Assembly (NCBI RefSeq): GCF_900120405.1
Contig: NZ_LT635492.1
Span: 639,478 to 703,477 of the forward strand
Source: Urinicoccus massiliensis
GTDB lineage: Bacteria; Bacillota; Clostridia; Tissierellales; Peptoniphilaceae
DNA length: 64,000 nucleotides
Direction of reading: 5' to 3'
Part shown: positions 1 through 64,000 of the stretch, piece by piece
How positions within the stretch are numbered: position 1 is the first letter of the stretch
How the letters are laid out: every line of letters starts with the position of its first letter
Translations under genes and position numbers: made by a program
The notes under the pieces: generated by a model
Database searches by the model: none
Told to the model about the DNA's origin: nothing
What the model saw: only the letters and a program-made list of their open reading frames with translations

Positions 1-63
1 TTTTATTTTTCTATTCACCTGGATTTTCTTTATTAAAATTTTAAATTTAGAAACCCAATTCTC

Positions 64-387
64 TTAAGCCCCTTTAAAGCCAATAAAAATATAGATGATT
101 AAAAGCATCCCCCCAACAAGGAGCAATGTAGAAATAACCCCCTTGATCATAGCTCCTAGTAGCTTTCTGTTCCATTTTTTTGATAAATCCCTAAGAGCTT
201 CTGCTTCATTTAAGTTTACATCTACATCTTGTTTAGGAAGACATGTCGATTTCATCTGCCTGAACATATCTTCACATCTACTGCATTCAGACAAGTGTTC
301 CTCTACCACTTCTTTACTTTCTTCACTGCATACCCCATCTATATATAGGGGAAGTAGGTCTTCAATAATCTTACATGAAATGTCCAT
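64..387 (-). CDS. zf-HC2 anti-sigma factor, membrane anchored
   Basis: This 107-residue protein should bind and silence the ECF sigma factor encoded just upstream. The N-terminal half has the zinc-binding H-x3-C-x2-C motif HLSECSRC (residues 31-38) and an early Cys5, as in ZAS-type anti-sigma factors. One hydrophobic segment at about residues 78-103 anchors it in the membrane and leaves almost no external sensor domain, so any signal must reach it by another partner or through the membrane. The ATG follows GGAGGG. The gene overlaps the sigma gene by 17 bp, which implies coupled translation. The family call is firm; the signal is unknown. Confidence 0.88.
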   Translation of the reverse strand: MDISCKIIEDLLPLYIDGVCSEESKEVVEEHLSECSRCEDMFRQMKSTCLPKQDVDVNLNEAEALRDLSKKWNRKLLGAMIKGVISTLLLVGGMLLIIYIFIGFKGA

Positions 388-865
388 TATATCCCTCCGT
401 CAACTTATTTTTAGCCCTATAAAACACAACCCTTGCCCAACCATCCGATTTACCAAATAAATCACCAATTTCTTTAAAAGATAAGTCCGCAAAAGCTCTC
501 AGGGTAAATACCTCTTTATATGGTTCTTCTAACTTGTGTAAAAGACCATGTATCTCTAGAATCCCTTCTCTTTTCTCAAGCTCATCTGTAAAATCTATCT
601 CCCATGTCAAATACTCACAGTTGCCATCAATAGGGAGATTTTTCTCTTCCTTTTTGTAAAAATCATATAGGGTATTTTTTGCAATTTGACATAGCCAAGT
701 ATATATTTTGCAATCCCCCTTAAATGTCTCCATTTTCTTTAGGGCCTTGAAAAAGGTTTCTTGAGTGATTTCTTCCGCTATATGCTCGTCACGACTCATG
801 GTTAAAACATATAAATAAACCTTAGAAAAATATTCTTTATAGATCATTTCATAAGTATCTTCCAA
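371..865 (-). CDS. ECF-type RNA polymerase sigma factor
   Basis: Sigma-70 family factor of about 164 residues with only regions 2 and 4. Region 2 is near residues 10-55 (EEITQETFFKALKKM) and the region 4 helix-turn-helix near 120-160 (LSFKEIGDLFGKSDGWARV). It would direct RNA polymerase to a small stress regulon. The start is uncertain: GTG at 874, TTG at 868 or TTG at 865 are all in frame. I prefer 865 because AAGGGAGTGA lies at a normal distance from it. The start of the downstream anti-sigma gene lies within its 3' end. A SigW-like promoter just upstream suggests autoregulation. Confidence 0.9.
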   Translation of the reverse strand: MEDTYEMIYKEYFSKVYLYVLTMSRDEHIAEEITQETFFKALKKMETFKGDCKIYTWLCQIAKNTLYDFYKKEEKNLPIDGNCEYLTWEIDFTDELEKREGILEIHGLLHKLEEPYKEVFTLRAFADLSFKEIGDLFGKSDGWARVVFYRAKNKLTEGYNGHFM

Positions 866-900
866 CAAAATCACTCCCTTCCATCTTTTTCTACCTATTA

Positions 901-926
901 GACGATTGTATATACAAAACGTTACA
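901..926 (-). promoter_or_regulatory. probable ECF-sigma autoregulatory promoter
   Basis: On the minus strand TGTAAC (926-921) is separated by exactly 16 bases from CGTC (904-901). This resembles the SigW-type pattern TGAAAC-N16-CGTA. It lies about 35 bases upstream of the sigma gene start, as expected for a sigma factor that transcribes its own operon. Read by eye only. Confidence 0.5.
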
Positions 927-1060
927 AAAACTTTATATCCTTTTTCTTGATTTCTATAGATTTTACTGACTTATTATGCTTTTATACTTGTCTTTTTCTT
1001 TTATTTTAGCTCAAAACTCTATGGTAAAGAAAAGGATACGTATATTTTATAAGGAAAAAT

Positions 1061-1098
1061 AAACGTTGGCATACAAGGCCCCAACATTTATTATAGAA
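1061..1098. repeat. relic of an ISL3-family right end
   Basis: The stretch contains CCCCAACATTTATTATAGAA, the same 20 bases that form the right terminal repeat of the intact ISL3 element ending at 50985. The inward part (ACGTTGG, spacer, CCAACATTT) can fold as a hairpin, as in the intact copy. No transposase or partner end is nearby, so this is a stranded end or a small non-autonomous derivative. Confidence 0.5.
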
Positions 1099-1130
1099 TG
1101 AACCTCTTATTACAATCATTTAAAAGGTAT

Positions 1131-1162
1131 AAAAAAGACGATATTGCAATCGCATATCGTCT
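1131..1162 (-). terminator. terminator of the GIY-YIG gene
   Basis: On the minus strand AGACGATAT, a nine-base loop and ATATCGTCT are followed by six T residues, starting about 15 bases after the stop codon at 1177. Confidence 0.85.
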
Positions 1163-1176
1163 AGTACCTGTTATTA

Positions 1177-2043
1177 CTACTTCATTTCATTTTCTTCTAA
1201 GTCTTTTAAACTTATACCCTTTTCAGTTTTCCATTGTATTTTCCCATTTGCGTTAGTTCCCAAAACAAAGGCCGCAGCGTAGGATGGACTATTGAATAAA
1301 TAATTTTTGCTTATTCTTCCATCAATAATCTCATTTTTATTTATGCATTCCTTCCTCAGTTCTTTTATTGATTTTGGAATGGCTGTAGAATCTATAGTTT
1401 CTATCATGCTGCCTTTTAATACTACAAAACCTTCATCTGTTCTTTTACATTTTGCCTCTATCAATCTATTTGACTTGCCACTTTTTCTGGAAAGATATAG
1501 TAATAGTTCTTTATCACCATTATTATTTTCACTTGATTCTTTTGGTGTTCTATCAACTATAGGAACAAATAGTTTATACCCTAGTACTCCAAGAACCATT
1601 TTAGAATATTCTATAAAGTCTTCTAACTCAGATTCTTTTTCTTCCGTTACATTGCCAGGGTTTGGATCATTTCCATTTCTGACTTTATATCTATCTACAT
1701 CTATAGCCATGTTAGTGAATTTGTTCTCTAAGTAAGAAATTTCTGTAGGTCCAAATGAGTTATTTTGTGTGGTTAACATTACTGCTTCAGAAAAATAAAA
1801 TTCATTTTTCAGGTGTTCAGCGACCCTATATAAAACTCCCTCACCATTTTTTCTAATTCCTGCTTGACCTATATATACTTCATCATCTCCATCATCATTC
1901 TTGCCAAATAAAAAATATACTCCACTTTGCTTTAAATCTTGCCTGTCTTTGCATTTTTCAAGATATGGTCTTGGAACTTTATAGACTATGCCCGTCCAAT
2001 TTGATAAGGTACACTTTATTCTTCCTGTAACTTCTCCATCCAT
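1177..2043 (-). CDS. GIY-YIG nuclease-family protein with C-terminal DUF4357
   Basis: A 288-residue protein. The GIY-YIG core is visible as GVYFLFG (about residues 41-47) and EVYIGQAG (about 55-62), followed by the conserved Arg/His region RVAEHLKN. The C-terminal ~55 residues (SPSYAAAFVLGTNANGKIQW) match the DUF4357 pattern, an addition common in GIY-YIG proteins of restriction and defence islands. A DNA-cleaving role is inferred from the fold. The ATG at 2043 has no clear ribosome site. It has its own terminator and lies beside a DUF262/HNH gene and restriction-modification debris, so a defence function is plausible but unproven. Confidence 0.82.
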   Translation of the reverse strand: MDGEVTGRIKCTLSNWTGIVYKVPRPYLEKCKDRQDLKQSGVYFLFGKNDDGDDEVYIGQAGIRKNGEGVLYRVAEHLKNEFYFSEAVMLTTQNNSFGPTEISYLENKFTNMAIDVDRYKVRNGNDPNPGNVTEEKESELEDFIEYSKMVLGVLGYKLFVPIVDRTPKESSENNNGDKELLLYLSRKSGKSNRLIEAKCKRTDEGFVVLKGSMIETIDSTAIPKSIKELRKECINKNEIIDGRISKNYLFNSPSYAAAFVLGTNANGKIQWKTEKGISLKDLEENEMK

Positions 2044-2675
2044 TAAAAAAGATTGAAATTTTTACTGCTTTTCATCATAAGTACTCCATACATTAAATGG
2101 TTAAATATATTATACCCTTTTAAAATATTTTTATTTGTATTTTTTAAATAAAAAAGCCTGATTGACTTTTAACTTAGAAATTACGCTGTCCCCATAAAGT
2201 TGTACCTATTTCATTAAAGCTTACTCTGATGTTTTTTGTCACTTCCTCCCCTCTAGGTGCGTAAAAGCTTTACCCTACATTTCTCTTTCTGCATTTTACT
2301 AGTATAAATTTCTTAATTTTCTTTATTCATTATAATACTTTATAAACTCTTTAATTGTCTATTCTAAGTACTCATGTGAATAAAATTTATTTCCGTATTC
2401 TCCGTTTAATCAGTAAACTAGATTCTATTGAACTATACCTATAATCCAATCCACCACATGGAATGTCGCTTGAAGTCCATGCACAGTATTATTGGAAAAT
2501 TAGATTCTCTTGCTCCTCTGGATAAATTTGACCCTAGCCTTTAGAATTTAATGCTAAGTAAGATGAGCGTAAATGAGGATGAAAGTTTTGAATTTAAATA
2601 TACTAAAGATTTATAAAAATAACCCCTTATGAAAATAAAATTCCACCAGGAGTTATTTTTTAATTAGTTATTTAC
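2044..2675. other. gene-poor debris between the GIY-YIG and DUF262 genes
   Basis: No intact gene is visible here. It contains a 66-bp fragment of the relQ-like gene (2429-2494). That fragment continues in frame for about fifteen unrelated codons to a stop near 2541, and a second short open stretch ends near 2617. The rest is A+T-rich and unassigned. Confidence 0.6.
2429..2494 (+). pseudogene. 66-bp exact internal fragment of the relQ-like synthetase gene
   Basis: These 66 bases are identical to 5962-6027 inside the small alarmone synthetase gene (codons about 71-92, including NPIHHMECRLKSMHS). Flanking bases do not match on either side. The fragment has no start codon or catalytic part and cannot be functional. 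The lack of any mismatch points to a recent copy from this same chromosome. Its G+C content contrasts with its A+T-rich surroundings. Confidence 0.9.
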
Positions 2676-4430
2676 TTAAAGTAATATTTGACATAGTTTG
2701 TTTTTTAAAAGTTCTCTTCTCTCTTCAATAAATTTAGGGTAGTTTTCATAAGTATATTCCATATTAGGTAGATAGTTAATGTTCCTATAATTAAATTTAC
2801 CATCTTCTGTTGGTTGATGAGAATTGAACCATTTATCAAAATCTGTATCAAGTTTTTCTTCATTTAGTTGAGCAGCTAATAACTGAAGATTTGTAATATC
2901 ATTAACAGAATTAATGTATTCATCAAGTTTATTTTCTGATACACCTTGTTTTTTTAGATAGCTTCTTTTAAATTTGCTCTTTGGATAGATATGATCAATA
3001 TGGAACTTATTGTTAAAATCTAATGAAGGATATAGCAACATTAGGGTAGATAAGGTATCACTTTTTCCATATCTCAAATTCAATAAAAACTCATTTATAT
3101 CATCTTCAGTGAATAGAATGGATTTATTTGTTCCCTTAAATCTTTCTTGTATTTTTTCAATAGGAAATTCATTGTTAGAGTTTTCTTTTATAATTTCTCT
3201 AATTGGTCTTAATACATTGTCTGGTTGACCACTAAATACTTTTTTAAGAAGTGATGAAATAAGCCACTTCTTAATTTTCTCTTTGTCACTTCTATTATTT
3301 CCTGAATCAATAAAATTATCTGGATTCCCAATTATCATAAGGTAATAGGCTATTGGGATTAATGCATTATTAGAAGATAATGTCTCTCCCGAATATCCAA
3401 AGGAAGATACCAGTAAGACCGCCTGTCTAATAGATTTCTTTATAATCTTCCATTTACTTTCTATATCTTCCATATTCTTTTTATTAAAATTATCAACTTT
3501 AAATGCTATATCTGATAAATCGCTTAATACTAAGGCAGATTTTAGAACAAAGTCTTTATTAATTCTAAATCCATCGCCCATTTCATTTACTTCATTAACA
3601 AAGTCTATGATTTCTTCCCTAGCATCATGATTGTCCCACTGAGCAGATGCAATGGACAAAAGTAGGTCTGAGTAACTTAGTTTTGTCCCACCACTATTAA
3701 CCCTTATAAAGATATTTAAAACTTTATCCAATTCTGTAGAATCTTCTTTGTAGTAGCTTATCGTTCCAGCCTTGTTTATTATATTATAAAGTTTAGACAG
3801 AGCATTGATTGCAAACCTTGATTGCTCCTTTGTATATGAAAAATCTTCAGAAAAACTTATATTATCATTAACATAAAGAGAAACATCGCCATCTTCAGTC
3901 ATATCTAATATTTTACCAACTTCAAACCAATAGTTGTCTTGATCATTTTCAACTTCGTTTTCAGGTAAAAATTTAAAATTATATTTATTATTACTGTTTT
4001 TTGGCTTTCCTAGCAAATTTAAATATAATTTTCTAGTTGGATATGCATTCGGATTCGTTCTTGATGCATATTTACGTTTATAAGCATAAGTTCCTTTAAG
4101 ACCTAAGTAAATCGAAGTTAATCTTTGTTGACCATCTAAAACGGCAATTACTCCATCTGAGCCTTTTAAATCCACCTTTTCATTGTGCTTATTTTTAACC
4201 TCATGGTAATTTTTCATAAAGGCATAAAAATCATAGTCTGTTACATGCTCTTTATTTATTTGCCAAAATAAAAATGTCCCAATTGGATACTCTCTCATCA
4301 AAGAGTCAAATAGTGTTTCAATTTGTTCGGCATCCCATACATATTCACGCTGTATAGATGGCAATACATATCGATTGGATGAAATATCCTTAATTACCTT
4401 TGCTATAGTGAGTGGTGTTTGATAAGCCAT
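2676..4430 (-). CDS. DUF262 / HNH (GmrSD-like) protein
   Basis: A 584-residue protein with the two-part layout of GmrSD-type modification-dependent restriction proteins. The N-terminal DUF262 domain has the ParB/sulfiredoxin-like motif VLDGQQRLTSIY (about residues 97-108) and IRVNSGGTKL further on. The C-terminal DUF1524-like HNH nuclease region contains FHIDHIYPKSKF (about 470) with NLQLL downstream. The family uses a nucleotide-dependent switch to cut modified foreign DNA. The start was moved to 4430 because GGAGGAG sits just upstream of the ATG beginning MAYQTPL; the longer frame adds eight residues without support. No partner gene is obvious, so it probably acts alone as a fused GmrSD-like enzyme. 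Confidence 0.85.
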   Translation of the reverse strand: MAYQTPLTIAKVIKDISSNRYVLPSIQREYVWDAEQIETLFDSLMREYPIGTFLFWQINKEHVTDYDFYAFMKNYHEVKNKHNEKVDLKGSDGVIAVLDGQQRLTSIYLGLKGTYAYKRKYASRTNPNAYPTRKLYLNLLGKPKNSNNKYNFKFLPENEVENDQDNYWFEVGKILDMTEDGDVSLYVNDNISFSEDFSYTKEQSRFAINALSKLYNIINKAGTISYYKEDSTELDKVLNIFIRVNSGGTKLSYSDLLLSIASAQWDNHDAREEIIDFVNEVNEMGDGFRINKDFVLKSALVLSDLSDIAFKVDNFNKKNMEDIESKWKIIKKSIRQAVLLVSSFGYSGETLSSNNALIPIAYYLMIIGNPDNFIDSGNNRSDKEKIKKWLISSLLKKVFSGQPDNVLRPIREIIKENSNNEFPIEKIQERFKGTNKSILFTEDDINEFLLNLRYGKSDTLSTLMLLYPSLDFNNKFHIDHIYPKSKFKRSYLKKQGVSENKLDEYINSVNDITNLQLLAAQLNEEKLDTDFDKWFNSHQPTEDGKFNYRNINYLPNMEYTYENYPKFIEERRELLKNKLCQILL

Positions 4431-4639
4431 TGTTCTCCTCCAAATGTTTTGCACTGAGTTAAATTACTTTATTGTGCTCTATATATACCCTCGTATATCA
4501 TTAAATACTCCAATATAAAAATCATTAAAAGGTCTCCATTTAAACTTTATATTCTGTGTACATGAGATGCGATTCTAAAAAAACTAGCAATAAAAAGACC
4601 TCTTCTTAGTGGTCTGTAAAACTACCCGGCATCTACGTT

Positions 4640-4740
4640 TTAGTAGAAGCGGTCAATGAGGTTTTCAAAGATGTAGCCCATCTTGATGGGGTCAAAGTGG
4701 TCTTCGGACAGGTCTAGTTCGGAAAAGGCCTTGACTCATG
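4640..4740 (-). pseudogene. scar of a type I restriction methylase gene (hsdM)
   Basis: Reading minus from 4735, the frame gives VKAFSELDLSED then HFDPIKMGYIFENLIDRFY and a stop at 4642-4640. This is the conserved HsdM N-terminal block preceding the methylase core (xPIKMGYIFENLIRRF in the family). A perfect GGAGGAAG ribosome site and ATG lie immediately upstream (ATG at 4740-4738), but that ATG is in a different frame. A start region has therefore been joined to an internal piece by deletion. The methylase core, hsdS and hsdR are absent here. Confidence 0.72.
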
Positions 4741-4937
4741 TAACTTCCTCCTTTTTATTCAAAACTTTAAAATTTTCACTCTATTAAATCTTATTATAGC
4801 ATTGATTTGGCCTTAAATAAACGTTTCTAGGTTCTTGCTCTTTATTTAATTTCTAAAGTCTTAAAAGGGTTATTTGCTGGGGTGAACTTGAGTATTCACT
4901 GGTCATCACAAGAGCTCTTAATTCTTATAGGACCAAA

Positions 4938-4983
4938 AAAAGGCTGCTAGCAGAATGATCATGCCATTTGCTAGCAGCCTTTT
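4938..4983 (-). terminator. strong terminator of the lipoprotein gene
   Basis: AAAGGCTGCTAGCA and its exact complement TGCTAGCAGCCTTT flank an 18-base loop, followed on the minus strand by a T run, directly after the stop codon at 4992. Confidence 0.93.
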
Positions 4984-4991
4984 ACTTGTCC

Positions 4992-5498
4992 TTAGAGGTC
5001 AAAGACCTGGCTGGGATTTTCAATATAGGAAATCTTTTGGCCAATGGTGGCCCTGAGGACATGCTGGGTTTCCTGGTCCCCCTTCTTAGTAACAAAGACC
5101 AGGTCGTAGCTGTCATCATCTGGGTCCACTCTTTTAACAGAAACCAGGTCCACCTGGTCCAGGCTCTTCTCTCTTAGGGGGAAGTAGGGGTAGTCCCCAT
5201 TGGCCACCATCCTATCCAGGGCCTCTTGGGTCATGACTTCCTTAAAGGGGTCATAGAGGGCGGGCAGGTCTTGGTCGGCTTCTTGGCTTAGGTCTCCATC
5301 CAGGCTAAGGACCTGGCCTGCCTGGCTAAGGTCTTTTTCCAACTGCTGCCAGTCCTCTTCCTTAAAGTCCAGCTGGGCCAGGTAGACCTGGGCAAAGTCT
5401 TGGGCCAGGGCTTGGGCTGGGTCTTGGGTTTTTTTGGGGCCACAGGCCACCAGGGTCAGGGCCAGACCGAATAAGGTAAAGATAGCTATTCTTTTCAT
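4992..5498 (-). CDS. small secreted lipoprotein of unknown function
   Basis: A 168-residue protein with a lipoprotein signal peptide: a basic start (MKR), a hydrophobic core and a lipobox ending LTLVAC at residue 19, followed by GPKK. The mature part is acidic, rich in Gln, Asp and Ala, and predicted mostly helical in its first half. I recognise no domain. ATG at 5498 is chosen over an upstream one because GGGAGGAAT precedes it at normal spacing and the signal peptide begins there. It is monocistronic, with a strong terminator. Its base composition matches the core chromosome, so it is a resident gene. Confidence 0.8.
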   Translation of the reverse strand: MKRIAIFTLFGLALTLVACGPKKTQDPAQALAQDFAQVYLAQLDFKEEDWQQLEKDLSQAGQVLSLDGDLSQEADQDLPALYDPFKEVMTQEALDRMVANGDYPYFPLREKSLDQVDLVSVKRVDPDDDSYDLVFVTKKGDQETQHVLRATIGQKISYIENPSQVFDL

Positions 5499-5750
5499 AA
5501 GATTCCTCCCTTGTTTCACTTGTTACAAGTTATAATATGGGCTTTCTCTCTTTTCTTGTCCTTCTAGTATTTACCAAGTCCATTTTCTAGGCCCACTTAA
5601 ACCGGCTGGGCCTTGCTTGTCTAGCTTCACTTTCTTAATAATCATTATAGCATTAATTTTTACCTTAATTAAAGGCAAGTCCTAAATTTTATTTCCTGAC
5701 TAAATCCCCCATCCTTTGGGTATCAATACTAGGCAAAGGAGAGGATAGAA

Positions 5751-6491
5751 TTGATCTTATACCGCAACACCAACTTGTCCATTGACGAATTAAAGGACCG
5801 TTTGGAAAACCAGGCTCTTTTTGACCCGGACTCCAGTCAATCCTTGGATACCAAGGAGCTTTTAAGCAATGTGACGGGCTGGTTTGAAACCCAACAACTC
5901 TACAATGGTGCCTTGAAGGAAATCAGCACCAAGTTGGAAATTCTGGACGAAGAATTTCAAATGAACTATACCTATAATCCAATCCACCACATGGAATGTC
6001 GCTTGAAGTCCATGCACAGTATTATTGAAAAGATGAACCGGCTCCATATTCAAAAGACCATCCCTTCCATGCGGGAACATATTACGGATATTTCGGGGAT
6101 TCGGGTGATTTGTCGCTATCTACATGATGTCTACATTATCGAAAAAATGCTCTTGGCCCAAGACGATGTGACCTTTATCCGGCGGAGGGACTATATCCAA
6201 GAGCCCAAGGAGTCGGGCTACCGCAGTCTCCACCTCCTGGTTAAGGTGCCAGTTTTCTTGTCTAAACGCAAGGAGTCTGTCCCGGTGGAAATCCAGCTCA
6301 GGACGATTCCCATGGACTATTGGGCCAGTCTGGAACACGACCTCCAATACAAGAACACCAAGAAGGACAAGGAAATCCACCACAAGGAGCTCAAGACCTG
6401 TGCCCGAAAGTTGGCGGAAATTGAAGAAACTATGCAGGGGATCCACCGGGATACGGTGGACTTGGAAAATTTTTCTCTCCCCCTGTCTTAA
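5751..6491 (+). CDS. relQ: small alarmone synthetase (RelQ/YjbM-like GTP pyrophosphokinase)
   Basis: A 246-residue stand-alone ppGpp/pppGpp synthetase with no hydrolase, TGS or ACT domain. It transfers pyrophosphate from ATP to GTP or GDP. The RelA/SpoT synthetase motifs are present: HHMECRLKSMHSIIEKM (79-95), SGIRVICRYLHDVY (115-128), ESGYRSLHLLV (154-164, with the G-loop Tyr that stacks the guanine), and EIQLRTIPMDYWASLEHDLQY (180-200) with its catalytic Glu. The start is TTG at 5751 behind AAAGGAGAGG. It is followed by a bidirectional hairpin. A 66-bp exact copy of codons 71-92 lies at 2429-2494. The symbol is by similarity; RelP cannot be excluded. Confidence 0.92.
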   Translation: MILYRNTNLSIDELKDRLENQALFDPDSSQSLDTKELLSNVTGWFETQQLYNGALKEISTKLEILDEEFQMNYTYNPIHHMECRLKSMHSIIEKMNRLHIQKTIPSMREHITDISGIRVICRYLHDVYIIEKMLLAQDDVTFIRRRDYIQEPKESGYRSLHLLVKVPVFLSKRKESVPVEIQLRTIPMDYWASLEHDLQYKNTKKDKEIHHKELKTCARKLAEIEETMQGIHRDTVDLENFSLPLS

Positions 6492-6520
6492 TTTGACTTG
6501 GCCTGGTGGCCTGTCTTTAG

Positions 6521-6560
6521 AAAAACCGGCAGAAGGTCCTCTTCCCTCCTGCCGGTTTTT
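6521..6560. terminator. bidirectional terminator after relQ
   Basis: AAAAACCGGCAG and CTGCCGGTTTTT form a 12-bp stem around a short loop, with T runs on both strands. Confidence 0.93.
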
Positions 6561-6581
6561 GTATCTTTTATCTTTAAGCAA

Positions 6582-6605
6582 AAAGAACCCCGTTTGGGGT
6601 TCTTT
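6582..6605 (-). terminator. terminator of hpf
   Basis: AAAGAACCCC-GTTT-GGGGTTCTTT, located just after the hpf stop codon on the minus strand; U tail supplied by TTTTTGC. Confidence 0.9.
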
Positions 6606-6617
6606 GTCTATTTGCTC

Positions 6618-7163
6618 TTATTGGGGTCTATGGCTGATAATCCGGCCGTAGTTGCCGTCTTTTCTCCGATAAACTACGCAAACTTCGTCTTGGTCTGTAT
6701 CCAGGTAGACGAAAAAGTTGTGGTTTAAGAGGTCCATTTGTAGGATGGCTTCGTCTATAGCCATGGGTCTTAGGTCGAAGTCCTTGTTCCGAATCAATTG
6801 GCCGTCGGGGCTTTCTTCATCCACTGGGGCTTTTTCTTGGTCGAAGTTTTCAAACCGAATGCTGTTGTTGTTTTGGTATCTTTTCTTTAATTTTGTCTTA
6901 TACTTACGAACTTGTCTTTCCAAGGCTTGGACGGCAATATCTATGGATGCGTACATATCATCAGTGCTTTCTTCTGCCCGGAGAATGTGGCCAGGTAAAA
7001 AGACGGTAATTTCTACCTTGTGGTGGCCTTTTTTGGTGGAAAAGGTAACCTTGGCCCGAATTTCTTCTTGGAAGTACCGGTCTAATTTAGATAGTTTTTT
7101 TTCAGCCTGTTCCTTCAAAGCGTCGGTTAATTCTAAATTCTTACCTAAAAATTCAAGTTTCAT
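6618..7163 (-). CDS. hpf: ribosome hibernation promoting factor, long form
   Basis: A 181-residue long-form HPF that binds the 30S decoding centre and promotes 100S dimer formation in stationary phase. The N-terminal S30AE domain spans about residues 1-100 (MKLEFLGKNLELTDALKEQA, then KVEITVFLPGHILRAEES). A charged linker follows, and the C-terminal dimerisation domain covers about 125-181 (FVYLDTDQDEVCVVYRRKDG, NYGRIISHR). ATG at 7163 is preferred over an upstream in-frame ATG because AGAGGAG precedes it and the family starts there. It faces the alarmone synthetase gene tail-to-tail, both genes serving growth arrest. Confidence 0.95.
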   Translation of the reverse strand: MKLEFLGKNLELTDALKEQAEKKLSKLDRYFQEEIRAKVTFSTKKGHHKVEITVFLPGHILRAEESTDDMYASIDIAVQALERQVRKYKTKLKKRYQNNNSIRFENFDQEKAPVDEESPDGQLIRNKDFDLRPMAIDEAILQMDLLNHNFFVYLDTDQDEVCVVYRRKDGNYGRIISHRPQ

Positions 7164-7242
7164 ATAAAGCACTCCTCTCTGTGCTTTATATATACCCAAA
7201 CTTATTTTTTTTAACTGATTTTTTACTTTGTTTTGAGAAGAA

Positions 7243-8190
7243 TTGTCAGACCTCTTAAGGTTTGCTATACTTATCTTGGTGATTTATTTTATGAAAATTT
7301 GGCGGGTCCGTATTGGTATGCGGACATTTAAAACGGCCCTTTCGGTGGTGATTGGTCTCTACTTCTCCCACCTCTTAAATTTACAGGCTCCTATTTTTAC
7401 GGCCATTGCCTCTATTACAACCATGCAGCCTTCTTTTACGGATACTTCAGAGCAGGTCAAGCGTCGGCTTTTTACCTGTGTTTTTGGTGTCATTTTCGGC
7501 TATCTCTTGGCCCAGATAACCCATAATCCTCTCTTCACTCCTATCCTGGCCGGGATTGGCGTGATTTTTACCATTGTCCTCCACCAGCTGACGGGACAAA
7601 AGAATATGACGACCCTGGCCTGTATCGTCTTTGTGGCTTCTTTTGCCACCCGGACCAACCACATGACTTACGGAATCAACCGCTTGATTGGTACCTTTTT
7701 GGGGGTGGCCATTAGTGTCTTGATCAATGTCTTGATCCGGGCTCCCAAGGTCCACGAGGACTTTTTCCAAAGTGTTCAAGAGGCCTACCGGGAAATTTTT
7801 GACCTGACCCGGAACTGTCTCCTCCTGCCCTATCCCTCGGACTTGTCCCATCTGGAGGCGGCCATTAACAAGGTCAACAACTACTACCACATGTTGGACG
7901 AAGAAATCCACTCGCCCTTTTATTCGGGCAAGGACTTTAAGATCCCCCACGCCATTATTGAGGTGATTAATGAAATCTACCTGCGTTTTCAGCTTTTGGA
8001 GGAGTTAAAGCCCTTTACACCGACGATTTTCGGGAAGAATATCGAAACCATTGAAAGTCTCTTTTCCTACACCATCCTCTACCAGGGGGACCTGAAAAGG
8101 GAGGAGGCTATTGTCTACAACTACCATATTGAGGTGATTTTAAAGGATGTCTTCCGCTTGAAAAATTTTGTGGAGGAAAATTCTCTTTAA
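7243..8190 (+). CDS. aromatic acid exporter (ArAE_1/FUSC-like) family membrane protein
   Basis: Membrane protein of up to 315 residues. The N-terminal half has about five or six hydrophobic segments beginning with the family signature IGMRTFKTALSVVIGLYFS and including TAIASITTMQPSFTDT. The C-terminal ~150 residues are cytosolic and helical. Members are proposed efflux proteins for aromatic acids, but the substrate is not known here. The start is uncertain: TTG at 7243 follows a weak GAGAAG, while the ATG at 7291 (MKIWRVRIGMRT) fits the usual family start but has no clear ribosome site. Confidence 0.78.
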   Translation: MSDLLRFAILILVIYFMKIWRVRIGMRTFKTALSVVIGLYFSHLLNLQAPIFTAIASITTMQPSFTDTSEQVKRRLFTCVFGVIFGYLLAQITHNPLFTPILAGIGVIFTIVLHQLTGQKNMTTLACIVFVASFATRTNHMTYGINRLIGTFLGVAISVLINVLIRAPKVHEDFFQSVQEAYREIFDLTRNCLLLPYPSDLSHLEAAINKVNNYYHMLDEEIHSPFYSGKDFKIPHAIIEVINEIYLRFQLLEELKPFTPTIFGKNIETIESLFSYTILYQGDLKREEAIVYNYHIEVILKDVFRLKNFVEENSL

Positions 8191-8210
8191 GGTCTTTTAC
8201 CTGCAAAGGA

Positions 8211-8234
8211 AAGAGTGGCCCTGGGGCCACCCTT
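8211..8234. terminator. convergent terminator
   Basis: GTGGCCC-TG-GGGCCAC with A-rich and T-rich flanks serves both the exporter-like gene (plus) and the histidine kinase gene (minus). Confidence 0.88.
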
Positions 8235-8243
8235 TTTCTATTT

Positions 8244-9464
8244 CTATTCCTTATTTAATTCTATAAAGACTTGGAAGTAGTCGCCGTCAATGACGATGCG
8301 GAATTCGCCACCCAGGGCTTCTACCAGGTTTTTGGCTATATGGAGACCCAGGCCGGACCCTTCTGTGGTCCGGGACTTTTCTCCCCGGACGAATTGTTGC
8401 ATGAGTTCATCGGCAGAAATTCCCAGGCGGTTCTTGCTGACATTTTTCATGGAAAAATAGTACTTGGATTGGTCCTGGATGAGTTTGGCGTAGATTCTTG
8501 TATTTTCCAGGGCATACTTACAGGCATTGGACAGGGTGTTGGACAGGATCCGGCCCAGGACTTCGGGGTCGGTGTAGATTTGGGCATAGTCGCTGTCGGA
8601 ATTGTAGATAAATTCCAGGCCCTTGGCTGTAAGGTCGGATTCAAAGTCTCCAAAGATCTGGCTTAAAAGTTCGTTGAAGTCAATGACGACTTTTTCCACC
8701 TGGACATTGCCGGACCCAGTTTTTGAGGCATCAATGAGGTTGATAACCAGGCTCTTTAGGCGTTCGGAGTTGCGACCCAGGATCCGGATGTAGTTTTTGG
8801 CTTCTTCGTCCATGGTCTCCTTGCTACTTAGGATGTCGGTGTAGTTGATGATGGAGGTCAGGGGGGTTTTCAGGTCGTGGGAGATGTTGGTAATGAGGTC
8901 GGTCTTCATTTTTTCCGACTTCATCCTTTCTTCTACGGCATCGGATAGGCCGTCCCGGATGTTGCCCAGTTGGACCAGGGCCTTGATGCTTGCCTTTTCG
9001 GCCAGGTGGGTTTCCATTTGGGGCATCCCCAGGCTGGCAGTTTCTTCAATCCCCTCAATGACCAGGACAAATTGGACTCTTTCTTTTTCGAAAAACAGGA
9101 GGGCCCGAAAGACCAGGGACAGGACCAGGGTGAAGGTCTCTCCCAGGACGAAGAGGCCCAGGAGGAGGATAAAGAGCAGGAGGATATTAGCCGCGGCATA
9201 GTAGATAAAGGAATTGGACTTGGAACTTTCCCGCATGAGGGCCACGGTGAAAAAGCGTCGGACCCCGGGAATGGGTAGGAGTTTTACCAGGCAAAGGCCC
9301 AGGTCCACCAGGACCAGGTTGATATATACCCAGTCATCCCAATAAAAAATCCGGGCCAGGGCGTAAATCAAGAGAAAGAATTCTATAAAGACTTCTTCGA
9401 TATAGGCCCGGTAAAAGATATAGTCATAGATTTTAGAAAACAATCGCCTAAGTTTTTTTACCAT
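8244..9464 (-). CDS. sensor histidine kinase, membrane bound
   Basis: A 406-residue kinase. Hydrophobic segments at about residues 25-61 and 86-126 form a compact membrane sensor with little external loop, so it may sense the membrane or a partner. The HisKA box is NISHDLKTPLTSIINYTDIL with phospho-His196. The ATPase lobe has the N box SNTLSNACKYA and G box GSGLGLHIAKNLVEALGG near the C terminus. The start is one base after the response-regulator stop codon, so the pair is one operon. The membrane segments without an extracytoplasmic domain resemble intramembrane-sensing kinases of cell-envelope stress systems, but the signal is not known. Confidence 0.92.
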   Translation of the reverse strand: MVKKLRRLFSKIYDYIFYRAYIEEVFIEFFLLIYALARIFYWDDWVYINLVLVDLGLCLVKLLPIPGVRRFFTVALMRESSKSNSFIYYAAANILLLFILLLGLFVLGETFTLVLSLVFRALLFFEKERVQFVLVIEGIEETASLGMPQMETHLAEKASIKALVQLGNIRDGLSDAVEERMKSEKMKTDLITNISHDLKTPLTSIINYTDILSSKETMDEEAKNYIRILGRNSERLKSLVINLIDASKTGSGNVQVEKVVIDFNELLSQIFGDFESDLTAKGLEFIYNSDSDYAQIYTDPEVLGRILSNTLSNACKYALENTRIYAKLIQDQSKYYFSMKNVSKNRLGISADELMQQFVRGEKSRTTEGSGLGLHIAKNLVEALGGEFRIVIDGDYFQVFIELNKE

Positions 9465-9465
9465 A

Positions 9466-10155
9466 CTAGCCTTCTATCTTGTAGCCCATGCCATAGACGG
9501 ACTTAATGAGGTCGGGCTTTCTGGGGTTGATTTCCACCTTGTCTCTTAGGTGGGAAATGTGGACGCTGATGACTTTTTTCACATCATGGGCTTCTTCTTC
9601 CCAGACTTGTTCATAGATTTCGTCGCTGGAAAAGACTCTTCCTTGGTTTTTCATCAAGAGGAAGAGGATCTTGTATTCATAGGGAGTCAGGCTGGCCACT
9701 TCCCCGTCCACGGTGACGGTTTTGCTGGCGTCGTTTAGGACCAGCCGGCCAATTTGGATTTGGTCCTGGTCAATGTCTGCCGACCCCAGGTTCATGTAGC
9801 GTCTCAGGGAGGAATTGACCCGGGCAATGAGTTCAATGGCGTTAAAGGGCTTGGTGATGTAGTCATCGGCCCCGACATTTAAGCCCAGGATCTTGTCGGT
9901 GATTTCCGACTTGGCCGACAGGATGATAATGGGGATGTTCTTGCTTTCTCGAATTTTTAGGATGGCTGTCATGCCGTCCATTTCGGGCATCATCAGGTCC
10001 ATCAAGATTAGATGGATGGTTTCTCTTTCCATGATGTCCAGGGCTTCTTTGCCGTTGTAGGCTGGAAAGACCTTGTAGCCCTGAGCCTTTAAGTAAATTT
10101 CTATGGCTGAAACGATGTCTTTTTCATCGTCGCAGACTAAAATATTGTATTGCAT
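9466..10155 (-). CDS. OmpR/PhoB-family response regulator
   Basis: A 229-residue regulator. The receiver domain has the acidic pair DD (residues 9-10), phospho-acceptor Asp53 in LILMDLMMPEMDG, the switch Ser in IIILSAKSE and Lys in ADDYITKPF. The C-terminal winged-helix DNA-binding domain (about 128-229) has SLTPYEYKILFLLMKN and SVHISHLRDKVE. First gene of the two-component operon; translation of the kinase gene starts one base after its stop. The target genes cannot be deduced from the sequence. Confidence 0.95.
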   Translation of the reverse strand: MQYNILVCDDEKDIVSAIEIYLKAQGYKVFPAYNGKEALDIMERETIHLILMDLMMPEMDGMTAILKIRESKNIPIIILSAKSEITDKILGLNVGADDYITKPFNAIELIARVNSSLRRYMNLGSADIDQDQIQIGRLVLNDASKTVTVDGEVASLTPYEYKILFLLMKNQGRVFSSDEIYEQVWEEEAHDVKKVISVHISHLRDKVEINPRKPDLIKSVYGMGYKIEG

Positions 10156-10284
10156 TTTTCCACCTCTTTGTCTTTATTATACAACATCTTTTGGCCTTCT
10201 TGCCTCTCTTTTCCCTTTCGCAAGAAAATCTTAGTGAAAAATACGATATCTTGGGTATCTATATTTATTAGGAAAGGAGCTTTT

Positions 10285-11220
10285 ATGTTAGAAAAGTTAA
10301 AAACCTGGCTTTACCGGCACCGGAACAACCCCGTTTTGAGTTTTCTCGATGCCCTGGTCAAGCGGATACTTGAATTTGAAGTTTTTCCCAGGGCCGGACA
10401 GTTGTCTTATTTTACCACCCTGTCCTTGTTTCCCTTTATCATTGCCCTTTTAAATATCTTGAACTATACCTCCCTGGTGGACCCTTCCTTTATCCGGAAC
10501 CTGGTGTCCTACCTACCCAAGTCTACGGCCTCTGTTATCTTGACCTTTGCAGACCAAATTGCCCTGAACTCTTCGGCTTCTTTGTTGAGTATTTCTTTGA
10601 TTATGGGTCTTTGGTCGGCCTCCAGCGGTGTGCGCCAGTTGATTAAAATCATCAACGGGGCCTACCAGCTCCAAGAAAATCGTAATTTTTTTGAAATGGC
10701 CTTTTTGGGTCTGGCCTTTACCCTGGGACTAATTGTCATGATCTTGCTCTTGCTCTTCTCCCGGATTATCGGGTCCGAGCTCATCCAGCAGCTCAACAAC
10801 TACTTTCCCCTAAACCAAGACCTCATTGGTTTTTTGTACCGGTCCTTGAATATCATCGGGCCTATTTATGCCTTGATTTTCCTGGTTTGCCTCTATGGCA
10901 TCAGCCCCAACCTTCCCATGAAAAAATTGGGCCTAAAGAGCCTCCTGCCTGGAAGTCTTTTTGCCCTGGTGGGGATTTTATTGGGAACGGTCCTCTTTAC
11001 CTATTATGTGTCGAATTTTGGCAAGTATGCCATGACCTATGGTTACTTTGCCGGCATGATTCTTTTGCTCTTATGGATCTACCTGGTGAATATCGTCCTG
11101 CAAGTGGGCTGCCAAATCAATGCCCTGGTCTATTTAAAAAGACAGGGGGGCTTGACTTGGCCCCGGGAGGATTCTGTTTTAAAGGACCTCTTGCCTGGAG
11201 AAACTAAGCCGACAGACTGA
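10285..11220 (+). CDS. YihY/virulence factor BrkB-family membrane protein
   Basis: A 311-residue inner-membrane protein with six hydrophobic segments. It carries the family patterns RAGQLSYFTTLSLFPFIIAL (residues 34-53) and GLWSASSGVRQLIKIINGAY (about 110-129), and the final SNFGKYAMTYGYFAGMILLL. Despite the old annotation as ribonuclease BN, the family is an uncharacterised membrane family. ATG at 10285 follows AAAGGAGC; the frame is open further upstream but without support. Its 3' end overlaps that of the convergent comF gene by 17 bp. Confidence 0.9.
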   Translation: MLEKLKTWLYRHRNNPVLSFLDALVKRILEFEVFPRAGQLSYFTTLSLFPFIIALLNILNYTSLVDPSFIRNLVSYLPKSTASVILTFADQIALNSSASLLSISLIMGLWSASSGVRQLIKIINGAYQLQENRNFFEMAFLGLAFTLGLIVMILLLLFSRIIGSELIQQLNNYFPLNQDLIGFLYRSLNIIGPIYALIFLVCLYGISPNLPMKKLGLKSLLPGSLFALVGILLGTVLFTYYVSNFGKYAMTYGYFAGMILLLLWIYLVNIVLQVGCQINALVYLKRQGGLTWPREDSVLKDLLPGETKPTD

Positions 11221-11818
11221 CGGGGTAGACTTGGTTGACTCCGGCTTCTTCCAGGGCCAGGCTGGCCTGGTAGAGGGTGGACCCCGTCGTTAGGATGTCA
11301 TCCAACAATAGAATATTTTTGCCTTCCAGGTCCTTGGCCCGGAAGGCTTGGACTAGGTTTACCTCCCTTTCCTTGGCAGACAGGCCAAGTTGCAGGGGGG
11401 TATTTTTTATTTTCTCCAGCTTGCCCCTATAATAGCTTAGGCCGGATAGGTGGTGGATTTCCATGCCAATGAGGTCCATGGGGTCAAAGCCTCTTTTTTT
11501 TAGGGTCTGTCTGGCTGAAGGCACCACCACAAAACCATCCAGGTCTTGGGAAAGGTCCATGCTTCCCAGGACTTGGATAAAGAGGTGGGCCAGGGTCTTG
11601 GCCAGGTAGGTCTTGGATTCAAACTTGTAGTCGGTCAGGATTTTTCGCAGGCTACCGGTGTAGGAAAAGCCAGTGTAGATGGCCCGGCCATTTTTTTGCC
11701 TATGGCCAGGTTGGAAGTCCAACCGGTCACAGCACTGGGGACAGAGGTAGGGGATGGCCCCTTCTTTTTCCCGGCAGAGATAGCAGGTGTGGTCTTGGAA
11801 AATTTCTAAAAAATTCAT
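11204..11818 (-). CDS. comF: ComF-family phosphoribosyltransferase-like protein
   Basis: A 204-residue ComFC-type protein linked to DNA uptake and transformation in Firmicutes. The N-terminal zinc-ribbon cysteines are visible as CYLC and CPQCCDRL (about residues 12-33). The C-terminal PRTase domain has the phosphoribosyl-diphosphate loop ILLLDDILTTGSTLYQA (about 170-186). Its ATG overlaps the recD2 stop codon (ATGA), so both genes are translated from one message. It overlaps the convergent yihY-family gene at the 3' end. Confidence 0.92.
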   Translation of the reverse strand: MNFLEIFQDHTCYLCREKEGAIPYLCPQCCDRLDFQPGHRQKNGRAIYTGFSYTGSLRKILTDYKFESKTYLAKTLAHLFIQVLGSMDLSQDLDGFVVVPSARQTLKKRGFDPMDLIGMEIHHLSGLSYYRGKLEKIKNTPLQLGLSAKEREVNLVQAFRAKDLEGKNILLLDDILTTGSTLYQASLALEEAGVNQVYPVSLSA

Positions 11819-14025
11819 AGGACCACCTCGGTTTCCAGGCGACGGACCAGGCCGGTTCTTCTCTCCAGCTGGTCCTTATTTTTCAGCATTTCTTGGAGAG
11901 AGTCCAGACTCCCTACCAGGATGACACCTCTTTTCCCCCGGGTAATGGCTGTATAGAGGATGTTCTTGCTTTGGAGGATGGCCGGGGCCCAGGAACAGGT
12001 CATAATGGTAATGGGGTATTCGCTTCCCTGGGCCTTGTGGATGGTGGAGGCATAGGCCAGGGTCAATTCGTCCAGGTCGTATTCCTGGTAGTCCACATGT
12101 TTCATTTCATCATAGACCACCTTGAGGCTCTTGGTCTCGGGATCTACAGAAAGGATCCGACCCAGGTCGCCGTTAAAGACTCCCTCTCCCTCCTTGGCAT
12201 AGACCTCGGACTGGATGGACCACTTTAGCTGGTAGTTGTTTTTAATGTGCATGACCCGGTCCCCTGTCCGGAAGATCATATTTTTATAGGTGATTTCTTT
12301 TTTATCTTCTTGGGGAGGGTTCAGGGCTTCTTGGAGCCTTTGGTTGAGGATGGTCACCCCAACAGGTCCCTTGTGCATGGGACTTAGGACCTGGATGTCC
12401 TCCATGGGGTCTAGGTCGTAGTAGTCCGGCAATCTTTTGGAAATCAGATCCACAATGGTTTGGGCTATGGCCTCTCCCTGGGCCTGGATAAAGAAAAAGT
12501 CGCCGTTTTTTTGGTTCATGACCAGGGGGCGGTCCTTTAAAATATTGTGGGCATTTTGAACGATATTGGACTGCTCTGCCTGGCGGAAAATCTTGGTTAA
12601 TTCCACGGTGGGCACCCGGCCGGAGGCAATGATGTCTCCCAGGACATTCCCCGGCCCCACACTGGGAAGTTGGTTGTGGTCTCCCACTAGGATCAACTTG
12701 GTTCTTTCATCCAGGGCCATGAGGATTTGAACCATTAAAAAGATGTCCACCATGGACACCTCGTCCAGGATCAAGACATCGGCATCAATTTCATTTTCTG
12801 TATCTTGGAAGTCCACCCAGTCTTCATGGGGGGTCAGGTCTAAGAGTCGGTGGATGGTGGAAGCGGGTCTGGCTGTGGCCTCGCTCATTTTTTTTGCCGC
12901 CCGACCTGTGGGGGCTGCCAGGCAGACCTTGAGGTCCATGGACTCGTAGAGTTCAATTAGGGCCTTGAGGGTGGTGGTTTTTCCCGTTCCCGGTCCCCCA
13001 GTTAGGACCATGACAGAAGAATCTAGGGATTTTTCCACAGCCTGGACTTGTTCAGGACTTAGCCGGTTAACCCAGTCTTTTTTATGGTCTTGGAGGATGG
13101 CCTCTCCAGCGGTTTTGACCTGGAGGTTTTTTTGTCCCAACCGGGCCAGGAGGTTTTGGGCAATATTTTTTTCACAGCGGTAGACGTAGCTTAAGTAGAC
13201 CCGGTAGTCTCCCTCCCGGCCAAGTTCTTGGTCCTTTTCCAGGTAGAGGCCGGGGTTCATGGCCATCTGCAAGGGGTCCGGGGCCTTTTCTTGGTCCAGG
13301 CCCAGGTCCTTGCTAAATTGACTTTTTAATTGGCTGTAGTAGACATAGCAGTTGCCTTGGAAGAGGGCCTCTTTTAAAATTTCCACAAAATAGGCCTCGA
13401 TCCGCATGGGATCATCCTTGGCAAAACCCAATTGTAGGGCCAGCTTGTCAATGCTCTTAAAGGAAAAGCCCTTGAGGTCCTGGAGAATCCAATAGGGTTT
13501 CTTTTCCAGGGTGGTTTGGGTGTTTGCTCCATAGACCCGGTAGAGCTTCATGGCTTCTTGGACAGACAGGCCCCGGTCCAGGCACCAATCCAGCATAGTG
13601 TCCATCCCCTCTTGCTCTTTCAGGGCCTGGCTGATCTTGGCAATTTTTTTCTTGCCGAGGCCGGGAATTTGCCTTAAGGCTCCCGGCTCTTCTCTCATGA
13701 CCCGGAGGCTGTCCTTGCCAAAAAGGTCCACAATGGCCTGGGCGGTCTTGGGGCCGATACAGGGCAGGCAGCCTGAGGACAGGTAGCGGACTATGGATTC
13801 ACTGCTGGTGGGCTTACGGACCTTGGCCTCTTGAAAGGAAAACTGCTCATGGTACTTGGGGTGGAAGATCCAGTCTCCCTGAAATGTATAGTCTAAATTT
13901 TTTTCAAATTGATAGCCGTAGCCCACGCAGGTAATGAGGTCGTCTTCAGCTTCCACACTTAAAACGCTATAGCCGTTCTTCTCATTATGGTAGACAATTG
14001 ATTCGATTCTTCCTTGAATTTCCAT
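11815..14025 (-). CDS. recD2: RecD2-type SF1B ATP-dependent DNA helicase
   Basis: A 736-residue RecD2, the RecBC-independent form of 5'-3' helicase involved in repair and mismatch processing. It has an N-terminal OB-like part, tandem helix-hairpin-helix motifs (CIGPKTAQAIVDLFG and IPGLGKKKIAKI), Walker A TGGPGTGKTTTLKAL, Walker B DVLILDEVSMVD, motif III GDHNQLPSVGPG and motif VI TAITRGKRGVILVG preceded by ASTIHKAQGSEYP. ATG at 14025 directly follows AAAGGAGGAGCT; nine in-frame upstream codons are rejected. Coupled to comF by a 4-bp overlap. Confidence 0.95.
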   Translation of the reverse strand: MEIQGRIESIVYHNEKNGYSVLSVEAEDDLITCVGYGYQFEKNLDYTFQGDWIFHPKYHEQFSFQEAKVRKPTSSESIVRYLSSGCLPCIGPKTAQAIVDLFGKDSLRVMREEPGALRQIPGLGKKKIAKISQALKEQEGMDTMLDWCLDRGLSVQEAMKLYRVYGANTQTTLEKKPYWILQDLKGFSFKSIDKLALQLGFAKDDPMRIEAYFVEILKEALFQGNCYVYYSQLKSQFSKDLGLDQEKAPDPLQMAMNPGLYLEKDQELGREGDYRVYLSYVYRCEKNIAQNLLARLGQKNLQVKTAGEAILQDHKKDWVNRLSPEQVQAVEKSLDSSVMVLTGGPGTGKTTTLKALIELYESMDLKVCLAAPTGRAAKKMSEATARPASTIHRLLDLTPHEDWVDFQDTENEIDADVLILDEVSMVDIFLMVQILMALDERTKLILVGDHNQLPSVGPGNVLGDIIASGRVPTVELTKIFRQAEQSNIVQNAHNILKDRPLVMNQKNGDFFFIQAQGEAIAQTIVDLISKRLPDYYDLDPMEDIQVLSPMHKGPVGVTILNQRLQEALNPPQEDKKEITYKNMIFRTGDRVMHIKNNYQLKWSIQSEVYAKEGEGVFNGDLGRILSVDPETKSLKVVYDEMKHVDYQEYDLDELTLAYASTIHKAQGSEYPITIMTCSWAPAILQSKNILYTAITRGKRGVILVGSLDSLQEMLKNKDQLERRTGLVRRLETEVVL

Positions 14026-14068
14026 AGCTCCTCCTTTCATCCATTGTACCAAATCCGGGCCAAAGAAA

Positions 14069-14093
14069 AAAGAGACCCGGGGATCTCTTTTCC
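14069..14093 (-). terminator. terminator of metK
   Basis: Minus strand AAAGAGA-TCCCCGGG-TCTCTTT followed by T residues, just beyond the metK stop codon. Confidence 0.88.
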
Positions 14094-14106
14094 AGCTTGT
14101 CTGTCC

Positions 14107-15273
14107 TTATTTTCTCAACAAGTCCACCTTGTCCAGTCTTTCCCAGGGCAGGTCCAGGTCATTGCGACCAAAGTGACCATAGCTGGCTACTTGGCGGTAG
14201 ATGGGTCTTAGAAGGTCTAGTTCCTTGATAATGGCAGCAGGTCTTAGGTCAAAATTCTTATGAACCAGGTCTTCAATTTCTGCATCAGAAATTTTTCCTG
14301 TGCCAAAGGTTTCTACATAGATGCTCAAGGGTCTTGCCACTCCGATTACATAGGATAGCCCCACTTCGCACTTGTCTGCCAGACCGGCAGCTACAATGTT
14401 TTTAGCCACATAACGGGCGGCATAGGCTGCAGACCGGTCCACCTTGGTCGGGTCTTTTCCGGAGAAAGCTCCACCACCATGGCGAGCATAGCCACCATAG
14501 GTGTCTACGATGATCTTCCGGCCTGTTAAACCGGCATCGGCCAGGGGGCCTCCCAGGACAAAACGGCCTGTGGCATTGATATAGTATTGGGTATCTTCTG
14601 TAATAAAGTCTGCAGGGATAATGGGTTCGATGACGTGTTTTTTAATGTCTCGGCGAATTTCTTCCAAGTCCACTTCTGGAGCATGTTGGGCTGCTACGAC
14701 AATATTTTTCACGGCTACGGGCTTGCCATCTTCATATACCAAGGTTACCTGGGTCTTGCCATCAGGTCTTAGGTAGTCCAGGGTCTTGTCCTTGCGCACA
14801 TCAGCCAATCTCTTGGACAACTTATGGGCCAGGGAAATGGGCATGGGCATGTATTCTTCGGTTTCATTGCAGGCATAGCCAAACATCATCCCTTGGTCTC
14901 CAGCACCAAAGGCGTCCATGGCATCGATGTTGCTTTCCTTGAACCGGTCTACTCCTTGGGCAATATCGTGGGATTGCTCTTCAATAGCTGAGAGCACGGC
15001 GCAATTTTCATAGGAAAATCCTCCACCACTTTGGTGGTCGTAGCCAATTTCCTTTAGGGTTTGGCGGACAACCTTGTCGAATTCCACATAGCCTTCTGTG
15101 GTAATTTCTCCTGTAATTAAAATGAGTCCGGTGTTGGCCACAGTTTCACAGGCCACACGAGCATCTTTATCTTGTCTTAAAATCTCATCTAAAATCGCAT
15201 CACTAATTTGGTCACAGACCTTGTCTGGATGGCCTTCTGTAACGGATTCTGATGTAAATAACCAGCGTTTCAC
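14107..15273 (-). CDS. metK: S-adenosylmethionine synthetase
   Basis: A 388-residue methionine adenosyltransferase that makes SAM from ATP and methionine. The conserved blocks are all present: [20 protein letters not shown] near the N terminus with the ATP-contact His, [12 protein letters not shown] near residue 120, [20 protein letters not shown] (about 267-286) with the P-loop-like segment, and the C-terminal family end. Monocistronic, under an S-box riboswitch and a good sigma-A promoter, so it is switched off when SAM is plentiful. The downstream terminator completes the unit. Confidence 0.98.
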
Positions 15274-15291
15274 TTTTTCCTCCTTTGCAAT

Positions 15292-15422
15292 TAAAAAAAA
15301 CCTATTCTAAAAGAACAGGTCAACTTATACCTCATCTTTCAGATTACTCTGTAGGATTTAGCACCAATTCAGGTTGCCGGGCTTCACAGTGCCTAGTCAC
15401 TCCGCCACTCTTAATAAGGTTT
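15292..15422 (-). promoter_or_regulatory. SAM-I (S-box) riboswitch with terminator, upstream of metK
   Basis: On the minus strand the aptamer runs from CTTATTAAGAGTGGCGGAG (about 15422-15402) through GACTAGGC, the core GAAGCCCGGCAACC and GGTGCTAAATCC to GAAAGATGAGG (about 15330). These are the canonical S-box P1, kink-turn and J3/4 segments in order. It is followed by a terminator stem CCTGTTCT-TTT-AGAATAGG and eight T residues (15319-15292). Binding of SAM should stabilise the terminator and turn off metK. Confidence 0.95.
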
Positions 15423-15439
15423 CTTATTTACTTATGTAT

Positions 15440-15468
15440 AGTATAACACTCTTCTATAGGCTTGGCAA
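15440..15468 (-). promoter_or_regulatory. sigma-A promoter of the S-box leader and metK
   Basis: Minus strand TTGCCA (15468-15463), a 17-base spacer, then TATACT (15445-15440). Transcription would begin just before the aptamer. Confidence 0.82.
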
Positions 15469-15696
15469 GCTTTGGAAGATTTTTTGCAAATTTTTCTTCC
15501 GCCAGGATCTTTATTTTTTCCAAGTCAACCCTATAAATCCCTGATTTTAAGCCGACTTTCTGGCCTTATATTCTCTTTTTATGGCCCCCTAAATTTTTTC
15601 TTTACTTTTAATTTTATCTGTGTTATAATTTTAAAAATTTATTTTAATAGCGTCTATTGAGAGGCTATTTTATTTTATTCTTTGAAAGGAGGACTT

Positions 15697-17046
15697 ATGG
15701 AACGAAAAGGTTTTAACAGTAATTTCGGAATGATCATGGCCGCTGTTGGTTCAGCTGTCGGTCTGGGAAATATATGGAGATTTCCATATATTGTAGGGAC
15801 AAACGGAGGAGGCGCCTTCCTTCTTGTCTATGTACTTATTTGTCTTGTCATCGGCGTTCCAATCCTCATGAGTGAAATTTTGATTGGCCGTCGGGCAAAA
15901 AGCGACTGTGTGGATTCATTTAAAAAGTTGGCCCCGGGCAAAAAATGGTATATCTCAGGAATCATCGCCGTCATTGCCTCATTTTTAATTTTAAGTTTTT
16001 ATTCTGTCGTAGCAGGCTGGTCCTTGGAGTATATCTATAGGAGCCTAACCAATGCATTTGCTGGCAAGAGCCCGGAAGAAATTTCCAACCTCTTTACCGG
16101 CTTTATCTCTTCTCCCATTCGACCCATTGCCTGGACCTTTGTCTTTATGCTCATGACCATGTTGATTGTTCGGTCGGGGATTGACAAGGGGATTGAAAAG
16201 GTCTCGAAGATCGCCATCCCCATCTTGCTTTTAATTGTCATCTGCCTGGGCATCCGGGGTCTTACCCTGGAGGGAGGCCGGGAAGGGCTCCACTTTTTAT
16301 TCTATCCGGACTTTTCTAAATTTACCATGGCGGGCTTCTTGGCGGCCCTGGGGCATTCTTTCTTTACCCTGTCTCTGGGCATGGCCATTATGACCACCTA
16401 CGGGTCCTATGTCAGTGATGACAACAACATTGTCAAGTCTGCTTTTTCCATTGCATTTTTTGACACCCTCATTGCCATCTTGGCCGGGATTGCTATTTTT
16501 ACCTCGGTCTTTACCTTTAACCTGGACCCCACCCAAGGGGCTGGTCTGGCCTTTGTCACCCTGCCCAATGTCTTTCCTAGAATGCCGGGAGGTTACTTGT
16601 TTGGCGTGGCCTTCTTTGTCCTATTGGCCCTGGCTGCTCTGACCTCTACCATCTCCCTCTTGGAATCCTCTGTAGCCTTTGGTGTGGATTCCTTGAAGCT
16701 GTCTCGGAAAAAGGCTTCGGTTCTTGCGGCTGCTGGAATCTTCCTCTTGTCCATCTTAAGCAGTTTGTCCAATGGAGCAAATTCTTCCCTGCAAATTGCT
16801 GGTCTTACTTTTTTTGACTTTTTGGACAAGTTGACTTCCAACTACATGCTGACCTCTGCCGCCTTTATCGAAATTATTTTCTTGGGCTGGTTCTATGACA
16901 AGGAAGCCATTTTTGACGAGTTAAGCAACCACCATACCCTTGAACAAAAAGCCTTTAAGGCCTACTACCTGGCCTTAAAGTATATTACACCCCTGGCTAT
17001 GGTTTTGATCATCCTATCATCTTTAGGAATTTTAAAATCTGCATAA
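15697..17046 (+). CDS. neurotransmitter:sodium symporter (LeuT/MhsT-like)
   Basis: A 449-residue SNF-family Na+-coupled amino-acid transporter with 11 predicted membrane segments, the short bacterial form similar to MhsT. The TM1 signature VGSAVGLGNIWRFPY (residues 18-32), with the unwound substrate and Na+ site, is complete. TGNGGGAF-like VGTNGGGAFLLVY follows, and TM6 contains LGHSFFTLSLGMAIMTTYGS. The substrate is probably a hydrophobic or aromatic amino acid, but it cannot be read from sequence. ATG at 15697 follows AAAGGAGGA. The leader contains a weak AATAGC/GCTATT hairpin before the ribosome site. Two hairpins follow the stop. Confidence 0.93.
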   Translation: MERKGFNSNFGMIMAAVGSAVGLGNIWRFPYIVGTNGGGAFLLVYVLICLVIGVPILMSEILIGRRAKSDCVDSFKKLAPGKKWYISGIIAVIASFLILSFYSVVAGWSLEYIYRSLTNAFAGKSPEEISNLFTGFISSPIRPIAWTFVFMLMTMLIVRSGIDKGIEKVSKIAIPILLLIVICLGIRGLTLEGGREGLHFLFYPDFSKFTMAGFLAALGHSFFTLSLGMAIMTTYGSYVSDDNNIVKSAFSIAFFDTLIAILAGIAIFTSVFTFNLDPTQGAGLAFVTLPNVFPRMPGGYLFGVAFFVLLALAALTSTISLLESSVAFGVDSLKLSRKKASVLAAAGIFLLSILSSLSNGANSSLQIAGLTFFDFLDKLTSNYMLTSAAFIEIIFLGWFYDKEAIFDELSNHHTLEQKAFKAYYLALKYITPLAMVLIILSSLGILKSA

Positions 17047-17047
17047 A

Positions 17048-17081
17048 AAATACCGAAGACAGTTTTCTGTCTCCGGTATTG
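17048..17081 (+). terminator. first hairpin after the symporter gene
   Basis: AATACCGAAGACAG-TTTT-CTGTCTCCGGTATT, two bases after the stop; no T run directly follows, so termination probably completes at the next hairpin. Confidence 0.6.
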
Positions 17082-17098
17082 GTCCAAGTTGACGGCCG

Positions 17099-17129
17099 GC
17101 CCACATCCCAGTATGTGGGCTGGTTTTTT
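17099..17129 (+). terminator. terminator after the symporter gene
   Basis: GCCCACAT-CCCAGT-ATGTGGGC followed by TGG and six T residues. It faces the convergent nuclease gene. Confidence 0.85.
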
Positions 17130-17132
17130 ATT

Positions 17133-17879
17133 TTACTGGGCCCGATGGTTGCGGCCAGTCCTGTAGTCCAGGGCCACTCCCGGCTCCTGGTTGGGGACAA
17201 AGGCTCGAAAGGACACCACCTTGCCTCCATCATCCACACTAGCAGCCTCCATAATAACTCCCCGGGCCAGGAGTTCCTGGTCTTTAAAGACTGGCGTCAC
17301 CCGGTAGCGGACCTGGCCCCCGGTATCTCGAATATAGGCCGCCACAATATTTTCCAAGGGTAACATACCGTACTTGTTAAAGGACCGGGTCCCAGTCATG
17401 AGGTTGAGCCAGTTGTCATTTTCCCCCGTGAGCTGGTGGGCAATGAGGTGGCAGCGGTTGTAGAGAGCCCCGCCATCTACAAAGTCATATTTTTTTTGCT
17501 GCCAGCCTGTGGGGTAGACCTTGGAAATATCCCCCCTCTTTTCCCGGGGTTTGGAGGCCGGACCAATAAGGGCATTGGCCGGTCCCACCCGGTTCAGAGA
17601 ATCCAGGGGGCTAAAGGTCTGCCAGTCCTGACCAGGCTTTAGGTCCTCCTGGGAAAAAAGAGGTCCCTTGTCATCCAAGATATAGTAGTCGCTTTTTTTG
17701 GCCGGCTCATAGCTCGCCTGGCTGGAGCCAAGCAAGGCCTGGAGACTCCGGACACTTTGCCTGGTCATTCCCAGGGCCGTCAATCCATTTAAAAGAGACT
17801 CATCTCCTAGGGCCAGGCTGGCTAAAACCACCAGGGCCACCAGGAGGAGGCTCCCCCACTTCTTTGTCCTTTTATTCAT
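17133..17879 (-). CDS. secreted DNA/RNA non-specific endonuclease (EndA/DNA-entry nuclease-like)
   Basis: A 248-residue nuclease with an N-terminal signal/anchor segment (basic start, hydrophobic residues about 8-25), so it is exported or membrane tethered. The beta-beta-alpha-metal catalytic block is ALYNRCHLIAHQLTGEN (about residues 140-156) with the catalytic His and, further on, LMTGTRSFNKYGMLPLEN with the metal-binding Asn. NRCH replaces the DRGH of Serratia nuclease, as is usual in Firmicute members. It may degrade extracellular DNA or act at the DNA-uptake complex. ATG at 17879 follows AAAGGATGG; the longer frame adds ten unsupported residues. Confidence 0.88.
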   Translation of the reverse strand: MNKRTKKWGSLLLVALVVLASLALGDESLLNGLTALGMTRQSVRSLQALLGSSQASYEPAKKSDYYILDDKGPLFSQEDLKPGQDWQTFSPLDSLNRVGPANALIGPASKPREKRGDISKVYPTGWQQKKYDFVDGGALYNRCHLIAHQLTGENDNWLNLMTGTRSFNKYGMLPLENIVAAYIRDTGGQVRYRVTPVFKDQELLARGVIMEAASVDDGGKVVSFRAFVPNQEPGVALDYRTGRNHRAQ

Positions 17880-17977
17880 AGGTCCATCCTTTACATCCAA
17901 GTTTTGCAAAATCTCAATCTCTTCTATTATAGGAAATTCTCCCTGGGATTACAAGAATTGCCCCGAACGTGGGAAGG

Positions 17978-18397
17978 CTAGATCCGATTCCAGTCTTTGC
18001 TTTCTAGCTTTTGCAAATTCTCCTGGTTGCCCTTAAAAATTGCCCCTGTAAAGGGAATTTCATAGCCTAGCTTTTTCCCTATATGGACCAATTCCAGGAT
18101 AGCCTTATTCTTTTTAACCTTCAGCTCAAAAGAGCTGATTTCATGCCAGGGCATAAGTAAAAAATCCCTTTTTACAGAATTGCTTATTTCCTCCTCATGG
18201 ATGCCCTTGTTGGAAAAATATAAGATAAAGGTCCTGCTAGAATCCATCGTATAGTACAGACCCCCTGGGACTAGCCACTTAAACAAGTCTGTTTTTACAT
18301 CATTATGCTTAAAGGCCAGGACATGGTTGTCCAAGTCCCCAAATTCACTTTTAATTTTTTCGTTGATTTCTTGATTACTGTTGAATAAAAGTCCCAT
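17978..18397 (-). CDS. hypothetical PH-like domain protein
   Basis: A 139-residue soluble protein, ATG preceded by GGAGGAAGAC. The alternating beta pattern (YYTMDSSRTFILYFSNKGI, then MPWHEISSFELKVKKNKAIL) and closing helix resemble bacterial pleckstrin-homology-like or YcxB-type domains; this is a fold guess, not a firm family call. It lies nine bases downstream of an XRE regulator gene and was probably co-transcribed with it. Function unknown. Confidence 0.6.
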   Translation of the reverse strand: MGLLFNSNQEINEKIKSEFGDLDNHVLAFKHNDVKTDLFKWLVPGGLYYTMDSSRTFILYFSNKGIHEEEISNSVKRDFLLMPWHEISSFELKVKKNKAILELVHIGKKLGYEIPFTGAIFKGNQENLQKLESKDWNRI

Positions 18398-18406
18398 GTC
18401 TTCCTC

Positions 18407-18610
18407 CTATTTAAAAATAAACACTTCTGTCAAGTCCTTGCCCAAAACCTTGGAAATCTTATAGGCCGTTTCCAGGGTTGGGCTTATGGTCTTGTTTTCA
18501 TAGGCCATAATGGACCGCCTCTTAAGCCCCACCGCCTGGGCCAGCCGGTGTTGAGACAGGCCAAGCTCCTTGCGAAATTCCGCAATCCTGTTGTCAATTT
18601 CTACATCCAT
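18407..18610 (-). CDS. XRE-family transcriptional regulator
   Basis: A 67-residue stand-alone helix-turn-helix regulator of Cro/CI type: FRKELGLSQHRLAQAVGLKR at residues 10-29 contains the HTH, followed by MAYENKTISPTLETAYKISK. ATG at 18610 follows AAGGGAGATG; upstream codons run into the operator repeats and are rejected. First gene of a two-gene unit with the PH-like protein. Two identical 20-bp repeats upstream suggest self-repression. Confidence 0.88.
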   Translation of the reverse strand: MDVEIDNRIAEFRKELGLSQHRLAQAVGLKRRSIMAYENKTISPTLETAYKISKVLGKDLTEVFIFK

Positions 18611-18631
18611 TGCATCTCCCTTTTTTCTATG

Positions 18632-18674
18632 GTTACATTTATAGTACATTTCTTGTTACATTTATAGTACATTT
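18632..18674 (-). promoter_or_regulatory. tandem 20-bp direct repeats in the XRE promoter
   Basis: GTTACATTTATAGTACATTT occurs exactly twice (18632-18651 and 18655-18674), 23 bases apart, or about two helical turns. On the minus strand each repeat contains TACTATAAAT, which can serve as a -10 element. The arrangement looks like paired operators for the adjacent XRE repressor. Confidence 0.7.
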
Positions 18675-18723
18675 TTTCTCCAGGCCTGTCAACTTTTTTA
18701 TTTATTTTTTTCTTGAGGTGCAT

Positions 18724-18751
18724 TAAAAAAATCCCCGGTCTAGCCGGAGAT
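18724..18751 (-). terminator. terminator of the DUF1648-like gene unit
   Basis: Minus strand TCTCCGG-CTAGA-CCGGGGA followed by seven T residues. Confidence 0.82.
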
Positions 18752-18778
18752 TCTGTAACTTTATAAACTTTTATTTCA

Positions 18779-19057
18779 TTAGGTGTTATAGATTAAGGTT
18801 ATTACAGATACGATTAAGCCAACAAGGGCAAGAACTAAATACTTCTTTTCATTTTTCTCAGAAAAATAATATCCCAGGCCCCCACCAACTGACAATAAGA
18901 ACTGAAAGGCCAGGTCTAAAGTTTTGGGATAAGCATTGGAGGGATTTCCCGATAAGTCTACTTGAACTGTAACTGTTTCTGGCAATACAATATAGCCATA
19001 TATTCCTAGTCCAAGTGATAAAACTATGATTATCCCCAATATCATTTTTTTGTTCAT
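18779..19057 (-). CDS. small DUF1648-like membrane protein
   Basis: A 92-residue protein with three hydrophobic segments (about 5-24, 48-65, 71-89). Between the first two is the motif LPETVTVQVDLSGNPSNAYP, the DUF1648 pattern (Leu-Pro, later Gly-x-Pro) found at the start of SdpI-like immunity and signalling proteins. Here only this first module exists. Last of a three-gene unit with an XRE regulator and another membrane protein, an arrangement typical of small sensor or immunity modules. Function not established. Confidence 0.7.
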   Translation of the reverse strand: MNKKMILGIIIVLSLGLGIYGYIVLPETVTVQVDLSGNPSNAYPKTLDLAFQFLLSVGGGLGYYFSEKNEKKYLVLALVGLIVSVITLIYNT

Positions 19058-19072
19058 TTTGTCTTCTCCTTT

Positions 19073-19516
19073 TTACATTTGACCTTCAAGTTTATATTTC
19101 CAATATAGGGCATATACCTGTAAGGATAGGTAGATGGCTACGATAATGAGGATTTGCAATTTATCTACCCTCATCAAGGAAAACATAATAAGCATTCCAG
19201 CAAATAAGTAAACCATCAGATCATAGGCTTTGGCCTTTGACTTTTCTGCAATTAAAATGTTTCTTTCATCCTTTTTCTCAATCTCTATTTGCCGCTCTAA
19301 TTCTTCATTATTTCTTGTGGAGAAATATTTCATGATATACCCCATAAAGTGACCGAAGATTCCACAACCTAGACCAATCAAAATATAGGGAATCGTAGCA
19401 AGGACCTGGTTGCTGGTCCCACTATATTTATCCATTAAGATTCCAGCTATCATTAGGCCTATTCCTAAAAGTACAAAGAGCCAATTCCTCAACATATTTC
19501 TATTTCTTGTCATCAT
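19073..19516 (-). CDS. small membrane protein, DUF2178-like
   Basis: A 147-residue protein with four hydrophobic segments in two pairs, separated by a charged segment containing RQIEIEKKDERN, the motif seen in DUF2178/DUF6442-type proteins that accompany XRE regulators. Tandem ATG codons at 19516 and 19513 follow GGAGGGGGAAG. It overlaps the 3' end of the XRE gene by 17 bp and is therefore translationally coupled. The role is unknown; neighbours suggest a membrane partner of the regulator. Confidence 0.68.
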   Translation of the reverse strand: MMTRNRNMLRNWLFVLLGIGLMIAGILMDKYSGTSNQVLATIPYILIGLGCGIFGHFMGYIMKYFSTRNNEELERQIEIEKKDERNILIAEKSKAKAYDLMVYLFAGMLIMFSLMRVDKLQILIIVAIYLSLQVYALYWKYKLEGQM

Positions 19517-19715
19517 CTTCCCCCTCCTGGTAGATAAAAATATCTTCAATAGTCAAATTAAAATATCTAGCAATTTTGAAGGCTAAGAGAATGGAAGGAT
19601 TATATCTTCCGTTTTCTAAAGAACCAATGGTCTGCCTAGATACTTCAAGGATTGAAGCTAATTCTTCTTGGGTTATTCCATGTTTTTTTCTTATTTCTTC
19701 AAGCTTATTTTTCAC
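19500..19715 (-). CDS. XRE-family transcriptional regulator
   Basis: A 71-residue Cro/CI-type regulator beginning MKNKLEEIRKKHGITQEELA, with HTH ASILEVSRQTIGSLENGRYN and the common ending FNLTIEDIFIY. It heads an operon with two small membrane proteins and sits behind a consensus promoter. This architecture (HTH plus DUF2178-like plus DUF1648-like) is frequent in Clostridia. Confidence 0.92.
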   Translation of the reverse strand: MKNKLEEIRKKHGITQEELASILEVSRQTIGSLENGRYNPSILLAFKIARYFNLTIEDIFIYQEGEDDDKK

Positions 19716-19757
19716 ATTATCTCATCTCCCAGCAAATGTTAAGCTAACTTTACATTT

Positions 19758-19786
19758 ATTATAAGATCAGCCTGAATTTATGTCAA
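19758..19786 (-). promoter_or_regulatory. perfect-consensus sigma-A promoter of the XRE/membrane operon
   Basis: Minus strand TTGACA (19786-19781), exactly 17 bases, TATAAT (19763-19758). Such a full consensus is usually held in check by a repressor, presumably the XRE protein it expresses. Confidence 0.9.
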
Positions 19787-19852
19787 GTTTACTTTCCATT
19801 TTTTTGCAGTCTATTTTCTAATTTATAAATTAGACCTTTCGGACATAAAGAA

Positions 19853-19896
19853 GGGGCGAGAATGGATCTCACCCCAACAAGATTTGACAAATAGCC
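19853..19896 (-). repeat. solo ISL3-type left end acting as terminator
   Basis: On the minus strand GGCTATTTGTCAAAT, then GGGGTGAGATCCATTCTCGCCCC-like arms (GGGGTGAGA / TCTCGCCCC) and TTCTTTAT. The same end, GGCTCTTTGTCAAA plus a GGGGCGAGA hairpin, begins the intact ISL3 element at 49636 and occurs at 34318. It lies 33 bases beyond the stop of the regulator at 19929 and should work as its terminator. Confidence 0.65.
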
Positions 19897-19928
19897 TATT
19901 TAAATGTCCCCACCCTTAAAGCCAGGCC

Positions 19929-20747
19929 TTAGAGGTTTAGGGTAATGACAAAATTCGCCCGGTTTACATGACGGACAAAACCGATTTGGGCTTTGATGGT
20001 AAAGTTAATGGAGGCTTGGACCAGGCCGTTTCCCAAATTGTTCCAATACTTGATACTTTTCAAGGGAATCTTAAAGCAACCATCCTCCAAGTTGACCTCT
20101 TTTTCCCCATCCTTGTCTTCATAGCACAGGGCCAGGGCCAGGGCTTTTTTATTGTAGCCGTTTTGAATTTTTTCAATCATCTTGGTCCGGATGCAGAGAT
20201 GGGGCTGGTCCTCTCCCTGGATTTCTACCCTACTGTCAAAACCCATCATGGCCATGGAATTTTCCACAAAGGACTCCTGGTTGTTTTCCGTAACCTTGTA
20301 GAGGGTTAGGTAGCCCTTGGATGAACTTTTAGAATACAGGTTCATCAGGTCGTCATTTTTTACCCTTTGTTTTAACCGGCCAATCTCCCGAACTCTTTGG
20401 GCATACTGGTGGATTCCCTCTTCAAAATTCTTAATATGGATAATTTCTTCCGCCAGTTTGACCAAGCGGTCTTCTTCTGTTGGAAAAATCCTCCTTAACA
20501 TCAGCTTGGCATCCTCCAGGCGACGGTTGCATTCCCTGGCTAATTTTTCCCCGATTTCGGTTAGCCGGTATTGGTTTAGGTCCTTGAAAAGAATCCCTTG
20601 GACCACCATCCTGTCCATGATTTTTTTTGCATTGACCTTGGAACAGGCAAAATACTTAGAGGCCTCTGTTATATTTTCTTGGCCGGGATTATTTTTCACA
20701 AATAACAAATAATCCACTTGCACCTTGGTTAAAATCATTTCTGTCAT
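19929..20747 (-). CDS. DtxR-like winged-helix transcriptional regulator
   Basis: About 272 residues. The N-terminal winged helix (ILTKVQVDYLLFVKNN, then ITEASKYFACSKVNAKKIMD and YRLTEIGEKLARECNRRLED) resembles the DtxR/MntR layout, including the helix that follows the wing, but the metal-binding His residues of DtxR are not evident. A second helical segment and a beta-rich C-terminal half (about 150-272) match nothing I recognise. The start is uncertain: ATG at 20747 (MTEMILTK) or ATG at 20783 behind AGGGCTT. Monocistronic, with a solo ISL3 end as terminator. A strong palindrome lies about 230 bp upstream. Confidence 0.6.
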   Translation of the reverse strand: MTEMILTKVQVDYLLFVKNNPGQENITEASKYFACSKVNAKKIMDRMVVQGILFKDLNQYRLTEIGEKLARECNRRLEDAKLMLRRIFPTEEDRLVKLAEEIIHIKNFEEGIHQYAQRVREIGRLKQRVKNDDLMNLYSKSSSKGYLTLYKVTENNQESFVENSMAMMGFDSRVEIQGEDQPHLCIRTKMIEKIQNGYNKKALALALCYEDKDGEKEVNLEDGCFKIPLKSIKYWNNLGNGLVQASINFTIKAQIGFVRHVNRANFVITLNL

Positions 20748-20783
20748 TTTAAGACCCCATACTCCTTTAGTGGGGATTTCCAT

Positions 20784-21116
20784 AAGCCCTAGGGAATCCC
20801 TGGAAATTTCCCAAAACTCATATTTAATCCCTTTTATACTCTGATAATTGTTCTTAATATCTTAGTTTATACTACCAAAGGCCCCTTCCCCTGTAAAGGA
20901 TTTTTGGCCGGATTTATTTTTCTTTTTCCCAGCCTTTTCCCCTAGAAGCTTGCCAGGGACGGCCTTTGGGGAAAGTTAACCCAGGTTAACTCCTCTTGTG
21001 GATTCCATAAAATTTTCTCCAAATCTTCCTTCGATTCCTCTAACTCCCCTTATTATAGCCCATTAAAAGGGGCTTAACATTCTCTTTCTTAGCATATTTT
21101 TTTATTATTTTACCCT
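20784..21116. other. intergenic region with one palindrome
   Basis: No gene is visible in about 330 bases. The only structured item is the 18-bp palindrome at 20976-20993. Base composition is mixed, with core-like G+C-rich and A+T-rich patches. Confidence 0.6.
20976..20993. promoter_or_regulatory. 18-bp palindrome, possible operator
   Basis: AGTTAACC-CA-GGTTAACT: perfect 8-bp arms around two bases. Its size and TTAACC core resemble operators of DtxR/MtsR-type regulators. The nearest regulator gene is the DtxR-like one that begins some 190-230 bp away on the minus strand. Confidence 0.4.
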
Positions 21117-21198
21117 GCCCTGTAAAAGAAAAAGAGCGAAAGAGTTCTCCCTCGCTCAAAACTTTGTCACGAATATTGTATTCTATTCGTGACAATTG
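21117..21198 (-). repeat. double-hairpin terminator element, copy 1
   Basis: Contains GCCCTGTAAAA, then GAGCGAAAGAG...CTCGCTC, then CACGAATA...TATTCGTG. The same three parts in the same order occur at 21874-21960. On the minus strand the inner stem is followed by T-rich sequence, so it terminates the DUF3784 gene. Confidence 0.7.
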
Positions 21199-21212
21199 AT
21201 TTCTTATCCACT

Positions 21213-21563
21213 TTATTTTCGCATAGAATAATTAACAACTACAATTCCTAAAATCGTAATGATTCCAAATAACCCCCACGCTCCCATGAGAATATCATTA
21301 TAAAGCTCAATGTCCTTAACAAAAAAACTAGACAAAAAAGCAATAAGTAGGGGTAGAATCATTATTAAAAGCATTTTTTTGACTTTGAACAGGTATCCTT
21401 TCCTTATGAGCTCTTTCTTTTTTTCTTCTTCCATAGTATTAAATCCCGCTATAATATTTCCATTGGTCTTATCTATCATATATAAAGAAAATAAGCATAA
21501 AATAATTGGAATCAATAAAACAACTATTTTAACAATAATATCTTGAGGATCTGCTAAATTCAT
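21213..21563 (-). CDS. DUF3784-like small membrane protein
   Basis: A 116-residue membrane protein with about three hydrophobic segments. Between the first and second is NIIAGFNTMEEEKKKELIRKG, the DUF3784 signature (I-A-G-[YF]-N-T-M followed by charged residues). ATG at 21563 is chosen; the frame can start nine codons earlier at TTG. No function is established for the family. It is bracketed by two copies of the same terminator element. Confidence 0.72.
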   Translation of the reverse strand: MNLADPQDIIVKIVVLLIPIILCLFSLYMIDKTNGNIIAGFNTMEEEKKKELIRKGYLFKVKKMLLIMILPLLIAFLSSFFVKDIELYNDILMGAWGLFGIITILGIVVVNYSMRK

Positions 21564-21873
21564 CTGTGTACCACTCTCTTTCAAAGTCAAATTTTATTTC
21601 CATACTATCTAATATTAGTCTTTTCCATTTTCGATATCCCCATATAGTTAATTCTTTTATTTATATTAAAATATTTCTGGGACAAAAAGTCAATATTCAA
21701 AACTTGTTCCATTGCCCCCTATTCTATTTTCATCTATCCTATCTGGACTTGCCATTTGAATTAAATGACCTAGACACCAGAAAACAATGTATTCATCCCC
21801 TCATAATATCCATTTTTTCTTACAATTGTAACTGCTACACTTGGTTTTTCTACTATTACTAATTTCATTCATG
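21564..21873. other. A+T-rich gap without recognisable genes
   Basis: About 300 bases between the DUF3784 gene and the second terminator element; no convincing open frame or RNA structure was seen. Confidence 0.5.
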
Positions 21874-21960
21874 GCCCTGTAAAATAAAAAAGAGCGAAAG
21901 ATTTCTCTCTCGCTCAAAGTATTTCTCCCGAATATTATATTATTTTCGGGAGAATTCGAT
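21874..21960 (-). repeat. double-hairpin terminator element, copy 2
   Basis: GCCCTGTAAAA, GAGCGAAAGAT...CTCGCTC and CCCGAATA...TTCGGG, homologous to copy 1 at 21117-21198. The stem arms of the outer hairpin differ between copies (CACGAATA versus CCCGAATA) but keep pairing, i.e. compensatory change. Confidence 0.7.
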
Positions 21961-21973
21961 TTTCTTATTCACT

Positions 21974-22751
21974 TTATTTGTTTACTTTCCAATATCCGTC
22001 TTTAGCACTGCCTATATACTCGATTGTTTTTTCATCTGTGAGAACTTTTAAATCCCTTTCAATCGTGCTTACAGATACCAATAATATATGAGATAATTCA
22101 GTTGTTGTTATATTTGAATTTTCTTTCATAAGTTTCACTATCTTATTTCGTCTATCTTTTGGTTTTAACTTTTTACCATCATTTTGATCTTCATTTTTAC
22201 CCTCATTTTGCCCCTCACTTTCACCCTCATTTTGAGTGACATTTTGGGTGTCATAATTTAAATTCTTTAAAATTGTAGTAAATGAAGATTCTGTTGACTT
22301 AAACTCTGGCTTTAATTCTTCTTTATAATTTTCTTCCGCTTCATAAGCTTCTATGATTTTTCTAAGTCCTGAACCACGCCTTTCCATTAAATCCATTCTA
22401 GCAAATACATCTGCTATGATTGGGTTTCTTCTGATGGAATACACATTTAATGGATTGAGATCTTGTACAAAAGTTCCATCATACATACCTCCAGGTGAAT
22501 ATATTTCTAACCTGTCGTCATAGATATCTACATGGACTTCACTTCCTATCACAGAATAATCTCTATGAATTAATGCATTGACTAGAGCTTCTTGGACTGC
22601 TCTTTCAGGATATTCTGGATATTCTATTCTATAGACTGGACCCTTCTTCCACATCTTTTTGGTGTTCCTTTTTACAAAGTCCAAACTTGCTTTCAAAAGG
22701 TAAATTATATTACCTTCAAATTCAGCATCATCTGCATTATACTTATAAAAG
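21974..22751 (-). pseudogene. truncated AlbA_2/ATP-binding (RecG-like) transcriptional regulator, 5' end lost to an IS
   Basis: About 260 codons remain of a typically 450-550-residue protein. The surviving part has the HATPase_c_4-like segment PERAVQEALVNALIHRDYSV, RLEIYSPGGMYDG and RRNPIIADVFARMDLMERRG, a low-complexity run of QNEG/KNED-type repeats (about residues 190-215), and a C-terminal HTH (NITTTELSHILLVSVSTIER). The N-terminal AlbA_2 (DUF4062/AAA_4) half is missing; the frame runs into the IS3 element at 22752. What lies beyond the IS is hsdS debris, so the 5' half was deleted as well as interrupted. Confidence 0.75.
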
Positions 22752-22809
22752 TGGACACATTTAAAAAATAGATATACTCTTAACTTAGACACCACAAGGA
22801 GGTATCTTT

Positions 22810-23091
22810 ATGTCCACAAGAAATCACTATGATGAGGATTTCAAACGAACCCTCGTGGAGTTTTACCACAACGGTAAAACACAAGCTTCACTTATCAAAG
22901 AATATGGGGTATCACAATCAGCACTCACAAAATGGATTAAACAATATTCAACCGTGGAAACAGACAGCGGAGAAGTTCTTACTGCCAAACAAGTCAAAGA
23001 ACTTCAAAAGCGTATGGCTCAACTTGAGGAGGAAAATCAAATATTAAAAAAAGCGATTGCCATATTCACGCCACACTCAAACAACGATTAG
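22810..23091 (+). CDS. IS3-family transposase OrfA (HTH protein)
   Basis: A 93-residue OrfA with helix-turn-helix (YDEDFKRTLVEFYHNGKTQA, then SLIKEYGVSQSALTKWIKQY) and a C-terminal leucine-zipper-like coiled coil (KELQKRMAQLEEENQILKKA). ATG preceded by AAGGAGGTATCTTT. The slippery run A7GC at 23046-23054 lies near its end and would shift ribosomes to the -1 frame to make the OrfAB transposase. Confidence 0.92.
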   Translation: MSTRNHYDEDFKRTLVEFYHNGKTQASLIKEYGVSQSALTKWIKQYSTVETDSGEVLTAKQVKELQKRMAQLEEENQILKKAIAIFTPHSNND

Positions 23092-23948
23092 ATGCTGTTT
23101 ACAAGTTGCAACATCAATACACTATTAAAACCCTTTGTCGAGTTCTAAGGGTTAATCGCAGCACTTATTACAAGCATTTTTACTCGAAACCCGCTCCTCG
23201 CACCTGTGAAAACCAGGTCATTCGTAAGCACATATTACAAATTTATTCTGACTATGCTAATTCTCTAGGTGCTTACAAAATACGTCGTGTTTTAGAACGT
23301 GATTATGGCATTAACATCAGCCTCGGTAGAGTGTATCGATTGATGAATACAATGAATCTTCCAAAGCGGTCCACAGAGAAACCCAAATGGAAGTATTCTC
23401 ATAAGGAAAACGGCAACTGCTTCAATCATCTGAAGCAACAGTTCAATCCTTCTTCTCCAAACTCTGTTTGAGCAAGTGATTTTACTTATATCAAGGTAAA
23501 TGGCTCTTTCCATTACCTTTGTGTTGTGATGGATTTATTTTCAAGGAAAATCATCGGCTGGAGTATTTCTAATCTCCATAATGTAGATTTAACTATGAAA
23601 GCTTTTGAAAAGGCTTATTCCGATAGGGGTGAACCTGAATATGTGCTCTTTCATTCAGATCGTGGTTCTGAATACACTGCATATACTTTTAGACAAGCAT
23701 TAGAAAAGCGTAATGTTGTTCAGTCCTTCTCACAGAAAGGCTATCCATATGACAATGCATGCTGCGAAAATTTCTTTCGCCATATGAAACGAGAATGTAT
23801 TACCTGTAAATCTTTCTGCAATCAGAATGAACTACGCCTATGCTGCTTTGAATACATCAATCGTTACAACTCGAAACGACCTCACTCTTCACTGGAAGAT
23901 TACACTCCTGATGAAATAGAACAGTTTTACATGGAAAGGCAGCAATAA
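23055..23948 (+). pseudogene. IS3-family transposase OrfB, interrupted by one stop codon
   Basis: The -1 frame relative to orfA encodes the DDE integrase domain in two open pieces (23106-23471 and 23526-23948 as stand-alone frames) that are one continuous frame broken by a single TGA at 23469-23471. The family has Trp there (NLVWASDFTYI); here NSV-stop-ASDFTYI, a TGG to TGA change. The catalytic triad is D in ASDFTY, D in LFHSDRGSEY and E in CCENFFRHMKRE. The transposase should be inactive unless the stop is suppressed. Confidence 0.88.
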
Positions 23949-24012
23949 TTCTGTCTTTCCATAAAAATATATTTAAAAATTGTGTCCATATACTTGACTA
24001 TGTTGCAAAAAT

Positions 24013-24145
24013 TTATAAAATACTCTTTTCAATAATATCTAATATTTCCTTTTGTATAGATTCTATCTTTCTATCTATTCCTTTTTGTTGCATGATGTGA
24101 TTTTGTATCTCTGAAATAATTTTCTTCTGTTCATTTTTACGATAT
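24013..24145 (-). pseudogene. 3' fragment of a type I specificity subunit gene (hsdS)
   Basis: The minus frame ending at 24013 gives NEQKKIISEIQNHIMQQKGI followed by DRKIESIQKEILDIIEKSIL and a stop. This is the C-terminal conserved coiled-coil spacer of HsdS proteins (EQ..I...I......I..I). About 40 codons remain, cut off by the IS3 element downstream and by unrelated sequence upstream. It is a second piece of type I restriction debris besides the hsdM scar at 4640. Confidence 0.68.
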
Positions 24146-24196
24146 TAGGATGAAATAATAAATATTTGCTAGTAAATTTTACTCAATATTATGGAC

Positions 24197-24239
24197 TTGA
24201 CTTGTTTTTTATTATTATATATACTGATAATAGTGATTA
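24197..24239 (+). promoter_or_regulatory. dps promoter with overlapping Fur/PerR-like box
   Basis: TTGACT (24197-24202), 17 bases, TATACT (24220-24225). Overlapping the -10 is TGATAAT-A-GTGATTA (24225-24239), a 7-1-7 box of the Fur/PerR class with mismatches in the right arm. Repression by a Fur-family protein fits a Dps gene. Confidence 0.6.
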
Positions 24240-24264
24240 AAATTATTTGAAAGTGAGAAATAAA

Positions 24265-24693
24265 ATGACAAAATTAAACACATATCTTGCAAATCTTGCA
24301 GTACTAAACATTAAAATCCATAATCTACATTGGAATATCGTAGGCTCTCAATTTGTATCTGTACATGAGTATCTTGAATCTGAATATGATAAAGCTGGTG
24401 AAAGACTTGATGAAGTTGCTGAGCTTATCAGAATGTCTGGAGAATTTCCAGTTGCTAATCTAAAAGAATATTTAGAAATTTCTACAATCCAAGAGATTGA
24501 AACTTCTAAAGAAGTATCTATTAAAGAAGCATTAGAAATAGTCCTATCTGACATAAAACTTCAAAAAGAACTAGCCCTAGAGATTCGAAAAGAAGCGGAT
24601 GAGGCTGATAATTTCCCTGTAGCTAATGCTATGGAGGATCATATAGAGGACTACAACAAACAAATTTGGTTTGTGGAATCAAGCCGTAAATAG
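24265..24693 (+). CDS. dps: Dps-family ferritin-like DNA/iron protection protein
   Basis: A 142-residue Dps. Dps proteins form 12-mers that oxidise Fe2+ with H2O2, store the iron and shield DNA. The ferroxidase motif is visible: NLHWNIVGSQFVSVHEYLES with His (about residue 27) and, in the helix after it, DKAGERLDEVAELIRMSGEF with Asp and Glu ligands. Helices continue to the end (NAMEDHIEDYNKQIWFVESS). ATG at 24265 is chosen over the in-frame TTG at 24247; the ribosome site (GTGAG) is weak. Adjacent promoter and box suggest peroxide or iron control. Confidence 0.92.
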   Translation: MTKLNTYLANLAVLNIKIHNLHWNIVGSQFVSVHEYLESEYDKAGERLDEVAELIRMSGEFPVANLKEYLEISTIQEIETSKEVSIKEALEIVLSDIKLQKELALEIRKEADEADNFPVANAMEDHIEDYNKQIWFVESSRK

Positions 24694-24854
24694 AAAAAAA
24701 TTAACTATTGCAGAACTTTTAATTACTGTCATCCTATAATTAGGGTCTGTAAATAATTTTGTGTATCAACCTAAATCCTGATAAAAGGGCAAAGGTTGAT
24801 ACATTTTTTTGTGTCAGTATTTACCCATTCCTATAGGAATGGTTCTTGTCTTGT

Positions 24855-24967
24855 TTTTTAGATATGCTCACATTCATTAAATTGAAGTTTCTTTCGCTTA
24901 TATTTCTTTCTAACCTATCTTCATATAACTGTTCATGGCTTCTATCTATTTCTGATAATTGGTTTTT
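24855..24967 (-). pseudogene. remnant resembling the C-terminal region of a serine recombinase
   Basis: The minus frame reads NQLSEIDRSHEQLYEDRLER then NISERNFNLMNVSIS, resembling the LYEDKL.G.ISEE.F segment of large serine recombinases. Only about 37 codons remain in copy A; a parallel remnant lies in copy B at about 26045-26150. The family call rests on one short motif. Confidence 0.4.
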
Positions 24968-25036
24968 TTAAGCTACAGCCCCTTAAAACAAATAGCCAAG
25001 AAGTCGAATTGAACATTTCAAGTTATGAATTTCTAG

Positions 25037-25242
25037 TTAAACCAAAACGGTCAGTAAATATGCCAAAATTAGGCTCACGAAAAAGAAGATTATAATTCTT
25101 GCAACCTGACTTTTCGCATTAAACCCAAAATTATCATATACCTTGGCTCCAACCGTCTCTGGGTAAACTTTAATCGGCAATTTTAACTTGGTAAGCATGA
25201 GATAATCAAAAAATATAATATCAAAAAGCTTATATCCTTCAA
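25037..25242 (-). pseudogene. 3' fragment of the membrane-protein gene at 26224
   Basis: Encodes the last ~68 residues of the protein complete at 26224-26718 (ending LSLILAYLLTVLV in that copy), with scattered substitutions. The 5' part is missing; sequence upstream diverges at 25243. Confidence 0.85.
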
Positions 25243-25311
25243 TTCGTAAGACTTTTTTACTTTAGTCCTGCTTGAATTTTTATTATTTCAATTATGTTTA
25301 TTATTTTGCAG

Positions 25312-25358
25312 TCAATAGTGATAATCATTATTGACTATTTCCCCCAGATGTGCTATCC
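25312..25358 (+). promoter_or_regulatory. promoter with Fur/PerR-type box before the split-barrel gene
   Basis: TGATAAT-C-ATTATTG (25319-25333) is a near-canonical 7-1-7 box and sits inside a longer palindrome with GTCAATA / TATTGAC arms (25311-25335). TTGACT (25331-25336), 17 bases, TATCCT follows, so the box overlaps the -35 element. Confidence 0.72.
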
Positions 25359-25392
25359 TATAAATGTAAATAATATATAATGAGGTGTATGT

Positions 25393-25782
25393 ATGAAACT
25401 AACTCAAGAAATAAAAGACTTAATTGGTGAACAGCTTGCTTATATGGCTACTGTTGATGAGGATGGTAATCCTAATATAGGACCAAAGAGAACTATGAGG
25501 GTTCTTGATGATGAACATCTCATCTATTGCGAAAATACAGATGGCAAGCACCACGCCAATATTAAAAATAACGGCAAGGTTGCTATTGCTTTTGTCAAAA
25601 GAGAGGACAACAAGGGATTTAGGATTGTTGGTACAGCCAAATCTTATACAGACGAAGAGCATATGAACCTAGCCAAGGAAAAGGCTGGGGTAATGCCAAA
25701 AGCTGCTGCTGTAATCATAGATATTGAAAAAATTTATACCCTTGATTCAGGTCCAATAGCAGGAAAATTATTAGAAGTTTAA
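25393..25782 (+). CDS. pyridoxamine 5'-phosphate oxidase-like split-barrel flavoprotein
   Basis: A 129-residue single-domain FMN-binding split-barrel protein. The family pattern runs from LAYMATVDEDGNPNIGPKRT (residues 16-35) through VAIAFVKREDNKGFRIVGTA to the final DSGPIAGKLLEV. It is too short for true PdxH; members are small flavin- or haem-binding oxidoreductases of varied function. ATG follows GAGGTGTATGT. Preceded by a Fur/PerR-type operator, which points to iron or oxidative-stress control. A strong terminator follows. Confidence 0.9.
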   Translation: MKLTQEIKDLIGEQLAYMATVDEDGNPNIGPKRTMRVLDDEHLIYCENTDGKHHANIKNNGKVAIAFVKREDNKGFRIVGTAKSYTDEEHMNLAKEKAGVMPKAAAVIIDIEKIYTLDSGPIAGKLLEV

Positions 25783-25807
25783 TTCCCATATTTATTAATA
25801 GTTCTAC

Positions 25808-25853
25808 AAAAAAGTTTGGTGCACGGATTATTTCTTGTGTACCAAACTTTTTT
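25808..25853. terminator. terminator after the split-barrel gene
   Basis: AAAAAAGTTTGGT and ACCAAACTTTTTT form a 13-bp stem, with T and A tails for both strands. Confidence 0.92.
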
Positions 25854-25940
25854 ATAAATGATGAATTGCAAATAATATTGCGACACCTAAACCAAACTAA
25901 GTTCGTGCATAAATAAATCAAATGGAGTTTGATATTCTAG

Positions 25941-26429
25941 AGGGTCTGTAAAAAATTTTGTGTATCAACCTAAATCCTGATAAAAGGGCAAAGGTTGATA
26001 CATTTTTTTGTGTCAGTATTTAGCCATTCCTATAGGAATGGTTCTAGATATGCTCACATTCATTAAATTTAAGTTTCTTTCACTTATATTTCCCTCTAAC
26101 CTATCTTCATATAACTGTTCATGGCTTATATCTATTTCTGATAATTGGTTCTTTTTAAGCTACAGCCCCTTTAAACAAATAGCCAGGAAATTGAATTGAA
26201 CATTACAAATTATGAATTTTTAGTTAAACCAAAACGGTCAGTAAATATGCCAAAATTAGGCTCAAGAAAAAGAAGATTATAATTTTTGCAACCTGACTTT
26301 TCACATTAAATCCAAAATTATCATACCCCTTAGCACCAACCGTCTCTGGGTAAACTTTAGTCGGCAATTTTAACTTGGTAAGCATGAGATAATCAAAAAA
26401 GATAATATCAAAAAGCTTATATCCTTCAA
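25941..26429. repeat. ~500-bp direct duplication, copy B
   Basis: Matches copy A (24742-25242) from its IS256-like terminus AGGGTCTGTAAAAAATTTTG to TATATCCTTCAA. Small indels distinguish the copies, e.g. copy A has an extra CTTGTCTTGTTTTT segment near its start. Confidence 0.88.
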
Positions 26430-26718
26430 ATAGTATTAAAAATCTAACAAAGGCTTGCTGAAAAGTTAAACTAAATTTTACTGTATCAACAATTGCCCAG
26501 ACTAGGACGGCTGCAATGGTTAGCAATCCAAGTATCATGATAAGTCCGCCTAATATATTGACCAAAATCGGTTTATCTGGCAACTTACTCATCATAGCTT
26601 TGATATCATCGGGTGCACCGAAATGCTTCGAGCCAAATTTCGGTATAATAAGTATAAAATTCACCATCATAATTGATGCTGTTAAGCAGATGATTGTTAA
26701 CATACCAAGTGTTTTCAT
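26224..26718 (-). CDS. hypothetical four-to-five-segment membrane protein
   Basis: A 164-residue hydrophobic protein with segments at about residues 5-25, 52-76, 85-110 and 140-163. A soluble loop between them contains LKLPTKVYPETVGAKGYDNF. No known family was recognised. ATG at 26718 follows GAGGAGGTGAATTAAATT. Its 3' ~490 bp is duplicated at 24742-25242, where the gene is truncated. Confidence 0.7.
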   Translation of the reverse strand: MKTLGMLTIICLTASIMMVNFILIIPKFGSKHFGAPDDIKAMMSKLPDKPILVNILGGLIMILGLLTIAAVLVWAIVDTVKFSLTFQQAFVRFLILFEGYKLFDIIFFDYLMLTKLKLPTKVYPETVGAKGYDNFGFNVKSQVAKIIIFFFLSLILAYLLTVLV

Positions 26719-27213
26719 CAATTTAATTCACCTCCTCTCTTGAAGTATAAACCATTTCGTAAATGAGAGCAATTTTTCTTAGTTGTGTCAACTAAATCCG
26801 TGTAAATTTTTTTAGTATAGTTCTATTCGATAAACACTCGATACAATTTCTTTCTGTGCTCCAAAAACACTCTCCTATGGTCATTTATCAAAATAGAGTC
26901 AAGAGATACCCGTCAAGCATTGCAATAAAAAATACAGAACGAGGCCTCTTAAGAAAGCTTCAATTTATTTTTGGGGATTTTGGTAGAGTATCTTTTGCGA
27001 TATCTATGATAGCCTTATCCCTTTCATATTTCTCCACCATAATAGACCAATAGCTATAAGATCAAAAATATTTAATGTTTCTCCTAAAAACTACAAACTC
27101 ATACAGTTATGAATAAACTTTTTTGTCGGGTGACGATTCCCAACAATAAAAATAAGATAGTAAATAGCAAAAAATTTAGGTTGAGTAATTCTTTATATTT
27201 AGTTAATTATAAT
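26719..27213. other. gene-poor stretch between membrane gene and IS256 debris
   Basis: No convincing gene in about 490 bases. An IS256-like end (AAATCCGTGTAAATTTTTTT, about 26791-26812) may be a further stranded terminus. The open stretch at 26856-27053 has no ribosome site and no recognisable domain. Confidence 0.45.
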
Positions 27214-27417
27214 TTACCATAGTTTCATTTGAAAACTAATATTTTTTATGTTATTTCTTATTATCCTTAATGTTTCTTTGAATTCTTTTGCCTTTGTTAC
27301 TTCTTCTATTAGGATTTTTATTTCTTCATCTGTTAGTTCTCCTGCATTTTCTCTAATATCCATCCTGTCAGCTTTTAGAGACCAACCTTCGTTGATATCA
27401 ATGAGGATTGGTCTCAA
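27214..27417 (-). pseudogene. chimera: IS256 transposase tail joined to a DUF3847 gene tail
   Basis: The frame starts with LIDINEGWSLKADRM, the C-terminal signature of IS256-family transposases (shifted one base relative to the transposase frame that ends at 27414). It then continues without a break as ENAGELTDEEIKILIEEVTK, the C-terminal half of the DUF3847 protein encoded intact at 52269. Nucleotides 27250-27350 closely match 52280-52375. The joint marks a deletion that removed the IS end and the front of the DUF3847 gene. Confidence 0.8.
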
Positions 27418-28535
27418 AAAGCCGACGGGCTAAATATTAAACGCATAGCTGAATCTTCATTAGGAAATATCCTAACTACTTTTTCACGTCTTCTAAGTTC
27501 TTCATTTAGTCTTTCCAAGCAATTTGTTGATCTAAGTCTGCTATGTATTACATCGTTAGCTAAATAGGCAAAGGCATCTTCAAATCCATCATCTAAAGTA
27601 CTTAAGCAATTTTGGAATTTCTTTTCGTTCTCGTATTTTAAAAATATCTCATATTTCATTTTTCTTGCCAAGTTGATATCTTGGATTTTAAATAGTGATT
27701 TGATATCAGTTCTAAATTCTTCTGTGTTTTTCCTTGGCGCTTTTGATAGGATATTTCTTAGAAAATGAACCTGGCATCTTTGCCATATTACACTTATGAA
27801 TGTTTCCTTAATTGCTTTTACTAGACCTTTGTGGGCATCTGATATTACCATTTTTAGCCCAGATAATCCCCTAGATTTTAAATATTCAAAGAAATTCGAC
27901 CATGAGTATTCACTTTCACTAGCACTTAGATCTAGGCCTATGATTTCTCTATTTCCTTTTTCAGTTATTCCTATTGCAATATGACAAGCTTTTGATACTA
28001 CTTTATTGTTTTCCCTTGCTTTTATTTATACTACATCTACTATTAGGTAGGGATACTTTGTCCCACTTAGGTCGCTATTTCTCCATAGTTTTACTTCTTC
28101 ATCTAATTCTTTAGTTAGGGATGATACAAAGGATTTAGAATATGTTTTACCACACATATTTTCTATTACCTTGGATACTTTTCTTGTTGATACTCCTTGG
28201 ACATACATTTCTAGCATGGTTGCGAGCAGTGCTTTTTCATTTCTTTGATATCTCTCAAAAACTTCTGTTGAAAATTTGCCATCTCTCGTTCTAGGTACTC
28301 TTAAAGTTAATGTTCCTATTTTTGTTGTGTAGTCACGTTCATAGTAGCCATTGCGATAAGTACTTCTGTTAGGATCCCTTTGATAGGCTTCGTTTTCTAA
28401 ATATTCATCTCTTTCTTTCTCCATAAGTTCGTTGAATAATTTGGTTAAGATAGTTTTTGCCATATCATTTTTAACTTCAGCATTAATTAAATTTTGAATA
28501 TCTTCTATGTTTAATGTAAAATGTAATTGGGTCAT
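27414..28535 (-). pseudogene. IS256-family transposase, inactivated
   Basis: About 373 codons in one frame, broken by a TAA at 28028-28026 where the family has Tyr (VDVVYIK; here VDVV-stop-IK) and then by a frameshift near 27415. The DDE residues are the Asp in YLIVDVV, the Asp in VISDAHKGL and the Glu in LERLNEELRRREK, with the conserved C/H region CLERLN. One terminal repeat remains upstream (28604-28626, TTACACAATTATACGGACTC). Confidence 0.9.
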
Positions 28536-28603
28536 TTGTTACTCCTAGTTTGGTTTTTGTTGCTAAAAACATTGTACTAGTTTAGGTTTCAAATGACCTT
28601 TTC

Positions 28604-28626
28604 TTTTTACACAATTATACGGACTC
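28604..28626. repeat. IS256-type terminal inverted repeat
   Basis: Minus strand GAGTCCGTATAATTGTGTAA, imperfectly matching GGGTCTGTAAATAATTTTGT at 24743 and 25942. It marks the upstream end of the dead IS256 element; its own partner end is deleted at about 27350. Confidence 0.6.
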
Positions 28627-28746
28627 TATCCATCTTAGCAATAAATATTGTTTTCTTTATTAATATCAAAAGCTGTACTTACAAGTTGCATTTTCAAATA
28701 ATTTTAAGAATTTAATGTACAAGAAAGGTCATCTTTATAACAAATA

Positions 28747-28782
28747 AATACCAGAGCAAGCTTTAATGCTAACTCTGGTATT
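28747..28782 (-). terminator. terminator of the siderophore-uptake operon
   Basis: AATACCAGAG and CTCTGGTATT form a 10-bp stem around a 16-base loop, located 54 bases beyond the cupin stop codon. Confidence 0.8.
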
Positions 28783-28835
28783 AGTTCCAGTTTTTAGTGT
28801 TCAGATTTATGATTAAAAAATCATTCAATCTTTTT

Positions 28836-29483
28836 TTATTTATCTACAGATAATATTAATAACATTTTAAATCTTGTAATTGCAGTTACATTATGGATTA
28901 CATTTGCCGGAAATACTATTTGTTCTCCGGATTCAATCTCGATTTCCTTATCTCCAACAAGAAGCTTTGCCTTGCCCTCAAGTGCTAGGACAAGAGCGTC
29001 CCCAGGAGCCTTGTGTGGTTTTAGACCTTCTCCTGTATCAAAGGCCATCAAAACAAGCCTAAACCCTTCTTTTGATACAAGGTCAATGTTTGCGATTCCT
29101 CCATCTACATAATCTAAATAGTCAGCTAGTTTAATTTTCTTTCCTTTGTCAATATTTTTCATTTCTTCCTCCTCTAAGTTAATTGCGATTTCTAAAAATA
29201 TACTTTTTTCCCTTGCCTCTATGTCAAAAAGTTTATTTTTTTCAAAAAGTATTAGTTCGTTATTTATAAGTCTTTCATTATTAAATTTAAGCTCGCCTTT
29301 TAAAGCAAAATATATTCTTTCTTCAGCATAAAATTCAGGGGAAATACTGGTGTTTTGATCAAGACTCATAAGTAAGATGTGAAGATCATATAAATCTACA
29401 AGTTTCTTGCTTATAGTTTGATTGTCTTTTATAGGTATGGCCTCTTCTGGTATCAATATTTTTCCCTTACTGATATTTTTCAT
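28836..29483 (-). CDS. double-cupin protein in the iron-uptake operon
   Basis: A 215-residue protein with two cupin-like halves. The C-terminal one is clearest: FDTGEGLKPHKAPGDALVLA and EIESGEQIVFPANVIHNVTA, with the His pair spaced as in cupin metal sites (PHKAPGD.. and VIHNV). The N-terminal half (PEFYAEERIYFALKGELKFN) has lost the His residues. ATG at 29483 follows AGGAGGTGAT and lies inside the 3' end of the ATPase gene (16 bp overlap), so it is coupled to it. Its role in the operon is unknown; metal binding or sensing of a chelate is possible. Confidence 0.8.
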   Translation of the reverse strand: MKNISKGKILIPEEAIPIKDNQTISKKLVDLYDLHILLMSLDQNTSISPEFYAEERIYFALKGELKFNNERLINNELILFEKNKLFDIEAREKSIFLEIAINLEEEEMKNIDKGKKIKLADYLDYVDGGIANIDLVSKEGFRLVLMAFDTGEGLKPHKAPGDALVLALEGKAKLLVGDKEIEIESGEQIVFPANVIHNVTAITRFKMLLILSVDK

Positions 29484-30288
29484 TTTTATCACCTCCTATG
29501 CTAATGGGTATTATCGTATTATATTCTTTCTTATCTTTTTTTATTTTTTCAAGTATGACATCTACGCCAAATGCTTCTCTCATATTTTCTTTACAGATAA
29601 TATCAGCTGTTTTGCCTATTTTATGTCTAGCATTTTCCATTAACATCAAGCATTTATCCGCTATTTCAAGAGCGTGGGCTGGGTAATGAGTATTTATAAT
29701 AACACTAATATTGTCTACCTTGGATAGTTTTTTGATTAATGAAATTATTTTAAGTTGATTTTTAAAATCAAGACCACTTTCTGGCTCATCTAATATGATC
29801 AAGCTTGGATCTGATATTAAGGCTCTGGCTATTAGAACCATCTGAAGTTCTCCTCCACTCATCACAGAACATGACTTGTCTTTAAGCTTTTCTATAGCTA
29901 AGCTTTTCATAATATCATTTGCCTTCTTATATTCTCTTGCACCTGGTTTTGCAAATGGTCCAAGTTTACTAGAAAGCCCTAACACTACCATATCAATTCC
30001 AGAATATTCAAAAGAAAATGATCTTTTTTGAGGAACATATGATATCTTAGACCATAAGTCTCTTCTACTAAAACTTGAAATATCTTTACCATCCAAATAA
30101 CTTTTACCCAATTTCCATTTTTCAAAATCACATATACATCTTATAAGGCTAGTCTTACCAACACCATTGGGCCCTAAGATAGATAAAACCTGACCTTGAT
30201 CTAGACAAAAAGATAAATTCTTAAATAATACATGATTTTTATCATAATAAAATCCTGCATCCTTTACTTCTAATTTAATTGAACCCAC
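29467..30288 (-). CDS. iron-siderophore ABC transporter ATP-binding protein
   Basis: A 273-residue FecE/FhuC-type ATPase. Walker A SILGPNGVGKTSLIR (about residues 34-48), Q-loop in ISYVPQKRSF, signature MSGGELQMVLIARAL (about 141-155), Walker B SLIILDEPESGLD and the switch His in NTHYPAHAL. The signature is MSGGE rather than LSGGQ, as is common in this subfamily. The start is GTG at 30288 behind CTGGGGGTG, 14 bp inside the permease gene. It energises uptake by the adjoining permease and binding protein. Confidence 0.94.
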   Translation of the reverse strand: MGSIKLEVKDAGFYYDKNHVLFKNLSFCLDQGQVLSILGPNGVGKTSLIRCICDFEKWKLGKSYLDGKDISSFSRRDLWSKISYVPQKRSFSFEYSGIDMVVLGLSSKLGPFAKPGAREYKKANDIMKSLAIEKLKDKSCSVMSGGELQMVLIARALISDPSLIILDEPESGLDFKNQLKIISLIKKLSKVDNISVIINTHYPAHALEIADKCLMLMENARHKIGKTADIICKENMREAFGVDVILEKIKKDKKEYNTIIPISIGGDKNEKYQ

Positions 30289-31303
30289 CCCCAGTTTTTC
30301 TAATTAGGCTTATAAAAATTGGAGCTCCAATTATTGCTGTGAGAACTGAAATAGGTAGTTCTATTACAGAAACCGTTCTTGATAAGGCTTCTATTAGTAC
30401 CATAAGACTTGCGCCTAAAGATATACTAAAAGGTAGGGTGTGAGTATTATTAGCTCCCACCATCATCCTTGCCATGTGAGGAATTATCAAACCAATCCAT
30501 CCGACTTTCCCACACATTGATATAGATGAAGCTGTAATAAGTGTTGAAGCAAAAATAAAAATAAGCCTAGTTTTTTTTACATTAACTCCAAGACTTTTTG
30601 CTTCATCTTCTGATAAGCTCATAATATTTAGCCTAAATATCAAGAGTCTTATTATGATGATTCCCAAAATTATTAGGGGTGCAGAAAGTATCAAGTTTTT
30701 ATAAGATGATCTTGCAAAAGAACCCATAAGCCAATAACTGATGGCTGGCAACTTATCTGTCGGGTCTGCTGTATATTTTAGAAGAGACGCTAGAGCATTT
30801 GATAATGATGAAACTACAAGACCTGCGAGTATAAGCATTATCGTTGATGACCTAGTTCTACTCTTGCCAATATAAAGGGTTAAAACTACTCCAATTAATC
30901 CAAAAGCTAAAGCAAAGACTTGAATAGATAAGGTTGAAAGCGATAAAAGTATACCAATTACAGCTCCAAGACTTGCAGCTGAACTTACGCCCAATATATC
31001 AGGAGTCGCCAAGGGGTTTGAAAAAACCCCTTGAAAGGCAAGACCTGCTGTGGAAAGACCAGCTCCCACTATTAGACCAGTAATAATTCTTGGTAATCTC
31101 ACATTTATTATTACTGATTCAAGCATAGGGTCATAATCTCTCCCGCTTAAATAAGCATTGAAAAAATCTACAATCTGTCTGATGCTTAGAGGCATTCTAC
31201 CTATGGCAAGTGCCAAAACGCTGATCAATATAGGTAGACTAATTAGTATCACATATGAGCTTGCTGTTATCTTTTTATCTTTGATAAAGATTTCTTTAAT
31301 CAT
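30275..31303 (-). CDS. FecCD-family iron-siderophore ABC permease
   Basis: A 342-residue integral membrane protein with about ten segments, typical of the BtuC/FhuB class. Diagnostic stretches are VNVRLPRIITGLIVGAGLST-like NVRLPRIITGLIVGAGLSTA (about 69-88), GVFSNPLATPDILGVSSAAS and CGKVGWIGLIIPHMARMMVG (about 264-283). A single permease gene implies a homodimeric channel. Start overlaps the stop of the binding-protein gene by 4 bp (ATGA), and its 3' end overlaps the ATPase. Confidence 0.95.
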   Translation of the reverse strand: MIKEIFIKDKKITASSYVILISLPILISVLALAIGRMPLSIRQIVDFFNAYLSGRDYDPMLESVIINVRLPRIITGLIVGAGLSTAGLAFQGVFSNPLATPDILGVSSAASLGAVIGILLSLSTLSIQVFALAFGLIGVVLTLYIGKSRTRSSTIMLILAGLVVSSLSNALASLLKYTADPTDKLPAISYWLMGSFARSSYKNLILSAPLIILGIIIIRLLIFRLNIMSLSEDEAKSLGVNVKKTRLIFIFASTLITASSISMCGKVGWIGLIIPHMARMMVGANNTHTLPFSISLGASLMVLIEALSRTVSVIELPISVLTAIIGAPIFISLIRKTGGGFN

Positions 31304-32457
31304 ATATCAAACATATCCTCAATTTGTTCATTTGTTAATTCATAATTATACCATGTTTTATAGTAATCTTTAATCATAGACTTAAGGTCATAGTCCTTAA
31401 ATTCTTCTGGGTAGGTTGATTTTGCAAGCCAAGCTAGTACAAGTGGTCCGTCTGGATTTGGTGTAAACCAATTCCACATACCAAGCTTAGTATTATATAC
31501 TTTTTTATTCTTAACAGCTTTCATGTTTGAAAAATTGATACCTTCTACTGAATTTTCAAATACATCTTTTGTTGTAATATCAAGAAGACCAGGTCCATCA
31601 AGATAAAGTATATCTGGATCCCATTGATAAAATTGTTCAATAGAAACTTTGGCGAAGCCTTTTGTTTCATCAGCTAAATTTTTAACACCAATTCTATTTA
31701 GCCAGAAATCTCCAAAAACACCTTTACCAGCAACCATTGGTACTCCTTCAACATACTTCCATAAAATCACACCAGTTGGTTTTTTACTATCATCTATTTT
31801 TGAAATTCTTTCTTCAACATCTTTTACAATATCTTGACCTGCTTTTATAAAATCATCTGTCTTTCCGCTTTCGCCAAATACATCTTCTAAGAGCTTTAAC
31901 CATTGTGTGTACCTATCTATTGGGTCAGCCGGTCCATTTGTACCAACCGTAGCAAATCCTACACAAGGAATCCCTGTCTTTTTAAGAGTTTCATAGTGTT
32001 CTTTATTCGAAGCATTGTAAAAAATAACATCTGGTTTAAGCTTCATTATTTCCTCAATATTAATGTCAGATTGAGCTTGAACTGTATTTTGGCTATCTAG
32101 AAGCTCTGGAGCAATGTCCTTTAAAACTGTATTTGAAATTACTTGCTTAAGTGATCCAGCATATCCTACGATATACGGAGCCTTTCCATGATGATAGGCC
32201 ATATAGGTAGATAAAATAGGAATCTGGTCTATTACTATTCTTTCAATTTTCTCTGGAACTTCTACCTCATTACCTGCATGATCTGTAATTGTCCTGGTCT
32301 TTTTATTTTCATCCTTAGTTTCTTCCTTTTTCTCAGTTTGAGCTACTTCCTTATTTTCTGATTTTTGTTCGGTTTTTGTATTGCCGCAAGCAGTCATACC
32401 TGTTAAAGCAAGCACTGTCAAGCATAAAATTAATGATATTTTTTTAATAGCTTTCAC
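31300..32457 (-). CDS. iron-siderophore ABC transporter substrate-binding lipoprotein
   Basis: A 385-residue binding protein. The signal peptide ends in the lipobox LTGMTAC (Cys24). A charged Glu/Lys-rich linker follows, then the helical-backbone Peripla_BP_2 fold starting RTITDHAGNEVEVPEKIERI and continuing ADETKGFAKVSIEQFYQWDP. This fold binds Fe3+-siderophores, haem or cobalamin; the ligand cannot be told from sequence. It is preceded immediately by the methyltransferase gene (stop and start adjacent), in a single operon. Confidence 0.94.
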   Translation of the reverse strand: MKAIKKISLILCLTVLALTGMTACGNTKTEQKSENKEVAQTEKKEETKDENKKTRTITDHAGNEVEVPEKIERIVIDQIPILSTYMAYHHGKAPYIVGYAGSLKQVISNTVLKDIAPELLDSQNTVQAQSDINIEEIMKLKPDVIFYNASNKEHYETLKKTGIPCVGFATVGTNGPADPIDRYTQWLKLLEDVFGESGKTDDFIKAGQDIVKDVEERISKIDDSKKPTGVILWKYVEGVPMVAGKGVFGDFWLNRIGVKNLADETKGFAKVSIEQFYQWDPDILYLDGPGLLDITTKDVFENSVEGINFSNMKAVKNKKVYNTKLGMWNWFTPNPDGPLVLAWLAKSTYPEEFKDYDLKSMIKDYYKTWYNYELTNEQIEDMFDI

Positions 32458-33216
32458 CTAATCCTCCTTTTTACTTGCTAAAACTATATATGAAATGCTT
32501 GAATTTTTAGACCTTTCTAACATTTTTACAAATCTATCCCTATTTTCTTCTGCATAAGCTTTTTTATAAAAATTTGCAGCCCCTACTGGTCCCTCATCTT
32601 TTATGATTGTATCCCTGTCTAAGAGAATCATCTTGCCAGTCCTTTGTGAAAAAGGTTTAAAAGAATTTTCTATAAACAGTTTATTCCAATTTTCTACGGT
32701 TAGAGGATACACATTCATGTTTGTAAATTTTGAAAGTTGCCTTCTTATATCTTCACTTTCATTTTCCACTGCCACATCATGAGTTAATAAATAGCCGCCT
32801 TTTTTTAAAACCCTGTTATAATTTTTAAGAGCTTTTGCTTTTTCTTCATTTGGAAGCATGGTAAGCATTGCCTCATTAATTATTAAATCAAATGTTTCAT
32901 CCTCAAAATCTAACTTTAAGGCATCCATATTTATAACTTCAATTTCCTTGTCTAAGCCCAAAAGCTTTATATTCTCTAAGGCTTGGTCTATGGCAAGTTG
33001 GTCATTATCTATGCCTATTATTTTGCATTTATATTTAGTATAAACTCTTATTAGGTTATCTCCTCTATTGCAAGCAACTTCCAAAACTTGCATATCTTTA
33101 TCAATCTGTACCTGATCAAGTAACCAATCAGTCATAAGACCGCCGCCTGGTCTGAGTCTTGTTCTTCCAAGCATCTTTAAAAAATCATGTCCAAAAACAG
33201 TTTTATTTGTTTCCAT
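32458..33216 (-). CDS. class I SAM-dependent methyltransferase, first gene of the iron operon
   Basis: A 252-residue Rossmann-fold methyltransferase. Motif I is MQVLEVACNRGDNLI (about residues 39-53; the usual DxGxG is weakened to EVACNRGD). Next come the acidic loop KIIGIDNDQLAI, motif II INMDALKLDFEDETFDLIIN and RVLKKGGYLLTHD. Such enzymes appear next to siderophore or chelate transporters and might modify the chelate or an associated cofactor, but this is inference. ATG at 33216 follows AAGGAGGGATAG, which partly overlaps the Fur-like box. Confidence 0.88.
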   Translation of the reverse strand: METNKTVFGHDFLKMLGRTRLRPGGGLMTDWLLDQVQIDKDMQVLEVACNRGDNLIRVYTKYKCKIIGIDNDQLAIDQALENIKLLGLDKEIEVINMDALKLDFEDETFDLIINEAMLTMLPNEEKAKALKNYNRVLKKGGYLLTHDVAVENESEDIRRQLSKFTNMNVYPLTVENWNKLFIENSFKPFSQRTGKMILLDRDTIIKDEGPVGAANFYKKAYAEENRDRFVKMLERSKNSSISYIVLASKKED

Positions 33217-33230
33217 TTTCTATCCCTCCT

Positions 33231-33262
33231 TGATAGTAATTATCATTATGTATATAATTATA
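33231..33262 (-). promoter_or_regulatory. Fur-like box and extended -10 promoter of the iron operon
   Basis: TGATAGT-A-ATTATCA (33231-33245) is a 7-1-7 Fur-type palindrome with one mismatch between arms. On the minus strand the extended -10 TGCTATAAT lies at about 33265-33257, so the box covers the transcription start region. Repression in high iron is expected. Confidence 0.75.
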
Positions 33263-33310
33263 GCATAGGTAATTTTTATTGTAGTTGCTAAAGCAACAAG
33301 AAAGGATTTT

Positions 33311-33904
33311 ATGGAAAAAATTATTTTGAAAAGTAAATTATTTTATGGTTTAGACGAAAGTACTATAGGCCATATACTTTCTTGTATTGATCATAAAACC
33401 TTAATTTTTAATAAAGGCCAATATCTATATAATTTTTCTAAGGGCTTTAAGGCAGGTATAGTTTTGAACGGAAGGATTGATCTATCTACAATAGATGATG
33501 ATAAGGAAATTATAGATAGGATTTATGAGACTTCAGATTCTTTTTCTTTAAATTTTTCTTCCCTAACTGATAGATTCATGGTTGCAAAAGAAGATTCTAA
33601 AGTTTTGGCACTTGATGTTGGCAAAATCTTTGAAAAAAATAAAAGGTCTTGTTCAAGCAGACCGATTTTTATGGAAAATATTATAAAATTGTATAATGAT
33701 CAAATTTCATACTTAACCTACAAATTAGATATATATTCTAAACCTAAAATTAGAGAGAAAATTAATAAATATATAGATAAATATGGTAAGGACTCCTTAT
33801 TTTCTAATAAATTATCCCGAGAGGATTTGGCGAAATTTTTAGCTTGTAATAGGCCTGCCCTTTCAAGAGAGTTATCTCTTATGATAAAAGAGGGATTAAT
33901 ATAA
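33311..33904 (+). CDS. Crp/Fnr-family transcriptional regulator
   Basis: A 197-residue regulator divergent from the iron operon. The N-terminal part resembles the cyclic-nucleotide-like sensor fold (KGQYLYNFSKGFKAGIVLNG at about residues 36-55). The C-terminal HTH is visible as LSREDLAKFLACNRPALSRE (about 168-187). The Cys residues are not arranged like an Fnr iron-sulfur cluster. The HTH ends almost at the C terminus, so the usual wing is short. ATG follows AAAGGATTTT. Position suggests it activates or tunes the divergent uptake operon. Confidence 0.85.
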   Translation: MEKIILKSKLFYGLDESTIGHILSCIDHKTLIFNKGQYLYNFSKGFKAGIVLNGRIDLSTIDDDKEIIDRIYETSDSFSLNFSSLTDRFMVAKEDSKVLALDVGKIFEKNKRSCSSRPIFMENIIKLYNDQISYLTYKLDIYSKPKIREKINKYIDKYGKDSLFSNKLSREDLAKFLACNRPALSRELSLMIKEGLI

Positions 33905-34044
33905 AAGCATTAAGACTAAATATAAACAAAAATTACAAAAAATCAGTCCTAAGAGAATACGGATCTCATTTTAAACTCAAATGATATTTTTAGCTGTATA
34001 ATAAACAAATCTACATATTGAATTAGGTTCTTTTTCCTAGACTT

Positions 34045-34220
34045 TTACCCTTGAAAATTTCTATCTTTTGGTATCCTATCTACTTCAAATGATAAACCTG
34101 TTTTATATAAATAAACGGGAAGTCCTACTAAGGTTTCAGCTAAAACTCTCACACATGAATGAGCTGCTATTATCTGCATGTCAGTAAATTCATTGACATT
34201 TCTACCATTTGTTGTTCTTC
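34045..34220 (-). pseudogene. fragment of a phage portal protein gene
   Basis: The minus frame reads NVNEFTDMQIIAAHSCVRVL then AETLVGLPVYLYK, the N-terminal signature of HK97-type portal proteins (VNE.TALQ..AVYACVRV.AE..A.LP...Y). It then continues with about 18 unrelated residues to a stop at 34045. No other phage gene is near. About 58 codons survive. Confidence 0.7.
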
Positions 34221-34224
34221 CAAA

Positions 34225-34318
34225 TAAAAAAGACGATAGAGTTTTTAATTTCTATCGCCAGTGATTATCTAATATTTATTTTTCTTTAAATTGATTTTAT
34301 TGTACAGCTTAATAATTG
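34225..34318 (-). repeat. CD1845-3' end/terminator module, copy 1 (truncated)
   Basis: Contains GACGATAGAG...TTTCTATCG (hairpin) and TTTATTTTTCTTTAAATTGA, the stop region of the CD1845-type gene, matching 45691-45790 and 57016-57118. Only the last ~12 codons of the gene remain, joined to an ISL3-type palindrome. Confidence 0.8.
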
Positions 34319-34376
34319 GCTCTTTGTCAAATTTTGGGGTGAGATTCGTTCTCGCCCCAAAATTTGACAAATAGCC
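34318..34376. repeat. palindromic pair of ISL3-type left ends (59 bp)
   Basis: GGCTCTTTGTCAAATTTTGG and its near-exact complement CAAAATTTGACAAATAGCC face each other around GGGTGAGATTCGTTCTCGCCC. Two left ends of the ISL3 element (compare 49636) are fused head-to-head with no transposase. It resembles a minimal non-autonomous element and can fold into a long hairpin at the 3' end of the iron locus. Confidence 0.72.
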
Positions 34377-34380
34377 TATT

Positions 34381-35583
34381 TTAATCATTATCTCTTTGCA
34401 TCAATAATAATTCTACTTTATTTATTTTATTAATAGCAATAATTGAAGATATTGGTCCTAACAAGGTTCCCAAAATTATTACTATTATTAACATTAAAAT
34501 CATAAGGAATATATTCGGTCTTAAAAAAGGCATATTCAAAAGTGATGAAAATATATTATTGAAAGTTATACTTAAAACAAAGGAAAGCACAGAACCTATG
34601 ACTGCACCTGTACCATTAATTAGCATAGATTCAATAAGAACTACTTCACTGAGTTTTTTCTTTGTTGCTCCTAATATCCTTATGGTTGCAAATTCTCTTT
34701 TCCTTTCCTTAACTGATAAGGTATTTACAAGACTTAAAATAAAGAAAGCTAGTATCCAAATCAAAGCTATCAATATATACACATATACAAGCATGTTTTT
34801 TGCTGAATCTGAAACTTCTGTCATTATTTTTCTTGGCAATAAAGGATACACTTTTTCTTTTTTAAATTCTTCTTTAATAAGTTTTTGAATTGTTTTTGGA
34901 TCTTTGTTTTTTTCAACTTTTACTAAAATAGAAGATATATCATCTTTTTTTGCCACCGGATGATTAATTATCTTTTCATATTCCTTGGCTAATCTATGAG
35001 TTTCTTCTATTGTCATAAAAACTGAATTATCAAAACCCATGCCAGTTTTTGCAAGCCTACCTCTTATCTCAAATTCTTGATTAAAAAATTTAACCTTATG
35101 ATTAATAGTCCCCACAATGTTAGCACCTACAACAACTTGCCCAGCTTTAATTGGAGTTTTAATCTGTTTTTCAAGCCAAGGTTTAACGCTAAAGTCATCA
35201 GAAAAGTCAATTCCTATAACTTGAATGGGAAAAGAACAGCATCCAGCAGAAAGTGTAGCTAGATAAACTTGACCACAGGCTTTTTCAACTCCTGGTATTT
35301 TTTTTACTCTATTTAATATATCCTTGTCAAAAAAAAATGTATTAGGTTCTCCCCTTAATATTGCACCTGTAATTTTGGAATCATAACCTTCTGGGACTAC
35401 TATAATGTCTGCTCCCATCCTATCTGATAGAGATTTCATGCCGTTTTTAAGAGAAAAAATTATAAATGATGACATGAATAAAATAAAAGTTAAAATTCCT
35501 ACAAGTAAAATCAAGGTAATTGACCTTGCCTTTTTATTTTCTATATTCTTTTTTGCTAAATTAATTGTGTATAAATCTTTCAT
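34381..35583 (-). CDS. FtsX/MacB-type ABC transporter permease
   Basis: A 400-residue permease with one N-terminal membrane segment (about 20-45), a large external MacB-like periplasmic domain and three C-terminal segments of the FtsX domain (about 270-395, containing SLVNTLSVKERKREFATIRI). It has a paired Cys (GCCSFP) in the external domain, unusual and possibly metal- or redox-related. ATG overlaps the FMN-binding gene stop (TAATG). Last gene of the P19/FTR1-type iron locus; two further permeases of this class lie upstream, so the ABC part may be heteromeric. Confidence 0.88.
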   Translation of the reverse strand: MKDLYTINLAKKNIENKKARSITLILLVGILTFILFMSSFIIFSLKNGMKSLSDRMGADIIVVPEGYDSKITGAILRGEPNTFFFDKDILNRVKKIPGVEKACGQVYLATLSAGCCSFPIQVIGIDFSDDFSVKPWLEKQIKTPIKAGQVVVGANIVGTINHKVKFFNQEFEIRGRLAKTGMGFDNSVFMTIEETHRLAKEYEKIINHPVAKKDDISSILVKVEKNKDPKTIQKLIKEEFKKEKVYPLLPRKIMTEVSDSAKNMLVYVYILIALIWILAFFILSLVNTLSVKERKREFATIRILGATKKKLSEVVLIESMLINGTGAVIGSVLSFVLSITFNNIFSSLLNMPFLRPNIFLMILMLIIVIILGTLLGPISSIIAINKINKVELLLMQRDND

Positions 35584-36008
35584 TATTTTGCACCATCAAG
35601 AGCATTATTGCAAGCTTCTATAAATTGCTTGTAAGTTTGTGTTGCCCCCGAAATAACGTCCACTCCTTCAGGATTTCCTTTTTCCACTAATCTATCTGGG
35701 TATGACTTTGCAAGATTTATAGCTTGTTGGGCTATCTTATATAGTCCTTCATTTTGGCTTTGACCATAAGATTCGTCCTTTTCTTTTCCATCTCCATCAA
35801 TGTTTTGCATTGTGCAAGATTCAATCTTATTGTCTTTAACACTTATATCCACCTTTACAAGTCCGCCTCTTTCATCTTTGGCAGATTCTCCATGATATGT
35901 GCCGTCCTTATAGCTTACACTTGGAGCTTCTTCTTTTTTATCTCCTCCACAAGCAACTAGGCCAAGCCCCAAAGAAAAAATTATTAATACATTTAAAATT
36001 TTTCTCAT
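35583..36008 (-). CDS. FMN-binding-domain lipoprotein
   Basis: A 141-residue lipoprotein: signal peptide with lipobox LGLVACG (Cys20) followed by an FMN_bind domain. The domain starts YKDGTYHGESAKDERGGLVK and ends with the flavin-attachment motif VISGATQTYKQF, in which the Thr of SGAT is the covalent FMN site used by ApbE in related proteins. No apbE gene is in this window. Extracytoplasmic FMN beside a P19/FTR1 system suggests electron delivery for reduction of Fe3+; this is inference. ATG overlaps the ATPase stop (ATGA). Confidence 0.9.
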   Translation of the reverse strand: MRKILNVLIIFSLGLGLVACGGDKKEEAPSVSYKDGTYHGESAKDERGGLVKVDISVKDNKIESCTMQNIDGDGKEKDESYGQSQNEGLYKIAQQAINLAKSYPDRLVEKGNPEGVDVISGATQTYKQFIEACNNALDGAK

Positions 36009-36724
36009 ATAAACTCCTTAAGTTTTTCATCTTTTTTTACAGAATCAAGAACTGGTCTTTTTCTTTTCATTTTTTCTTCTTTTGAAATTTTACCATGTTC
36101 AAGAGTTATCATTCTTTCAGATTCTTCACCGACTTCAGGGTCGTGAGTTACAACAATAATTGTTGATCCTGCATTGTGAAGTTTTTCAAATATGTCAAGA
36201 ACTATATATTCATTCTTTTCATCCAAATTTCCTGTAGGTTCATCGGCTAAAAGTATTGTAGGATGATTAATAAGAGCTCTAGCAATGCATACTCTTTGTT
36301 GTTCCCCACCTGATAATTGGTTGGGTAAGTGCTTGGCTCTTTCAGCAAGACCTACTGCAGCCAAAGCTTCCATTGCTTCTTGTGCATCTGGCATAGAATG
36401 ATAATATTGTGACATCATTACATTTTCCAAAGCACTTAAATAATTAACTAAATGAAATTGTTGGAAAATAAGTCCTATCTTATCCCTTCTAATAACTGTT
36501 AGTTCCTTAGGTGATTTTTTTGCTATATCTTCACCATCCAAAATAACTTCTCCAAGTGAAGGTTTATCCATGGCACCAATAATATTCATCATTGTTGTTT
36601 TACCAGAACCTGATGGACCCATTATAGAAATCCATTCGCCCTTTTCTACACTTAAATTGATTTTGTCAAGGGCTTTAAGTTCACCATAAATTTTTGAAAC
36701 GTCTACGAGTTTTAATATATCCAT
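36005..36724 (-). CDS. ABC transporter ATP-binding protein (LolD/MacB type)
   Basis: A 239-residue ATPase: Walker A SIMGPSGSGKTTMMNIIG (about residues 34-51), Q-loop IGLIFQQFHLVNYL, signature LSGGEQQRVCIARALINHP (about 137-155), Walker B ILLADEPTGNLD and switch His in VVTHDPEV. This subfamily couples to FtsX-type permeases rather than transporters with ten segments. It has a short basic tail. It lies 11 bases after the upstream permease gene and overlaps the FMN-binding gene by 4 bp. Confidence 0.94.
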   Translation of the reverse strand: MDILKLVDVSKIYGELKALDKINLSVEKGEWISIMGPSGSGKTTMMNIIGAMDKPSLGEVILDGEDIAKKSPKELTVIRRDKIGLIFQQFHLVNYLSALENVMMSQYYHSMPDAQEAMEALAAVGLAERAKHLPNQLSGGEQQRVCIARALINHPTILLADEPTGNLDEKNEYIVLDIFEKLHNAGSTIIVVTHDPEVGEESERMITLEHGKISKEEKMKRKRPVLDSVKKDEKLKEFI

Positions 36725-36735
36725 AAAATTCCCTT

Positions 36736-37884
36736 CTATTCTCCACGAAGCACTAAAGCTGGATCAATATCAACAGTTTTAGATACTGGTATTAAAGATG
36801 CAACTATAGTTATTACTATACAGACAATAATTGTCATAGGTACTAAAAGAGGCAAGAAACTTACCTTTCTAGCAAATACCGAAATACTTACTCTATTGGC
36901 AAATATATATCCTAATGCAACACCTAAAAGTCCACCAAAAACCCCCAAAAATGCTCCTTCACCTAAAAAGTCAACGATTACTGACGAATTTGTGGCGCCC
37001 AAAGCTTTCTTAAGACCTATTTCTTTACGCCTTTCAGTTACAACAGCCATCATTGTTGTGGATACACATATCATCATTATGAATAATACTATTATCGTTA
37101 CAATGAAGACAAGAGCTTGTAATTTGTTCAAAACTATATCTTGTGAGGCGGTAACTCTTTTTACCATTTGTGGAGTTAGAGATCCATCCTTTTGTGAAAT
37201 ATTTGATACTATTTTTGAAAGTTCATTTTGTTCAGCTTCTATTGAATATTCTACGACATCAAAATTTTTGTCTTTAACAAGCTTTGAAATATCATCAATA
37301 CTCATAAAAATAAGTTCTTCTTCTTTACCACCTGTTGTTACAACTCCTGAAACAACAAAATTAGTATCTATAGAACCTTCTCCATAAACTTTGGGAGTAT
37401 TTATAATAATTTTATCTCCCTCTTTTAATTCCAAAGCCTTTGAAACTTCATTACCTATTAAAACTTCTCTCGATTTTTCAGGCCATGAACCGTCAATAAG
37501 CCAGTATGGAGAATTTTCTTTCGCTCCCTTTAAATCTGTACCTGCAAGCATATAAGGTTGTTCATTAATTTTTGCATTTGTATAAATATAGGGTGCCTGA
37601 CCGACAAGCTTTCCTGATGGAATTAACGATTTAATTTCATCTAACTGTTCATTGGTAATTTTTTTATCAGGGTTAGTGGGAATTACCAACATGTTTGCAC
37701 CATAAGACCTGAATTCCTTACCCATTTGTCTAGGAATATCATAGTAAATAGTAACAAGCCCTGAAAGAATTGTTGCTCCCATAGCTATAGCAAGTAGTGC
37801 TGTTAACATTCTTGCACGTCTTCTTGCCAAGGAAGTCATTATCATTTTTAAATAAAATTTATTTTTACTTTGTTTACCTTCCAT
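36736..37884 (-). CDS. FtsX/MacB-type ABC transporter permease
   Basis: A 382-residue permease with one N-terminal segment (ARMLTALLAIAMGATILSGL), a large external domain and the C-terminal FtsX block (about 255-380; TERRKEIGLKKALGATNSSV). Homologous in layout to the 34381 and 37874 permeases. The start overlaps the preceding permease by 11 bp, so the two are probably made in equal amounts as partners of the ATPase at 36005. In the comparable Campylobacter p19 locus two such permeases and an ATPase accompany P19 and FTR1. Confidence 0.9.
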   Translation of the reverse strand: MEGKQSKNKFYLKMIMTSLARRRARMLTALLAIAMGATILSGLVTIYYDIPRQMGKEFRSYGANMLVIPTNPDKKITNEQLDEIKSLIPSGKLVGQAPYIYTNAKINEQPYMLAGTDLKGAKENSPYWLIDGSWPEKSREVLIGNEVSKALELKEGDKIIINTPKVYGEGSIDTNFVVSGVVTTGGKEEELIFMSIDDISKLVKDKNFDVVEYSIEAEQNELSKIVSNISQKDGSLTPQMVKRVTASQDIVLNKLQALVFIVTIIVLFIMMICVSTTMMAVVTERRKEIGLKKALGATNSSVIVDFLGEGAFLGVFGGLLGVALGYIFANRVSISVFARKVSFLPLLVPMTIIVCIVITIVASLIPVSKTVDIDPALVLRGE

Positions 37885-39157
37885 GTAGTACCTCCGTTGG
37901 ATTTAAATTCAAGAGGTATCTTATAGCTGGTATTGAACCCAATATTGTAACAAGAATAATAAGGATTGCTACAATGGGAACTACCATAGCTGTTGGAGCT
38001 ATTGCTGAGCCGAAAACTGTTAGACCAATAATCTGAGTAAGTAGCAGACCAACTCCGTAACCTATAACTGTTCCAAATATCGCTGTCAAAATTATTTCCA
38101 CAAGAATTATACCAATTATCCTTCCATTTGACGCTCCTATAGCTTTTTGAAGTCCAATTTCATTAGATCTTTCCATTACAGATGCTGTAATAAGATTAGA
38201 AATACCAAGTCCTGAACCAATCAAAGTTAATACTGTAATTAAAACCATAAGAAGAGTAGTCTTATTTAAAATATCTCCTTCACTTTCTGCAACTTGGCGA
38301 ATTGGCTTAGCTACAGAATCAGTCATTACTTCTGTTATTTGATAACAAATAGCAGAAACATAAGCTGTACAATACCATACTTCCCTTTCCTTAATAGTTA
38401 AAGATAGTGGGTTTTTGGCAGCCTTTCTTGCTAAGTCATTGTCTGGTGTAGTAAGAGCTGATACTTCAACTTTATTTACAACTCCAGTAGCTCCAGCAAA
38501 TTCTTGTGCTGTTTTTAAAGTAGAATATATAAATGCATCTTCATCAGAACCTGATGAGAAAATACCCTTAACTTTTAATTTTTTGTCTAAATTATTGCTT
38601 TTTAGTTGGATTTCATCACCAACTTTAAATCCATTTCTATCTGCAAAAATCTTTCCAAGCATAACTGAATCGCTATCATTTTCTGATAACCACTCGCCTT
38701 GAACTTCCCACCAGTTTTTAAGTCTAATCATACCAGTATCAACTGATTCTCCAGTAGGCAAATTCATATGATTATTAAACCATGTTCCTACCATCTTAGT
38801 ATGTTTAGAATCATTATTACAAGAAACCCAAGTGTTAAGATATGGCGTATAGTCTACAATATTGTAAGCCCAAAAAATAGTTTTAATGTTAGGAAGTTCT
38901 GATTCCTTTAAATATTTTTGAACCTGCCCCTCTTTTTCTTGCATGCCATACAAATCATCAAGAAGGGAAGCTTCCTTTGGCAATACATTAATATTTGCTC
39001 CATAGGTCTTTAATTCTTGATTAACTTTATCTCCAACACCGAGCATGGTATTTAACATTGAAGTGGCAAGAGAAGCTCCAAGGGCAACTGTAAATGCAAT
39101 AAGAGCCATCTTTCCCTTTTGTCTAAAAAGCGCTCCTTTAACTATTCTCCAAAACAT
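37874..39157 (-). CDS. FtsX/MacB-type ABC transporter permease
   Basis: A 427-residue permease: N-terminal segment (MALIAFTVALGASLATSMLN), external MacB_PCD-like domain of about 230 residues, and three C-terminal segments (MERSNEIGLQKAIGASNGRI precedes the second). Its overall form matches the neighbouring 36736 gene. Lies eight bases after the DUF2318 gene. Known of the family: they act in mechanotransmission or extrusion complexes; a role in handling iron delivered by P19 is inferred only from gene order. Confidence 0.9.
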   Translation of the reverse strand: MFWRIVKGALFRQKGKMALIAFTVALGASLATSMLNTMLGVGDKVNQELKTYGANINVLPKEASLLDDLYGMQEKEGQVQKYLKESELPNIKTIFWAYNIVDYTPYLNTWVSCNNDSKHTKMVGTWFNNHMNLPTGESVDTGMIRLKNWWEVQGEWLSENDSDSVMLGKIFADRNGFKVGDEIQLKSNNLDKKLKVKGIFSSGSDEDAFIYSTLKTAQEFAGATGVVNKVEVSALTTPDNDLARKAAKNPLSLTIKEREVWYCTAYVSAICYQITEVMTDSVAKPIRQVAESEGDILNKTTLLMVLITVLTLIGSGLGISNLITASVMERSNEIGLQKAIGASNGRIIGIILVEIILTAIFGTVIGYGVGLLLTQIIGLTVFGSAIAPTAMVVPIVAILIILVTILGSIPAIRYLLNLNPTEVLHGR

Positions 39158-39165
39158 AAGCCCTC

Positions 39166-40437
39166 CTACTTAAATACATAAGACAATGCGTCAAGATCTT
39201 TTGGCGCAATCTTTATCTTTTTATCATGGACAATGTATGGGAAAGGTATCGGGTTACATCCACCCTTAAAACCTATTGTACCCCTATTCATTACAACGTC
39301 GCACAACTTACAAATAACATCATCGCCTCTTTCAAAATATCCAGATGGACCACATATCTCGCAGGCATCAAGTACAACTCCATAGGAACCTTCTGATTTT
39401 TTAATGCAGAAAAATCTCATTTGTGCACCATCCTTTGCCTTATACAAATATCTGTGCAAATGCATATCCTCTAAGCTACTTAAAGGAATAACAATCATTC
39501 CATTTTCAGTTTGATAATCTTCAGGTGGTGAAAGGGCCTGTTCCTTATTAGAATATGCCTTTCCAACCGTTAATGAAAAAGTATTAATAAATAGAACGGC
39601 AAGGAAAAAAATTGCCCAATGTCTTTTATTCTTCATTCTATACTTTATTTTTCTTAACTGAGCCCTATTGCTATAGTCTTCATTAACTTTAATATTTTGC
39701 TTGTATAAAATTACTGGAATAGCTATCATAATTAACATTGTTGCAAATAAAAACACATTTTCGTGATTAGCTATAAATGCAATAACTCTAAAAAAGTTAA
39801 CATTTCTAGGAATAATCCCTTTAGAATAAAACCTTTGAATTATGATATTAAATTGGCTGATACCCGAGCATATCAAGCTCAAAAAAACAATAATCTTTAA
39901 GTTTTTACCTTCAAGTTTAACTGAGGACTTGTATATGGCAAGCCCTGATAAAATCATCATGATTATCCCAAAAACAAAGCCTAAAATCCTAAAAAGTACA
40001 ATAGTTGAAACAGCACTTTCGCCATAATATACAAATTTGTTTGATTGGTTAAATACATACGGTAAATAATAAAAACAAATTCCTACAAGATATACAACAA
40101 CCGATGATGAAATGAAGTTATCATAAATTTTAGCATTTATCTTATCTTCAAATATCATAAAAATTAATATTAAAAATACTGAGATAACTATGGGTACCAT
40201 AGACCAGAAATTCAATTCTGTTCTATTAATAAAATTAGGTATATTTCTTATAATTATTGAAACAATTGCTGCAATTACCCCTAAAACTAAAGAAATTATA
40301 ATAACATACTTTTTATATTTGCTCTCTTTAGTTGTATAATAGGCAAGTATTAAAGAAATCATTAGAGAAAAGGCTATTCCCGCCTCCATAACTTTAATAA
40401 AAATTTTTAAAATAATTTCACCCCCCCATAAATGCAT
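39166..40437 (-). CDS. DUF2318-domain membrane protein (Fe-S/heme-free iron-uptake partner)
   Basis: About 423 residues. Eight to nine hydrophobic segments are followed by a C-terminal DUF2318 domain carrying the paired cysteine motifs LDACEICGPSGYFERG and VICKLCDVVMNR with GFKGGCNPIPFPY. It corresponds to the multi-segment membrane protein beside p19 and ftr1 in Campylobacter. The Cys clusters suggest metal or redox cofactors. The start is unsettled: ATG at 40437 touches the preceding hairpin, while a run of seven G residues plus TGA just downstream looks like a ribosome site for a later start (ATT at about 40416, or ATG at 40389). Confidence 0.82.
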   Translation of the reverse strand: MHLWGGEIILKIFIKVMEAGIAFSLMISLILAYYTTKESKYKKYVIIISLVLGVIAAIVSIIIRNIPNFINRTELNFWSMVPIVISVFLILIFMIFEDKINAKIYDNFISSSVVVYLVGICFYYLPYVFNQSNKFVYYGESAVSTIVLFRILGFVFGIIMMILSGLAIYKSSVKLEGKNLKIIVFLSLICSGISQFNIIIQRFYSKGIIPRNVNFFRVIAFIANHENVFLFATMLIMIAIPVILYKQNIKVNEDYSNRAQLRKIKYRMKNKRHWAIFFLAVLFINTFSLTVGKAYSNKEQALSPPEDYQTENGMIVIPLSSLEDMHLHRYLYKAKDGAQMRFFCIKKSEGSYGVVLDACEICGPSGYFERGDDVICKLCDVVMNRGTIGFKGGCNPIPFPYIVHDKKIKIAPKDLDALSYVFK

Positions 40438-40463
40438 ATAAGGGGAACATGAATTCCCCTTAT
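40438..40463 (-). terminator. hairpin between Tp34 and DUF2318 genes
   Basis: Minus strand ATAAGGGGAA-TTCATG-TTCCCCTTAT. There is no T run after it, so it may stabilise the upstream message or partially attenuate the downstream genes. Confidence 0.55.
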
Positions 40464-40486
40464 AAATATTATAAATTTTTAAAACT

Positions 40487-41152
40487 TTACCATTGTGGTC
40501 CGTTCCATTCGAAGTCAGTCCATTCTGCAACAAGTGGTTCTGTCCAGAATCTACCTGTTACACCAGTTTCTTTATCTACGTGTAGTAAGTAGTCATTGCC
40601 TGGTGCAGTAACTTCAAATTTTACATCATAAACGCCAACACCTTCGTCAAATTTAACATTTGCACCATAGTGTGGACCATCAGATGCGTTCATTGGCATG
40701 AAAGAAACTTCTTGAACATGATCTGAACCTTTCTTTTGTAAATAAGCTTTTACTTTTAACCATGGAACAAAATCACCAACACCATAACCTAATGTTGAAC
40801 CTTCTTGTGATGCTGTAATGTCAGCTTCAATATGGCAGTCAGCTTCTTCTTTAGGAATTGAGTTCCCTGCTGGTTCCATATCAACTGGTTGGAAATATAC
40901 ACCGGAGATTACTAAAGGTCCTTTAGTTTGGTCATCGCCAATTGGAAATTCTTCAAATCCTGCATCTTCTCCTGGAGCTGCAGCTTTTGCATCTCCTGCT
41001 TCTTTCTTGTTTCCTTCAGCTGGTGCTTTTTCTTCTGTAGAAGTTTTAGCTGTATTATTAGCTTTTGTATCTTCTTTTTTACCACAAGCTGTAAACATTA
41101 ATGCACACACAAGCGTCATAACAACAAGAAGTAAACTTTTCTTTTTTAACAT
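40487..41152 (-). CDS. Tp34/P19-family iron-binding lipoprotein, second copy
   Basis: A 221-residue lipoprotein identical to the one at 41513. Signal peptide with lipobox LMFTAC (Cys22), an Ala/Lys/Glu-rich linker (about 25-60), then the Iron_transp (P19/Tp34) beta-sandwich. The metal ligands of P19 have counterparts: His and Glu in DCHIEADI, Met in SFMPMNAS, His in GPHYGA and His in YLLHVDK. These proteins bind iron and copper and feed FTR1 permeases. A tandem-duplication product; it now lies next to the DUF2318 gene, keeping the operon order and doubling gene dose. Confidence 0.93.
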   Translation of the reverse strand: MLKKKSLLLVVMTLVCALMFTACGKKEDTKANNTAKTSTEEKAPAEGNKKEAGDAKAAAPGEDAGFEEFPIGDDQTKGPLVISGVYFQPVDMEPAGNSIPKEEADCHIEADITASQEGSTLGYGVGDFVPWLKVKAYLQKKGSDHVQEVSFMPMNASDGPHYGANVKFDEGVGVYDVKFEVTAPGNDYLLHVDKETGVTGRFWTEPLVAEWTDFEWNGPQW

Positions 41153-41161
41153 AATACCCTC

Positions 41162-41486
41162 CTATTTTTTTTCTTGGCTGGTTTCAAGCTCAGCTCTAAT
41201 TTTTTTGTTTCTATTATTTTGATAGATAACAGAAACAATGGTTACTACTAATAGAATAATTTGTGGGATAAGATTTTCATACCTATCGTATATTCCTATA
41301 GCTTCAGCAGACCATCCATTCATCCAAGGAACTATAGTTCTGCCAATTACATCTGCTTCTTGTAATTCTCCTATGCCCTTTCCTAAGAGAGACAAGCAAA
41401 GTATAAACATTAGCCAAGAAGTAAATGTAAAGAATGGTTTTAATGGTAGCCTTACAGAAACTTTAGCAATTAAATAATATACAATT
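41162..41486 (-). pseudogene. 3' fragment of the FTR1 permease gene
   Basis: Repeats the last ~105 codons of the gene at 42188. It has no start signal and lacks both REGxE motifs, so it cannot make a working permease. It was created by the tandem duplication. Three substitutions separate it from the parent. Confidence 0.93.
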
Positions 41487-41512
41487 TATAAATATTATAA
41501 ATTTTTAAAACT

Positions 41513-42178
41513 TTACCATTGTGGTCCGTTCCATTCGAAGTCAGTCCATTCTGCAACAAGTGGTTCTGTCCAGAATCTACCTGTTACACCAGTTTCTTTA
41601 TCTACGTGTAGTAAGTAGTCATTGCCTGGTGCAGTAACTTCAAATTTTACATCATAAACGCCAACACCTTCGTCAAATTTAACATTTGCACCATAGTGTG
41701 GACCATCAGATGCGTTCATTGGCATGAAAGAAACTTCTTGAACATGATCTGAACCTTTCTTTTGTAAATAAGCTTTTACTTTTAACCATGGAACAAAATC
41801 ACCAACACCATAACCTAATGTTGAACCTTCTTGTGATGCTGTAATGTCAGCTTCAATATGGCAGTCAGCTTCTTCTTTAGGAATTGAGTTCCCTGCTGGT
41901 TCCATATCAACTGGTTGGAAATATACACCGGAGATTACTAAAGGTCCTTTAGTTTGGTCATCGCCAATTGGAAATTCTTCAAATCCTGCATCTTCTCCTG
42001 GAGCTGCAGCTTTTGCATCTCCTGCTTCTTTCTTGTTTCCTTCAGCTGGTGCTTTTTCTTCTGTAGAAGTTTTAGCTGTATTATTAGCTTTTGTATCTTC
42101 TTTTTTACCACAAGCTGTAAACATTAATGCACACACAAGCGTCATAACAACAAGAAGTAAACTTTTCTTTTTTAACAT
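41513..42178 (-). CDS. Tp34/P19-family iron-binding lipoprotein
   Basis: A 221-residue lipoprotein, the ancestral copy directly after the intact FTR1 gene (nine-base gap, AGGAGGGTAT before the ATG). The order FTR1 then P19-like protein matches bacterial P19/FTR1 iron-uptake operons. Lipobox Cys22; metal-site candidates His and Glu of DCHIEADI, Met of SFMPM, His of GPHYG and His of LLHVD. It would capture iron on the outer membrane face and hand it to the permease. Identical to the copy at 40487. Confidence 0.95.
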   Translation of the reverse strand: MLKKKSLLLVVMTLVCALMFTACGKKEDTKANNTAKTSTEEKAPAEGNKKEAGDAKAAAPGEDAGFEEFPIGDDQTKGPLVISGVYFQPVDMEPAGNSIPKEEADCHIEADITASQEGSTLGYGVGDFVPWLKVKAYLQKKGSDHVQEVSFMPMNASDGPHYGANVKFDEGVGVYDVKFEVTAPGNDYLLHVDKETGVTGRFWTEPLVAEWTDFEWNGPQW

Positions 42179-42187
42179 AATACCCTC

Positions 42188-43525
42188 CTATTTTTTTTCT
42201 TGGCTGGTTTCAAGCTCAGCTCTAATTTTTTTGTTTCTATTATTTTGATAAATAACAGAAGCAATGGTTACTACTAATAGAATAATTTGTGGGATAAGAT
42301 TTTCATACCTATCGTATATTCCTATAGCTTCAGCAGACCATCCATTCATCCAAGGAACTATAGTTCTGCCAATTACATCTGCTTCTTGTAATTCTCCTAT
42401 GCCCTTTCCTAAGAAAGACAAGCAAAGTATAAACATTAGCCAAGAAGTAAATGTAAAGAATGGTTTTAATGGTAGCCTTACAGAAACTTTAGCAATTAAA
42501 TAATATACAATTGCAAGTATTATGGCGGCAACTAAAAGTCCAATCCACATATGCATTGGATTATCAGAAATGCCTGTTCTCATACCTTGGAAAAACAAAA
42601 TAAGTTCTGCACCCTCTCTTGCTACTGCTAAGAATGAAGTGAAAGATAAGGCAAAATAATTACCCTTGGAAACAGATTGTTCAACTTTGTTTTTAATGTA
42701 TCTATTCCAAACTTCAACTTCAGATTTAGAAAGCATCCAATTGGATACATAAAATAGTACGATAACAGCAAGAAACATCGCAATTCCTTCGAATATTTCT
42801 TGTCCCATTCCAGACTCAACTTCTCCCACTGTATTGGCGATGATATTAAATACTCCAGCTAGGACTGCTGAAAAAACAATGCCTAGCAAGGCTCCAATAT
42901 ATACACCTTTTAAATAAATTCTATTATTAGTCTTTGATAAATATGCAGCAATGGCAGCTACAACTAAAATGGCTTCAAGCCCTTCACGAAGTGTAAGTCC
43001 AAGAACTGCAAAAAATGTACCAAATCTTTTTAGCAGCTCTCCCAACAATTGACCTGTTGAAAGGCTATTTGCATCTTCTTGACTTTGACCACTGGACTTA
43101 GAATCTCCAGAGGTTCCATCAAGAGTATGAGCATCTTCATGAAGATAAGTTATAAGTGCATCAATTTCATCTTTAACTTCTTTTGGGTCTGCATCTTCTT
43201 TGATAGAATTTTTTGCTCTGTAAAATTGATGTTCAACCATTGAACCCCTTTGGCCTGAAATTGCAGACATAGTTGTTTTTTCAAATCCAATTTTTTCATA
43301 GAATTTAAAGTAAGCTACGTTAATTGCATCTGTGGCTGCTTTTTTAGCATCCTTATCTCCAGGCTTGTAAACTTCCACAGCTTTTTCTAAATGTTCTGAC
43401 ATAGCATCAGCGACTTCAACCCAGTTGCCATAATTTGTTTCTGCTGCAAAAACAGGCGTTAAAGTTAGGCTAATCATGATTACCATAATTGCAAAAATGC
43501 TAGTCATTTTCTTTAATAAATTCAT
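42188..43525 (-). CDS. FTR1-family iron permease
   Basis: A 445-residue exported membrane protein: signal peptide (about 1-27), an extracytoplasmic helical domain (about 30-150) and seven C-terminal membrane segments. Both FTR1 iron-passage motifs are present: REGLEAILVV (about 181-190) and AREGAELILFFQGM (about 307-320). The N-terminal soluble domain is usual in Firmicute members. It would import iron handed over by the P19-like lipoprotein. Third gene of the locus; ribosome site GAAGGGGGGAT. Its 3' quarter has been duplicated downstream. Confidence 0.95.
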   Translation of the reverse strand: MNLLKKMTSIFAIMVIMISLTLTPVFAAETNYGNWVEVADAMSEHLEKAVEVYKPGDKDAKKAATDAINVAYFKFYEKIGFEKTTMSAISGQRGSMVEHQFYRAKNSIKEDADPKEVKDEIDALITYLHEDAHTLDGTSGDSKSSGQSQEDANSLSTGQLLGELLKRFGTFFAVLGLTLREGLEAILVVAAIAAYLSKTNNRIYLKGVYIGALLGIVFSAVLAGVFNIIANTVGEVESGMGQEIFEGIAMFLAVIVLFYVSNWMLSKSEVEVWNRYIKNKVEQSVSKGNYFALSFTSFLAVAREGAELILFFQGMRTGISDNPMHMWIGLLVAAIILAIVYYLIAKVSVRLPLKPFFTFTSWLMFILCLSFLGKGIGELQEADVIGRTIVPWMNGWSAEAIGIYDRYENLIPQIILLVVTIASVIYQNNRNKKIRAELETSQEKK

Positions 43526-43527
43526 CT

Positions 43528-44205
43528 CTATCCCCCCTTCTTTATTAAACTTCCATCTTCCATTTGGTAAAGTGTATTGCCGTATTTTAAAATATCAAGC
43601 TCATGAGTAACTATAATAAGCGCAGTACCTTTAGAATTTATTTTTTTTAATAAATCCATTATCTCCATAGTAGTATTTTTATCCAAATCACTTGTAGGCT
43701 CATCTAAAATCAAAAGCTCCGGCGAATTAATCATAGATCTGGCTATCAGCACTCTTTTTAGCTCTCCTCCAGATAAATTTTTAGCAAAATCATCCTTCAG
43801 ATGCAAAATTCCCATCAAATCAAGGAGCATAGCTGCTTTTTCATAAGCAGATTCATCTCTTTTAAATAGATAATAAGGAAGAGACACATTCTCTAAAACA
43901 TTTAAATTTGGAAGTGTTCCTAGACTTTGTGGCACAAAACCTATGATTTCATTCCTATATTTGCTAATTTCTCTATCAGAAAAATCACTTATATTTTTGC
44001 CCTTAGCAAAAATTTTACCTTCAGTCGGTTTTAATAAACCAGACAAAAGATTTAAAAAAGTTGACTTTCCAGAACCACTTCTGCCAATTATATTGACAAA
44101 ATCTCCCTCCTTCAAGGTAAAATTTACATTTTTAACAGCAAAAAGCGTATTAGAACCTCTTTTGAAACTCTTGCTTAAATTTTCAGTTTCAATTATTGAT
44201 TCCAT
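43528..44205 (-). CDS. ABC transporter ATP-binding protein
   Basis: A 225-residue ATPase of the LolD/MacB class: Walker A IIGRSGSGKSTFLNLLSG (about 36-53), Q-loop IIGFVPQSLGTLPNL, signature LSGGELKRVLIARSMINSP (about 133-151), Walker B LLILDEPTSDLD and switch His in IVTHELDI. ATG at 44205 overlaps the stop of the DUF4418 gene (TAATG), and this start fits the family. This is the second ATPase of the locus; with three permeases and two ATPases, the locus may encode two related ABC machines. Confidence 0.93.
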   Translation of the reverse strand: MESIIETENLSKSFKRGSNTLFAVKNVNFTLKEGDFVNIIGRSGSGKSTFLNLLSGLLKPTEGKIFAKGKNISDFSDREISKYRNEIIGFVPQSLGTLPNLNVLENVSLPYYLFKRDESAYEKAAMLLDLMGILHLKDDFAKNLSGGELKRVLIARSMINSPELLILDEPTSDLDKNTTMEIMDLLKKINSKGTALIIVTHELDILKYGNTLYQMEDGSLIKKGG

Positions 44206-44600
44206 TATGAATGTCTTTCTTTCATACAATAATAAATATTAACTAAAACCAATATACCTGCCAACAATGTGCAAAATGGAATGGTTTTTGCTCTGCATGC
44301 CATATCGGCTTTCATGCATCCACCAATAAGCACATGAGTGTTTAGTATCTCTAAAACACCAATTGCTATATTTGAAATAGCTAATCCTAAAGATATTTTT
44401 GAATCTTTAACTATAATAAAAATGATTGCTAACACTAAAATGACTGCACCAATACCCATAGTCATATTCCCCATCCAATGGCATTTCATAAACATTCCAT
44501 CTTCCATAGGAGGACAAACGGGTGTTATAAATTTTGGTGCAAGCACTAACAAAAAACCTATAATAGCAGAAATATATCCTAAAATCTTCTTTCTACTCAT
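44205..44600 (-). CDS. DUF4418-family membrane protein, first gene of the iron locus
   Basis: A 131-residue protein with four hydrophobic segments. The external loops carry Cys and Met residues (PVCPPMEDGMFMKCHWMGNM and GGCMKADMACRAKTIPFC), the DUF4418 pattern. Such Cys/Met-rich loops suggest metal contact. The family commonly accompanies FtsX-type permeases and an ATPase, but its role is undefined. ATG at 44600 follows AAAGGATGATTCAA. Confidence 0.88.
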   Translation of the reverse strand: MSRKKILGYISAIIGFLLVLAPKFITPVCPPMEDGMFMKCHWMGNMTMGIGAVILVLAIIFIIVKDSKISLGLAISNIAIGVLEILNTHVLIGGCMKADMACRAKTIPFCTLLAGILVLVNIYYCMKERHS

Positions 44601-44666
44601 TTGAATCATCCTTTCTACTTATCTTTATTAATAACATTGTAATATAAAAACGTGTTTATTTTTTTA

Positions 44667-44796
44667 TACTTACCAGTCTTTTTTTCAACAGTTACCCCTG
44701 GCCAGTTACCAACATATTGGTTGGAACCAGTGAGGCCGTTAAAAAGTGTTGACTTCCCACTATTGGGTTGCCGGCAAGTGCAATAGTAATAGCCAT
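44667..44796 (-). pseudogene. 5' fragment of a feoB ferrous-iron transporter gene
   Basis: Starts [11 protein letters not shown]. With one missing base restored (AAT to AT in the P-loop), it reads [20 protein letters not shown] then [13 protein letters not shown], the FeoB G-protein start with its G1 motif. It breaks off after about 43 codons; the G domain remainder and membrane domain are absent. Confidence 0.85.
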
Positions 44797-44797
44797 C

Positions 44798-45005
44798 TTA
44801 GTCCTCCTTCTTTTCTATTTCTTCAATTGCAATTAATTCAGCATCTGCTTTTCTAATGCTAAGTTCATAATGTCTAATATTAATTTGCACAGGGTCGCCA
44901 AGTGGCGCCACCTTCCTTATGTAAATTTCTGATCAGAGGACCAGAACCATTGATTTTTTTAACGATGTAGTATTTTCCTACAACTGCATCTCTTAAAGTT
45001 TGCAA
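44798..45005 (-). pseudogene. damaged feoA gene (second FeoA)
   Basis: Begins TTG at 45005 behind GAGGAGATGT with QTLRDAVVGKYYIVKKINGS. Its frame is then broken: the C-terminal part GDPVQINIRHYELSIRKADA and ELIAIEEIEKKED lies in another frame, and the middle RL.DMG..PG block is shortened. It sat between the intact feoA and feoB as in a normal feoAAB operon. Confidence 0.78.
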
Positions 45006-45008
45006 GTC

Positions 45009-45239
45009 TTACATCTCCTCTACTAATATTTTTTTCGCTATATCTTTTCCGATTGCAACTCTGGAATCTTTAACATATACAATTAAATTACCATCGTTCT
45101 CATTAACAACTTTTATAACTGCATCTTTGACAAAATCAAGATTCGCCAGGTGGGACTCAGTTACATTACTATCTCCTAAAGACCTAATCCTTAAAATCTT
45201 ATAATTAACATTTAAGGGTGCCATTACTAAGCTAAGCAT
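45009..45239 (-). CDS. feoA: FeoA-family protein
   Basis: A 76-residue SH3-like FeoA protein (MLSLVMAPLNVNYKILRIRS, ending NLIVYVKDSRVAIGKDIAKK). FeoA proteins assist the FeoB Fe2+ transporter. This gene is intact, but the feoA and feoB genes behind it are broken, so it probably has no local partner. The stop is followed within four bases by the TTG of the damaged feoA. Confidence 0.82.
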   Translation of the reverse strand: MLSLVMAPLNVNYKILRIRSLGDSNVTESHLANLDFVKDAVIKVVNENDGNLIVYVKDSRVAIGKDIAKKILVEEM

Positions 45240-45564
45240 CTAACCACTCGTTTCTAGTTTTAATTTTATCAAAATAAATTAATACTTGAATTTGATTATC
45301 GCTTTCGTAATTATTATAACATAGGAAATTGAAAATTTAAATCAATTTTCCAGTTTTTTAAAAAAGGGCATATTTTTAAGATTGAGAATATTTTTAATTT
45401 ATCTTTCTTATGTTGCCTTGTATATTATAATTTTCTTTTTTATTATAATTTTCTTTTTTTATTGGCCTATATAATAGAAGAACTTTAATAAAAAAGGCTC
45501 GTTTATTTTTTGTTAGATAGTAATTTTTAGTAATTTTATAAGTAAACCTTATTCTCAAAATAAT
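45240..45564. other. A+T-rich region upstream of feoA
   Basis: Holds the promoter side of feoA (minus-strand TTATAATAATTACG near 45315) and further A+T-rich sequence with short TTTTCTTTTTTATTATAA repeats at about 45431-45460. No gene seen. Confidence 0.45.
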
Positions 45565-45672
45565 TTATTTAATAGAAATGCTCTCAAAAATCCCATCTTC
45601 CAGCAATACCATAGGCAACCTAATGAAGTTATACATTTCAGATTGCCTATTATAAAAATAATCAAAATTCAT
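45565..45672 (-). pseudogene. N-terminal stub of a RepA_N replication initiator gene
   Basis: ATG at 45672 with a strong AAAGGAGGTAGGG site encodes 35 residues, MNFDYFYNRQSEMYNFIRLP then MVLLEDGIFESISIK, and a stop. This is the start of RepA_N-type proteins of Tn1549-like elements and plasmids (YYxxQxExYxFYRIPKxLF). The remaining ~250 residues are missing. Confidence 0.75.
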
Positions 45673-45690
45673 CCCTACCTCCTTTCTTTG

Positions 45691-45790
45691 AAATAAAAAA
45701 GACGACAGAATTATTGATTTCTATCGTCTACGGTTGTCTAATATTTATTTTTCTTTAAATAGATTTTATTGTATAGTTTAATAATTCTAA
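45691..45790 (-). repeat. CD1845-3' end/terminator module, copy 2 (with the intact gene)
   Basis: Terminator stem GACGACAGAA...TTTCTATCGTC after the CD1845 stop, plus the gene's last codons. Homologous to 34225-34318 and 57016-57118. Confidence 0.85.
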
Positions 45791-46036
45791 TAATCCAATA
45801 ACATATATACCTAATTTAGGTAATCCAAATGGGCTAAATAAAAATGCTAAGATTAGTGCTTCAATTACAATTTGATTATCTCCTTGAAATATGCTAGCTA
45901 ATCCAATTATAAAAATTAAAGTAGAAACTACGCTTAACAACGCAGTACTCAAACTTAATATGAAGGTTAAAAAGGCTATGAGCAAACTCAGCACTAATCT
46001 TATCGGTAATAAAATTATTCTAATTATCCATCTCAT
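45755..46036 (-). CDS. CD1845-family small membrane protein of integrative elements
   Basis: A 93-residue very hydrophobic protein starting MRWIIRIILLPIRLVLSLLI, the hallmark of the CD1845-type proteins carried by Tn1549-like conjugative elements. About three membrane segments; function unknown. It lies directly downstream of the foreign lysS 3' fragment and upstream of the RepA_N stub. Its 3' end is found as truncated copies at 34225 and 57016. Confidence 0.82.
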   Translation of the reverse strand: MRWIIRIILLPIRLVLSLLIAFLTFILSLSTALLSVVSTLIFIIGLASIFQGDNQIVIEALILAFLFSPFGLPKLGIYVIGLLELLNYTIKSI

Positions 46037-46048
46037 ACATACCCCTAA

Positions 46049-46130
46049 AAATTAAACTGGGATTCATAACAAACCCCAGTTTCATAATTAGCGTGTTCTT
46101 TAATATAATTTTGATCCTGCTGGAATATTA
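46049..46130 (-). repeat. lysS 3' end/terminator direct repeat, distal copy
   Basis: ATTAAACTGGGATTCATAAC, CCCCAGTTTCATAATTAGCG and TTTTGATCCTGCTGGAAT match 57128-57206 almost base for base, including about 50 bp of non-coding terminator. The two copies bracket about 11 kb of mobile-element DNA. Confidence 0.9.
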
Positions 46131-46594
46131 TCATCCAACATTATTAAGTTAAGTTTTTCTTCTCCGTCGTACTCGCAAATTGCAGATATAATCATACCTT
46201 CTGAGTCGATTCCCATCATCTTACGTAGAGGAAGATTACAAATCGCAAGCAGTGTCTTTCCAATTAAAGACTCTGCGCTGTAATATTCCTTAATACCAGA
46301 TAAAATAACTTTTTCTTTTTCAGAACCATCATCTAATGTAAATTTCAATAGTTTTTTTCATTTTGGAACCTCTTCGCAGTTCTTGACTTTTACAACTCTA
46401 AAATCAGATTTTGAGAATGTATCAAAATCAACCATATCTTCAAATAATGGCTCTACTTTTACTTTTGAAAAGTCGATTTTTTCTGTCGTAAGTTTGTCGT
46501 AAGTTTCGTAAGTTTCTTTTGACAAATCCCCATTTTCTGCCTTTTCTAAGCCTATTGGCTTCATTGTTGGAATATATAATCTGTATTTCTTCAT
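46100..46594 (-). pseudogene. foreign copy of the 3' end of lysS, with an in-frame stop
   Basis: One reading frame of about 165 codons homologous to the C-terminal tRNA-binding extension of the LysRS at 57178 ([48 protein letters not shown], ending IPAGSKLY). A TGA at 46360-46358 replaces the Ser codon of VPKSKK (TCA to TGA). It is far more A+T-rich than, and clearly diverged from, the resident lysS, so it came from a relative. The linker between IPTMKPIG and VDF also differs in length. Confidence 0.88.
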
Positions 46595-46780
46595 TGTTCA
46601 TTGATTTTATTTCTTCTGCGCTTTTATATGTTTTGTATGTTCCGTCTTCATTTATTAGTTTTACTATGATCATTATATAAACATGAATATTTTGATTTCC
46701 CTATCTACTTTCATCATGAATTATTAGGTCTACTATCATTCCTTCTTCTACAAAGTTGGCTTGTATATATTTTTCCTGCA
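46595..46780 (-). pseudogene. recombinant relaxase / small-protein remnant
   Basis: The upstream part (46681-46780) matches the MobA/MobL relaxase gene around 51361-51470: VEEGMIVDL, HDES and GNQNIHVYIMIIVKLINEDG. At INEDGTYKTYK the frame switches to the 57-residue protein of 48545 (KSAEEIKSMNNEEIQIIYS). The switch falls where both genes encode a similar DGT segment. The downstream end runs into the lysS fragment at ATATATTCCAACAATGAAG. Confidence 0.75.
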
Positions 46781-46825
46781 ATAATCCCAAAAAAGGCTTA
46801 AGAGTCATCTCCTAAGCTTTTCATC

Positions 46826-47677
46826 TTATAATTTATAATATGCAATACCCAAAAGACCTCTACCTGTGTGTGTTGCTAGTGTTGGTGCTATCTGTTCTTC
46901 AACGTAAATTTTTGCTCTATCAACTTCACCTTTTAATGCTTCCTTAGCTAGCATCAATGCCTCAGGATTTGAGCCATGGCAAATAGATAGGTAATAATCT
47001 TTGGTGCCACTAAGTTCTTTCTTAACCCTTTCAATAAGTTTTTTTTGCGCCTTGGCAAACCCCCTGACCTTGTCGATGGCGTAGTAAATACCGTCCATAT
47101 TGCATGTGATTATTGGCTTTATATTTAAAATTTGACCTATGGCGCCTTGAACTTTGCCAATCCTACCGCCTTTGATTAAGTGATCTAATTCTGGTATTGC
47201 AAAATACGTCTTAGACCTCATATTATCCCTATCATCTGTCATTATTTTAATAATTTCATCAGCACTGTGACCCTCATCTCTAAGGCTTGCTGCTCTATAG
47301 CCGTAAAATCCTGCACCAATAGCAACATTTTTTGTGTCGAAAACTTTCACCTTGCCGCCATAGTCGTTAGCTGCAAGATTTGAAAGATTATTCACACCGC
47401 TTAAACCTGATGAAACTGTGATGATTAAAACTTCATCGGCACCCGATGCAAATTCTTTATCAATTGCTTCTTTCACTTCTGTTGGTGATGGTATACTTGT
47501 CCTAGGAAGTTCCTTATCAAGTAAATCATAAAACTCATCCTTTTCTATATCAATTAAATCTCTGTATGATTTGTCCGAAAAGTGAACCCATAAAGGCAGC
47601 ATAGCCATATTTAATTTTTGATATGCTTCTTTTGGCACATCACAAGCCGTATCTATAATTAATCCTAATTTACTCAT
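46826..47677 (-). CDS. DegV-family fatty-acid-binding protein
   Basis: A 283-residue EDD-fold protein. The family pattern is clear: KLGLIIDTACDVP at the N terminus, RTSIPSPTEVKEAIDKEFA (about 75-93), ITVSSGLSGVNNL, and LDHLIKGGRIGKVQGAIGQI (about 164-183). DegV/FakB proteins bind fatty acids and present them to a kinase (FakA) for phosphorylation. Start overlaps the stop of the DUF1836 gene by 4 bp. It lies inside the mobilizable segment although it is a typical chromosomal gene. Confidence 0.93.
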   Translation of the reverse strand: MSKLGLIIDTACDVPKEAYQKLNMAMLPLWVHFSDKSYRDLIDIEKDEFYDLLDKELPRTSIPSPTEVKEAIDKEFASGADEVLIITVSSGLSGVNNLSNLAANDYGGKVKVFDTKNVAIGAGFYGYRAASLRDEGHSADEIIKIMTDDRDNMRSKTYFAIPELDHLIKGGRIGKVQGAIGQILNIKPIITCNMDGIYYAIDKVRGFAKAQKKLIERVKKELSGTKDYYLSICHGSNPEALMLAKEALKGEVDRAKIYVEEQIAPTLATHTGRGLLGIAYYKL

Positions 47678-48216
47678 TTGTCCTCCTTAGCTTTTAAAAG
47701 CTCGTATTCTAATAATTTTTGTGTAATAACTTTAGTGCAAACGCTGACAATGGCAAGGGTCAAGCCATTTCTATTGTCAAGATCTATATTGATAGATGCT
47801 GTGCCTTTAATCTCAGGGCTATCTTGCTTCTCCAAGATGTTTATGACTAATCTCAACACTTCTTCCACTTTGTTACAAAAGTAGTTGTACGACTCTTCTA
47901 TAGAGCTCTTCTTAAGCTCGAATAAAATGCCATCATCAATCTCAGCCATAGTTAAAATGTTTTTCAAAACAGTAATCACTATACAATAAGCGATGTGATC
48001 ACGATAATAGCGCTTTTTGATTGGGCCCGGTATAAGTTTATGCTTGACATAATTATTGACCATAGACTTTGTTAATTTATTGTCCTCATCAAACATCACT
48101 TCCAAAGTTTTATTAACAATCTCAACTAACTGCTCTAAATATATACCAAAGTCAGGCAAGTCCTTGTATCTTGGAATCTTAAATTCACTAATACCACTCA
48201 AATTTTTATTTATCAT
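47674..48216 (-). CDS. DUF1836-domain protein (HTH-like)
   Basis: A 180-residue protein of the DUF1836 (YkrK-like) family: FKIPRYKDLPDFGIYLEQLV near the N terminus and MVNNYVKHKLIPGPIKKRYY (about 51-70), a MerR-like helix-turn-helix pattern, then a helical C-terminal half. It often precedes a degV gene in Firmicutes, as here (4-bp overlap), and is a likely regulator of it. ATG follows GGTGGAGGTAAT. Confidence 0.85.
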   Translation of the reverse strand: MINKNLSGISEFKIPRYKDLPDFGIYLEQLVEIVNKTLEVMFDEDNKLTKSMVNNYVKHKLIPGPIKKRYYRDHIAYCIVITVLKNILTMAEIDDGILFELKKSSIEESYNYFCNKVEEVLRLVINILEKQDSPEIKGTASINIDLDNRNGLTLAIVSVCTKVITQKLLEYELLKAKEDK

Positions 48217-48218
48217 AT

Positions 48219-48544
48219 TACCTCCACCTAGTATTTAATACTATATCTATAGTTTCCCGTAACTAGATTATAAAGTCAAGCATTTTTTATAAATTTTCTA
48301 ATATCCTCACCAAAAGATTTCAAGAATGAGCAAAAACCTTATTTATTTCTTCGTTTATCATGTTTTATCTCCTTTGTTTGAATTAAAAAAAGGGAAGTAT
48401 AGGCTTTAATTTTTCTATACTTCCCTTTGATTGTTTTTATTTGGTTGTTGGTGATGGTGGAATGCTTTATTTTTATGTTTTTATAGCTTACTTAGGTCTT
48501 TGTACCTTTTGTTGTTTTTCTACTCTTATTTTGCTTTTCCACCT
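48219..48544. other. spacer with operon terminator
   Basis: No gene seen. Contains the strong terminator at 48389-48428 for the relaxase/57-residue-protein unit; the remainder is A+T-rich. Confidence 0.55.
48389..48428 (-). terminator. terminator of the mobilization unit
   Basis: AAAGGGAAGTATAG and CTATACTTCCCTTT form a 14-bp stem; seven T residues follow on the minus strand. Confidence 0.92.
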
Positions 48545-48718
48545 TTAGTAGTTTATGTGCGTTCTTTTATCTGATAGATAGTTTTTCATATCGGAATAAA
48601 TAATCTGTATTTCCTCATTGTTCATCGCTTTTATTTCTTCTGTGCTTTTATATGTTTTGTATGTTCCATCTTGGTCTGCTTTTATAAGTTCGTCTATTAG
48701 CTCTTGCTTTTTATTCAT
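48545..48718 (-). CDS. 57-residue hypothetical protein of the mobilization unit
   Basis: MNKKQELIDELIKADQDGTY then KTYKSTEEIKAMNNEEIQII and an end SDKRTHINY. ATG at 48718 follows CTAGGAGGTAATAG at ideal spacing, so it is a real gene though short. It is predicted helical and charged, with no known domain. A diverged 3' half of the same gene is fused to relaxase sequence at 46595, which shows it travels with the relaxase gene. Confidence 0.75.
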   Translation of the reverse strand: MNKKQELIDELIKADQDGTYKTYKSTEEIKAMNNEEIQIIYSDMKNYLSDKRTHINY

Positions 48719-48819
48719 CTCTATTACCTCCTAGATCTGCCTTTATTTTCTTGGTCATATTATAGCTTGGATAAGATATTTTTACCAGGTCTTATCTTTC
48801 TTGATTTTTGTAATAGTCT

Positions 48820-49635
48820 TTAGTCATTTGTCTTTTTTTTATTAAAACTATCACTATCTTGCTTATACTCTTTTATCTTTTCTATGATACTTTCTTTTTC
48901 TCCTCTCTTAATTGCCTTGTCAATTTCTATTGATAGGTCGATACCATATTCTTCATTGACTACTTCTACTGCATATTTAATATGGTTTATTTCCTTGTAT
49001 CTTTCCCTTATCTTTTCTGACTCTGTGTTTAATTTACTGATTTCGTCTTCTAAGTTTTTAATTTCTCCTAACCATTCTTTTTCTCTTAAATTTTTCTTTC
49101 CACTTATTTTTTCAATTAAGTTCCTTGCCCTTATATGTTGGTCTATTTCCTTTTGATTATTCTTGTAGAAGCTTTCTTTGAATATTTTCTTGTTCTCATA
49201 GTTTTGGTAGGTTTCTTTTGTTTTTCTTACAGTCTTTGCATAGGCTAAGCATTTGTTAAGGTCTTCTATCTTTTGACTATTTTCTTTTATGGTCTTATAT
49301 ATTTCAGAGTTTTTACTTCTTAGGGTATTTATATGCCCTTGTAAGTCTGATATGGTTTTTATTTTGTTTTCTCTTAGATAATTTATTCCACTTGCATATC
49401 TTTTTAGATCATAGATTGCCTTATTTCTTTTGCCATAAAATGATAATTCAGCTCTATTATTTTCTTGCATTTCTTGATAAAAACTTAAATATTTATATAG
49501 GTTAAAGAGTCCTGATTCATTTTCGATTTGCTTTTTACTTTGGTCTTTATATTCCCTGTATGATTCTTTTAGCTTATCTTTGAAGCCTGCTAACCATGAT
49601 GTTATTTTCTTTATTTCATTTCCTATGTTTTTTAA
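48820..49635 (-). pseudogene. MobA/MobL relaxase, C-terminal part (separated by an ISL3 insertion)
   Basis: About 271 codons continuing the relaxase frame after the insertion: NIGNEIKKITSWLAGFKDKL followed by long Lys/Glu-rich coiled coil to the stop. Removing the IS and one target duplicate joins ELLKN-IGNEIKK without loss of frame. An internal ATG at 49470 could start a free C-terminal fragment. Belongs with 50986-51785. Confidence 0.88.
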
Positions 49636-50985
49636 GGCTCTTTGTCAAATGTTGGGGCGAGATCTATTCTCGCCCCTTTCTTATGCTCGAAAGACCATTA
49701 AAATACGACTCTTAAAGTTCTCAAAATTCCGATACCCATAGGAAACCCGTTTAATCACTTTGATTTTGTTGTTAAAGCCTTCTGTTTGTCCATTGGTGAT
49801 GCCTGTGGAAAAGGCGTTTAGGATTTCTTCTTTCCAGTTTTCATAGGCCCGAATACTGGCTTTAAATTCCTTTAATCCACTTTCTTTAGCAACCCACAGC
49901 CACTTGTCTAAGGCCTGTCTTGCTTCTTCTTTGCTGGAGGCATCTAAGACGTCATAAAAGCGTTCTTTTAAAAGATAAGCTTCTTTGATTTCCTTGTCTT
50001 GCCAAAGCATTAGCTCCAATTTTTCTTTTTCTTCGGGGCTTAGCCGACTGCCTTTTTTCCGTAGGATGGACTTGGACCGTTTAAAGTAGAGGCGATACTT
50101 TGCATCCCTTGTCTTTTGTCGTGTCTTGCGGACATTCTCTAAGGCCCAAAAGACTTGTCTTGCAAAATGAAACTTATCCGCAATGAAGGTGGCTTGAGGG
50201 AAGAATTCCTTTAAGACGGCGTAGAAAAGATGACTCATATCCATAACCACATACTTCACCCTTCTTCGTTCTTCCTTGGGAAAAGAAGAAAAGTAGTCCA
50301 TCAAAGCCTTTTTTCGTCGAGAGGGTAAAATATCCAGTACCTGGTGATGGATTGGATCCACTAGAATACATTGGTATTTATCCCCACCAGCATTTCCCTT
50401 AAACTCATCCATACTTAAGACCCGAGGAAGATTTGGCCGCCTCCTTGGAGCCAACTTTAGATAGTTTGTGAGACAAGAGGAAGATAAACCCAAGTCCTTG
50501 GCAATGGAGGATAAAGACCGGACCTGTTTTAATTGGTCTTGGATAAAGAAGTGGAGATCCTTAGTCCGTCTAGAATAGGGAGCTAAGAAATCCAAAGACT
50601 CATAAAAGCGCTTCTGACAATGAGGACAAACAAAGCGCTTCTTCCGAAGAAAAAGAAAGACCTTCCGTAAGCCAATAGGCGTGTGTTGGATCCTTTGCAG
50701 ACGATAATCATGGATGCGAGAGGTCTTATGACCACAAACAGGACAAAGTCCCTCCTTGTATAAAGAATGGAGTTTTACATCAATGTGATCATCAAAAGAG
50801 ACCACCTCGTCAATAGAGACACCTTTTAAATTCAATAGATTTGTGTTAGTATAGTTTTGCACTTATCTCACCCTTTCTGTTTAGTGTGGTAACTTTATTG
50901 TAAAGGAAAAAAGAGATAAGTGCATTTTTTATGGCAAAAAATAAATGTTGGAGTCTAGGGGGACCCCAACATTTATTATAGAACC
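49636..50985 (-). mobile_element. ISL3-family insertion sequence with intact transposase
   Basis: A 1,350-bp element. The left end GGCTCTTTGTCAAATGTTGG and right end (minus strand) GGTTCTATAATAAATGTTGG match at 14 of 20 positions and continue with a shared GG. It is flanked by the exact 8-bp duplication TTTTTTAA (49628-49635 and 50986-50993), the size typical of ISL3. It splits the relaxase gene. Each end holds an internal hairpin. Stranded copies of its ends occur at 1061, 19853 and 34318. Confidence 0.95.
49681..50862 (-). CDS. ISL3-family transposase
   Basis: A 393-residue transposase, full length. N-terminal zinc-ribbon cysteines CPVCGHKTSRIHDY and CPHCQKRFYESL, an HTH region (QVRSLSSIAKDLGLSSSCLT) and the DDE domain: first Asp in VLSMDEFKGNAGG, second in YVVMDMSHLFYAVL, Glu in NGQTEGFNNKIKVIKRVSYG. 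The reading frame is intact, unlike the IS3 and IS256 copies in this window. Its coding region is G+C-richer than the mobilization genes around it and resembles the core chromosome. Confidence 0.95.
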   Translation of the reverse strand: MQNYTNTNLLNLKGVSIDEVVSFDDHIDVKLHSLYKEGLCPVCGHKTSRIHDYRLQRIQHTPIGLRKVFLFLRKKRFVCPHCQKRFYESLDFLAPYSRRTKDLHFFIQDQLKQVRSLSSIAKDLGLSSSCLTNYLKLAPRRRPNLPRVLSMDEFKGNAGGDKYQCILVDPIHHQVLDILPSRRKKALMDYFSSFPKEERRRVKYVVMDMSHLFYAVLKEFFPQATFIADKFHFARQVFWALENVRKTRQKTRDAKYRLYFKRSKSILRKKGSRLSPEEKEKLELMLWQDKEIKEAYLLKERFYDVLDASSKEEARQALDKWLWVAKESGLKEFKASIRAYENWKEEILNAFSTGITNGQTEGFNNKIKVIKRVSYGYRNFENFKSRILMVFRA

Positions 50986-51785
50986 TTTTTTAATAGTTCA
51001 TTCTGTTTTTTTATTTCACGATTTATATCTCCTTTTTCCGTTCTTATTCCTTTTCTTTCCATTGCACTAGCACTTGCTCCTAGATGTATTGTTGGTATTT
51101 GTTTTATGCCTTGTCTTTTAAAACTCCTATGGTCTACTCTTTTTTCTATATTATTTTTTTCTAGATATTCATTACAAAGGTCTGAAAAATTTTCTCTCCA
51201 TTTTTCTACATTGCCTTTATCGTTCCAGGTTGTTAGTTCTACTTTTCTTGTTTTAGGTTTTCCATTTTTGTTTAATACTTTTTCTCCTTTTCCATCTAGG
51301 ATATATTCTTTTTTATTTTTTTGACCCCATGTTCCATCTTCATTTATTGGTCTTACTATGGTCATTATATGAGCATGAATGTTTTGATTTCCCTCTCTAC
51401 TTTCATCATGAATTGCTAGGTCTACTATCATTCCCTCCTTTACAAAATTGTTTTGAACATATTCTTCTATCATCTTTTTATTTTCTTCTATGTTTAACTC
51501 TTTTGGTAGGGATATGATAAAGTTTCTTGCAAGTTGGGCATTAGAATTTTTCTCAAATAGTTCTACCGAGTTCCACAATGTTTTTCGGTCTTTATATTCT
51601 TCTGGTGCGTGATCTGGCAAAAATATTTCTTTGCTAATTACTCCTTGTTTTTTGGTGTAGTCATGGGCTACTCCGTCCCATTTATTTTTTATTTTTTCTC
51701 CACTTATATATGCTGCACTTGCTACTGCACTTTTTCCTTTTCCTCTTGATATTATGTTTACTGAAAAATGAAAACTGTCTGCCAT
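50986..51785 (-). pseudogene. MobA/MobL (MobQ-type) relaxase, N-terminal part
   Basis: About 266 codons of the relaxase domain before the ISL3 insertion. The start is MADSFHFSVNIISRGKGKSA behind AAGGAAGTGATAAAA; a Tyr in VASAAYISGEK is the likely nicking residue, and the His triad is HAHIMTIVRPI preceded by DLAIHDESREGNQN. The domain ends with the MobA/MobL segment RVDHRSFKRQGIKQIPTIHL and GASASAMERKGI. The truncated product might still bind oriT, but nicking with a missing C-terminal region is uncertain. Confidence 0.9.
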
Positions 51786-51885
51786 TTTTATCACTTCCTT
51801 TCTTTTTTGTTGTTTTAGGTGGAGGCTTAATAGATTTCTATATCCACTTTGTGAATGAGCGTTTTGAAATACCCTTTGCCTAATC

Positions 51886-52268
51886 ATTCAATCCACTCGC
51901 AAGCTCGTGGTGAATGATTGGCAGGGGCAGACCCTGATAGAATTAAAAAAGTCGACTACTGAATTAATTTTGTTGTTTCACCCTTACGGGTACAGGCAGT
52001 TAGTCGGCTTAATTGTTTTGTTCATTTCAAATTTTAAAAGTCAAGGGCGAGCCTTAGCGAGTTTATTTACCCTTGACTTTTAATACCCTCGCCTGATTAT
52101 CTCTACAACTCAAATAAATTTTCGTTGGAGATAATTGGCTGGGGCAGACCCAAAGCGAATGGTTGTTGGTCGCTGCAAGGGTTTGGCTCTAAAGGCACGC
52201 AAGCACCCTTTAGGGTGTATAATTGCGCCCTTAGAAAATCTAAGGGAGATTTGATTATTTTATTTTTT
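51886..52268. other. non-coding mobilization region with repeats
   Basis: Between DUF3847 and relaxase genes. It holds several inverted repeats: AAAAGTCAAGGG/CCCTTGACTTTT (about 52037-52081), GCCGACTAA/TTAGTCGGC-type arms around 51950-52012, two GGCNGGGGCAGACCC motifs (51920 and 52138), and the oriT-like end at 52204-52246. No gene seen. Confidence 0.6.
52204..52246 (+). other. putative oriT with MobQ-type nic site
   Basis: CACCCT-TT-AGGGTG hairpin, three bases, then TAATTGCGCCCTTA followed by a second stem CCCTTAGA...TCTAAGGG. The RSF1010/R1162 (MobQ) nic region has an inverted repeat followed by TAAGTGCGCCCT, cut between G and C. The position just upstream of a MobA/MobL relaxase gene supports the call. 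Confidence 0.65.
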
Positions 52269-52559
52269 CTAATTTTCTCTCATTATTTTTAGTGTTTCTT
52301 TGAATTCTTTTGTCTTTGTTGCTTCTTCTACTAGGATTTTTATTTCTTCATCTGTTAGTTCTTCTGCATTTTCTATAAGGCTTTCTAAGATTGCTCCTCT
52401 TGTTATTAGCCTATGAGTTCTTTCTTTTCTTTTTTTCACTATGTCTTGTTTTAATATCTTTTTTTCTTGATTTTTTAGTTGCCTTAATCTTTCTTCTGTA
52501 TCGTCTATTTTATCTTTTATTTCTCTGTACTCTTTTCTTATTTTTTCTAAATTTTTCAT
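52269..52559 (-). CDS. DUF3847-family mobilization accessory protein
   Basis: A 96-residue helical protein: a coiled-coil front (LEKIRKEYREIKDKIDDTEE), then the conserved block RKERTHRLITRGAILESLIE and ELTDEEIKILVEEATKTKEF. DUF3847 proteins sit next to MobA/MobL relaxases and probably assist relaxosome assembly. ATG at 52559 with GAAAGGAAAC upstream. A diverged C-terminal piece is fused to IS256 debris at 27214. Confidence 0.88.
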   Translation of the reverse strand: MKNLEKIRKEYREIKDKIDDTEERLRQLKNQEKKILKQDIVKKRKERTHRLITRGAILESLIENAEELTDEEIKILVEEATKTKEFKETLKIMREN

Positions 52560-52590
52560 TTTCTTGTTTCCTTTCATTTATATATCAAAT

Positions 52591-52622
52591 AAAAAGCGAC
52601 TAAGAATGCAATCTTAGTCGCT
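52591..52622 (-). terminator. terminator of the 66-residue membrane-protein gene
   Basis: Minus strand AGCGACTAAGAT-TGC-ATTCTTAGTCGCT followed by five T residues. Confidence 0.9.
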
Positions 52623-52686
52623 ACGCTATAATATAGCTTTTAACTTTATTTTTTCTATTTGTATTATTTTAAAACACAAAAACTGT

Positions 52687-52887
52687 TTAATTCTTTTGTC
52701 TAAAAACAACAAAGAGCAAGATGATGCTAACAATCAAACCTACGCCAAATTTCACCCACATTACCATTGGCGAAACACTCCATTCAGGATGATTTGCTGC
52801 TGCTATATAATCTTTAACTAACAAATATGTCCCGATCATAGCAGGAATTAAAGAGCCGAAAACTTTTGCTACAACTTTTAAGTTCAT
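52687..52887 (-). CDS. small membrane protein
   Basis: A 66-residue protein with two hydrophobic segments (about 8-25 and 46-62) joined by a loop rich in Trp and Pro (YIAAANHPEWSVSPMVMWVK). ATG at 52887 follows GGAGGTGGTGTTA. I recognise no family. It has its own terminator. Small two-segment proteins like this in mobile elements are sometimes immunity or holin-like, but there is no evidence here. Confidence 0.65.
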   Translation of the reverse strand: MNLKVVAKVFGSLIPAMIGTYLLVKDYIAAANHPEWSVSPMVMWVKFGVGLIVSIILLFVVFRQKN

Positions 52888-52931
52888 TAACACCACCTCC
52901 ATTTTACTAACTAAATATAGTCATATAATTC

Positions 52932-53105
52932 CTAACAACAATTACGACTATGACATATATATGTTTCTTCTCCGTCCAAATCAAAAATCTGATATTTACA
53001 AACCCCTAAAGCATTTGCTATATCGTTAGCAGTTTTAAAACTCGGAATTGTTTTCCCAGTTTCTATTTTGTTTATACTTGTCCTTGATATACCTACTTTT
53101 TTCCA
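52932..53105 (-). pseudogene. truncated XRE-type regulator
   Basis: The minus frame VGISRTSINKIETGKTIPSF then KTANDIANALGVCKYQIFDL and a Cys-rich end (HSRNCC) is the second half of a Cro/CI HTH domain. The first helices lie in another frame and are broken. No start codon with ribosome site is usable. Confidence 0.7.
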
Positions 53106-53107
53106 TG

Positions 53108-53380
53108 TCTATGTTGCGATAAACCTAAAGGTTTCACGATATGCGTTATAGTTCTTTGGTTGATCCCACGATATTCCACTATTACCAATACTCTCGCTAT
53201 CTATTGTCAAATGATTGGCGAAAGGTACAATCATAAAACCATCAAAATCCTCAACTATCGGAGTTTCTAAATCTTGTATTCTACTTGCGGTGTTTTTTTA
53301 TCCATCGCAAAACTAGAAGTTGGCATTACCATTGCCAACAACAGCATTAAAGCCATAGTTAAACTAATTGATTTCTTAAT
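53108..53380 (-). pseudogene. frameshifted secreted-protein gene
   Basis: A good ribosome site (AAGGAGGAAAAG) leads into KKSISLTMALMLLLAMVMPT then SSFAMDKKTPQVE, a clear signal peptide. The frame stops, and another frame continues with LETPIVEDFDGFMIVPFANH and LTIDSESIGNSGISWDQPKN. No start codon better than ATT is in place. Function unknown; it precedes another secreted-protein gene on the same strand. Confidence 0.65.
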
Positions 53381-53399
53381 CTTTTCCTCCTTAATAATT

Positions 53400-54581
53400 T
53401 TATTCCAATCCTTCTGTTTCAGTTAAAGGATTTATAAATTTTTTATTTACTTCTAACTCAAATTCAATACAATTATGTTTATTTAATTCATGACCATGAT
53501 CTTTTTCTGATTTTTTCCCTTCCGACTTTGTAGATACTATTTCTTTTCCCCTAAATAATTCTAGAAAAGAAAAAGCATTTGATTTCATATCTTTAACGTA
53601 AATTCCATATTCTCCATCATTTGGAATAGTAAATTTTACCTCATCTTCTGGGTTTTCTACACTCTTTTTTATAGGAGCACCATAATCATTATAGCCCCAG
53701 CCAGCTTTAATGTCTTCGGCAGGCAAAATACCTACTTCTAAATCATTTCCTTTTAAAGACTTTAACTTAATGACTACGGTATCACCTTTTTTCCATTTTT
53801 CTCTAGCAAAAGTAGCTACACTTCCTTTTAACAAGCGGATTTGAAAATGCGTAGATCCTTTCGCATCCCTAGATTCAACTAAAAAATTTTTGCTTGAAAA
53901 ACATTTTTTAGCAATTGTTTCGTCGAAATTATCTCCTGATTCCATATCTTCAATATATAACAATGCTGATTCTTTGACTTCGTTTGGTAAACTATTAATA
54001 TGTCTTTTTAGAATATTTATATTTTCTTCTGTCGTGTCCAAAGTAGCGTAGTAATTAGGCTTGAGATTTTTATTTATATAGTCGACAATGGCTTCATACC
54101 CATCAGGTTCTTTAGCTGAGCGGATTATAATATCCTTAGCTTCATACTCTGAATCATCAATCATATACTCTATCTTATTTAACATATTCGCTTTTGCTTT
54201 TTCTGCGATAGCCTTATTTGAAAGATTTGGATACATACCCCTGTACATATTGAAAATCTCAATATAAGATGATATATATTGATTTATAGACTTTTTTTCC
54301 ATGGTCGGATATAGGTTCTGCAGTTCTGTCAAAAAGGTTTTGGTTTCATATTTGTCGTCAATATTAACTTTTGAAACTTCATTAGCACTAAGTGCTGTTA
54401 AAACTTGACTTGGCTCATAGTTTACACTTAATTGTTCCTCTTTACTTAGACCATTAAACCATTCTTGCCATTCTTTAGGGCTGACTTTTGAGTTATTATT
54501 TGCTGATGAATCAATTACATTTGTTGCCATTGCTGTTAACAGCATCACCATGGCTATTAATAGAGTAAATCTTCTCTTCAT
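53400..54581 (-). CDS. secreted protein of unknown function next to a BlaI/M56 pair
   Basis: A 393-residue exported protein: basic start MKRR, hydrophobic core to about residue 27 and a predicted cleavage near TNVIDSSA. The mature part is helical to about 250 (SPKEWQEWFNGLSKEEQLSV contains a repeated Trp-Asn-Gly pattern) and ends in a beta-rich domain of about 120 residues (KKGDTVVIKLKSLKGNDLEV). No known family recognised. ATG at 54581 follows GGAGGTTAGAA. It is downstream of blaI and M56 genes in the same direction, hence a likely regulated target. Confidence 0.72.
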   Translation of the reverse strand: MKRRFTLLIAMVMLLTAMATNVIDSSANNNSKVSPKEWQEWFNGLSKEEQLSVNYEPSQVLTALSANEVSKVNIDDKYETKTFLTELQNLYPTMEKKSINQYISSYIEIFNMYRGMYPNLSNKAIAEKAKANMLNKIEYMIDDSEYEAKDIIIRSAKEPDGYEAIVDYINKNLKPNYYATLDTTEENINILKRHINSLPNEVKESALLYIEDMESGDNFDETIAKKCFSSKNFLVESRDAKGSTHFQIRLLKGSVATFAREKWKKGDTVVIKLKSLKGNDLEVGILPAEDIKAGWGYNDYGAPIKKSVENPEDEVKFTIPNDGEYGIYVKDMKSNAFSFLELFRGKEIVSTKSEGKKSEKDHGHELNKHNCIEFELEVNKKFINPLTETEGLE

Positions 54582-54752
54582 TTCTAACCTCCTCATATAA
54601 TTTTGCTTAACCTCAATATATTTGACATTAAAATCAAATATTATCTATTTTTCCAACTCTTGTTTCTAGCTATATTATAGAATATAGTATCTAAACTAAT
54701 CGCCATTTCTATACCTAATAGGATTTAAGTTTATTATCAATTCACCTCCCAT

Positions 54753-56117
54753 CTACCTGACATATGAATTTATCTTCACCTTTCCTGATAATGTTTTATT
54801 TGACCTATTAACAATTGTAACTATATAATTGCTTCTTCTATTAGCCTTAACCTTTAATATTGAATCTGAAGCAAATCTTTTATCATAGATGATTTTTCCA
54901 TTTTCTTCAATAATTACTGAATAATCAACTCCTCCAGAGCAAGACCTATCTTTTAATCTGACTGTAAAACCATCATGAACTGGACCTGTCCAGGTATCCA
55001 TGTTAAATTCATAGTCTATCTTATCAAATCTTTTTAATCTTATATTCTCATCAACATTTGCTGCTCTGAGACCTGTTCTCGATACTTCTCCTAATTCTAA
55101 CTTTTGATACTCTTCGTCACTTATTATTTGAACCCTATCTCCAAATTCAGAATTAATATTAGTGACTATTTCACCTTTTGTATCAATCCTATTTTGATTT
55201 AGATCAGCCACATTGGCAAATACTGGTAAACAAAATGTAAATGTCAATATAAATACTACCAATCCTGTAAGTGTCTTCTTCCATTGTTTCATAATAAGTA
55301 TCCTTTCTTTATTTGGGTTTAATTTTAAAACTAAATTATTTGTATTACTTCCTATTTCTAATAACTTTAGCATTGACACGCAATATTCTTTTCTGTTTTT
55401 TATTGTGTCTCCTAAGTTTTCAACCACTAGCTTATCACAGTTGATTTCAATGTCCCGGTCTAGATATTTTAAGCTCAGCCATAAGAGTGGATTGTACCAA
55501 TATATGCAGACTACAATATTTATCAGGTGGGTTAGTAAAATATGAAATTTCTTTATGTGCATTAATTCATGGATTAAAACATGGTCTAGTAATTTTTCAT
55601 CAGCTAGTATATGATCTTGTAGGATTATCTTTGGTTTTAAAATTCCAAAGGTAAGGGGAGTTTTTAAATTGTTATTGATATAAATCTCTACTTTTCTTTT
55701 TAGTCCAAATTTCCTTATTTTTTTCTTACATAAAGTATTTTGGGTAAGGGTAGAGCCTTTCATTACTTTATTGAATTTATAAATTTTTATTCCCAAATAA
55801 GTAAAAATCAAAATCGAACCTATTAGTCGGTTTAGTTTAAAAAATATAGAGCCTATTTTATTTACTAACAATCCTAGAGAAGAATCAAAAAAATTTGTTA
55901 TAGCAAGTAAGATAAAATTTCCCTTTACACTTTCTATTCCGATTTCAAGTTCATAGGGACTTATTAAGTAGACTAATAAGACTATCCACAAAACAAGGCT
56001 TGCTGACCTGAAGGATTTTTTATTTAAGGTTGGTCTAACTAAGAAAATTAGAACTAGTAAGTAAAGACTTTTTATAGATTTTTCTAGAGTAATTACCCTA
56101 ACTAGACTTATTGCCAT
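54753..56117 (-). CDS. M56-family (BlaR1/MecR1-like) membrane metallopeptidase
   Basis: A 454-residue protein. N-terminal membrane segments, then the gluzincin site LDHVLIHELMHIKKFHILL (HExxH, about residues 175-193) and the third-ligand region DRDIEINCDKLVVENLG. A further membrane segment sits near 285. The C-terminal domain (about 300-454) is external but is not a penicillin-binding sensor; it is a short beta-rich domain of unknown ligand. In the BlaR1 paradigm, ligand binding outside activates the protease, which inactivates BlaI. ATG at 56117 lies inside the BlaI gene (20 bp overlap). Confidence 0.9.
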   Translation of the reverse strand: MAISLVRVITLEKSIKSLYLLVLIFLVRPTLNKKSFRSASLVLWIVLLVYLISPYELEIGIESVKGNFILLAITNFFDSSLGLLVNKIGSIFFKLNRLIGSILIFTYLGIKIYKFNKVMKGSTLTQNTLCKKKIRKFGLKRKVEIYINNNLKTPLTFGILKPKIILQDHILADEKLLDHVLIHELMHIKKFHILLTHLINIVVCIYWYNPLLWLSLKYLDRDIEINCDKLVVENLGDTIKNRKEYCVSMLKLLEIGSNTNNLVLKLNPNKERILIMKQWKKTLTGLVVFILTFTFCLPVFANVADLNQNRIDTKGEIVTNINSEFGDRVQIISDEEYQKLELGEVSRTGLRAANVDENIRLKRFDKIDYEFNMDTWTGPVHDGFTVRLKDRSCSGGVDYSVIIEENGKIIYDKRFASDSILKVKANRRSNYIVTIVNRSNKTLSGKVKINSYVR

Positions 56118-56511
56118 CCTTATCTTCCTCTTGGTCCTCTTCGTCAAAGCTATCTATTAATTTTTTCATTTCTTCTATTTCTTCTTTTGTGACTTCTTCG
56201 TTTTGTAAAAACGTTTTGCAAATATTTAAAAGTGATCCCTTAAAAAGTTTGTGAAAGGCTTCTTTTTGCTTATTCAAAAGAGCATCTTCCCTTGATACAA
56301 GTACTCTAATTGTATATTTAGGATATCTCCTAGCTATCGCCCCTTTTTCTACTAATCTTCCAAAAAAGGTGTAGCAAGATGTTTTACTTATATCGTACTT
56401 TTCCATCAATATTTTTGATAAGGCAAGAGCTTGGATTTCTCCATTTTCGTCTAAGACATCGCCCTTCCATAATTCTTCCATTACTAGTAATTCTCCATCT
56501 GAAAATTCCAA
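56098..56511 (-). CDS. BlaI/MecI/CopY-family repressor
   Basis: A 137-residue winged-helix repressor: FSDGELLVMEELWKGDVLDE at the start, the DNA-binding helices ILMEKYDISKTSCYTFFGRL and the wing GAIARRYPKYTIRVLVSRED. The C-terminal dimerisation helices are very acidic (EEIEEMKKLIDSFDEEDQEE). The start is TTG behind AGGAGGAAATATAG. Paired with the M56 gene by overlap, forming a BlaR1/BlaI-type signalling unit without any beta-lactamase nearby. Confidence 0.92.
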   Translation of the reverse strand: MEFSDGELLVMEELWKGDVLDENGEIQALALSKILMEKYDISKTSCYTFFGRLVEKGAIARRYPKYTIRVLVSREDALLNKQKEAFHKLFKGSLLNICKTFLQNEEVTKEEIEEMKKLIDSFDEEDQEEDKDGNKSS

Positions 56512-56669
56512 CTATATTTCCTCCTATATAAATTACATTTTCATTTGCTTTTGCATTTTTGTATCTTTAATTATTTTCACATTGAGTATGCCATGGATTT
56601 AAAAAATAGTCAAGTGTTTTGACCATTTAAATAATATTTTTTTGTATTTTAATATATCCCCGTTTAATT

Positions 56670-56888
56670 TTAAATCTCTCTTTCAAACTCATCTTCAAAA
56701 CTAATAATATCATTAGGAGTGCAAGTTAAAGCCTTACATATTCTTTCTAAATTCTTAAATGTAATTGGTTTATCCTTGCCCATTTGTGCCATAACATTTG
56801 TTGTAATTCCTGCCATGGCTATTACGTCTGTTTTCTTTAATCCTTTTTTTGCTAACTGTATCCATAATGGTTTATAGTTAAGTGCCAT
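56670..56888 (-). CDS. XRE-family regulator of Tn1549-like elements
   Basis: A 72-residue Cro/CI-type protein starting MALNYKPLWIQLAKKGLKKT, then DVIAMAGITTNVMAQMGKDK and ICKALTCTPNDIISFEDEFE, a sequence type recurrent in Clostridial conjugative elements. An ATG three codons upstream (56897) is also possible. Monocistronic. It is a further sign that this segment derives from an integrative element. Confidence 0.9.
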   Translation of the reverse strand: MALNYKPLWIQLAKKGLKKTDVIAMAGITTNVMAQMGKDKPITFKNLERICKALTCTPNDIISFEDEFEREI

Positions 56889-57015
56889 AATATCCATATT
56901 TTTCTCTTTATTAGATTTATTTAATTATAGGATAAATATTGATTTCATTCAATCTTACATTGATTTATTGTTTTGTTTTAGAGAATTTGTTGTGTTATTC
57001 CGTCCTTATTTTGAG

Positions 57016-57118
57016 TAAAAAAGACGATAGAGTTTTTAATTTCTATCGTCTGAGATTATCCAATGTTTATTTTTCTTTAAATTGATTCTATTGTATAGCT
57101 TAATAATTCTATTAATCC
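57016..57118 (-). repeat. CD1845-3' end/terminator module, copy 3 (truncated)
   Basis: GACGATAGAG...TTTCTATCGTC stem and TTTATTTTTCTTTAAATTGA, nearly identical to copy 1 at 34225 and homologous to 45691. About 17 codons of the CD1845 3' end remain before a jump straight into the lysS terminator. Confidence 0.85.
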
Positions 57119-57127
57119 AATTATAAA

Positions 57128-57206
57128 ATTAAACTGGGATTCATAACAAACCCCAGTTTCATAATTAGCGTGTTCTTTTAATAAATTTTTGATCCTGCTG
57201 GAATGG
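57128..57206 (-). repeat. lysS 3' end/terminator direct repeat, proximal copy
   Basis: Same ~75 bp as at 46049-46130: terminator stem AAACTGGG...CCCAGTTT (57131-57159), spacer TTCATAATTAGCGTGTTCTT and the last lysS codons GATCCTGCTGGAAT. The non-coding part is A+T-rich, unlike the gene it terminates. Confidence 0.9.
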
Positions 57207-59070
57207 AGGGGTCTAGGATAATTAGGTTTAACATTTCCTCTCCATCGTAGTCGCAAATGGCTGATAGGAGCATACCACAGGATTCTTCTCCCATCATCTT
57301 CCGGGCCGGCAGGTTGGTAATGGCTAAGAGCTTTTTGCCTACCAATTCTTCGGCTGTATAGAAGTTTTTAATGCCGGACAGGATGGTCCTGTCTTGGCCG
57401 CTGCCATCGTCCAGGGTGAACTTCAAGAGTTTCTTGGACTTGGGTACTTCTACACATTCTTTAACCTTGACAACCCTAAAGTCTGATTTTGAGAAGGTAT
57501 CAAAGTCCACTTCTTCTTGGAAGAGGGGTTCGATTTGGATCTTAGAAAGGTCCAGGTCTTTCACAGGAGTGGCTTCTGCCTTGGGGCTTGCTGCCTTGCC
57601 TTCTGTTTCTCCTTCCAGGGGCTTCATGGTAGGAAAGAGGATTATATCCCGGATGCTGGCTTGGTCTGTTAAGAGCATAATCATTCGGTCTACACCAATT
57701 CCCAGGCCTCCTGTGGGAGGAAGTCCTACTTCCAGGGCATTGATGAAGTCGTAGTCCATGGGATGGGCTTCGTCGTCTCCCTCTTTCTTGTCTTCCAATT
57801 GTTTTTCAAAGCGGCCCTTTTGGTCAATGGGGTCGTTTAATTCTGAAAAGGCATTGGCAAATTCCCAAGTGTTGATAAAGGCTTCAAAGCGTTGGGTAAT
57901 TTCCGGATGGTCGGGATTTCTCTTGGAAAGGGGAGAAATTTCCACCGGGTGGCCAATGACGAAGGTGGGTTGAACCAGCTTTTCTTCGCAGTATTCTTCA
58001 AAGAGTTCACTTAAAACGTGGCCCTTGGTCCAGAAGGCTTCAGGTTTAAGGCCGTGTTTTTTGGCCAAGTCCAAGGCTTCTTGGTCGGTCTTTACTTGGT
58101 CAAAGTCAATACCGGCGTATTCTTTTACGGCATCATGCATGGTGATCCGTCTCCAAGGAGGGGTCAGGTCAATGTCCACACCTTGGTAGTTGATCTTGGC
58201 TGTTCCCAATACTTCTTGGGCTACATAGGCAAACATGTTTTCTGTAATCCGCATCATTTCTTCATAGTCGGTATAGGCTTGGTATAATTCGATATTGGTA
58301 AATTCGGGATTGTGCCGGGTGTCGATGCCTTCATTTCGGAACATCTTGCCCATTTCATAGACCTTGTCAAAGCCCCCGACAATAAGGCGCTTTAGGAAAA
58401 GTTCGTTGGCAATCCGCATTTGCATGTCAATATCCAAGGCATTGTGGTGGGTTAAGAAGGGACGGGCATTGGCTCCACCAGCCACGGTTCCCAGGATGGG
58501 GGTGTCCACTTCCAAATAGCCCAGGTCATCTAAAAAGCGGCGGATAGCCTTGATGATCTTGGACCGTTTAATGAAAATTTCCTTGTTTTCAGGATTGACA
58601 ATGAGGTCTACATAGCGTTGACGGTAGCGAAGGTCTGTGTCCTTGAGGCCGTGGAATTTTTCGGGTAAAATTTGCAGGCTCTTACTTAAGAGGACGGCTT
58701 GGGTCACCCGGATGGAAACTTCTCCAGCCTGGGTGGTAAAGACCTCTCCCTTGATGCCGACAATGTCTCCAATATCCCAGGCCTTCACATCTGCATAGCC
58801 CTCTTCCAGGACGTCTTTTCGGGCGAAAAGTTGAATCCGGCCCTTCATGTCTTGAAGGTCCAGGAACATAATCTTTCCATGGCCCCGTTTACTCATAATC
58901 CGTCCGGCCACAGAAACTTCCTTGCCTTCGTAGTCTGAATAATGGTCTTTAATGTCTGTGGAATACTCTTTTACATCGTATTTCTCATGGACAAAGGGAT
59001 TTTTCCCGGCATCTTGGAGTTCTTGTAACTTTTGACGCCGCATGAGTCGCATTTCATTTAAATTTTCCAC
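57178..59070 (-). CDS. lysS: lysyl-tRNA synthetase with C-terminal tRNA-binding domain
   Basis: A 630-residue class II LysRS, about 130 residues longer than the usual enzyme. N-terminal OB anticodon-binding domain ([20 protein letters not shown]), then class II motifs: motif 1 region [20 protein letters not shown], motif 2 [20 protein letters not shown], motif 3 [12 protein letters not shown]. After a linker rich in Ala, Lys, Glu (about 500-520), a Trbp111/EMAPII-like tRNA-binding domain follows ([20 protein letters not shown] ... SKIY). Start GTG at 59070 behind AGGAGGTAGAAAA. Third gene of dus-greA-lysS. Confidence 0.96.
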
Positions 59071-59087
59071 TTTTCTACCTCCTGGCC

Positions 59088-59561
59088 CTAGAGTGAAATT
59101 TCAACAACTTCGTAGTGAATCACTCCATCCGGCACTTCAACTTCTGCTACATCGCCGATTTTGCAACCAATCAAGGCTGCTCCCACCGGGCTTTCATTGG
59201 AAATTTTTCCCTCCAAGGGGTCTGCTTCAGCTGAACCTACAATATCGAAAACATCTTCTTGGCCGGATTTTTTATCCTTGACCTTGACATGGGTTCCTAC
59301 GCCAACAGTGTCCTTGTCAATTTCGTTTTCTTCAACCACCTTGGCATTTCTAACCATGTTTTCCAGCTTGGCAATTCTTTCTTCTACATGGGCTTGTTCA
59401 TTTTTAGCCTCATCGTATTCTGAATTTTCAGACAAGTCCCCGTAACCCAAGGCCACGCGAATTCTTTCAGCCACTTCCTTACGGCGAACTGTTTTTAAAT
59501 ACTCAATTTCTTTTTCAATCTTATCCAACCCTTCCGGGGTGAAAAATATATCCTTATCCAT
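59088..59561 (-). CDS. greA: transcription elongation factor GreA
   Basis: A 157-residue GreA that rescues backtracked RNA polymerase by stimulating transcript cleavage. The N-terminal coiled coil spans about 10-75 and has the tip residues [18 protein letters not shown], including the acidic pair that holds Mg2+. The C-terminal FKBP-like domain ends [23 protein letters not shown] at 59561 follows GGAGAGAA. It sits between dus and lysS, the usual order in Firmicutes, 17 bases before the lysS start. Confidence 0.97.
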
Positions 59562-59638
59562 TCTTCTCTCCTAACCTAAACAAGACTCATCTCTTGCTTT
59601 AATAATGTGAATTATTATAGCCAATAAAGGGGAAATTG

Positions 59639-60550
59639 TCAAGGATGGATCTGGTCTTCCTGGTAATTTACCAGGATTTGCCTGATTTCTTCCCTGTCCT
59701 TGGCCCTCATTAAGGCTACTTTGACTTCCTTGCAAGACTTTAGTCCCTTCATGTAGGCTAAAAGGTGCTTGCGCATTTCTAAAATTCCCTGTTTTTCTCC
59801 ATAATAGGCCAGGGCCTTGTCCAAGTGGTCCATCATGACCCGGATTCTTTCCTCCAGGCTGGGCTGGATGCCCTGGAAGATCCAGGGGTTGCCAATGGCC
59901 CCCCGGCCAATGTAAACCCCAGCCAAGTCCTTGGCGGCCAAGCGGTCCTGGGCTTCTTGGATGGTAAAAATATCCCCATTGCCGTAGACGGGAATTTTTA
60001 CTTCCCGGGCCAGGCGGTGGATAAAGTCCCAATCACTTTTCCCCTCATAGTACATGTCCCGGGTCCGACCGTGGATAACCAGGTAGTCCGCCCCGGCCTC
60101 CTGGGCCCTTAGGGCCAGGTCCATACCCAGCTCATCCTCATGAAAGCCCTTACGGGTCTTGACTCCCACAGGACGGTTAGCCGCCTCCTTGACCCTTTGG
60201 ATGATTTCAAAGGCCCTGTCTTGGTCCAGCAAGAGGCCAGATCCAGACCGGGACTTGACAATCTTAGGCGCCGGACAACCCATGTTGATTTCAAAGGCCA
60301 CAAAGCCCGGCAGGTGGTTTAAGTATTCCCGGACACAGGTTTCCATAATCTGGGGGTCGTCGCCAAAAATTTGTAGACTTGTATTTTTCTCCTGGGGTGG
60401 GGTCAGCATCTTTAGGGTTTTTTTATCCTTGTAGTAGAGGGCCCGCATACTGACCATTTCCGTTACCATGCCGGCGGGATGAAAGTCATCCACAATGGCC
60501 CGGTAGCAGGGGTCTGTATAGCCCGCCAGGGGTGCTAGGTATAGGTTCAT
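59639..60550 (-). CDS. dus: tRNA-dihydrouridine synthase
   Basis: A 303-residue flavin-dependent Dus enzyme that reduces uridine in the tRNA D-loop. It has the TIM barrel with YLAPLAGYTDPCYRAIV at the N terminus, the catalytic Cys in EINMGCPAPKIVKSRSGSG (about residues 88-106), the FMN-phosphate region VGVKTRKGFHED, YLVIHGRTRDMYYEG and VYGNGDIFT. The DusB group is probable from gene context. First gene of the dus-greA-lysS operon. ATG follows AAAGGATACC. Confidence 0.94.
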   Translation of the reverse strand: MNLYLAPLAGYTDPCYRAIVDDFHPAGMVTEMVSMRALYYKDKKTLKMLTPPQEKNTSLQIFGDDPQIMETCVREYLNHLPGFVAFEINMGCPAPKIVKSRSGSGLLLDQDRAFEIIQRVKEAANRPVGVKTRKGFHEDELGMDLALRAQEAGADYLVIHGRTRDMYYEGKSDWDFIHRLAREVKIPVYGNGDIFTIQEAQDRLAAKDLAGVYIGRGAIGNPWIFQGIQPSLEERIRVMMDHLDKALAYYGEKQGILEMRKHLLAYMKGLKSCKEVKVALMRAKDREEIRQILVNYQEDQIHP

Positions 60551-60562
60551 GGTATCCTTTCT

Positions 60563-60590
60563 AAAAAACCCCCCGCTAAGCGGGAGGTTC
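60563..60590 (-). terminator. terminator of the coaX operon
   Basis: Minus strand AACCTCCCGCTTAGCGGGGGGTT-type stem followed by T residues, just after the coaX stop at 60594. Confidence 0.88.
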
Positions 60591-60593
60591 TTG

Positions 60594-61367
60594 TTAATGG
60601 TTCATTTCATAGACAATCCGCAAACCGTCTAGGGTTAAATAGCGATCAATGAGGATGTCGTACTTACTCCGACTGACCAACATGGTGGCAAAGCCTCCTG
60701 TTGCAACAATATTTACGTCTTGGGCCTTCTTTTTGGATTCCTTTAAGATGGACTCGATAATCCCGTCAATCATGCTGGAAAATCCGAAGTAGAGGCCTGA
60801 CTGCATACTGGTTACAGTGGTCTTGGCAATGACCTTGGGGGCTTCTACAATTTCAATCTTGGGCAGCTTAGAGGTCCGCATAAAGAGGGCATCGGCACTG
60901 ATGCCGATTCCCGGCAGGATCAAGCCTCCCAGGTATTGTCGTTTTTCGCTGATGACACAAAAAGTAATGGCCGTTCCAATGTCAATGACAATCAAGGGGC
61001 CACCGTATTTTTCCAGGGCTCCTACGGCATTGACAATCCGGTCTGCCCCCACTTCCTTGGGGTTGTCGTAGCAAATGTTCAAACCGGTTTTAATTCCCGC
61101 CTCCACAACAATGGGGTCCTTGTGGAAGTACTTTACAATCATATTGGGCAGGGTATGCATAAGGTTGGGGACAACGGAAGAAATAATGACGTCGTCAATC
61201 ATTTCCGGTGTAATTTCCCTGTTGGCTAGAATTTGTTGGAAAAGCAGGCCGTATTCGTCACTGCTTTTGTTTTTGTCGCTGGCAATCCGCCAGTCGTGGA
61301 TCAGTTCCTTTTCCTTGTAGACACCAAAGACGATATTGGTATTTCCTACATCAATCACTAATAACAT
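60594..61367 (-). CDS. coaX: type III pantothenate kinase
   Basis: A 257-residue CoaX that phosphorylates pantothenate in the first step of coenzyme A synthesis. The ASKHA-fold motifs are present: DVGNTNIVFGVY (residues 5-16, phosphate loop), VGADRIVNAVGA (about 101-112, pantothenate site) and VIDIGTAITFCVIS (about 121-134). The usual DIGTATTFD is slightly altered (AITFC). It directly follows an ECF-transporter S component gene (adjacent stop and start), suggesting that the transporter brings in pantothenate for this enzyme. Confidence 0.95.
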   Translation of the reverse strand: MLLVIDVGNTNIVFGVYKEKELIHDWRIASDKNKSSDEYGLLFQQILANREITPEMIDDVIISSVVPNLMHTLPNMIVKYFHKDPIVVEAGIKTGLNICYDNPKEVGADRIVNAVGALEKYGGPLIVIDIGTAITFCVISEKRQYLGGLILPGIGISADALFMRTSKLPKIEIVEAPKVIAKTTVTSMQSGLYFGFSSMIDGIIESILKESKKKAQDVNIVATGGFATMLVSRSKYDILIDRYLTLDGLRIVYEMNH

Positions 61368-62144
61368 TTAGTTTGTAATCCTTTCTCTTACAGCATTGGC
61401 CACGGCCGCTGTAATAATGACTGCGATAATTGCTTCCGGCACCCCACTGGTAAAGATAAAGGAAAAAATAACCTTTCGGGCCATTTCCAGGGATGCGTCC
61501 GGCTTGATGGCTGCCAGGAATCTTTCTGCAAAGAAGATGTAGATTCCTCCCATAACCATAATGGTGTGCATAATGGTGGCGACAAAGGCGCTGACCATTA
61601 CGGCAAAGTTCTTTTCATCGTATTTCTTTAGATAGAAGAACAAAACAAGGCTCACAATGGATAGGACTCCATTGAGGATGGCTGCATAGATTTTTACTTC
61701 TGGTACTAAAGACCGGTAGAGGCCATAGAGTAAGAAGGCAATAATAGCAATCCAGCCCACTTGAACCACTTTTTTGGTGGTGTGGGAGTCCTTGTTTTTT
61801 AAAAATTTAAATAAATAACCAGCAATGAGACCAAGGAGGATCCTGGGCACAATGGAAATTAAGGGGTTGTAAAAGCAAAAGCTGATGGCTGTTGGCCGGG
61901 TAATGGCGTTAAATAAACTAGATAGGCCAAAAATAAGGCCAACCAAGCCCCCTACCAGGGGTCCTTCCAGCACGGCCCCAATAATAACCGGGATGTGCAT
62001 GGTGGTTGCATTTAGGGGTCCAATGGGGACAAATCCCAGGGGGGTTAGGCCCAAAACAAAGGTGATGGCCCCTAACATGGCTACAATGACAAGGCGTCTT
62101 GTAGCACTTTTTTGACTGACTGCTGATTTGTTTGTTTGATTCAT
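61368..62144 (-). CDS. ECF transporter S component, probably for pantothenate
   Basis: A 258-residue membrane protein with about six to seven segments. The ECF_trnsprt pattern is visible: VIVAMLGAITFVLGLTPLGF, PVIIGAVLEGPLVGGLVGLI and ISFCFYNPLISIVPRILLGL. S components bind a vitamin and use shared ECF energising proteins, none of which is in this window. Co-transcription with coaX is the ground for suggesting pantothenate. A predicted extra charged loop (KNKDSHTTKKV) lies between segments. Confidence 0.88.
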   Translation of the reverse strand: MNQTNKSAVSQKSATRRLVIVAMLGAITFVLGLTPLGFVPIGPLNATTMHIPVIIGAVLEGPLVGGLVGLIFGLSSLFNAITRPTAISFCFYNPLISIVPRILLGLIAGYLFKFLKNKDSHTTKKVVQVGWIAIIAFLLYGLYRSLVPEVKIYAAILNGVLSIVSLVLFFYLKKYDEKNFAVMVSAFVATIMHTIMVMGGIYIFFAERFLAAIKPDASLEMARKVIFSFIFTSGVPEAIIAVIITAAVANAVRERITN

Positions 62145-62180
62145 TTTTACCTCCGATCCAGCTCTATTTCTAGATGCCGG

Positions 62181-63131
62181 TCATTCTAGGGACTCCCTTC
62201 CGGGTAGTCCGCCGCAATTATGGACAGCTACACTGTTGTAAATGGCTTGGGAGATGACCTCTGTTGCCATGGCTCCCACCAGGGAGACGTCTGCCTCCAC
62301 TTGACCTGTAGCCAGACAGAAAATGGTGTCCCCATCATTGGCGGTATGGACGGGAAAGATACTTCTTGCATAGCCATTGTGGGCCATGCCGGCGATTTTT
62401 TGGCATTGGGCCTTGTTAAACTTGCCGTTGGTGGCCAGGCAGGCAATGGTTGTATTGCCCCCGATGAAATTTCGCCCCTCTTGGTTAAAGAGGGCCTGGC
62501 GGGTGTTGATAAAAGACTTCTTTTCCCGGTCATAGGCTCCGGCAATTTTTTCATTGTTTCTGGCATCGTAGATGTCTCCAAAGGCATTGGTAATAACAAG
62601 AGCTCCCACAACTAGGTCGCCTACCTTCATGGAAGCTGTTCCCAGACCGCTTTTCATGGCATAGTCCAGGCCCTTATATTTTCCCACGCTGGCCCCTAGG
62701 CCGGCACCAACCAGGCCTTGGGCTGTTTCTTCCTTGGCATTGACTACGGCTTGGTAGCCTTCCTTGGCGCCCGGTCGAATTTTTGGGTCACCAGTGGTCA
62801 AGTCAAAAATAACAGCGCCAGCCACAATGGGCACTTGGGCTACGACAACATCCAGACCAATCCCTCTTTCTTCCAGGGCCTTCATAATTCCGTCCCCCAC
62901 GGCAAGACCATAGGCTGATCCCCCAGATAGGAAGATGGCATTGACTCCCTGGACCGTATTTTCCGGTTTTAAAAGGTCTGTTTCCCGGGTCCCCGGGGCA
63001 GCTCCACGCACATCAACACCGGCTACTGTCCCTTCTGGAGGAAGGATAACTGTAACCCCTGTAAGGCCTTCTTTGATTTCGCTGTGGCCTACCTTGATGC
63101 CTGGAACATCTGTGATTGATCCTTTAAACAT
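62181..63131 (-). CDS. P1-family peptidase (DmpA / L-aminopeptidase-D-esterase type)
   Basis: A 316-residue Ntn-hydrolase-like peptidase. Family signatures are ITDVPGIKVGHSEIKEGLTG near the N terminus, GGSAYGLAVGDGIMKAL (about 70-86), and FIGGNTTIACLATNG (about 222-236), where self-cleavage before the Thr would expose the N-terminal nucleophile. AGMAHNGYARSIFPVHTAND follows. Its substrate is unknown; relatives cleave D-amino-acid amides or beta-peptides. ATG follows AAAGGAGTCAAAGAC. First gene upstream of the ECF/coaX genes, possibly one transcript. Confidence 0.93.
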   Translation of the reverse strand: MFKGSITDVPGIKVGHSEIKEGLTGVTVILPPEGTVAGVDVRGAAPGTRETDLLKPENTVQGVNAIFLSGGSAYGLAVGDGIMKALEERGIGLDVVVAQVPIVAGAVIFDLTTGDPKIRPGAKEGYQAVVNAKEETAQGLVGAGLGASVGKYKGLDYAMKSGLGTASMKVGDLVVGALVITNAFGDIYDARNNEKIAGAYDREKKSFINTRQALFNQEGRNFIGGNTTIACLATNGKFNKAQCQKIAGMAHNGYARSIFPVHTANDGDTIFCLATGQVEADVSLVGAMATEVISQAIYNSVAVHNCGGLPGRESLE

Positions 63132-63323
63132 GTCTTTGACTCCTTTTTCTATCTTTTGCTATTATAGCACACTTCTTTTCCATTACAAGCTTTAAATCTA
63201 AATTTTAACAAAATATGGCCCTTATTTTGCCCCTGGCTCCCAGTCCCCTTCTTATAAGGAAGAAAAGAATTTTTTTAAGACTTTCCTAATTTTTATAAAA
63301 TCTCACCAAATCAAGGAATCCAT

Positions 63324-63331
63324 GCTATAAT
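63324..63331 (+). promoter_or_regulatory. extended -10 promoter of the penicillin-binding protein gene
   Basis: TGCTATAAT (63323-63331) with no good -35 hexamer, about 45 bases before the start codon. Confidence 0.5.
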
Positions 63332-63375
63332 AGAAATGGTATTCTAGATAAATACACCATGAAAGGAAGGTTTCT

Positions 63376-64000
63376 ATGAGTCAACGACCACGCTCAAGGT
63401 CAAAATCCCACAAGGGATTTGGATTCCTAGGCGCTTTAAAGGTATTATTTTTATTGGGTTGCATCCTCCTGGTTAGCCTAGGTGGGATCCTGGCAACCTA
63501 TACCATTTCAACCCTCAAAGATTCTCCGGACATCGACCCCAAGAACTATCGAAAAGTCCTCTCTGAAACCAGTGGAGTTTACGATAAAGACGACCAGCTT
63601 GTGGAAAGACTTGTCCAAAACGAATACTTAGAATTCGTCCCCTTGTCCCAAATTCCTGAGTCCATGCAAAAGGCTGCTGTGGCCATTGAGGACGAGCGGT
63701 TTTATAAGCACTCCGGTGTGGACTTCCGCCGGGTGGTTTCAGCCATGATCTACGATTTAAAGACCCGGTCCCTGGACCAAGGGGCTTCAACCATTACCAT
63801 GCAGCTGGCAAAGAACCTCTATACCAGCCACGACAAGACCTTTGGCCGGAAGTTAAAGGATATTTACAATGCCTACCGCTTGGAAAATGAACTTTCTAAA
63901 CCAGAAATTTTAGAGGGCTACTTAAATTCAGCCTCCTATTCCAAGGGGACTGTAGGTGTTCAAGCGGCCGCCAAGACCTTTTTCAACAAGGACGTATCTG
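63376..64000 (+). CDS. class A penicillin-binding protein (PBP1A-like), 5' part only
   Basis: The first 208 codons; the gene runs off the window. A short basic cytosolic tail (RPRSRSKSHKG), one membrane anchor (about 20-48) and the GT51 glycosyltransferase domain follow. Its motifs are visible: motif 1 AAVAIEDERFYKHSGVDFRR (about 97-116, with the catalytic Glu), motif 2 GASTITMQLAKNLY and motif 4 ILEGYLNSASYSKGTVGVQA. The transpeptidase domain must lie beyond 64000. ATG follows AAAGGAAGG. It polymerises and crosslinks peptidoglycan. Confidence 0.95.
   Translation, partial: MSQRPRSRSKSHKGFGFLGALKVLFLLGCILLVSLGGILATYTISTLKDSPDIDPKNYRKVLSETSGVYDKDDQLVERLVQNEYLEFVPLSQIPESMQKAAVAIEDERFYKHSGVDFRRVVSAMIYDLKTRSLDQGASTITMQLAKNLYTSHDKTFGRKLKDIYNAYRLENELSKPEILEGYLNSASYSKGTVGVQAAAKTFFNKDVS

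Follow-up and report, generated by a model that had tools for sequence, protein, structure and literature searches.

Short-patch double illegitimate recombination (SPDIR) is characterised by microhomology at the joints and by independence from RecA, and it was reportedly demonstrated experimentally in Acinetobacter baylyi by Harms et al. in PNAS in 2016. PMC7192050 names it as a bacterial process, and the reference sections of PMC7192050 and PMC8116780 list the title of the Harms et al. 2016 SPDIR paper (PNAS 113:15066, doi 10.1073/pnas.1615819114). Short copied insertions have also been ascribed to polymerase template switching at microhomology, under the name of microhomology-mediated break-induced replication (PMC8421209, in part); the templated insertions treated in that part of the source come from human disease and cancer, and the bacterial enzymes would differ. 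Bacteria are further described as carrying out illegitimate recombination that depends on short homology and joins DNA over homology too short for RecA (sections of PMC2884548), but the cases in these sections involve replication slippage between nearby repeats, whereas the locus described below probably holds the insertion of a distant copy.

This locus is a 66-bp patch in the genome of Urinicoccus massiliensis that repeats part of a relQ-type gene located 3.5 kb away. As in SPDIR, a short DNA segment of intragenomic origin is found at a chromosomal site with which it shares no relationship; the patch is identical to another site in the same genome and ends abruptly in non-homologous flanks. 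Unlike SPDIR, which was reportedly established by experiment in Acinetobacter baylyi, the patch is natural, and it may or may not have replaced resident DNA.

Results

Identity and rarity of the patch

We analysed a stretch of 64,000 nucleotides, hereafter called the window, to which all positions refer unless a contig is named. The features of relevance to the patch are, from left to right:

1177-2043, minus strand: DUF4357 / candidate GIY-YIG gene, the left neighbour (PF14267, E 3.9e-13; PADLOC PDC-S14, E 9.4e-104)
2180-2397, minus strand: decayed 3' end of a transposase gene (67-79% DNA identity, 16 sites; boundaries approximate)
2404-2429, plus strand: stretch resembling the start of the recombinase relic (19/26 with 2486-2511, ungapped, same frame)
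2429-2494, plus strand: the patch, 66 bp, an exact copy of relQ codons 71-92 on the same strand as relQ
2489-2616, plus strand: C-terminal part of a large serine recombinase whose 5' side breaks off at the patch (in-frame stop; 68-73% protein identity)
2615-2660, minus strand: terminator-like hairpin separating the patch from the GmrSD stop (folding compared with shuffles)
2676-4454, minus strand: GmrSD-type (DUF262) gene, the right neighbour (PF03235, E 3e-35; PADLOC HEC-05, E 7.8e-229)
5751-6491, plus strand: relQ-type small alarmone synthetase gene (PF04607, E 7.5e-32; open reading frame intact)
5962-6027, plus strand: source stretch within relQ, in the relQ reading frame, residues 71-92

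A previous sequence-only reading of this DNA had stated that bases 2429-2494 equal 5962-6027, that they encode residues 71-92 of a RelQ-like enzyme, and that the sequence on both sides is unrelated. We can confirm each of these statements. The two stretches agree at 66 of 66 positions, in direct comparison as well as in the form of repeat family D9, and the copied segment is in frame within a gene that Pfam identifies as a RelA/SpoT-type synthetase (PF04607). Its protein product shares 78% identity, over residues 1-243, with that of G001/SIT11, a member of the same genus and the nearest relative compared. Immediately outside the repeated segment the two sites have little in common, with 9 of 30 bases the same on the left and 12 of 30 on the right. 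Across the whole genome (2,087,160 bases in 13 contigs, rated 98.98% complete), the 66-mer occurs at these two sites only, and a chance repeat is ruled out by its length and by the 66/66 identity.

The screen for isolated repeats covered 860,000 positions on contig C12, including 551 N, and thus about 41% of the genome. With words of more than six copies left out, 16 isolated exact pairs of at least 32 bp were obtained; a second screen, from which words of more than three copies and near pairs were left out, gave 11 pairs of at least 24 bp. The 16 pairs of the first screen consist of three tRNA-gene pairs, confirmed as such by ARAGORN, three palindromes, two tandem or low-complexity repeats, three long repeats (770 and 348 bp), four short pairs of 42-69 bp, and the patch itself. 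Among four pairs inspected closely (25, 28, 42 and 57 bp), none showed non-coding DNA harbouring a sharply bounded fragment of a convincing protein gene. Within the screened 860 kb, the patch is a single case and not part of a swarm.

Other repeats were observed in the same contig. An exact 42-bp pair at C12:318268 and C12:346798 (L031, L033) lies outside open reading frames of at least 100 aa, has unrelated flanks and is perhaps a shared piece of regulatory RNA. The window contains an exact 54-bp pair (46048-46101 and 57125-57178), about 11 kb apart and within longer similar stretches, as well as an exact 300-bp direct repeat (40460-40759 and 41486-41785) at a distance of 1026 bp; positions 1015-1112 belong to a dispersed repeat of about 100 bp, with stretches of 74-76% identity at nine other sites of the contig. 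The genome also harbours two CRISPR arrays with different repeat types, L084 at 4871-6520 (25 copies) and L085 at 7606-8582 (15 copies), near two Cas1 matches.

Flanks and joints

On its left side, the patch is preceded by the remains of a transposase gene, which we take to have belonged to an IS3-type element and which we regard as a relic because its frames are interrupted by stops. The 16 sites matched by this stretch are distributed over 12 other genomes among the 130 searched; 13 of the 16 matches stop exactly at position 2397, and the match overlaps a transposase-like open reading frame in one of these genomes (G006, L004). Extension of the relic over 2398-2428 performed no better than shuffles (p 0.41), and a plasmid search with 2200-2680 returned no matches. 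On the right side, the recombinase piece finds its counterparts in 4 of 129 other genomes of the family, one of which (L079) carries Resolvase, Recombinase and zinc-ribbon domains across two adjacent open reading frames; plasmids searched with a 40-residue piece of the recombinase gave no matches.

The recombinase relic overlaps the patch by six shared bases, TTATTG (2489-2494). At this right joint, ATTATTG in relQ stands against TTTATTG in the recombinase gene of genome G169, so that TTATTG is common to both; the other three of the four recombinase homologues do not have it. The left joint offers a common TG at most. The examination of both joints for microhomology that the sequence-only reading had recommended gave a candidate on the right, with one homologue in four, and at best two bases on the left. 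It is probable, judging from these alignments, that the short shared sequence TTATTG guided the right joint. A pre-event site without the patch was found neither among 101 genomes searched with 2300-2680 nor among the 130 genomes of the flank searches; the event may therefore have been an insertion or a replacement, and it is from the sequences of relatives that we infer the use of microhomology at the joint.

Directly to the left of the patch, 2404-2429 resembles the start of the recombinase relic, at a level of identity for which we found no equal in the surroundings: none of the control stretches drawn from this region, about 4,500 in number, reached 18 matches, the resemblance having been noticed before it was tested. 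A first test, on a 12-bp core, had given 0.018. Compared with the four recombinase homologues, the same stretch scored 17, 17, 16 and 14 matches, no better than shuffles, which against L076 had a mean of 16.1 and attained at least 17 in 115 of 400 cases. An assignment of 2404-2429 as recombinase-like sequence is at most suggestive on the strength of these comparisons. The flanking repeat differs at 7 of 26 positions, whereas the patch differs at 0 of 66 (Fisher p 7.5e-5); for the 16-bp core of the repeat alone, the count is 2 of 16 (p 0.036). As a single event of switching out and back would leave an identical duplication, these figures fit such a model poorly. In our view, the flanking repeat predates the patch or is a product of chance; alternatively, the patch has been re-copied from relQ since.

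Age and genomic setting

While the patch shows 0 differences in 66 positions to its own relQ, it differs from the relQ of G001 at 14 of 66, with 10 of the 14 differences at third codon positions, which places the copying, or a later re-copying, after the separation of the two lineages. When 101 genomes were searched with 2300-2680, the only match to the patch outside its own genome was the relQ gene of G001 itself, and a scan of the viral_contigs set for the exact 66-mer gave no match. The drifted copy in distant species that, in the sequence-only reading, would have spoken for an old relic was not encountered, and we rejected an old shared relic because the patch was not seen outside relQ in these 101 genomes. 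From its sequence, the patch looks recent and younger than its decayed surroundings.

The patch resides on an island between purA and relQ. In its own genome, purA (C12:629258-630511) and the start of relQ (C12:645228) are separated by about 14.7 kb, compared to about 110 bp in G001; the island is absent from G001, the one relative compared at this junction. Its genes encode VWA and AAA proteins, a RhuM family protein, DUF1836, DegV proteins, a DUF1016/YhcG nuclease and a sigma factor with a zinc-finger partner, and further include the DUF4357 gene, the GmrSD gene and a lipoprotein-like gene. Candidate defence genes of the island (window 1-5750 and L047 10512-20000) were assigned by PADLOC to PDC-S02, PDC-S05, PDC-S14 and HEC-05.

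The patch had been placed between a GIY-YIG and a DUF262/HNH gene. For the latter, DUF262 is upheld by PF03235, and PF07510 scores 21.7 bits, slightly below the cut-off of 23; for the former, Pfam gave DUF4357 alone, the GIY-YIG motif was read by eye, and PDC-S14, the family to which this gene was assigned, is a PADLOC candidate family. Beyond the GmrSD gene, a short broken reading frame on the minus strand (4600-4741) is reminiscent, on inspection by eye, of the N-terminus of a type I restriction methyltransferase; a 29-residue piece from it had no Pfam match.

Folding and transcription

The minus strand of 2600-2670 folds with -20.9 kcal/mol (z -5.41), a value that 0 of 200 shuffles matched, compared to z -1.76 for the plus strand. 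A terminator scan whose rule demands loops of 3-8 bases listed none at 2615-2660. The patch itself folds unremarkably (z -0.13 and -0.74), window 1-8000 had no Rfam match at the gathering threshold, and the 101 genomes provided no sign that the patch is conserved as an element.

Discussion

Based on these results, we consider the patch to be, probably, a mutational scar that arose by the templated (ectopic) insertion of a short patch copied from within the same genome. In this scenario, a segment of relQ would have been copied, presumably from a DNA template, over a distance of 3.5 kb into decayed mobile-element debris on the same chromosome. The route may have been a template switch or SPDIR, neither of which would call for a dedicated enzyme, and the right joint would have been guided by the TTATTG that relQ shares with the recombinase. 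The exactness of the copy, its abrupt ends, the truncated relics at or near both sides (at about 2397 and about 2489) and the lack of drift support such a scar. As for the machinery, a search for Ku (PF02735) gave 0 matches in the genome, and among 14 control genomes Bacillus subtilis matched; with no Ku gene found, dedicated non-homologous end joining is unlikely, and we rejected Ku-dependent end joining on this basis. The sequence-only reading had put forward a template-switch or break-repair patch left behind when the island was inserted or rearranged. The first half of this proposal is now the best supported, owing to the relics, the probable microhomology at the right joint and an age below that of the surroundings; the patch may or may not date from the insertion of the island.

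Close to the templated-insertion scenario, and set apart from it by a simultaneous deletion, is a double-strand break between the relics that was sealed by Ku-independent end joining and captured the 66 bp as filler. The patch indeed sits between two truncated mobile-gene relics, like filler at a deletion joint. However, given that no Ku gene was found, just the rarer end-joining routes remain; moreover, the relics are decayed but the patch is not, and truncation in the same event is without support, so that we regard this variant as rather unlikely. The identity of patch and source could also reflect an older patch that gene conversion has kept identical to relQ, with an origin that overlaps the one we prefer. 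Such a history would let the imperfect 19/26 flanking repeat stem from the same event, and 66 bp is above the 30-bp threshold given for RecA-dependent recombination in E. coli in sections of PMC2884548; yet a recent copy is simpler, and we deem conversion improbable. Still less credence can be given to an RNA-templated patch, for which the relQ mRNA would have been copied by one of the cell's own reverse transcriptases and then inserted. The two reverse-transcriptase genes in the genome make an RNA template possible, though not needed, but the patch bears no signature of an RNA route and copying from DNA needs fewer steps.

Since exact repeats invite misjoining and the patch is known from the assembly alone, an assembly or library artefact has to be considered as well. 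A misjoin at the 66-mer would swap the flanks, however, whereas relQ is intact, the order of relQ, hpf and the next genes is that of G001, and the patch lies well within a contig of 865,400 bp; an artefact would come as a considerable surprise. A similarly small chance attaches to the patch being a functional element that acts on relQ as an antisense RNA or decoy, as the sequence-only reading had contemplated. With GmrSD on the minus strand, read-through would yield 66 nt antisense to the relQ mRNA, but the strong minus-strand hairpin (z -5.41) stands ahead of the patch and argues against such read-through, promoter-like sites number 3 as opposed to 4.8 expected from shuffles, and the patch has an ordinary fold, no Rfam match and no counterpart in relatives. 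The readings to which we attach the very least weight are the duplication of an attachment site and a CRISPR-like acquisition. Direct repeats do frame a 3.5-kb segment, with the recombinase relic adjoining one of them, but an attachment site would leave relQ sequence outside the left copy, of which the flanks show none (9/30 and 12/30 identical); we rejected site-specific duplication because there is no split target gene and no relQ sequence beside 2429-2494. Acquisition as a spacer, also raised from the sequence alone, might find encouragement in the two Cas1 matches and the two arrays, whose repeat-plus-spacer period of 66-70 bp is a coincidence of length. Here too, the evidence points the other way: the patch consists of nothing but relQ coding sequence, no array repeats flank it, and the arrays L084 and L085 have other repeats, unlike the patch flanks.

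A patch that originated as a scar could still have come under selection, be it as a phase-variable switch in which recombination with relQ excises 3.5 kb, or through antisense RNA from GmrSD read-through, but we see hardly any likelihood of this. If the switch existed, GmrSD and the first 70 relQ codons would be lost, and restriction and alarmone synthesis would disappear together; in the unlikely event of selection, a restriction-type defence gene would be tied to alarmone synthesis. We conclude instead that the patch is presumably without function.

As a probable templated insertion, the patch adds a further case to a class of mutation that is already known. It is a clean footprint, left by nature in an anaerobic Firmicute, of the copying of a short patch within one genome, with source, patch and both neighbours readable on one contig. 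Scars of this kind can be misread as spacers, as attachment sites or as antisense elements with a regulatory role. They also create direct repeats and may thereby cause later deletions; in the present case, the two direct copies might recombine, with the loss of 3.5 kb that include GmrSD and the 5' part of relQ.
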